The position numbers and the translations under genes are program-made. DNA of 26,573 nucleotides from IMG/VR virus record IMGVR_UViG_3300044638_001362, positions 1-26,573 of that record; one strand, 5' to 3'. How positions within the stretch are numbered: the first letter of the stretch is position 1; every line of letters starts with the position of its first letter. Positions 1 through 26,573 of the stretch are shown piece after piece. The notes under the pieces were generated by a model. The model ran no database searches and had not been told where the DNA came from. It saw only the letters and a list, made by a program, of their open reading frames with translations. Source of the stretch: a virus.

Positions 1-255
1 GATATAGAGAAGGCATTCAACCAGTTACCAGAGGCCAAGCAAAATATTTTAAGATTAAAATTTACGGTAGAAGATTGCGAGTGGACAGAACTTGGTAAAG
101 AACTAAATACTTCTGCAGATGGTGCACGTATGAGAGTTAACCGTGCAATTAATTCCTTAATCAGAATACTAGGCGGTTGGAGGTCCTTCAATGATACAGA
201 TAATCTTGTGGATAAAGAAGAAAATGAAGAAGAAGAAGATGACACAAGAGCCTAG
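1..255 (+). CDS. Sigma-70 region-4-like HTH protein (C-terminal part, truncated by window edge)
   Basis: The frame is open from base 1 and stops with TAG at 253-255, giving 84 visible residues; the start lies to the left of the window. Residues 8-55 read like sigma-70 region 4: a LPEAKQNILRLKF helix, a WTELGKELNTSADGARMRV helix-turn-helix, and an AINSLIRIL closing helix. The protein ends in a strongly acidic tail (EENEEEEDD). Region 4 normally binds the -35 box and the RNA polymerase beta flap, so this is probably a phage sigma or anti-sigma-type transcription regulator that steers host polymerase. Its end overlaps the next gene's start by 17 bases, suggesting translational coupling. Whether regions 2 and 3 are present cannot be seen, so a LuxR-type HTH or sigma-like decoy remains possible. 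Confidence 0.7.
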   Translation, partial: DIEKAFNQLPEAKQNILRLKFTVEDCEWTELGKELNTSADGARMRVNRAINSLIRILGGWRSFNDTDNLVDKEENEEEEDDTRA

Positions 256-478
256 AGAAATAAAAGATTTGTTTCAAAAAGATTATAGTAATTCTATGGA
301 CCTGCGTGGTAATCCAATAGGAGATATATGTGTATGTGGTTCACAATTATTCACAGCAATAGTAGCCTTTGAATCTGGCGAGATAGCATTTTACTTTTTA
401 GATGGTGAGTGTGTAGACTGTGGCTCACTAGTAACCCTACCCACCCCAATAGATGACATAGGAATGGATTGCATGTAA
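239..478 (+). CDS. Small Cys-rich protein, putative zinc-binding
   Basis: A 79-residue protein. I prefer the ATG at 239 over an in-frame upstream ATG at 191, because the upstream stretch only encodes a Lys run that is the out-of-frame shadow of the preceding acidic tail, and because a purine-rich GAAGAAGAAG precedes 239. A CVCG pair (C31, C33) and a GECVDCGS pair (C58, C61) frame a short beta-rich core (FTAIVAFESGEIAFYFLDG). This arrangement is consistent with one bound zinc, which is inference. No enzymatic motif is seen. It sits between the sigma-like gene (17-base overlap) and the FmdB-like gene (TAATG overlap), so it belongs to the same regulatory operon. Function unknown. Confidence 0.75.
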   Translation: MTQEPREIKDLFQKDYSNSMDLRGNPIGDICVCGSQLFTAIVAFESGEIAFYFLDGECVDCGSLVTLPTPIDDIGMDCM

Positions 479-639
479 TGCCTTATTATGATTTTGAATG
501 CAGGGTATGCAGAGTAGTAGTAGAAACAAATGATTCTGCTCCACCAACTTGCACCTCTTGCGGAAATACAATGGTTCGTATATGGTCCTCCACACCAGTG
601 CACTTCAAAGGCTCAGGCTTCTACTCAACAGGAGGATAA
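478..639 (+). CDS. FmdB-like zinc-ribbon protein
   Basis: A 53-residue ORF starting MPYYDFECRVC. It has two zinc knuckles (C8-x2-C11 and C25-x2-C28) followed by VRIWSSTPVHFKGSGFYST. This order, including the FKGSGFY ending, is the signature of the FmdB regulatory/zinc-ribbon family (usual start MPxYxYxCxxC, end FKGSGFYxTD). FmdB members are small and mostly uncharacterised; regulatory and translation-linked roles have been proposed. The ATG overlaps the previous stop as TAATG, and its TAA is followed immediately by the WhiB ATG at 640, so all are co-translated. Phage copies are common in actinophages; the molecular role here is not known. Confidence 0.85.
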   Translation: MPYYDFECRVCRVVVETNDSAPPTCTSCGNTMVRIWSSTPVHFKGSGFYSTGG

Positions 640-915
640 ATGACCGATTACCCTAAATGGAAATCAACACCAGCATGTGCTGGTACAAATACAGAATTAT
701 GGTTTAGTGAAAATGAAAAAGCAGGTTATGATGAAAAGAATTTATTAAAAAGAATTTGTGCAGGTTGCGAAGTACGCAATCAATGCTTAGAGTATTCATT
801 AAACCACAGTGTTATGGGATACTGGGCAGGTACTACACCTAGAGAGAGGCAAAAGTTGCGTAAGAAGTTAGGTATTATTTCAACACCTATCTATCTCGCA
901 CGGGATATAGCATGA
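640..915 (+). CDS. whiB: WhiB-family Fe-S transcriptional regulator
   Basis: A 91-residue protein with the four conserved cysteines of the WhiB/Wbl family: C13, then C40-x2-C43-x5-C49, which ligate a [4Fe-4S] cluster. The C-terminal turn is GYWAGTTPRERQ, a variant of the canonical G(V/I)WGG turn followed by basic residues (RQKLRKKLG) that contact DNA. Wbl proteins are found in Actinobacteria and their phages; several host members act by binding sigma-A region 4, and phage copies are known that interfere with host WhiB control. Here it lies downstream of a sigma-region-4-like gene. The start abuts the FmdB-like stop (GGAGGATAAATG gives a good SD) and its end overlaps the next gene as ATGA. It probably resets host transcription or blocks septation/superinfection (inference). 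Confidence 0.95.
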   Translation: MTDYPKWKSTPACAGTNTELWFSENEKAGYDEKNLLKRICAGCEVRNQCLEYSLNHSVMGYWAGTTPRERQKLRKKLGIISTPIYLARDIA

Positions 916-1295
916 GCAAACTATCTGATTTTGATTTAGATTTATCAATAGGTCATGAAGGAGAAGCATTAGTTAATGAACTACTAACTGGTGGCAAAAC
1001 TGTTGAAGTAAAGACAGACCTTAAATGGAAGAACACGGGTAACCTATACATAGAAACAGTATGCTGGTCACACAACAATGAAGAGTGGTACCCATCTGGT
1101 ATGTTTGCAACTAAGGCTGCATACTGGGCATTTGTATTAGAAGGAACTGTATTAATTGTACCAATAGAACATCTTAAACATGCAGTCACTTTGTATGGTC
1201 ACCCAATTACATGTAACATAGAACCCAATCCAAGTAAGGGCTATTTAATACAACCAGAAAAGATTCTTCAAGTAATTAAAGAGTTGTCTAAGTAG
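912..1295 (+). CDS. Putative PD-(D/E)XK nuclease / Holliday-junction-resolvase-like protein
   Basis: 127 residues. The N-terminal half has the pattern of the PD-(D/E)XK superfamily: E18 in helix GHEGEALVNELL, a strand TVEVKTD providing E32-x-K34, then TGNLYIET with E48, as in small endonucleases that place an acidic residue one strand after the ExK motif. The classic Asp before ExK is not evident, so the active-site assignment is partial. Related small phage proteins typically cut branched or non-specific DNA. The rest (residues 55-127) has no recognised motif. The start overlaps the WhiB stop (ATGA). It is the last gene of the rightward operon and ends 28 bases before the terminator stem. 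Activity is inferred. Confidence 0.6.
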   Translation: MSKLSDFDLDLSIGHEGEALVNELLTGGKTVEVKTDLKWKNTGNLYIETVCWSHNNEEWYPSGMFATKAAYWAFVLEGTVLIVPIEHLKHAVTLYGHPITCNIEPNPSKGYLIQPEKILQVIKELSK

Positions 1296-1310
1296 AGGGG
1301 AACTGCTTAG

Positions 1311-1366
1311 AAAACAAAAAAGACCCCCGCTCCAGTAGCAATACTGGGCGGGGGATTCTTTATTTG
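1311..1366. terminator. Bidirectional intrinsic terminator between convergent operons
   Basis: CCCCCGC (1324-1330) pairs with GCGGGGG (1348-1354) and CCAGTA (1332-1337) with TACTGG (1342-1347). This makes a 13-bp stem with one bulged T (1331) and a GCAA tetraloop. On the right lies ATTCTTTATTT, the U-rich tail for the + strand operon; on the left lies AAAACAAAAAAGA, which becomes a U-tract for the - strand late operon. It sits exactly between the 127-aa gene and the last late gene, so it should stop both transcripts. Confidence 0.9.
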
Positions 1367-1377
1367 TATTTAATTAA

Positions 1378-1569
1378 TTACTTAGTGCGTCCAAATTCTG
1401 GAGCAGACTTGTCTAAAGCCTTCAAAATAGGACCTACTAGACCAGCAATAAATGCTGCAGACAATACCTTTGGGTCACGTTGACCTGCTGTGTATAGGGC
1501 TACTGCTGATGCTGCTGCTGCACGTAGGTAAGACAATGCAATTTGTTTTGCTTTTTCTTTATCAAACAT
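1378..1569 (-). CDS. Small hydrophobic holin-like protein
   Basis: 63 residues beginning MFDKEKAKQIALSYLRAAAA. Two hydrophobic stretches (about residues 13-28 and 37-51, the latter AAFIAGLVGPILKAL) could form one or two membrane segments, with a charged N-terminus and the tail DKSAPEFGRTK. A small membrane protein directly after an endolysin gene is typical of actinophage lysis cassettes, so a holin, anti-holin or holin-modulating role is likely. The upstream leader AAGGAGAACAAATG is a strong SD. It is the last gene of the late operon, next to the terminator. No biochemical motif beyond hydrophobicity is visible. Confidence 0.65.
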   Translation of the reverse strand: MFDKEKAKQIALSYLRAAAASAVALYTAGQRDPKVLSAAFIAGLVGPILKALDKSAPEFGRTK

Positions 1570-1578
1570 TTGTTCTCC

Positions 1579-2316
1579 TTAAAGGAACTTAATTAATTCA
1601 GCCCAAGTTTTTGGACCTATGATTCCGTTAGAATCAATATTACCGTGATTGTCTTGGAACTTAATCACAGATGCTTTGGTCTTAGGACCATAGATTCCAT
1701 CGGCTTCTAAAGCAAGGGCTTGTTGAACTATCTTAACACCATTGCTTTTATCTCCAGGTTTAATTGTTCCTGGAAATTCTGGAGCATTTGATACTGGCAC
1801 TTTAGCATTAACTTCATTGCCTTTGTAGTTAGGTCTGCCAAAACCTACGATAGATACCATAACTTTATTTTTATTTTTGGTATAACCACGAGTCTTAACT
1901 GCTACCTCACCACCATTACGCTGGTCTCCTTTAGGATTACCAGCAGTATTACCTTCGATACAGACCACAGTTCCATCGTTATTGTTTTCAACTACAATAC
2001 CAACGTGGGAAATACGGTCTACGTTATCTCCAGGAAAATCAAAGAATGCTATATCACCAGGTAGAGGTTTAGCATCCTTAGCATCGGTCCAAGTATTCAT
2101 CTTCTTATAAGCATTTGCACCTGCAACTGTTGATACACAGTTAGGTACTTTAACCCCTGCTTGGTTGGCACACCACATAACGAATGAGCCACACCAAGGC
2201 AGGAAGTTTGCCTTAGTAAAAGCACCATACTTGGTTTCATTATCTTTAGGACCTTCAATAGTCCCTACTTCTTTCTTAGCAATCTCAATGATTGCGGCAA
2301 CTGTTCCCTTTGTCAT
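1579..2316 (-). CDS. Endolysin: CHAP amidase/endopeptidase plus peptidoglycan-binding domain
   Basis: 245 residues in two domains. Residues 5-160 form a CHAP (NlpC/P60-like) fold: the catalytic Cys is C42 in LPWCGSFVMWC, the His is H104 in RISHVGIVVE, and the third polar residue probably lies in CIEGN (E121/N123). CHAP enzymes cut peptidoglycan cross-bridges or the MurNAc-Ala bond. A linker rich in Pro follows (about 165-190). Residues 190-245 are a PG_binding_1 repeat (GDKSNGVKIVQQAL, DGIYGPKTKASVIKFQ, GIIGPKTWAEL). No signal peptide is seen, so export depends on the neighbouring holins. The start overlaps the holin stop (TAATG at 2314-2318). This is the phage's cell-wall hydrolase for lysis of a Gram-positive host. 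Confidence 0.92.
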   Translation of the reverse strand: MTKGTVAAIIEIAKKEVGTIEGPKDNETKYGAFTKANFLPWCGSFVMWCANQAGVKVPNCVSTVAGANAYKKMNTWTDAKDAKPLPGDIAFFDFPGDNVDRISHVGIVVENNNDGTVVCIEGNTAGNPKGDQRNGGEVAVKTRGYTKNKNKVMVSIVGFGRPNYKGNEVNAKVPVSNAPEFPGTIKPGDKSNGVKIVQQALALEADGIYGPKTKASVIKFQDNHGNIDSNGIIGPKTWAELIKFL

Positions 2317-2627
2317 TAGTTGTAGTTAGGGTCAATCTTATTTGACTTATCAGTAGCCTGACGATTCTCTACCTCTACATCTGCTACTGTCTTAGCACCC
2401 TTGTCTACTGCAGAGAAGGCTGCATTAATTTCATCAAGAGATAGTTTGCCATCATCCATAAATGCACGGGCTAACTTCTCTACTACTGCTGCTACTGCGG
2501 TAAGACCAGCAACAGTTACTGCTGTAATAGTATCAACACCAGCGATAGCACCAGCACCAATTACAGATAGACCTGATGCTGCAAATACAGCAACGATACG
2601 CATTAATACATTTTTAAGTGAGGCCAT
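2316..2627 (-). CDS. Holin (r1t-like, two membrane segments)
   Basis: 103 residues. The N-terminus [20 protein letters not shown] starts a first hydrophobic segment (about 8-30) and a second spans about 33-53 (TAVTVAGLTAVAAVVEKLA). A Gly/Ala-rich turn (GAGAIAGVD) separates them, and a charged cytoplasmic tail follows, beginning ARAFMDDGKLSLDEINAAF. This matches the layout of r1t-type holins common in actinophages and lactococcal phages. Holins open lesions in the inner membrane at a set time so the endolysin can reach the wall. The gene directly precedes the endolysin, with TAATG overlaps at both ends. Confidence 0.82.
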   Translation of the reverse strand: MASLKNVLMRIVAVFAASGLSVIGAGAIAGVDTITAVTVAGLTAVAAVVEKLARAFMDDGKLSLDEINAAFSAVDKGAKTVADVEVENRQATDKSNKIDPNYN

Positions 2628-2800
2628 TATTCATCATCCTTTGGGTTACGTAAGTTGAAAGTTATACCCCATACAACTAGGGATAAAACAATTGCATAAC
2701 CAACTACAGTTTTGGCTGAACCTTCTAGCACTACCCAAGCAATAAACATGCCTAGTAATGTCCATAGTTGATTAAAGATATCTGAGAACCAACGCTTCAT
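2627..2800 (-). CDS. Small two-segment membrane protein of the lysis cassette
   Basis: 57 residues starting [13 protein letters not shown]. Two hydrophobic segments are predicted by eye: [13 protein letters not shown] (about 15-27) and [17 protein letters not shown] (about 32-48), with a basic N-terminus and an acidic C-terminus (RNPKDDE). It overlaps the stop of the upstream P/E-stalk gene as ATGA and the holin start as TAATG, so it is translationally locked into the lysis operon. It is likely a second holin, anti-holin or accessory lysis protein; the sequence alone cannot say which. Confidence 0.75.
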
Positions 2801-4032
2801 GGTTTCCTCCTATAAGCGGATACAGCAGCAGCGGTTGCTGTTGCTTGGGTTGCAATATTTCCTGCTATGACTGCTGCGACAATAACCTTTTCAGATTCTT
2901 CTCGCACTTCTTCAGTCATGTCCGCCCCTACAGAACCAAGTGCAGCCAAGGCTGCTGCTGGGTTAGTAAATATTTCTTGTAGCATTGCTGCTGGGTCTTG
3001 CAATAGTTGAATTGCTATTGCAGTTTCTGCCGTTACTACTACGCCATTAGATAATTCAACTGGCGTGTCAGGTTCTAATAGTTCTAAATCTGTCTCTTCT
3101 GCCTGTACAATTGGTTCTTCAGTTTCTTCTACAGGAGGTTCAGGTTGAATAGGTTCTGGCTCAGGCTCAGTTTCTACTGGGACAGGCTCAAGTTCTGGCT
3201 CTGGTTCAGGCTCTGGAGTAGGTAATGGTTGAGGCTCTGGTTCTAATACTGGTTCCTCTGGTATCTCTGGCTCTGGGTTATACACTGGGGGTATCACAGG
3301 CTCAGGATATGGTTGTGGAATCACAATTGGAGTTGGCTCAGGTTGAACTGGAGTTGGCTCAGGTTCTACAGGAGAAGGAACAGGCTCAGGCTCAACGGGC
3401 AAAGGCTCTGGCGTGGGATTTACAGGTTCGGGTTCCAAAACAGGAGCCTCTTCAACCTGAATAATATTTGCTTGTTCTAAAGGAACAACTGTTCCATCAG
3501 TTAAGCGTGCACCTGTGCGCTCACCACCATACAAAGGACCATTAACTGCATAGGTATATGCAACGGTTCCACCTGTTTGGATTTGAGCAGTAATAACAAT
3601 ACTGGTTACTTCACCACTCATACTTCCATACGGACGGTATGCACCATCTACTTGGAATCCACCATCACTAACATTAATAATGAAGTGAGTATCTGGCATA
3701 CGGTCAGGCAAAGCCCACCAGTCACGGGACTCAATTGATATAGATGGAGTTAATGGATAGTTCCAATACGTACCATCTGGGCTACCAAAGGTAATGACTG
3801 AGTTAGTTGTAGCGTATACATTCTGATATGTAACACCATCATAAACAACTGATACTGTCAGTGGTATCTGATAGGAAACATCATCTCCACCTTGAGTAAC
3901 AACAGTGGTAACTGCTGGTGCAGAATCCTCTGCCCTTGCTGCAACTGGAAATAAAAATAAAGAATTAAAAACTATAAAACAAATTACTAAACTATTTCTT
4001 GCCTTTAGAAATAAGTGTGTAAATCTGGTCAA
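2797..4032 (-). CDS. Secreted protein with Pro/Glu-repeat stalk, in the lysis cassette
   Basis: 411 residues. A signal peptide is clear: basic N-terminus, hydrophobic [16 protein letters not shown], and an AARA-ED cleavage site near residue 34. Residues 35-190 form a beta-rich Tyr/Gly domain ([41 protein letters not shown]) of no family I recognise. Residues about 195-315 are a Pro/Glu repeat ([19 protein letters not shown]), an extended stiff stalk. The C-terminus (320-411) is Ala-rich with a hydrophobic helix [21 protein letters not shown] and a basic end AYRRKP, which could anchor it in the membrane. The only usable start is TTG at 4032, inside the preceding holin-like gene. It may act at the wall during lysis, in surface modification, or in superinfection exclusion; all are inference. 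Confidence 0.8.
3085..3450 (-). repeat. Pro/Glu codon repeat encoding the stalk
   Basis: On the + strand the motif GGCTCAGG/GGTTCTGG recurs with minor variation, encoding irregular PEPEP, PVEPEP and PTPEP units on the - strand. The repeats are degenerate at DNA level, so they are better seen as protein low complexity than as a true tandem array. They could still support length variation by slippage. Confidence 0.75.
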
Positions 4033-4198
4033 CTCGGGTTTCCAATCGGGTAATGCGTCCCTCTAAGTTGTGTCCCCCGTTGCCGTCAGGTTTAAGTTCT
4101 GACAGGTAGTGCTTTACTAGCCACCTAATTGATGCTACGAAACTTCCTATAATAGTTGCAACTGATACCGCAATACCAGCCCAGTCAGTAGGCGTCAT
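3992..4198 (-). CDS. Single-pass membrane protein, holin-like
   Basis: 68 residues. After MTPTDW comes one hydrophobic segment (about 8-28, [21 protein letters not shown]), then [20 protein letters not shown] and a short amphipathic helix [20 protein letters not shown] that could form a coiled coil. The LKPxGxGGxxLxxRxxRLExRVDxIY pattern recurs in small membrane proteins near actinophage lysins. It is probably an accessory holin or membrane-anchored lysis factor. It follows the large tail gene by a few bases and its 3' end overlaps the start of the secreted P/E protein by 41 bases, in a different frame. Confidence 0.7.
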
Positions 4199-4202
4199 GT
4201 CA

Positions 4203-6395
4203 TTATACCGTCCTAATAGTTACCTCAATTATCCCACCGAATCCATCAAACCTTCTGTCTGGTGGAGTCATGCGAGTAAATGAGATTTGCTCGATAATTA
4301 TCTGACGAGTTTCGCCAGTAGTTAGGTCTTGCCAAGTAACGACATCGCCATTTTCTTCTATGCTTTCTAGCAGTTGTAATCTATGTAGTGCTGAACCTTC
4401 ATAGCCAGACACTACGTTGTATCTATCTGTTTCTATATCAAAGCAATAAATAGGAAACTTCAAGGCTCTCTGTCTAGGTGTAGCAATAGTAGCCTTTGCT
4501 TGATAGCCCTTGAATATAGGACCAGTTGATGTAGTAGTTGAGTCACGAGCAAATGTAAACTTATATGCTACATATTCTTGTGCGGATTCAGGTTGAGATG
4601 TAGTCACCTCAACTGCAGTTACCCCTGCCTCATATGTAATATGGTCATAAGGAGTATTGCTTTTATCTACGGTTGCTAAGGTTAATGAACCTTTAGTAAA
4701 ATCACCACGAGCAAGGAGACGTTTAAAGTTCTTTGGTTCTAGTGTGCCATAGCGGATATAACCTGTAGTTATATATCCAGTTGACATTAAGGTAGAGGCT
4801 GCCTCAATATATGAGTAGCCAGGTTTACCAACAAGCCCAGTAGTTACTGCGGTAGATGCAATAGTTCCTGATGTGGTAGTTGCATATGTAATTGTATTCG
4901 TAGTTACTGAGGTAATAGTAAAGTCACCATCTAGGGCTGCATCTACACCTATGACATAGATTTTATCGCCAGCCACATAGCCGTGGGCAGCAGATGTAAT
5001 AGTTGCTGCAGTTCCAGTACGTACTTTATTGGTTACTGACTTCTGGTCAACTGCTTCTGTGCAGAATGCTAACCTGTTGGTTTCTCCAAGAAATGCACAA
5101 GATGTAGTATCTACGCCAGTTACACCTGCATAGTAAATATCATTAGCATAAGCAAACCGTAGGGTTTCAATCTCATTACCTAGGTCAATACGAACAACCC
5201 CAGGCTCACCACCCACACTAGTTGCACACCAAACAAATCTATCCCGTGCAGCAAAGTCATAGCAAGGTTGAGTTGTTTCTACAATTAGTGGACCATAACT
5301 TATAGAACCATCTTGGTCAGATACAGTTGCTGCTCTAATACCCTTGTTAGTTCCTATCATCATATAACCTAGATAGTAATAAATCTTATGTATCTTCTCG
5401 CCAACTGGCATCTCTGCTGCGGTAATGGCTGTAGTAAGGGTAGGCATAACACCTGATGTATTGAGAGTAAACTTAAATATAGATGATTGAATACCACTAT
5501 ACCCAGCAATATAGATAGCAGGGCCAGAGGCTGTGATAGATGTAAATATTATATCGTCATCTGAATGGGTATATAAAGCAGTAGGTGCAGAAGATTGTGA
5601 TGTAGGAAATTCATATATCCTATTATTGGCAGCCATAACAATACGGTCTTTAACATATTCCATAGCGGCATTAGTTACTGTAAAACCATTAACAGTAAAC
5701 ATTGGAGTTGCTGTAGTAGCATAATCTCCAGTTAATACTTTTTTATTTACTTCTAATTTTCCAGATGGACCAGTATCATTAGTTACCCAATAGGCGGTAG
5801 TACCATCATCACAAATAGCATAGACCTTGTCATCTGCGCCAGCGTTATAATCAATGAAGTGGGTTTCTACTCCAGCAGTATCAATCTTATCTACGTCATA
5901 CCCATCATGTAGCAATACTCCGTCAGTTGTACCCCATTTAATAGAGCGCAATTGCTGAAATGAGCGACCATTAGATTCAACTGGGTATGTAGTTACGTGT
6001 CCAGTAGCAACATCTTTAAGCAGAGTTGCCTGTCCCTTAGTCCAAACATCTACACCTTTGCTATCTGTAAATCTATGGGCTACTACTTCGCCAGCAGATG
6101 GGTCATAGAATCTAATACCAGTACCATTATGAAAAGATGATTGGCTTCTTAGCCACCAGCCTGTAAGTGATTGCTCACCTGGCTCTTGGTTATTATCAAA
6201 TTGTTCTTTACGGTATGGCGCAGTCTGTCTAATGTATGGCCGTGCATCACTGATAGCATAGAAGAATGGTTGTCCACCTATGGCTACATCATACGAATCG
6301 CCTGAATTTTGCCATGTTGAAGATGATGCCAGGATACCAATATCAACAGCAATAGCACGTTCAGCACGACCTTCGGTTATATCACGACCAGCCAC
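4203..6395 (-). CDS. Large tail protein, beta-propeller-like (tail hub/nozzle candidate)
   Basis: 730 residues, start GTG with SD AAGGAG five bases upstream (the ATG alternatives lack this). The N-terminus (MAGRDITEGRAERAIAVDIG, then QPFFYAISDARPYIRQTAPYRKEQFD) is followed from about 60 to 430 by repeated beta units (DGVLLHDGYDVDKI, VYAICDDGTTAYWVTN, AIYIAGYSGIQSS, MMIGTNKGIRAATV, RFVWCATSVGG), each pairing a Tyr/Ile strand with a Gly turn, as in beta-propellers. Residues about 450-527 are a small inserted beta domain (SAAHGYVAGDKIYVIG). The C-terminus ends FDGFGGIIEVTIRTV. Propeller-bearing tail tube or nozzle proteins occur in T7-like podoviruses (gp12-type) and as minor tail proteins in siphoviruses. 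It lies between the glycosyltransferase and the lysis genes. Exact role is inference. Confidence 0.65.
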   Translation of the reverse strand: MAGRDITEGRAERAIAVDIGILASSSTWQNSGDSYDVAIGGQPFFYAISDARPYIRQTAPYRKEQFDNNQEPGEQSLTGWWLRSQSSFHNGTGIRFYDPSAGEVVAHRFTDSKGVDVWTKGQATLLKDVATGHVTTYPVESNGRSFQQLRSIKWGTTDGVLLHDGYDVDKIDTAGVETHFIDYNAGADDKVYAICDDGTTAYWVTNDTGPSGKLEVNKKVLTGDYATTATPMFTVNGFTVTNAAMEYVKDRIVMAANNRIYEFPTSQSSAPTALYTHSDDDIIFTSITASGPAIYIAGYSGIQSSIFKFTLNTSGVMPTLTTAITAAEMPVGEKIHKIYYYLGYMMIGTNKGIRAATVSDQDGSISYGPLIVETTQPCYDFAARDRFVWCATSVGGEPGVVRIDLGNEIETLRFAYANDIYYAGVTGVDTTSCAFLGETNRLAFCTEAVDQKSVTNKVRTGTAATITSAAHGYVAGDKIYVIGVDAALDGDFTITSVTTNTITYATTTSGTIASTAVTTGLVGKPGYSYIEAASTLMSTGYITTGYIRYGTLEPKNFKRLLARGDFTKGSLTLATVDKSNTPYDHITYEAGVTAVEVTTSQPESAQEYVAYKFTFARDSTTTSTGPIFKGYQAKATIATPRQRALKFPIYCFDIETDRYNVVSGYEGSALHRLQLLESIEENGDVVTWQDLTTGETRQIIIEQISFTRMTPPDRRFDGFGGIIEVTIRTV

Positions 6396-6396
6396 G

Positions 6397-7143
6397 TTAC
6401 TCCTTAGGTTTTAGTTTTTCTGCTTCTTCTTTTAATTTTGCTGCATGTTCTTGCATTGCAACCATATTCCAGTACAGTGCGTAGTAATCTACATCTAGAC
6501 TAAATCGTTTCATATGCTTTACCAAAGCACCTGTATGGGCGTGTACTGGTATACCAGCAGCCCTTACCTTGCGGAAGAAAACAATATCTTCGCCAACAAA
6601 TTTATCACCTAGACCCTCTTGTTCTGCAAACATAGATTGGTCAGGATACTTAGCCCGTAGTTTTGGCACAATAGATTTATGCATTAATACAAATCCCATA
6701 CCAGCAGAATCAACTTCTACAATCGTATCCTTAGGTAGTGGATGTATGTATTGAATTTCATACTCAGATATATTTTTAAAGATACAAGGGAATGGCCTCA
6801 TAACTGAGCCTTCATTTTCCTTTGAGATAAAGTAAACGCCACTTACTATTGGGCGTAGATTTTTATCTGCAGCATCCCAAATCTTTTTAAGTACATCTAT
6901 GGTTAGATAGATATCTGAATCTACCCATAGTATCCAGTCTGTCTTAAGTTCATCAGCCCATTTATCAAAGGCTACTTGCCTCTGCCTACCTATTTGATTA
7001 CCCTGCACTCGCATAGCATTGTTAATTACTATGCCGTGCTGTGGTCCCGTTAATAAAGTATAGGCTATACCCTCGGCAAACTTGCCATCAACCATTCCAT
7101 TATCACACCAAGCAACTGATACTGTTTCTTTTGGTCTTATCAT
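6397..7143 (-). CDS. GT-A fold glycosyltransferase
   Basis: 248 residues. A DxD metal/nucleotide-sugar motif is present as WVDSDIYL (D75, D77), preceded by the helix NQIGRQRQVAFDKWADE and the strand DWILWV. An acceptor-side strand VDSAGMGFVLMHKSI (about 144-158) and a GEDIVFFRKVRAAGI motif (E185, D186, probable catalytic base) follow, and HAHTGALVKHMKRF closes the domain. The C-terminal tail is a charged coiled coil (AKLKEEAEKLKPKE). It would transfer a sugar from a nucleotide donor; the acceptor is unknown. No signal or membrane segment is seen, so it acts in the cytoplasm. Being in the tail module, it may decorate virion fibres (inference). Confidence 0.85.
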   Translation of the reverse strand: MIRPKETVSVAWCDNGMVDGKFAEGIAYTLLTGPQHGIVINNAMRVQGNQIGRQRQVAFDKWADELKTDWILWVDSDIYLTIDVLKKIWDAADKNLRPIVSGVYFISKENEGSVMRPFPCIFKNISEYEIQYIHPLPKDTIVEVDSAGMGFVLMHKSIVPKLRAKYPDQSMFAEQEGLGDKFVGEDIVFFRKVRAAGIPVHAHTGALVKHMKRFSLDVDYYALYWNMVAMQEHAAKLKEEAEKLKPKE

Positions 7144-7169
7144 TGTGTCCCCTTTATGTTATTTATATT
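7144..7169 (-). repeat. Duplicated gene leader, copy A
   Basis: Read on the + strand, TGTCCCCTT (7146-7154) and GTTATTTATATT (7158-7169) match exactly the blocks in the leader of the next gene upstream (7843-7851 and 7852-7863). The only structural difference is a TAT insert here at 7155-7157. On the - strand it gives the SD AAGGGGACA a few bases before the glycosyltransferase ATG and includes the preceding gene's stop codon. Confidence 0.7.
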
Positions 7170-7839
7170 CTTTTCTTGTCCAAAACATTGACTTGTATCT
7201 ATCAAAAAATTTGCTTTGTAATTTTTTGCTTACCTTATTTTGACTATCAAAGTCTTTTTTATTTCCAATTTCCATATTCCAAGAATCACGTTTAAAAGGT
7301 ATTACTTGCGCTATTGGAGTTCCTTTTGGAATCAACCCTTCAAAGTCAGGGTCATTAATAACAAAGGGAAAGTTAACTGGTGCAGTATAGGTATCGGTAT
7401 CTACTATGCCAGGAAGAATAGTAAATACTGATTCTCTGTGCATAGGTTGAACAAACATTGTTGAATAACCTTTAGGTGTAGTTATAGACCAAGGATTAAT
7501 CCACTTAGGATAAGGAAATAGTTTACGTGCTGGATGTTCAGGAGCCTGCTCTATCGGGTGAAAACTAATTAACCCAAAGTCTGACCACTCAAACCATTGT
7601 GCTTCATCTTTTTTTGATACCCAAACATCTGCTGGTGATTCAATAATATATCCAGCAGTAATTGCATCTAATACTGGTATACAACGTTTTATTGTTGCAG
7701 AAGTACTTGCATCACCTAATGGTTTTTTTTCTTTGTTGATATAAGAATCCGTATTTTTATACCAATCTGGCACTAATTTTAAAGCAGGTTTAGGATGCTC
7801 AATATCAGCGCCAGTAGTATTTGTAAATATGATTTTCAT
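7159..7839 (-). CDS. Conserved phage protein of unknown function (tail-region cargo)
   Basis: 226 residues, no signal peptide or membrane helix. Recognisable conserved stretches are KRCIPVLDAITAGYIIESPADVWV (about 52-75), INPWSITTPKGYSTMFVQP (about 114-132), GIVDTDTYTAPVNFPF (about 144-159) and LIPKGTPIAQVIPFKRDSW (about 169-187). The Gly/Pro/Asp-rich motifs suggest a compact beta-fold such as a cupin-like or sugar-nucleotide-related domain, but I cannot name a family. I have the impression that similar proteins occur beside glycosyltransferases in cyanophages and pelagiphages. It directly precedes the glycosyltransferase and shares a duplicated leader with it, so the two are probably a functional pair, possibly modifying virion or cell-surface glycans. 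Confidence 0.65.
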   Translation of the reverse strand: MKIIFTNTTGADIEHPKPALKLVPDWYKNTDSYINKEKKPLGDASTSATIKRCIPVLDAITAGYIIESPADVWVSKKDEAQWFEWSDFGLISFHPIEQAPEHPARKLFPYPKWINPWSITTPKGYSTMFVQPMHRESVFTILPGIVDTDTYTAPVNFPFVINDPDFEGLIPKGTPIAQVIPFKRDSWNMEIGNKKDFDSQNKVSKKLQSKFFDRYKSMFWTRKEYK

Positions 7840-7863
7840 TTTTGTCCCCTTGTTATTTATATT
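7840..7863 (-). repeat. Duplicated gene leader, copy B
   Basis: TGTCCCCTT (7843-7851) joins directly to GTTATTTATATT (7852-7863) on the + strand, identical to the two blocks at 7146-7169. On the - strand this places AAGGGGACA before the ATG at 7839. See copy A for the counterpart. Confidence 0.7.
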
Positions 7864-8249
7864 GTTATTTTAATCCATTCTTGATTTGGTTCAAACCAAG
7901 TCCAAATATATCCATCTTCAGCAGGAGGCATTGGAACTGGGGCTTCCCATAATATTGTATCATAGTTTAATTTCCAAGAAGGGAAAGGTAATGGAGGTAT
8001 AAATACATCTAATACTTGGTTGTAAGTAAAACCAATACCAGCATAATTTCCCCTAAATGGAGTACCGCCATTTGAATGTTGATTTCCATAAGTATTATAT
8101 GAAGTACGAAGGCATCTTTGCCCAGTTACTTGACTATAACTATTTTCCCAATCAACTACATTTCCATCATTATCTAGTTCATCTTCATTTCTACCAGTAA
8201 TGACTTGAGTAACTATATTATGTTCATTTAATAAAGCGTAGTGTGCCAT
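7857..8249 (-). CDS. Tail/virion protein of a type seen in T4-like cyanophages
   Basis: 130 residues from the ATG at 8249; an in-frame TTG at 8258 is less likely because the ATG overlaps the upstream stop as TAATG. The N-terminus MAHYALLNEHNIVTQVITGR is followed by WENSYSQVTGQRCLRTSYNT, GNQHSNGGTPFRGNYAGIGF, and FIPPLPFPSWKLN, then ILWEAPVPMP and GYIWTWFEPNQEWIK. The order LxTSYNTxGNxH, RxNYAGIGxTY, FIPPxPFPSW, LWEAPVP is a signature I know from small virion proteins in marine and freshwater phages, often annotated as tail or fibre-associated. It sits between the Gly-rich adhesin and the cargo genes. Likely a fibre-tip or chaperone protein. Confidence 0.75.
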   Translation of the reverse strand: MAHYALLNEHNIVTQVITGRNEDELDNDGNVVDWENSYSQVTGQRCLRTSYNTYGNQHSNGGTPFRGNYAGIGFTYNQVLDVFIPPLPFPSWKLNYDTILWEAPVPMPPAEDGYIWTWFEPNQEWIKITI

Positions 8250-9844
8250 TATGCCCAACTCACATTTCCAGTACCTGCGTTTACTACAGTTACTTTGTTA
8301 TTTCCCGAAGTATTTGTTGTTGCTGTTAAGTTATTTGCAGTAGTAATTGTTCTAGTATTTGGATAGCGTAATATAACTACACCAGAACCTCCAGCGGCTC
8401 CAGTACCGTAAACAGTTCCAAAACCACCACCTCCACCACCCCCACGGTTTGCTGCTCCAGCGTATGCAACATCTGCAGCATTTCCTCTGGCACCTCTACC
8501 GTCAGTTCCAGACCCACTACTAGTATCGCCACCATTGGCATAGTAAACATTAGAACTAGAGCCACCACCACCACCAGGGCCGTACCTAACTGAAGTACCA
8601 GTTATACTGTTGGTTGTGTAAGTACCACCATCGCCACCTGCGCCAACATTGTTTGACGCATTAAAACCATTACCACCTGTTCCACCACCGCCACCGCCAC
8701 GGGAATTCTCATTAGTACCAGTACCATTTCCTCCATCAAAGCCGCTGGAGTCAACAGAACTTCCTGCGCCAAGATTGGTATTACTTACACCAGAACCTCC
8801 ACCACAACCACCTGCGTTTCCTCCGCCTCCGTTCCAACCAGAACCAGAGCCACCACCTTTAGAAGTTATGTTTGCAAAAACTGAATCGCTACCATAATTA
8901 GTATTAGATGCAGCAGCACCAGCACCAACTGTAACTGTATAATTACTTCCAACAATTATTGTTAAGGCATTGGGAACTGAAAGATTACCACCTGTTGGAC
9001 TAACGGAAGTGCGTAATCCACCAGCACCACCACCACCGCCAGAGGTATTATTACTTCCTGTATTACCGCCAGCACCGCCTCCTGCTAGAACAAGAAAATC
9101 TACAGACATTTCTTCTATAATAGTAACAGAGTTAGTTGCACTACTTTCTGCACCAACACCATTAGCATTAGTTGTTTTTACTTTAAAAGTATAAGAACTA
9201 CCAACAGATAAACCAGTAAATGTATGACTTGTAGAAGAAGTTGTTGCTGCAGTTTGAGCAGTTCCAGCAGTTGTTCCATTTAAATATGGTGTAATTGTAA
9301 TAGCAGAAAGAGCCTTACCACCGTTACTATTTAATGTCCAGGTAACCGAAACTGATGAGGTGCCAGCATTTTGAGTTGCTGTTCCAATTGTTGGAGCCTC
9401 TGGCAAAGTTGTTGGGGTAATAGTGGTAGTATCACTACTAAGGCTTCTACCAAAACCATTTGCTGTTTGACCAGAAACTACATAAGAGGTTCCTGGAGTT
9501 AATCCAGTTAAAGAAACTGTACTGCTTGTAGTTGTTGCACTAATACCAGTTGTTGTTGTAGCAGTATATTGAATAGGTAATCCTCCAAAATTTCCAGGAG
9601 TGATTACTACAGTTAAAACACCAGCAGTAGATGCGTAAGCACTTGAAGTGCTTCCATCTGTAACCGCTATTGTTGGTTTATCTGGTGGCGCAGAAGAAGG
9701 TTGCCAGCCAGAATTAGTATAAATTTCTAATTGTGCTAATTCTCCATTGTAATATGTATCGCCAATTACGGGACTGGCTGGGCGACTAGCGGTATTACCT
9801 GAAGGTATACCACTTTCTGGTACTGGAAATGATGAAATACCCAT
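8249..9844 (-). CDS. Tail fibre/adhesin with two FN3 domains and a glycine-rich receptor-binding domain
   Basis: 531 residues. The N-terminal 50 residues (RPASPVIGDTYYN, IYTNSGWQP) form a short phage fibre attachment motif. Two fibronectin-III-like domains follow: about 54-145 (PDKPTIAVTDG to TTITPT) and about 148-244 (PEAPTIGTATQ to TNSVTII). Residues about 250-495 are a Gly-rich domain opening VDFLVLAGGGAGG and closing GGSGVVILRYP, matching the Gly-rich tail domain that packs as polyglycine-II helices in S16/T4-like gp38 adhesins. A short C-terminal tail ends TGNVSWA. The FN3 modules space the tip; the Gly-rich loops probably bind the host surface. It overlaps the upstream stop and the downstream start as TAATG. 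Confidence 0.85.
   Translation of the reverse strand: MGISSFPVPESGIPSGNTASRPASPVIGDTYYNGELAQLEIYTNSGWQPSSAPPDKPTIAVTDGSTSSAYASTAGVLTVVITPGNFGGLPIQYTATTTTGISATTTSSTVSLTGLTPGTSYVVSGQTANGFGRSLSSDTTTITPTTLPEAPTIGTATQNAGTSSVSVTWTLNSNGGKALSAITITPYLNGTTAGTAQTAATTSSTSHTFTGLSVGSSYTFKVKTTNANGVGAESSATNSVTIIEEMSVDFLVLAGGGAGGNTGSNNTSGGGGGAGGLRTSVSPTGGNLSVPNALTIIVGSNYTVTVGAGAAASNTNYGSDSVFANITSKGGGSGSGWNGGGGNAGGCGGGSGVSNTNLGAGSSVDSSGFDGGNGTGTNENSRGGGGGGTGGNGFNASNNVGAGGDGGTYTTNSITGTSVRYGPGGGGGSSSNVYYANGGDTSSGSGTDGRGARGNAADVAYAGAANRGGGGGGGFGTVYGTGAAGGSGVVILRYPNTRTITTANNLTATTNTSGNNKVTVVNAGTGNVSWA
8359..9085 (-). repeat. Glycine-rich low-complexity coding repeat
   Basis: On the + strand, runs of CCACCACC, CCGCCACC and CCTCCACC recur, encoding GGGG tracts interrupted by short variable loops (for example SNTNLGAGSSVDSSG, SSNVYYANGG). 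Recombination or slippage between the Gly tracts could diversify the loops and hence host range. Confidence 0.75.
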
Positions 9845-10146
9845 TACGCTATCTCCACTCCGCTAATGTGGAAGTCAACTGCAGTAGTTGATGCACTTCC
9901 AGCAATTATCTGTGTTGCAGGTACGACTTGCTTAAGGTCAAAAAAAGCAGATGAATTAGCAGCAACAGATACGCTACCAATTAAATCAATGCTGTTAATA
10001 GTCATTGACGCAGTTGCTGCAGCCGTTGTTGGATTGCAGATAACTATATTAGTGACTACCGCTGTTGTTCCAGAGGGAGTTGTATACAGGGTTGTTGATG
10101 TAGTCGCTGCTGCTGTACGAGCAAGGACCTTTGTTACTGTAGCCAT
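9844..10146 (-). CDS. Small beta-rich virion protein (fibre- or decoration-like)
   Basis: 100 residues, Thr/Ala/Ser-rich: MATVTKVLARTAAATTSTTL, TTAVVTNIVICNPTTAAATASM, SVAANSSAFFDLKQVVPA, TTAVDFHISGVEIA. The alternating pattern suggests an Ig-like beta sandwich with no enzymatic motif. Comparable small proteins beside fibre genes in actinophages are taken to be head or tail decoration proteins. It lies between the two long fibres, with TAATG coupling to the adhesin and an SD AAGGTAG before its ATG. Function is inferred from composition and position only. Confidence 0.65.
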   Translation of the reverse strand: MATVTKVLARTAAATTSTTLYTTPSGTTAVVTNIVICNPTTAAATASMTINSIDLIGSVSVAANSSAFFDLKQVVPATQIIAGSASTTAVDFHISGVEIA

Positions 10147-10161
10147 TAGTTACTACCTTTC

Positions 10162-11733
10162 TTAGTATGCGCCCATTATATTCATAATGGTATTATTGTT
10201 TTCAGTTTCGGATGTTGCATATGACGATAAATCTACTTGAGACCATTCTAAACCACTTGTTGTTGCCGAGTTAGTTTTTAGAAAATATCCATTTGTTCCA
10301 ACACCTAACATGGTATAGGTATCATTTGCGCTACCTACAAACAAATCACCCTTTGCATTAATGTCAGTTTTATTAACGGCATTAGCAGCATTGGATTGTT
10401 GAGCATAATACTTAGCCGAAAATTCAGAACCATCTACCGTTCCAGTAGTTTTAGTTGCCCAATCCTGAGCAAGGGTTGCAGAGGTAGCAGCACTAGTTGC
10501 ACTAGTGGCTGCAGATGTAGCAGATGTAGCAGCGCTAGATGCAGATGTTGCAGCAGCACTTGCTGAAGTAGCAGCCGAAGATGCAGAAACAGCAGCAGCA
10601 GATGTAGAAGCAGCAGCCGATGCTGCTGAGGTACTTGCTGAGTTAGCACTAGTTAAGGCTGAAGATGCTGAGGTACTAGCAGATGATGCCGAAGTTTCAG
10701 CACTTGTGGCTGAGGTAGCAGCAGCACTAGCACTTGTTGCAGAACTAGTTGCGCTGGTCGCAGCAGCGGTAGCAGAGGCAGCAGCAGATGTGGCTGAGGT
10801 TGCTGCAGCAGTCTGGCTTGTAAGGGCACTAGAGGCGCTTGTAGAGGCTGCTGTGGCGCTATTAGCAGCAGAGGTAGCACTAGTCGCTGCAGCGGTTGCA
10901 CTTGCTGCTGCACTAGTAGCAGAGGTGGCTGCGGCTGTAGCACTGGCTGCGGCTGATGTAGCCGAAGTAGATGCTGCAGTTGCAGAGCCTAAAATGCTAT
11001 CTACATAATCTTTTGGAGCAGCATCACTAGATGCGCTTGGAGTTCCAAGTCCAGTAATGGTTGGGCTGCCTGAAATTGTAGGGCTAGTTAAAGTCTTGTT
11101 AGTTAATGTTTGAGGTGCATCTAAAATTGTAACAGTACCTGATGTGTTAGGTAGAGTAATTGTTCTATCTGCAGTTGGGTCCGCTACCGTTAATGTAGTT
11201 TCAAAAGCATCTGCAGTAGCACCTTCAAATACAATAGAGGTAAACTCTGCACCAGCACCAGCAGTAATTGTTGGGCTAGTAATAATAGGAGATGTTAAAG
11301 TTTTGTTTGTAAGGGTTTGACTCTTGCCCGTACCTACTACATCACCCTCATCCGAAGCAATACCATGCAGAGCATGGGTACTAGTTCCATCATTGTAAGC
11401 AGCCGATGCTTCAATGTGTAGGTTGGCTTCACGGTAGTCACGGCCAATTGCCATGTGACGAATAAAGGCACCAGCAGAGTGAATCTGCCCAACACCAGAA
11501 ACTTCTACACCACGAGCAATAGTTAACGTATCGCCGTTAACTGCGGTTACATCTACAATTTCTTCAACGGCTGTATCTGGGTCAATTACTACTGTAAATC
11601 TTTCGCTTCCACTTATTGTTGCTCCACCTAGTAGTTGTGAAGCGGAACCAACTACCATGCTGGTAACACCAGCAGTAATGGTTGATGTTAATGTAGTCTG
11701 TTGCGAACGGGATGAGTATTTGCGTGTGGTCAT
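10162..11733 (-). CDS. Tail fibre with Ala/Ser/Thr repeat shaft
   Basis: 523 residues. The N-terminal domain (about 1-110) has beta strands ERFTVVIDPDTAVEEIVDV, TLTIARGVEVSG, and IRHMAIGRDYREANLHIE, a layout seen in head-proximal parts of phage fibres. Two copies of QTLTNKTLTSP (about 138 and 207) flank a short beta region, a motif frequent in phage fibres. Residues about 250-425 are a long ASA/TSA repeat (SAAASATAAATSA) like the coiled-coil or triple-stranded shaft of lambda Stf. The C-terminus carries QDWATKTTGTVDGSEFSAKYYAQ and ends NTIMNIMGAY. It probably forms the long trimeric side fibre. The shaft gives spurious ORFs in other frames, which are not genes. Confidence 0.85.
   Translation of the reverse strand: MTTRKYSSRSQQTTLTSTITAGVTSMVVGSASQLLGGATISGSERFTVVIDPDTAVEEIVDVTAVNGDTLTIARGVEVSGVGQIHSAGAFIRHMAIGRDYREANLHIEASAAYNDGTSTHALHGIASDEGDVVGTGKSQTLTNKTLTSPIITSPTITAGAGAEFTSIVFEGATADAFETTLTVADPTADRTITLPNTSGTVTILDAPQTLTNKTLTSPTISGSPTITGLGTPSASSDAAPKDYVDSILGSATAASTSATSAAASATAAATSATSAAASATAAATSATSAANSATAASTSASSALTSQTAAATSATSAAASATAAATSATSSATSASAAATSATSAETSASSASTSASSALTSANSASTSAASAAASTSAAAVSASSAATSASAAATSASSAATSATSAATSATSAATSATLAQDWATKTTGTVDGSEFSAKYYAQQSNAANAVNKTDINAKGDLFVGSANDTYTMLGVGTNGYFLKTNSATTSGLEWSQVDLSSYATSETENNNTIMNIMGAY
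10455..10985 (-). repeat. Ala/Ser/Thr codon repeat of the fibre shaft
   Basis: GCAGCA/GTAGCA-type trinucleotide units recur for about 530 bases and encode SATSAAAS-like heptad-compatible repeats. Codon choice varies between copies, which argues for selection on the protein rather than recent DNA expansion, though recombination between copies remains possible. Confidence 0.8.
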
Positions 11734-11741
11734 TTATGTTC

Positions 11742-12656
11742 CTATCGGCTGTAGTGAACTCTGGCTGGATACTGTTGCTGTTGTGCTTTTGTTTCCTCTG
11801 CCAAGCGTTGTGTGTATAGTGCAAAGAGTTGTCGTGTTGCATTTCCAGATGAACCATATGGACGTTTAGCATCTGTCTCATCTGCTTGCGGGCTAACCAT
11901 TGAAGCACGGGCTGGGTCAAGATAGGTAAGTAATCTATACGCAGCGCCAAGAACTACCACGTCTCTAACAGACTCAGGTAATCCAGTTGTTGTTGTAAAT
12001 ACATCTGAGTTGGTAGATAATGCTGCTGGCTCAGTTGCATATACAACCTTTACAGTTCTACCAGGAGTAATAATATCTCCAATGGTTACTGTTTGCGATG
12101 TAGCACCCCAAGTAGTAATCTCTGGTAGTGCATCAAAGTCAAATCTTTTAACACGAATCCATTCTTTAGATGGACCAATGCTTTCCCAGTGCATTGTTAA
12201 TATGTTTCTAATATTTAAATTCTCTAATTCATAGGTGCTAACTGCTGCATTATAAGTAAATGTTGTTTGTTTAACTGCAAAAATAGATGAGCCTAATGCA
12301 CGAATAGTGTCATTAATAGCACGCTTTACTACGTAGCGTGGAAAGGTTGGGCTAATAACAACCCTAGACCCAGCAGCAGCGGTAGAAGGTGTGGTGCCTA
12401 GATAACCACGACCATATGGAGATACGGTTGCTGTATTAGAAATACGGTCAAAGGAATCAATCCACAATAATTCTTCGCCAATTTCAATAGTACCCTTACC
12501 AAGGTCTGTACTTGCAAGTTGTAGAATTGTGGGACTGGCAATGGTAGATGTTGTAGTGGCTAGTGTTGCAGTAAGATGTGTAGACTTATCCTGCTGTAGG
12601 GTATAGCCAGCAAGGTTAATAAGAACTTCATCAACCATATTATTTAGAGTAGACAC
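11742..12656 (-). CDS. Head-to-tail connector / tail adaptor-like structural protein
   Basis: 304 residues from a GTG at 12656 (an in-frame ATG at 12638, MVDEVLINLAG, is a possible alternative). Residues 1-20 form a helix and 40-110 a beta barrel-like insertion (TDLGKGTIEIGEELLWIDSF, VSPYGRGYLGTT, SRVVISPTFPR). Helices then resume with VVKRAINDTIRALGSSIFAV (about 113-132). The C-terminal region has VRDVVVLGAAYRLLTYLDPA and a charged helix LYTQRLAEETKAQQQQYPAR. The helix, beta domain, helix plan, size and position after the head genes fit gp4/gp11-type connector rings that join portal and tail. Exact identity is inference. Confidence 0.6.
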   Translation of the reverse strand: MSTLNNMVDEVLINLAGYTLQQDKSTHLTATLATTTSTIASPTILQLASTDLGKGTIEIGEELLWIDSFDRISNTATVSPYGRGYLGTTPSTAAAGSRVVISPTFPRYVVKRAINDTIRALGSSIFAVKQTTFTYNAAVSTYELENLNIRNILTMHWESIGPSKEWIRVKRFDFDALPEITTWGATSQTVTIGDIITPGRTVKVVYATEPAALSTNSDVFTTTTGLPESVRDVVVLGAAYRLLTYLDPARASMVSPQADETDAKRPYGSSGNATRQLFALYTQRLAEETKAQQQQYPARVHYSR

Positions 12657-12667
12657 TATAATTTACC

Positions 12668-12904
12668 TTATCTGTACTTAGATGTTTTTTTGGCTATTGG
12701 TTTTGGTTGTTTAACAAACTGCTTTCCTTTTGCATTACCCGCAGCCTTAGCCTTATTGGTTGCTGCTTTTTCTGCTGGACTTAATGCTGCCCAAGCAGCC
12801 TCAGGTAGATATCTTTTCTTACCTTTAGATGGTTTACCATCAGAAGTTTTCCACTTCTGTTTAGTCCAATCCTTTAAAGACTTTTGAGATTTAGCAAGTG
12901 CCAT
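12668..12904 (-). CDS. Small Lys-rich protein of a widespread viral family
   Basis: 78 residues: SLKDWTKQKWKTSDGKPSKG, then KRYLPEAAWAALSPAEKAAT, then GKQFVKQPKPIAKKTSKYR. The WTxQKWxTxxGxPSKGxxRYLP plus KGKQFVxQPKxIAKKTxKYR pattern is one I recognise from T4-like cyanophages, other phages and some large DNA viruses of algae. It may be the DUF5872 family, though I cannot confirm the number. About a quarter of the residues are Lys, and there is no membrane segment or enzymatic motif. Virion DNA binding or a role in packaging is possible. It overlaps the upstream stop (TAATG at 12902-12906). Confidence 0.8.
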   Translation of the reverse strand: MALAKSQKSLKDWTKQKWKTSDGKPSKGKKRYLPEAAWAALSPAEKAATNKAKAAGNAKGKQFVKQPKPIAKKTSKYR

Positions 12905-13086
12905 TATTTATATCCCCCGCCAGCCTTCTTGTATTGCACAGCAAGTAGTTGTGCCTTACGTGCTGACCATTCTCCTGGGTCTCCGCCCTTAGAACCAGCC
13001 TTAATTTTCTTAAACAATGCTGCTCTCATGCCAGGCTTTGTATAGTTACCAGCCTCATTAACTTTAGATTTAGTTTTCTTCTTCAT
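12904..13086 (-). CDS. Small basic protein with GSKGGDPGEWSARKAQLLA motif
   Basis: 60 residues from the ATG at 13086 (a TTG six bases upstream is less likely because the ATG overlaps the previous stop as ATGA). Motifs: KVNEAGNYTKPGMRAALF, KIKAGSKGGDPGEWSARKAQ and the C-terminus YKKAGGGYK. The KAGSKGGxPGxWSARKAQxLAxxYKxAGGGYK pattern recurs in small proteins from unrelated phages and giant algal viruses. No catalytic residues are evident. It may bind nucleic acid, given the Lys/Arg content. It is encoded with similar basic proteins between the capsid and connector genes. Confidence 0.8.
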   Translation of the reverse strand: MKKKTKSKVNEAGNYTKPGMRAALFKKIKAGSKGGDPGEWSARKAQLLAVQYKKAGGGYK

Positions 13087-13361
13087 CTGCAACTACAATC
13101 CCAAGCACGAAGTGATTTATTAATTCTAGAATTTGGGTCTCTTGCCGTCTTGGCAGAGGTTAACTTAGCCTTCATACCGCACATACGACCACAAAAAGAC
13201 TTACGTCTAGCAGCAGACTTGGGTGACCTTTTGGCTTCGCCAGCCTTAACTGGTGGTTTAAGGTTCATACCTTGTGCTCTAGCCGATGCCCTACCTTTGG
13301 CGTTCAAACCACCTTGAGGGTTCTTACCTTCTTTGCGTGTCCACGCTGGACTCTTTGCCAT
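13083..13361 (-). CDS. Basic protein with KEGKNPxGGLNAKGRAS and SFCxRMxGM motifs
   Basis: 92 residues from the ATG at 13361; a longer reading from 13412 would only add residues read through the neighbour's gene. The N-terminus MAKSPAWTRKEGKNPQGGLN continues AKGRASARAQGMN, then KRSPKSAARRKSFCGRMCGM and KLTSAKTARDPNSRINKSLRAWDCSC. This is a widespread phage family (possibly DUF6321; the number is from memory). The Cys residues (SFCGRMC, WDCSC) could bind a metal. Its N-terminal coding part overlaps the preceding small gene by 38 bases in another frame. Function unknown; composition suggests DNA or RNA association. Confidence 0.85.
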   Translation of the reverse strand: MAKSPAWTRKEGKNPQGGLNAKGRASARAQGMNLKPPVKAGEAKRSPKSAARRKSFCGRMCGMKAKLTSAKTARDPNSRINKSLRAWDCSCR

Positions 13362-13485
13362 ACTCCCCGTACTTTCCAAGAACAGACCTAATGATTCCGT
13401 TTTTACCAACACGAACCACTAGGCCATTCTTAATTTGAACTGGATTAAAACCATCATGGCGTTTGTAACTACCAGATGATGCCAT
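13324..13485 (-). CDS. Small conserved protein (53 aa), unknown function
   Basis: 53 residues: MASSGSYKRHDGFNPVQIKN, then GLVVRVGKNGIIRSVLGKYG and EYGKESSVDTQRR. It is short but looks real: its ATG overlaps the upstream stop as TAATG, it holds a coherent beta-strand pattern (LVVRVGKNGIIRSVLG), and it ends just inside the next gene. It is less basic than its neighbours. No motif is recognised. It lies in the island of tiny proteins between the capsid and connector genes. Confidence 0.65.
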   Translation of the reverse strand: MASSGSYKRHDGFNPVQIKNGLVVRVGKNGIIRSVLGKYGEYGKESSVDTQRR

Positions 13486-13658
13486 TATTTTTTCTTACCT
13501 TTAACCTTTAATAAGTTAGGATTCTTTTTCTTAGCAGCACTACTTGCTTTCCTCGCACCCGCAGCCAAGATAGCGCCAGCACCTGCCATAGATATTCCCT
13601 GCTTCTTTGCAATCTGCTTCTGGGCTGCCTTGAATCCCATTCCCTTTTTGGCTTTCAT
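13485..13658 (-). CDS. Tiny Lys/Ala-rich basic protein (57 aa)
   Basis: 57 residues: MKAKKGMGFKAAQKQIAKKQ, GISMAGAGAILAAGARKASS, AAKKKNPNLLKVKGKKK. The central SMAGAGAILAAGA is Ala/Gly-rich and mildly hydrophobic, flanked by Lys-rich ends, so it resembles a histone-like tail or an amphipathic peptide. It overlaps the upstream stop as ATGA and the next start as TAATG. A virion DNA-condensing or packaged basic peptide is possible (inference). Confidence 0.65.
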   Translation of the reverse strand: MKAKKGMGFKAAQKQIAKKQGISMAGAGAILAAGARKASSAAKKKNPNLLKVKGKKK

Positions 13659-13855
13659 TTCTTTCCAACCTTCTTTACTCCAGCCTTTGTTCGTGTTTGA
13701 GGTATAAACATTCCTGGATATTTTTCTTCAAGGGCTTTACGAGCAGCAGCATCTGCTGCAGCCACACCTTTAGGAGATATTTGTTTTTGAAATGCCTTAA
13801 GGGCATCTTGACCTTTTAACTTAGACTTTGATTTAAGTTGAGGTGGCTTTGCCAT
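13655..13855 (-). CDS. Small basic protein (66 aa)
   Basis: 66 residues: MAKPPQLKSKSKLKGQDALK, AFQKQISPKGVAAADAAARK, then ALEEKYPGMFIPQTRTKAGVKKVGKK. Lys-rich ends surround an amphipathic helix (GVAAADAAARKALEEKYPG). It is encoded between the 44-aa and 57-aa basic genes with only a 1-base gap upstream. No family recognised; nucleic-acid binding is plausible from composition alone. Confidence 0.7.
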   Translation of the reverse strand: MAKPPQLKSKSKLKGQDALKAFQKQISPKGVAAADAAARKALEEKYPGMFIPQTRTKAGVKKVGKK

Positions 13856-13856
13856 A

Positions 13857-13991
13857 TTACTTCTTCTTACCCATTTTTTTCATAGCCATCTTCTTCATGA
13901 CCATCTTCTTATCAACTTTCTTAGCGGCTTTCTTAGCCATTGCCTTACCCTTTGATGTGTATGGGAATTTCTTTCCGTCTACCATTGGCAT
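13857..13991 (-). CDS. Tiny Lys/Met-rich protein (44 aa)
   Basis: 44 residues: MPMVDGKKFPYTSKGKAMAK, then KAAKKVDKKMVMKKMAMKKM and GKKK. The start MPMVDGKKFPYTxKGxAxAK resembles a short N-terminal motif found in small basic phage proteins, and the rest is almost only Lys, Met and Ala. A GGAG SD lies eight bases before the ATG. It is too short for standard gene finders but fits the dense array. The Met/Lys pattern could form an amphipathic helix that binds DNA or membranes. Confidence 0.7.
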   Translation of the reverse strand: MPMVDGKKFPYTSKGKAMAKKAAKKVDKKMVMKKMAMKKMGKKK

Positions 13992-13992
13992 T

Positions 13993-14442
13993 TTATACTC
14001 CTAGTTCTGTCATAACCTTTGCGGTTTTTTTGTTTATTTGTTTTGCATTTGGGTCTTTCTCAGCATTGTAAGCCCTACCCAAATTCTCTGATGCTTTCTC
14101 TGCAGCAACTATCTTTTCCATAGTCGTGCCTGCTGGTTGAATACCCTGTCTACGAGCATTCCTATAGGCTTCTAGTTCGCCTTCCCACTTACGTCTTGGC
14201 ATAGAGGCTCTGCCATTAGCATCGCCTGTACTCAATTGTAATCCTTTAGCCTTGCATCCAAAGCAAGGGTCAAGATGACAATTACTATGGTCCGTTGTAT
14301 AAACTTCTTCTTTACTTACAAATGGTTTAGGTGATGTAGCATCACACTCAGTGCATCCATATAAGGATACATACTGATTCATCTGACCATCTTTTAATTC
14401 ATATGCCCAATCAAGAACCTTACTCTTGTGGTCACATTCCAT
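13993..14442 (-). CDS. Cys-rich head-region protein (149 aa)
   Basis: 149 residues. The N-terminus carries probable zinc ligands: MECDH at 1-5, then YGCTEC (C30, C33), then HSNCHLDPCFGCK (about 52-64). The HxxCxxDPCFGCK motif and the following LQLSTGDANGRASMPRRKWE recur in small proteins near the capsid gene of actinophages. The second half is helical and charged (EKIVAAEKASENLGRAYN). The role is unknown; zinc-binding and a head-associated or regulatory function are inferred. It starts eight bases after the previous gene with a G-rich SD. Confidence 0.7.
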   Translation of the reverse strand: MECDHKSKVLDWAYELKDGQMNQYVSLYGCTECDATSPKPFVSKEEVYTTDHSNCHLDPCFGCKAKGLQLSTGDANGRASMPRRKWEGELEAYRNARRQGIQPAGTTMEKIVAAEKASENLGRAYNAEKDPNAKQINKKTAKVMTELGV

Positions 14443-14450
14443 ACTGCCCC

Positions 14451-14720
14451 CTACTGTGCTGTAAAGTTATCCTCTGTTACTCCAACATTACCTGCAATTA
14501 ATCTTGCTTTAGTATCTTCATCAACTATGTGACGATGTCCTCCAAGATAAACTTCTTGGTAACTTTGTAAATCTTCATCTACTAGATAACGTACTTGTTT
14601 GTATGTACCGTTATCACGAATAATAGTTATCCCACGATTTAATTTATAAAAGTAAAACAAGCGGTGTCCACCCGCTGGACCTTCTCTAACTATTGGTGTA
14701 TCAAAAACGTATGTAGTCAT
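14451..14720 (-). CDS. Small head-region protein (89 aa)
   Basis: 89 residues: MTTYVFDTPIVREGPAGGHR, LFYFYKLNRGITIIRDNGTY, then KQVRYLVDEDLQSYQEVYLG and GHRHIVDEDTKARLI. All-beta in appearance and Tyr/His-rich, with no signal peptide. Proteins of this type follow the major capsid gene in several actinophages and are usually left as hypothetical. It may be a head completion or decoration protein. A hairpin separates it from the capsid gene upstream. Confidence 0.65.
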   Translation of the reverse strand: MTTYVFDTPIVREGPAGGHRLFYFYKLNRGITIIRDNGTYKQVRYLVDEDLQSYQEVYLGGHRHIVDEDTKARLIAGNVGVTEDNFTAQ

Positions 14721-14740
14721 TTAAGTCCTTTATTAAGAGA

Positions 14741-14764
14741 GGGGTAGGGCATGAACCCCACCCC
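14741..14764 (-). terminator. Hairpin after the capsid gene
   Basis: Read on the - strand, GGGGTGGGG, loop TTCATG, CCCTACCCC forms a 9-bp stem that is fully paired in RNA (one G-U); on the + strand the same site has a mismatch, so it is built for the late transcript. It begins ten bases after the capsid stop and is followed by TCTCTTAAT, only weakly U-rich. A partial terminator or 3'-end stabiliser is likely. Confidence 0.55.
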
Positions 14765-14773
14765 CCATTGCTA

Positions 14774-15970
14774 CTAAAGAGCAGCGATTGATGAACCTGA
14801 TTCGATTCGATATAATGCTTCTTCACGGTAGCGTGCAAAGCCAAGAACGCCATACCAACCCATTGGGCGATGACGCATTAACTTGTCAACTACTGGTCCG
14901 ATAACTACATGTGGCTCTTCAGCAACGGCTTGTGCCATGGCCTGTGAACCGCAGATAATTGTGCGGAAGTTACGTGTAACTGGAGTTACAGTTAGAGTAT
15001 TAGTTCCAACAGTACCTGAGTTAGCAACGCTAACTGTAAGTGTAGTATTAGTTGCACCTACTGAGATAGCAGTAATCTTTGCTCCAGAACCTACGTTGGT
15101 ACCAGAGATTTTATCTCCGACCTCAGCACGGCCACCGAAAGCACCATTTGCTACTACGATTGTAAATGCTCCAGATACTCCGCTTACTGCAGCAGCAGTA
15201 GTAAGAGCAGTTTGGTCTGCACCATCTTTGGCTGAGTAAAGACGTGGTGACTCAATATAGAATGCACCTTCGTAGTTACCAATTTCTCCTGCCCAGATGC
15301 GGTCTTGTGAAGAACCGTATTGGTTAGGAAGTAGCCATCCTTGTCCTGAAGAGGACTCGGCACGTAGGTCATGTGATACTTCTGGGTGAATACCAGCCCA
15401 GTATAACGCACCCTTACGTGCAACAGCCTTATTAGAACGTAACTTAGCAACAGCCTTACGGATGTCTGCTGAGTCAATTGTTGATGCTGCTGTCATTGTT
15501 GCTGTAGATGTTGCTGTGTTACCTGAGTAGATTACGTTTGTTCCAGCACGCAATGTCTCCATTGCTACTGCATCAATAGAATCTGCTAAGTTGTAAGCGA
15601 TAATGTTTGCGATTGCTGGGTCTACATCAGCAAGGCTGAATAGTTCCAACGCACGTGTTACCAACACTGAGTTACCATACTCATTAAGAGTAATAGATAC
15701 TGTTGTTGGTGTTGATAGCGCTACCGCATCTGGGTCAGTTGTTTCTGCCAGAGTAGAAGTGCTTTGAGCCAAGTCAACGTATCTTTGTAGAACTACGGTT
15801 GAGCCTGGGATTGATTGACGGGCAGGTGTTTTATCTGCGACTGAACGAATTAGTGGTTCAGAACGGAGAGCAAACTCCAATAAGCGGTCATATGCTTGCT
15901 GGACAAGACCTGCACCACCTGCGGTTCCTCCAAGTGTGGTAGAACCTACTCCTGTGTATGCATTAGGCAT
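14774..15970 (-). CDS. Major capsid protein (N4-gp56-like, HK97 fold)
   Basis: 398 residues. The N-terminal arm (LVQQAYDRLLEFALRSEPLI), EYGNSVLVTRALELF (about 97-111), the helix ANIIAYNLADSIDAVAMETL (121-140), and ALYWAGIHPEVSHDLRAE (188-205) with WAGEIGNYEGAFYIESPRL (226-244) match the N4-gp56 family of HK97-fold capsid proteins. Residues about 253-331 form an extra Gly/Val/Thr-rich beta insert (ISGTNVGSGAKITAISVG) before the family sequence resumes at RNFRTIICGSQAMAQAVAEE. It follows the scaffold gene, as usual, and has a strong SD (GGAGGTGA) held in a hairpin. It forms the icosahedral shell. Confidence 0.88.
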   Translation of the reverse strand: MPNAYTGVGSTTLGGTAGGAGLVQQAYDRLLEFALRSEPLIRSVADKTPARQSIPGSTVVLQRYVDLAQSTSTLAETTDPDAVALSTPTTVSITLNEYGNSVLVTRALELFSLADVDPAIANIIAYNLADSIDAVAMETLRAGTNVIYSGNTATSTATMTAASTIDSADIRKAVAKLRSNKAVARKGALYWAGIHPEVSHDLRAESSSGQGWLLPNQYGSSQDRIWAGEIGNYEGAFYIESPRLYSAKDGADQTALTTAAAVSGVSGAFTIVVANGAFGGRAEVGDKISGTNVGSGAKITAISVGATNTTLTVSVANSGTVGTNTLTVTPVTRNFRTIICGSQAMAQAVAEEPHVVIGPVVDKLMRHRPMGWYGVLGFARYREEALYRIESGSSIAAL

Positions 15971-15976
15971 TGTTTG

Positions 15977-15991
15977 TCACCTCCAAGGTGA
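15977..15991 (-). promoter_or_regulatory. Hairpin sequestering the capsid ribosome-binding site
   Basis: TCACCT (15977-15982) and AGGTGA (15986-15991) form a perfect 6-bp stem with a 3-base loop. On the - strand the right half of the stem is the SD (GGAGGTGA), six bases before the capsid ATG. The SD is therefore paired when the hairpin forms, so translation may depend on ribosomes arriving from the scaffold gene or on an RNA-binding factor. Confidence 0.6.
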
Positions 15992-16011
15992 TTAGAATTA
16001 CTATGGATTAA

Positions 16012-16485
16012 TTATTGATTTGCACGGAGGATGGCAAGAATTTCATCTGCAGATTGTGCATTAGATATCTTTGTTTCTAAATCCTCTGTACGTTCAGGGG
16101 TTAATGAGTTCTGAGTAAGAATATCTTGCTGCCGTAAGGCTGCTCGATTAATTTCTTGTTCAGGATTCACAGACTCTGCGCTTTTTAATCCAAACAAATC
16201 AGCATTTTCGTCAAGCCAAGAATTAACTGACTCTTCACTAATGTCTTCTAAGTCTTTCATAATTAAGCGTTGCGCCTTTAGATTAACGCCCTTCTTTTCT
16301 AGGACTTCTTTGACGGTTCTCTCACGCTGCATCTTGGACAATCCCTCAAGTTGCTCAGTCAGTTCCTTGATACGCTTCTCATCAGCACGCTTGGCTTTTC
16401 TTAGTTTCTTAACTAAGTCATCGCCTTGCAGATTGATGTCGTTATCTTGGTCTTCGTCTTCTTCATCCCAGTAGTTGTTGCTCAT
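16012..16485 (-). CDS. Capsid scaffolding protein
   Basis: 157 residues from the ATG at 16485; a longer reading to 16578 is rejected because it would run through the hairpin and lacks an SD. The N-terminus is very acidic (WDEEDEDQDNDINLQGDD), followed by a coiled coil (KKLRKAKRADEKRIKELTEQ), then VLEKKGVNLKAQRLIMKDLE and an NSWLDENADLFGL helix. Size, acidity, coiled coil and position directly before the capsid gene are the hallmarks of a phage scaffold, which directs procapsid assembly and is then removed. The SD GGGTGGG is nearby. Confidence 0.82.
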   Translation of the reverse strand: MSNNYWDEEDEDQDNDINLQGDDLVKKLRKAKRADEKRIKELTEQLEGLSKMQRERTVKEVLEKKGVNLKAQRLIMKDLEDISEESVNSWLDENADLFGLKSAESVNPEQEINRAALRQQDILTQNSLTPERTEDLETKISNAQSADEILAILRANQ

Positions 16486-16608
16486 AGCAACCCACCCTTC
16501 TATTCGTTGATTAGTCGCAAGCCACAAGTCAATTCGGGGAAATTGGTTGGCTCTTGCTACCAGACTTATACACCCCACGGGGCTGGTCTATCCGTGTGGG
16601 GAATCTAT
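16486..16608 (-). promoter_or_regulatory. Intergenic region before scaffold with G/C-rich hairpin
   Basis: This 123-base gap, unusual in this compact genome, carries a stem at 16573-16601 (CCCCAC pairing with GTGGGG plus GG/CC with a two-base bulge) eight bases after the preceding stop. No U-tract follows, so it is a weak terminator or RNA-processing site rather than a full stop. Only degenerate -35/-10-like words were seen downstream. Confidence 0.5.
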
Positions 16609-17880
16609 TTAGAACTGACCTGCTGCAGAACCTTTACGTAGGTATGTAGTTGACAGTCCTGCTGCACCTACTCCAGATGAACCCTGGAATGATGCTATTT
16701 CTTTTTCTGCTAATTGAGTACGCTTGCGTTGAGCAGAAGCAAGTCCCTTAAATACTTCTTCCTCTGCAACCTTTTGGTTATATTGAATATTTTCTTCATT
16801 ATAAATTTGTGATAACTTAGTAGCAGTTGGTAGTACTTCAGAGATAGTTGAGTATCCCTTACGTGCTGTCGCTAGGTCTACACCAAACTTAGCCAATGAT
16901 TCTGCGCTAGTCATGTCAGTTGTAAGGCCACCCTGTGCAAGGGCTGCGCTACCAATCTCTGCTGCAGTAACCTTCTCTTGTAGTTTAGGTAGGTTTTCTG
17001 TTGGGTTTAAAAAGTAACTAACTAAATCTGTATCTGTAATTTTGTAGAAGTCACGTAGCGTGCTCTTAACTAATGGGTCGGCATTCTCTACACGGGTAAC
17101 TACTGTTGATACTCTATCCTTAAATTCAACAGGAGATATATCTGCGCCAATAATAGTAGCCATTTTAGCCTGACGTGTTTTCATATCTGTACCTAATAAC
17201 GTTTGCTGTCCATAAGCACGAAGCGTTTCTGAATAACTATTCTCAAGGGCTAGATACTCTGCCTCATTTAATGCATTAAGACCTGCAGCAGTTCTAGTTG
17301 TATTACCAGCAAAGCGGGTTTGATATACTTTGTTCTTACGTAATTCAATTATTGCTTCATTAGAGGTTAGTCCTTGTTTCATAAAGCCTTCAATAACTGG
17401 ACTTAACTCACTTAAATTATACAGAGCAAAGGTATCTTTAAGAAGGGCAAAAGCATCTCTAGTAGCCTTATCATCCTCTGGTTGTTCTGTTGGAATATCT
17501 ATTGGTGTTGCATACTGAGTTACTAAACCTTCGGCTGTTGCTAACTCTTGTTCAGCCTGTGTAATACCCGCAGCCTTTGTTGTGTATTGGGCAGCACCTG
17601 TTTGAACTGCAGCAGTTTTTTCTTTTAATTGTTCAAGGGTTAATCCTTGTGCTTTTAAAACCTCTGGTCTAATTGCTGCTTTCTTTTCAATACGTCCAGC
17701 AAGTTCAGACATTGCAGAAAATCTAGGGGCTACTTGTTTAGTAAAATCAATATCTGCTGGACTTCCAAATGTAGAAAGTTTTTCTTTGGCTGTTTTTGCT
17801 TGAGCCGCTGCCGCTGCTGCCTGAACCTTACGTTCGGCTTCTTTTGCTTTTGCTGCTGCTACTTCTGCTTTGGTTGCCAT
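16609..17880 (-). CDS. Putative internal virion / ejection protein (423 aa)
   Basis: 423 residues, Ala/Lys/Glu-rich. Residues 1-45 form a coiled coil (MATKAEVAAAKAKEAERKVQ), and helical segments continue through the protein (LKAQGLTLEQLKEKTAAVQT, EAEYLALENSYSETLRAYGQ, QYNQKVAEEEVFKGLASAQR). It ends in a Gly/Ser tail (FQGSSGVGAAGLSTTYLRKG then SAAGQF). No enzymatic motif, signal or transmembrane segment is seen. It lies downstream of two larger related structural genes and before the scaffold; T7-like phages encode internal core proteins in a comparable order. The ATG overlaps the previous stop as TAATG. Function is inferred from position. Confidence 0.6.
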   Translation of the reverse strand: MATKAEVAAAKAKEAERKVQAAAAAAQAKTAKEKLSTFGSPADIDFTKQVAPRFSAMSELAGRIEKKAAIRPEVLKAQGLTLEQLKEKTAAVQTGAAQYTTKAAGITQAEQELATAEGLVTQYATPIDIPTEQPEDDKATRDAFALLKDTFALYNLSELSPVIEGFMKQGLTSNEAIIELRKNKVYQTRFAGNTTRTAAGLNALNEAEYLALENSYSETLRAYGQQTLLGTDMKTRQAKMATIIGADISPVEFKDRVSTVVTRVENADPLVKSTLRDFYKITDTDLVSYFLNPTENLPKLQEKVTAAEIGSAALAQGGLTTDMTSAESLAKFGVDLATARKGYSTISEVLPTATKLSQIYNEENIQYNQKVAEEEVFKGLASAQRKRTQLAEKEIASFQGSSGVGAAGLSTTYLRKGSAAGQF

Positions 17881-19118
17881 TAGCCTACCAATCCAAACAT
17901 CTTAAGAATATCGTTTGCATATCCCGCTGCTTCATCTCTAGCATTCTTAGTCTTTCCCCACTCTGGTTTATTGCGAAGTAGTACTTCAAACTCTGTAGTA
18001 GACATAACCCCAGGCTTGCCATTATTTCTTAATGCCATTTGAATATCCTTATCAAAGGCATCTAGAGATTCTGATGGTACCTCTAGAACTTGAGACTTTA
18101 AATTAGCAAATTGAGATGATAGGTTTTTAATACTTACACCATTGTCAATTGAATCACCTAGGTTTGTATAAAAACTCTTAGCCATATTACGAATCTTCTG
18201 TTGTTGCTGGTCTAGTTTGCCAGTAGATAAAGTTCCACCTGGTGTTAGCCCACTCAACACATCATCAAGGGCTTCTTGAGTACTCAACTTAATACCATAA
18301 CTAGCAGCATAACTCTTTAAAGATGAAATGCTTTGTGCTATGACACCAGTGCCAGAGGCAATAGCCTCTAATGGGGTACCACGAACGGCTGGTTCAATAG
18401 TATCCGCCATGATACGTGAATAATCTTCTTCATTTAATAAAGAACCAGACTCAACTACCTTGCCACCAACAGTCCTTTGTTTGACAACAGCCTTCTTCAT
18501 TTCTTTAGTTACTCTTTCAAAGAAATCTTTTTCCTCTGCAGGAGTAGCCTCACGCCCAAGCATATCTATTGTAAACGCATCAATCATTTGTTTAGCGTCT
18601 AGTTTAGTTATCTCTTGTGCACGGTCCCTGGGTCCACCACCACCTGCATAATCAGGTCTAGCATTAAGCCAGTTAGTTATATTAGTAAACTTACCTTCAA
18701 TACTACCAGTTACTAAAAGTGAATCTACTATTTCCTTACTTTGCTCATTGGATGTTTCTATAATAGCCTCGGTAAGACCAGAGTCTGATTTAGTTACATA
18801 ATCTTTTTCAGTTAATTTTCCTTTGCGATATAAAGAAGTACGTAATAACTCTATATCTTTATACTCTTTTTTAATTGCCGCAACTATTTGATTTCGGTCA
18901 ACAACAGAAAAGTTTTTACCATCTGGAGTTACGTATAGAAAACGTTGAGCAGCAGAACCAGTTTGTCCAGACACAGTAATAATACGTCTACCAAACTGGT
19001 CTTCTTCAAGTACTAATCTATCACCTGGTAGTGCAGTATCACTAAATCTTTTTAGTAAATCACTCTTATTAGTTGGTAGAGTAGCACCTGTTTGATATGA
19101 TTCACGTCTATCTACCAT
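17880..19118 (-). CDS. Putative internal virion / ejection protein (412 aa)
   Basis: 412 residues from the ATG at 19118, eight bases after the SD GAGGATAG; an in-frame TTG at 19133 is less likely. The N-terminus (MVDRRESYQTGATLPTNKSD) leads into a beta-rich part (DRLVLEEDQFGRRIITVSGQ, RFLYVTPDGKNFSVVD), then mostly helices: EIVDSLLVTGSIEGKFTNIT, DAKQMIDAFTIDMLGREATP, and AEEKDFFERVTKEMKKAVVK. It ends NDILKMFGLVG. No catalytic motif is recognised. It directly follows the 1903-aa gene with a 1-base gap and overlaps the next gene as TAATG, so the three probably form one complex. Confidence 0.6.
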   Translation of the reverse strand: MVDRRESYQTGATLPTNKSDLLKRFSDTALPGDRLVLEEDQFGRRIITVSGQTGSAAQRFLYVTPDGKNFSVVDRNQIVAAIKKEYKDIELLRTSLYRKGKLTEKDYVTKSDSGLTEAIIETSNEQSKEIVDSLLVTGSIEGKFTNITNWLNARPDYAGGGGPRDRAQEITKLDAKQMIDAFTIDMLGREATPAEEKDFFERVTKEMKKAVVKQRTVGGKVVESGSLLNEEDYSRIMADTIEPAVRGTPLEAIASGTGVIAQSISSLKSYAASYGIKLSTQEALDDVLSGLTPGGTLSTGKLDQQQQKIRNMAKSFYTNLGDSIDNGVSIKNLSSQFANLKSQVLEVPSESLDAFDKDIQMALRNNGKPGVMSTTEFEVLLRNKPEWGKTKNARDEAAGYANDILKMFGLVG

Positions 19119-19119
19119 A

Positions 19120-22100
19120 TTATCTATCCTCAATTCCTGCTATAAGTGATTCTCTAGAATAAAAATTAAGCAACCCAGTAAATATAATTCTATTTGCTTC
19201 TTTTACTATTGGATTTGTTTTACCGAGTTCTGTTAATATACTAACGACTTGTTCTTTCTTGCTTGATTTCATGCTACTAAAATCCCAACGCATACCCATT
19301 GCTGGGTCTTCTGCAAAGGTAAGAAACTCTGATACATTTTTAATAGCAAGGTTCATGGCTGACCTTGTTTGTAGGTCAATAGGAGACTTAGGTTCGGCTA
19401 CTGCTTCAGATAGGGCTTTAAACATTTTCTTTAAATCTCCACGATTAGTTCCTTTTCCACTAATCTCAGCATCAAGATATGGATTAGATACTAAAAGAGC
19501 AGTACGTTCCTGTGCGGCCTTGTCAATTAATTGACGTCTGGTTATATAGCCAGGCTCTTTCTTTAGTGCTTCATTAAGGTTATCTTCAATAGCAAAGTAC
19601 TTTTGTTTATCCTCTGCTACCTGAACATTCTCTAGATAGTCTTCAAATTCTGGAATATCTACTAGTCCCTCAGATTGCATCCAAGCATATATATCTGGAT
19701 TGTATTCTCCAGCCTTAGGTGCAAATAGATATCCTATTTCTTTATAAGTATCAATAAACTTCTTATTTTTAATTGACCAATTTTTAACTTCATCAGTAGT
19801 ATTAATAAGAACTTTAAACTCTTTGGTATTGCGTGGCACCAGATATATTACCTTGCCTGGGTTTTGTCCAACCCATGTAGCAATGGCTAAATCAAATACA
19901 TCTGTATCTTCATTTTCAGCATTACGTAGTAGGCCATTGTATACATCGTAGAAAGATGACTTCCAGGTAGTGATACCAGTTTTCTTCATGAACCCTGGTA
20001 AGTCTTTAGAGTCCTTTAATGTTGGCTGTCCTGGAGATATCTGTCCAAGCATGTTACGTGCAACTATAACGCTGTTTGTTGAAATTTTTAACTTAGAAAT
20101 ATAATCTGCTTTTTCTTGAGTTGTTGCATTTGTTGGTAGTCCATTACCAAATGCTTGGGCATAAGCAATAGCCTGCAACATTGCAGTTCCTTTTTGCCTA
20201 TCCCATTCGGTAGGAGATAGAGTACCAAATATAGTGTCAGCAAACATTGGCACTAAAGCGCTTCTCAATGTCATTCTATCGCCAAATTGACCAAGTGCTA
20301 TTGAGTCAAACTTTTCTGCAAATTGAGTAGTTGAAGGCTGTATCTGTTCCTTAATTGGAGCAGGAACAAATGGCAACTCTCTTAAAATCGCTCTAAAAAA
20401 TACAACTCCAACAGAACCAATTGGTCCAGCCAAGGCTGGTTGTCCTGCATCAGGTGAGAAAGATGGGTTAAGTAATCTTAACTTAAGAGTAAACTCATTA
20501 AATGATGGAATATTAATTGTTGAGTTACCAGTTAAGGTTCTAAGTACTGGTTCAACTGCACCATTAATAATTGAATCAGTTGGGAAGATAATGAACTTAT
20601 CGCCCTTTTCATCTTCGTAAACATCTCCAGATGCTTCAAGACCTGTATGTAGCAGGCGAAGACGATATAAACTTTGCAAAGGTTTCTTGGTGTATAAACG
20701 CCATACACGTCTGTAGAAATCCTCAGTTGCTCTATAGAATCTACCTACTGAACGAATAGAGATAGCAAAATTAGTTCTAACCGATGGATTATCTACATAC
20801 TCTAACAGTTCTTCAGTGGCACGTGTAAGTGCTAGATTAGTAACTTGTCTTTCAGCATGTTCTTTTCCACGGGCTTCAGCAATACCCTTGCTAAGTAGTG
20901 GATTTTCTTCAATTGCATTTCTAACATATCGGTCTTTAAATACTTTTTCGTATGGCTTTAAATCTTTAAGCGCTCTCTCTGTAAATAACAGCAACATAGG
21001 CTGACGATAGATACCAGTTACGGTTGCATCCATAACATCCATTGTCCAGTTTTGCCATTTAGAATAAAGGTGGTTAAATCCAGCCTCTTCTTCAAATATC
21101 TTCATATCTTTTTCTGGACCAAGATTATATAAACGTGTTTGTAGATTTGTTCCTGGTTGATACCCTTGAGTCAGGTCTTCAAATCTAGTAAAATCTATTT
21201 CAGCAGAGGCTTTACTCCATGCATCTTTTACAGTTTCGCTAACTCTTGGTATTATATTAATACGTGATTTATTGCCTGTATGATAAACAATATATTCAGC
21301 ATTAATTTTATTTAATAAATCAATAAATTGACTGTCAACATTTGGCATATCACCTACAATAAATCTAGCACCTGCTGCATTTGCATCGGTAATACTTTTA
21401 ATAGTTTCTGGACGTAGTTCTTTACCTGCTAATTTACCATTTCTTGCAAGCATAATTGTTTTACCAGACAAATTAGATGTTGCTGGTCCAAGTCTTAATA
21501 AACTTGTCTCGCTTGAAGTTTTACCAATACCTTCTGGATTTGCTTTTGTTATATTTTTTTGAGTATTTACATCAACAAGTTCAACTATTGCGGCATCTGA
21601 TTCTGAGCGCATAGCAATATCTTTTGCATCGCCAAGTGGTGTTCCCTTGCCCGCATTGCCACCAGCAATTGCCTTAAGGTTTACTTGTGGTCCACTTGCA
21701 TTTGTTTCGATTGTTGATTTTGCCGCTTTAACTGCTTCAAATAATTTTTCATTGTAGTTAGTTGGACCACCATGGAAAGTATTTCGCATATCCATTAGCA
21801 TATTTTCTACGTGGATACGGGCAATCTGCACATCTGGAATACCACGTTGGCGGTATAACACAGTTGTGCTAAACAAAGATAAGAATCCGTCTAACTTTGT
21901 TCCACTTGCAACAATGTAATCATCGTTAAAACCTTTTGGAACTCTCTCGACACCCACATCTTTAAGAATACTGTGGCGTGCATTGATAAAATCATCATTA
22001 GTCTTTAATGCTTTGTATCTATAGAAAGCATTTACTGGATTTACTACCGCACCATTGGCAATTTTTTCGCTGTTATAGGAAAAACGGATATTCCAGTTAT

Positions 22101-24831
22101 CAAAATGTGCAAGAGCAATTTGCTTTGTTGTCATTTTGTTAATATCTATAGCACGATATTTTTTACCTAGAGCAAGTCCTGCTTCTTTAATTGCTTTAGT
22201 TAAATTACTGCTAACAAAAACTGAATCTACATACTCAATGTCAATCTTTCCAGTCATCATACTGCGAGCAGCAACTGAATTACCCATTGAGTCTAGAACA
22301 TTTGGGCTATATTTCATTAAACGGGTTATAGTATCCATAGTTGCTGGTCCCATTTTGCCAGCATATAGGTCTTGAACTCGTAATAAAGTTTCTTCTCTAA
22401 TTGCTTGATGCGCTACATCAGCAAGAGCAACCTCATACCCATATTGTTTTGATAACTTGGCACGGGTATCTTCTAAAATATTTAAACGTTCTTGATTATC
22501 CAACTTCTGAGTTGGGTCCTTTGATGGAAATATTTTGTAAAACCCACGCTTGTACATACCCTGAGTTGTTTTAGACCCAGTAGTAGCCTCAAGTGTTGAA
22601 CGACCTGCACGACCACCAAATACAAATGAGCGCAATGCAGCAGTGCTTTGTGTAAGAAAACCAAAGAATGCTTCATCAACGCTGCTTCGTATTCCAAGAC
22701 GTGGGAAAAGAGTATTGTTTGTCCAGAAATCTGTATAAAATTTTGTAAACTTATTTCTTGTGGCTCCGCCAATAAGATGAATAGACCAGAATTTTTCAGA
22801 TAATCTTGAACTTGCTGCTGTTTGGTAAATTAAATCATATGGTAGCGGGGCAATACTTCTAGCAACCTGTGATGGTTGAACAATTCCCTTGGATGCTTGA
22901 AAGAAATCTTCGCCTTCACGTCTAACCAATGCTGGGTGTAATGTTCCAACTAGGTCAAGTGGTATCTGGGACTTTACTGTCGAGAACATACCAGTTTCAT
23001 TAAAGGTTGCAGCAAGGATTTCATCTGCAACTGTCTGTCCCTTAGGTGAACCAAGCATTCCACTTCTCATCATAACCGCTGCGTATAGGTTACGAATCAT
23101 CGTAAGTTGTATCTCTGGACTCTCGCTTAAGAATTGCTCTGTAAATGCATAGGCAGTATCTTTTTTACCCAAAGCAAGCATTGCTAAATTTCTAACATCT
23201 GACTCTGTTTTAATTGCATCTTCACCATACAGGATACGGCCAGGGCTGCGAGTAAGTCCAACTGACATTTTCTTCATCATCTTACGTGTTTTAGAAATGT
23301 CTGTTTGTAATTCAATAATATCTTTAATCGCTGGGTTAACTAAATTCTCACCATCATCAGCAACCTTTTTTAACACATCTAAAACTGTTGATAAATCTTT
23401 CTCACCCTTTTCTAGGTAAGACTGTACATTTAAATTCTTAGGGTTAGGATTAAAGATAGCATCAATAACTTTATGGGATGCAGAGGTAAGACTTCTAAAA
23501 TTTCTTGCTACGGGAATTCCATTCCTGCGGAAATTAAGATTATCTACACGGCCAGATAATAACAATCCCATATCTTCATGGTCTGTGAAAAATCTTTTTG
23601 CAGAGGCTGCATCAAAGACTTCTTCTTTTGCTAATTTTTTAACAACTTCAAGGTTAGCCCAGTCTGGAAAGTCAATACGTATTTGCTTATACACAAGTCC
23701 CTTGGCAACTGGACCTTCTGCATCTGCATAGTTCTTAACTACTTTACCTAGTTGCTCATCCCATAACTTAATAACATCGGCTTGTTTAAAAACAAAATCT
23801 ACGCCACCCTCGATGTTGCCACGCTCAGATAAGAAAACAAATTGGTCGGCAAGTTTTTCACCACGACTTTTAATTCCACCAAAACGAAGAACTGCCTCTG
23901 GAATACCAGCAACACCTCTACCAATAGCACGAGCACCTTTAATTATTGGACCAACACCAGTGTATGTAAGTGGGTCAATACCTAATTGATATGTAGCATC
24001 TACAGGACCAGATACTAAACTAGCAACTCCAGTACGTGTTTTTTTATCAGTTAAATCAATACCAACTTTTTTAAGTAATTTAGTTGCCCAATAACTTTGA
24101 TTAACTTCTGGGTCGGCTTTTAACATACTGCCAACTTTATCTCTACCTGGAGAAACCTGAGCAAAAGTTTTGATTTCTTTTAACAACTCATTAAACTGTT
24201 CAGGCTCATCGCCCATGAACTGAATTGCCTTAACCATACTTTCATCTGCTGTTCCATAAAGGTCAATTGACTCTCCAGGAGTTCTACCTTCAGTTACGCC
24301 ACGAATTAAAGTTACTAATGCTTTACCATGCTTGGCTTCATACTCAGAAATTTTATCCCATCTCCAAGAATTTTTTCCATCAAATGCTTCAGTGATAAGT
24401 TTTTTACTAAATCTTGAACCCATACGTTGTTCGGCTTGTTGTTCAACTTGGTATGGAGTATTTAAAGTTTTATAGTATTTGTCCGCTGCTGTAAATCCAG
24501 CAATAATTGGGCTGAATAAAACTTTAGCAGTAACACTACCAGCGCCAACAACAGCCTGTATTCCTCTACCAAGTGGGCTTAACTCAGGAGCAAATCGTTT
24601 TTCTTTAGAATAAAGATATCTAATATTATCTTGAACTATTGGGTCAAACTCAAGAAACTCTTTACGTCCGCTTTCCTCACTAAGTTGTAATAATCTTTTT
24701 GCTTCTTTTCTAGCATAGGACATTTGGTTAAGTGTCGTTTGTTGAGAAGGGGGTAGGCCAGCCTCTATCGCTGCCTTATAAATGTTAGGGCTTAGTTCAC
24801 CTACAACAGGGTCTAATTTTATTTCAGCCAT
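19120..24831 (-). CDS. Giant structural protein (1903 aa), putative ejection protein with SLOG-like segment
   Basis: 1903 residues, about 21% of the window. The N-terminus (SPLGRGIQAVVGAGSVTAKV, FSPIIAGFTAADKYY near 87-120) is mildly hydrophobic. Most of the rest is long helices, for example around SYLEKGEKDLSTVLDVLKKV and LERHAERQ-like charged stretches near 1310-1330. Residues about 1045-1195 differ: GKGTPLGDAKDIAMRSESDA, GKTIMLARNGKLAG, and RFIVGDMPNVDSQFIDLL with INAEYIVYHTG, which reads like a Rossmann-type SLOG/YspA nucleotide-binding domain (GDxPxVDxxF, YHTG). No transglycosylase or RNA polymerase motif is evident. Its size and position after portal and protease fit a giant ejected core protein of podoviruses. 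The start overlaps the upstream stop as TAATG. Confidence 0.7.
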   Translation of the reverse strand: MAEIKLDPVVGELSPNIYKAAIEAGLPPSQQTTLNQMSYARKEAKRLLQLSEESGRKEFLEFDPIVQDNIRYLYSKEKRFAPELSPLGRGIQAVVGAGSVTAKVLFSPIIAGFTAADKYYKTLNTPYQVEQQAEQRMGSRFSKKLITEAFDGKNSWRWDKISEYEAKHGKALVTLIRGVTEGRTPGESIDLYGTADESMVKAIQFMGDEPEQFNELLKEIKTFAQVSPGRDKVGSMLKADPEVNQSYWATKLLKKVGIDLTDKKTRTGVASLVSGPVDATYQLGIDPLTYTGVGPIIKGARAIGRGVAGIPEAVLRFGGIKSRGEKLADQFVFLSERGNIEGGVDFVFKQADVIKLWDEQLGKVVKNYADAEGPVAKGLVYKQIRIDFPDWANLEVVKKLAKEEVFDAASAKRFFTDHEDMGLLLSGRVDNLNFRRNGIPVARNFRSLTSASHKVIDAIFNPNPKNLNVQSYLEKGEKDLSTVLDVLKKVADDGENLVNPAIKDIIELQTDISKTRKMMKKMSVGLTRSPGRILYGEDAIKTESDVRNLAMLALGKKDTAYAFTEQFLSESPEIQLTMIRNLYAAVMMRSGMLGSPKGQTVADEILAATFNETGMFSTVKSQIPLDLVGTLHPALVRREGEDFFQASKGIVQPSQVARSIAPLPYDLIYQTAASSRLSEKFWSIHLIGGATRNKFTKFYTDFWTNNTLFPRLGIRSSVDEAFFGFLTQSTAALRSFVFGGRAGRSTLEATTGSKTTQGMYKRGFYKIFPSKDPTQKLDNQERLNILEDTRAKLSKQYGYEVALADVAHQAIREETLLRVQDLYAGKMGPATMDTITRLMKYSPNVLDSMGNSVAARSMMTGKIDIEYVDSVFVSSNLTKAIKEAGLALGKKYRAIDINKMTTKQIALAHFDNWNIRFSYNSEKIANGAVVNPVNAFYRYKALKTNDDFINARHSILKDVGVERVPKGFNDDYIVASGTKLDGFLSLFSTTVLYRQRGIPDVQIARIHVENMLMDMRNTFHGGPTNYNEKLFEAVKAAKSTIETNASGPQVNLKAIAGGNAGKGTPLGDAKDIAMRSESDAAIVELVDVNTQKNITKANPEGIGKTSSETSLLRLGPATSNLSGKTIMLARNGKLAGKELRPETIKSITDANAAGARFIVGDMPNVDSQFIDLLNKINAEYIVYHTGNKSRINIIPRVSETVKDAWSKASAEIDFTRFEDLTQGYQPGTNLQTRLYNLGPEKDMKIFEEEAGFNHLYSKWQNWTMDVMDATVTGIYRQPMLLLFTERALKDLKPYEKVFKDRYVRNAIEENPLLSKGIAEARGKEHAERQVTNLALTRATEELLEYVDNPSVRTNFAISIRSVGRFYRATEDFYRRVWRLYTKKPLQSLYRLRLLHTGLEASGDVYEDEKGDKFIIFPTDSIINGAVEPVLRTLTGNSTINIPSFNEFTLKLRLLNPSFSPDAGQPALAGPIGSVGVVFFRAILRELPFVPAPIKEQIQPSTTQFAEKFDSIALGQFGDRMTLRSALVPMFADTIFGTLSPTEWDRQKGTAMLQAIAYAQAFGNGLPTNATTQEKADYISKLKISTNSVIVARNMLGQISPGQPTLKDSKDLPGFMKKTGITTWKSSFYDVYNGLLRNAENEDTDVFDLAIATWVGQNPGKVIYLVPRNTKEFKVLINTTDEVKNWSIKNKKFIDTYKEIGYLFAPKAGEYNPDIYAWMQSEGLVDIPEFEDYLENVQVAEDKQKYFAIEDNLNEALKKEPGYITRRQLIDKAAQERTALLVSNPYLDAEISGKGTNRGDLKKMFKALSEAVAEPKSPIDLQTRSAMNLAIKNVSEFLTFAEDPAMGMRWDFSSMKSSKKEQVVSILTELGKTNPIVKEANRIIFTGLLNFYSRESLIAGIEDR

Positions 24832-25250
24832 TAATACCCAGCATCATCTAACATGCGAAACAACATTTCGGAATCGCCTGAAACATCATACTGTGTAAGA
24901 TTTCTAGCAATGTCTTTAATAGTTGGTTCTTGATTTGGAATTCTTCCTAATGCAATTGAACCAGGTCCATCACCAATATCTACACCACTAGTGATTACTT
25001 CATCTTTGCGAGTAGTTGGAGCAAGCAATGGTGTTAAGTCTTCAAAAGAACCTTGTGGTATTGGATTACCAGCCATAGGCGCTGCTACTTGATTATCGTA
25101 ATTTTGTTGTCCCTGTCCGTATGGTAGTCCTGCCATGTAAGTTGCGGGTTGTGTTGGTCCCCCATCAGTGCGTTGACTAAGAGAGCCAGGGCCTGATACT
25201 GGGGCTGGGTTATTCGGTTTTCTATATCCACCTTGCTCCATCATTGACAT
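24831..25250 (-). CDS. Pro/Gly/Gln-rich structural protein (139 aa)
   Basis: 139 residues. The first 70 are disordered and Pro/Gly/Gln-rich (EQGGYRKPNNPAPVSGPGSL, SQRTDGGPTQPATYMAGLPY, GQGQQNYDNQVAAPMAGNPI). The C-terminal half is more ordered: SFEDLTPLLAPTTRKDEVIT, GVDIGDGPGSIALGRIPNQE, and SGDSEMLFRMLDDAGY. The MEQGGYRxPxNPAPVSGPG beginning looks typical of a small protein found between portal and larger head genes in many actinophages. It probably acts as a linker or assembly protein. The SD AGGAG lies six bases before the ATG. No enzymatic motif. Confidence 0.7.
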   Translation of the reverse strand: MSMMEQGGYRKPNNPAPVSGPGSLSQRTDGGPTQPATYMAGLPYGQGQQNYDNQVAAPMAGNPIPQGSFEDLTPLLAPTTRKDEVITSGVDIGDGPGSIALGRIPNQEPTIKDIARNLTQYDVSGDSEMLFRMLDDAGY

Positions 25251-25258
25251 AATATCTC

Positions 25259-25828
25259 CTACTTAGTAAATTGTGTTTTAACATTTGCAGTACCACCGCA
25301 CCACAGGTTATATTGAATTGCTATATTGATTGCTTTCTTTGCTGCACCAGATGCTTTAGCGTGAGTTTTAGTTTCAGATTCTAATGCTGCCAATGCACCA
25401 AGGGCTAAGGTTCCACCAGAACCTATTGCATATAAACCTTTGTCATCTCGCATATATCCATAGTCATCGCTAACTTGATATATTCTTCCATTAAAACAAA
25501 CTAATGCATCCCAACCAGAATCATCATCGTTCTTTGTTTTAGGTGCTGGGTCGTATCCACCATCTGTTATGGTTTGTTTCATAGATGGTAATACTCTAAT
25601 CATCATAAATCTATCTGGGTCTTGAGTCTTAATTACTTTAGGTGGTTGCCATAAGTTATTAAGAATATCTCCCACAATTGCATCACCTGCAACTGCAATT
25701 AGATACTCACCAATCTTAACTACCTTGTCATACCCCTTGGCTATGTAAGGTCTATCTTGATATGAAGTTACAGTATCTGCGGCTAGAACGGCCCAGCCTT
25801 TACCTTGTATTCCAACTATTGCTGTCAT
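25259..25828 (-). CDS. HslV / proteasome beta-like Ntn-hydrolase (probable protease)
   Basis: 189 residues from the second of two adjacent ATGs (25828; the first is 25831). From this start the protein reads Met-Thr-Ala-Ile, so removal of Met exposes Thr as the N-terminal nucleophile, as in HslV (which starts MTTIVSV). The family residues follow in order: the AVLAAD aspartate sits 16 residues after the Thr (equivalent to D17), KVVKI supplies the K33-like lysine, AVAGDAIVGD is the Gly turn, and LYAIGSGGTLALGALAAL matches HslV's LIAIGSGGxxAxAAAxAL. No propeptide or HslU ATPase gene is seen. Encoded right after the portal, the usual place of a prohead protease, it could mature the capsid or degrade host/phage proteins. 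Activity is inferred. Confidence 0.85.
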   Translation of the reverse strand: MTAIVGIQGKGWAVLAADTVTSYQDRPYIAKGYDKVVKIGEYLIAVAGDAIVGDILNNLWQPPKVIKTQDPDRFMMIRVLPSMKQTITDGGYDPAPKTKNDDDSGWDALVCFNGRIYQVSDDYGYMRDDKGLYAIGSGGTLALGALAALESETKTHAKASGAAKKAINIAIQYNLWCGGTANVKTQFTK

Positions 25829-25843
25829 CATCCCCCACTTAAG

Positions 25844-26573
25844 TTATCTTCTTACTACTGTCCTAGCACTAGCATTTGCTTTACCGCCTGCACTTAGGCT
25901 AGATAAAAGACTTTGTAACCCACCGCCTTGTGGAGGTTGTGAAGGTAGACCTCCTACTGGACCTGCGGGAGCAGGGGACGTTTGCTCAACCATTTGTTCG
26001 GTACCAGCAGGAGGCAATTCTGGAGTAAAGATATCTTCAATCGCATCTTCAATTGAAACACCCTTTTGACGGGCTTTGATTACTTGTGCGATTTTTTTCA
26101 CGATATCAGATGCATCCCCACCTGATGCTGCTAGTTGCGGAATTGCTTGAGTGTACGCCTGTAGCGAACCTACCAATGCATTACGCATTTCTTCAACTTC
26201 AATTTTCTCTTGTTCTTGGGTTACGTTAATACCAAATGGTAACTCACGCATAGCCATGTCTTTAGATATTAATTTACCGCCAAGTGCTTGTAGCATGAAG
26301 ATAAGTCCCTGCGCTGGATTAAGACCAGCAAGCATGCCATAGCGAACATCGGCTGAGTAGTCACCCTTAATATCTTTTGCTGGTGTGTACTCAAGTGAGT
26401 AAGGAGAACCAGCATCAACACCACGAATTGTTTTTGTAAAGTTAAATAATTTCTCGTCCATTTCGAAACAGACAGAGATAACATCTTTAAGAGCAGAAGC
26501 AAAAATTGCTTGCGCTGATTTAACCTGTGTATCAAAGCCACCCATAAGCGCTTGAACGCCTTGTCCCGTGACT
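25844..26573 (-). CDS. Portal protein, C-terminal part (truncated by window edge)
   Basis: The frame continues upstream of the ATG at 26545 to the window edge without a stop, so this is the end of a longer gene; 233 residues lie between that ATG and the stop. Recognisable portal features are KLISKDMAMRELPFGINVTQ followed by EQEKIEVEEMRNALVG (about 90-127), helices of the crown region, and a disordered Pro/Gly tail (LPPAGTEQMVEQTSPAPAGP). The ISKxxAMRELPFG stretch is typical of portal C-termini in actinophages. The portal is the dodecameric ring through which DNA enters and leaves the head. The Ntn hydrolase gene follows 12 bases later. Confidence 0.72.
   Translation of the reverse strand, partial: VTGQGVQALMGGFDTQVKSAQAIFASALKDVISVCFEMDEKLFNFTKTIRGVDAGSPYSLEYTPAKDIKGDYSADVRYGMLAGLNPAQGLIFMLQALGGKLISKDMAMRELPFGINVTQEQEKIEVEEMRNALVGSLQAYTQAIPQLAASGGDASDIVKKIAQVIKARQKGVSIEDAIEDIFTPELPPAGTEQMVEQTSPAPAGPVGGLPSQPPQGGGLQSLLSSLSAGGKANASARTVVRR

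Follow-up and report, generated by a model that had tools for sequence, protein, structure and literature searches.

Llp of phage T5 is a phage superinfection-exclusion protein of the cell envelope. We know of no such protein in which a stalk across the wall carries exchangeable tips and a membrane protein is its obligate partner, the arrangement proposed below for a gene pair in a phage. Other phage-encoded proteins come close in single respects. T4 Spackle, compared here by its description only, is likewise exported and changes the envelope of the infected cell, but it is described as inhibiting the tail lysozyme in the periplasm (PMC7677548). The antiholin RI of T4 is exported too, has a cleavable signal peptide, pairs with a membrane protein that takes part in lysis, the holin T, and is thought to sense superinfection (PMC8385771); unlike the stalk protein, it is released into the periplasm and has no anchor, stalk or exchangeable tip. 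LysZ of the corynephages CL31 and Cog, again compared by description only, is a membrane protein from an actinophage lysis region for which an action on outer layers of the wall has been proposed. As described in PMC13056207, LysZ has one transmembrane segment, and neither stalk nor tip is mentioned; a relation to it was set aside. The small transmembrane lysis genes vary widely between actinophages (PMC13056207), so that position among lysis genes is weak evidence by itself.

The stalk gene lies in a 26,573-nucleotide stretch, hereafter the window, which is positions 1 to 26,573 of the IMG/VR record IMGVR_UViG_3300044638_001362. It belongs to an operon-like run on the minus strand that reads tail protein, 68-aa transmembrane protein, stalk protein, 57-aa partner, 103-aa protein, endolysin and 63-aa protein (Table 1), the 63-aa membrane gene behind the lysin being a further member of the cassette. 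The window also carries WhiB and the end of a sigma factor, both marks of an actinophage. Three further features are listed in Table 1 as observations in their own right. The family of the HslV/proteasome-like protease is also found close to the lysin in several larger relatives, a 1903-aa frame amid the head genes has no PHROG match at E 0.1, and the antisense frame is probably not a gene.

Table 1. Features of the window and of the stalk gene
Feature	Position	Strand	Basis or remark
63-aa small membrane protein	1378..1569	(-)	phrog_37724; holin-like by appearance only
Endolysin, CHAP + PG_binding_1	1579..2316	(-)	Domain matches
103-aa holin-like gene	2316..2627	(-)	Weak match to holin phrog_443
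57-aa partner (tm57), probable membrane hairpin	2627..2800	(-)	Core [27 protein letters not shown]; start overlaps stalk-gene stop by 4 nt
Stalk protein gene, 411 aa, TTG start	2797..4032	(-)	Stop codon 2797-2799
Conserved C-module, residues 309-411, with a small helical domain, an Ala-rich putative membrane helix (about 383-406) and the tail RRKP	2800..3108	(-)	Alignment, model, hydropathy
Pro/Glu-rich stalk, about residues 198-308 (111 aa), hypervariable, mosaic	3109..3441	(-)	Sequence, family comparison
Exposed tip domain, residues 35-197, all-beta, putative distant nidogen-like (NIDO) relative	3442..3930	(-)	Model and hhalign
Signal peptide, residues 1-34, AxA cleavage site (ARA|ED)	3931..4032	(-)	[27 protein letters not shown]; sequence and family statistics with control
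68-aa TM + coiled-coil gene, lysis region	3992..4198	(-)	41-nt overlap with stalk gene; also in phages E7 and F5
Tail protein	4203-6395	(-)	Just upstream of the lysis-region genes
Long Ala/Val-rich antisense ORF	10505-11008	(+)	Opposite 10162-11733 (-), mirroring the tail-fibre Ala/Ser/Thr repeat region
1903-aa ORF	19120-24831	(-)	Amid head genes
HslV/proteasome-like protease	25259-25831	(-)	phrog_1040, PF00227; adjoins portal C-terminus

An earlier note, made from the letters of the window, had described a TTG-started gene between two holin-like genes that encodes a signal peptide, a beta-rich domain, a P/E stalk of about 120 residues and a hydrophobic Ala-rich C-terminal helix. The gene is real, and its first three parts were borne out. 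Using our own scoring of signal peptides (h-region KD of at least 2, positive n-region and AxA), all three criteria were satisfied by 115 of 153 long family members, whereas identical scoring of 262 further proteins of these contigs, tail proteins and lysins among them, gave none. The tip is predicted to be all-beta with a pLDDT of 94, and the stalk came to 111 residues. The C-terminal helix stood only in part: the model of the C-module (pLDDT 86.5) contains a 36-residue helix at 374–409 with RRKP beside it, but its hydrophobicity is marginal (best 19-residue KD 1.54). The position between two holin-like genes was loosely put; the neighbours are small membrane proteins, but neither the 68-aa nor the 57-aa protein matches a holin family, the latter having been compared with Pfam, PHROGs and NCBIfam. 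The sortase wall-anchoring signal LPXTG was looked for in the stalk protein and is absent, and anchoring of the sortase type was set aside.

The layout of the gene is kept by hundreds of homologues, and dN is lower than dS in every part of it, the stalk included, when compared with four relatives; it is thus not a product of chance. Of 156 family frames, 86 have TTG, 43 GTG and 12 ATG as the start closest to the signal peptide, and this start frequently falls within the upstream gene, which suggests a low, coupled translation.

IMG/VR viral contigs gave at least 342 relatives for the C-module, at least 573 for the 57-aa protein and at least 177 for the window tip, whereas a tblastn search of 50,697 phage records gave none. 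No family in Pfam, PHROG or NCBIfam covers the stalk protein or the 57-aa protein. The window tip has no NIDO hit, nor any meaningful hit, in Pfam. It was aligned by hhalign with three bacterial NIDO-like domains with a probability of 93.7 and an E of 2e-7, over only 53 of 163 columns. Comparison with solved structures gave no confident fold (best VIA, Z 4.8, level with unrelated rows). A structure-library match from an uncultured phage, 68% identical in the tip, has been named automatically as ‘TerB_like domain containing protein’, a label that says nothing of function.

Careful inspection of the gene order revealed a strict association of the C-module with the 57-aa gene. There are 178 non-redundant loci of the latter, 173 of them with upstream sequence, and at 172 of these the C-module lies directly in front; the lone exception, L152, has a nuclease-like 136-aa frame between the two genes. 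The stalk gene and the 57-aa gene are an obligate pair, and they stay together even where the lysin and the holin-like genes are kilobases away (L137 and L141). Most pairs are found close to lysis genes: of the 90 that are flanked by 3 kb each way, 84 lie within about 3 kb of a lysin or of the 103-aa gene, while in some phages the lysin is up to 6 kb from the pair. The 57-aa partner has two membrane helices but neither a signal peptide nor a lipobox. It does not resemble the outer-membrane lipoprotein, with lipobox, of a two-component spanin of the Rz/Rz1 type, and the cleavage site of the stalk protein is AxA, with no Cys at the cut.

Such an arrangement could be a sensor of lysis timing, in which the tip would detect a superinfecting phage or cell contact and signal through the anchor helix to the 57-aa protein acting as holin or antiholin, in the manner of T4 RI and T. 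The place of the pair amid small membrane genes adjoining the lysin, its obligate link to a two-helix membrane protein and the precedent of RI speak for a sensor. We nevertheless regard it as unlikely, given that the 57-aa protein has no holin-family match, that the lysin is kilobases away from some phage pairs and that the bacterial pairs described below have no lysin nearby.

The exposed parts of the stalk protein differ strongly between relatives. Several unrelated classes of tip were found, including the window type, a short Cys-containing type, PA14 and SUEL lectin. The PA14 and SUEL lectin tips score above Pfam cut-offs, as exemplified by the SUEL lectin of L225 (E 9e-11), and the tip of L044 is fibronectin-like as guessed by eye. 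The DNA of L018 and L019 is 97% identical through the signal-peptide region, 39–64% in the tip and 97–100% in stalk, C-module and partner, a clean domain swap of the tip. The stalks are exchanged as well. Compared with the window, L001 and L005 have the signal peptide and tip at 98–99% identity and the partner, the 103-aa gene and the lysin at 99–100%, with the C-module at 90–91% and the stalk at about 50%; L006 is an apparent mosaic of both stalk types. The family stalk consists of 27% P, 17% E, 11% T and 10% V, and in L039, L044 and L167 a charged alpha-helical repeat takes its place, with the C-module kept. That exposed tips and stalks are swapped fast while the chassis stays fixed suggests an interaction subject to diversifying selection.

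The lectin-like and PA14 tips would also fit an adhesin of the infected cell, gluing it to other cells or particles and so helping the progeny to find hosts, and the window tip likewise heads a bacterial surface protein with Ig repeats (see below). As the benefit would hinge on cell contact in dilute plankton, we consider an adhesin quite unlikely.

The hosts are not known to possess an outer membrane. This counts against a spanin-like or LysZ-like factor that would breach the outer layers of the wall as the final step of lysis. The earlier note had offered a bridge across the wall during lysis, like a Gram-positive analogue of spanins, as one of two possibilities. Support comes from the wall-spanning stalk with its anchor, from the position in the lysis cassette and from LysZ itself, which is proposed to be a spanin-like one-TM protein of corynephages (PMC13056207). 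The related isolates point the other way. The tail gene of the window is 63% identical to that of the Planktophila phages E7 and F5, which were the first to be isolated on Nanopelagicales and lyse their host (PMC10202952). Their cassette consists of tail gene, 68-aa gene, lysin and 63-aa gene; it has no 103-aa gene, and tblastn gave no match to either member of the pair. The 167-aa gene at their lysin position has no Pfam hit and was read as a putative M15-type peptidase from its motif SDHNTGFAVD...HKHLHIS. More distant Streptomyces phages carry different small genes in this region. Since E7 and F5 lyse without it, the pair appears to be accessory and not a necessary part of lysis, at least in these relatives. 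Together with tips that vary between unrelated binding domains, lysins up to 6 kb away and homologues in bacterial chromosomes without lysis genes, this makes a spanin-like or LysZ-like role improbable, and the earlier note is not supported in this point.

Searches with the C-module also revealed surface proteins in three bacterial genomes of small-genome actinobacteria (G607, G645 and G697). All three have a full-length C-module protein and a 57-aa homologue with E < 1e-20, out of 251 genomes searched. In G645 and G607 the start of the homologue overlaps the surface gene that precedes it. In G697 a truncated C-module remnant (L254:8537-9122 (-)) stands before the homologue, and a full-length 710-aa copy is located at 4061-6193. 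The chromosomal pairs (L255, L256 and L254 in G645, G607 and G697) resemble the phage pair in having a signal peptide, a stalk, a homologous C-module and a 57-aa homologue; they differ in a longer C-module, in their tips and in not lying beside lysis genes. Their stalks are of S/T/P or Ala/Lys helical type and the C-module ends in IGNDxSPxTRKKAKK.... In the 10–13 kb read around each pair the neighbours are galE-, glycosyltransferase-, trpD- and cytochrome-like genes, with no visible phage genes and neither lysin nor other lysis genes. The bacterial 57-aa copies read WTFVGLF in place of WTLLGM, and a strict scan of the genome collection for the WTLLGM pattern was a false negative. On the phage contig L125 a phage tip is joined to a bacterial-type C-module and partner, and in a tree of the 57-aa protein the three bacterial copies group with L125 (support 94/86, from 54 columns only). 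The module thus appears to have moved between phages and bacteria. Its presence in a few bacterial chromosomes makes the pair look like a borrowed cell-surface system and not a lysis tool.

In a freshwater Microbacteriaceae MAG a window-type tip stands at the head of a 1718-aa secreted protein (L240:5755-10911) that continues with nine He_PIG Ig-repeat stretches, an Ala-rich helix, a Gly/Ser linker and a polytopic membrane C-terminus; its neighbours are housekeeping genes named by eye (ABC-F, msrA, oxidoreductase and dehydrogenase), and a similar protein is present in G173. Although the tip domain is present in Microbacteriaceae, the 57-aa gene gave no match in 199 of their genomes. The Ala-rich helix and Gly/Ser linker of the L240 protein resemble, by appearance only, the C-terminal end of larger phage versions.

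A structural protein of the virion, e.g. an adsorption fibre, is suggested by the tail gene just upstream and by tips akin to adhesion modules. We hold it to be very improbable: a signal peptide is unexpected in virion proteins, which are assembled in the cytoplasm, and none was seen in the tail genes of these contigs, homologues exist in bacterial chromosomes, and the pair is missing from relatives in which the tail gene is retained. The earlier note had named homologues outside lysis cassettes with a structural virion role as a ground against its own reading; those outside do exist, but they are bacterial surface proteins and not virion parts.

We propose that the pair is a two-gene display module that alters the surface of the infected cell, most likely against re-adsorption or superinfection, and give this explanation as a whole a probability of about 0.45. 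Its parts differ in strength. Display at the surface by the stalk protein and its partner is highly probable, in keeping with the wall-spanning surface protein of the earlier note, whereas a role of the pair in adsorption, which would agree with the block of superinfection that the note gave as its other possibility, is a tentative proposal. The computation gives the layout of the stalk protein, the pairing, the exchange of tips and stalks, the homologues in bacteria and the absence of the pair from related lysing isolates; beyond these we infer the topology in the cell, the interaction of both proteins, late expression and the adsorption role as follows. The stalk protein would be exported via its signal peptide, with the weakly hydrophobic C-terminal helix held in the membrane, the RRKP tail inside and the anchor helix probably packed against the 57-aa hairpin protein. 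The obligate linkage and the marginal hydrophobicity of the anchor suggest that this hairpin helps in anchorage. The P/E stalk would cross the wall and hold an interchangeable binding or adhesion domain outside; by our own estimate 111 residues could span some 30–35 nm if fully extended, enough for a Gram-positive wall. Made from the lysis region, the module is probably late. The changed surface of the infected cell or its debris would then keep sister phages and released progeny from adsorbing. The fast exchange of tips, their likeness to binding domains (PA14 and SUEL lectin in relatives, a putative distant nidogen-like relative in the window) and the homology to bacterial surface proteins argue for an interaction with the outside world, of which adsorption control is the most likely kind, and aggregation or sensing less likely ones.

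Some observations stand against display with an adsorption role. The 84 of 90 pairs near lysis genes may leave a role in lysis or its timing, and the anchor helix is only marginally hydrophobic. Furthermore, most classical genes for superinfection exclusion are expressed early or belong to prophages, whereas the stalk gene sits among presumably late ones.

The pair is present in hundreds of public viral contigs of phages related to isolates on Nanopelagicales, which are among the commonest freshwater bacteria, yet it has neither a name nor a protein-family model. It may represent, and this we put forward as a speculation, a chassis of C-module and 57-aa partner with plug-in lectin-like tips that is common to phages and actinobacteria. 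The phage would use it to redecorate the infected cell with a host-like receptor or adhesin, in an arms race like that of tail fibres but on the side of the cell. The module would then be a cell-surface display system that moves between bacteria and phages and, if adsorption control is true, a handle on the competition of phages inside and around the same cell.
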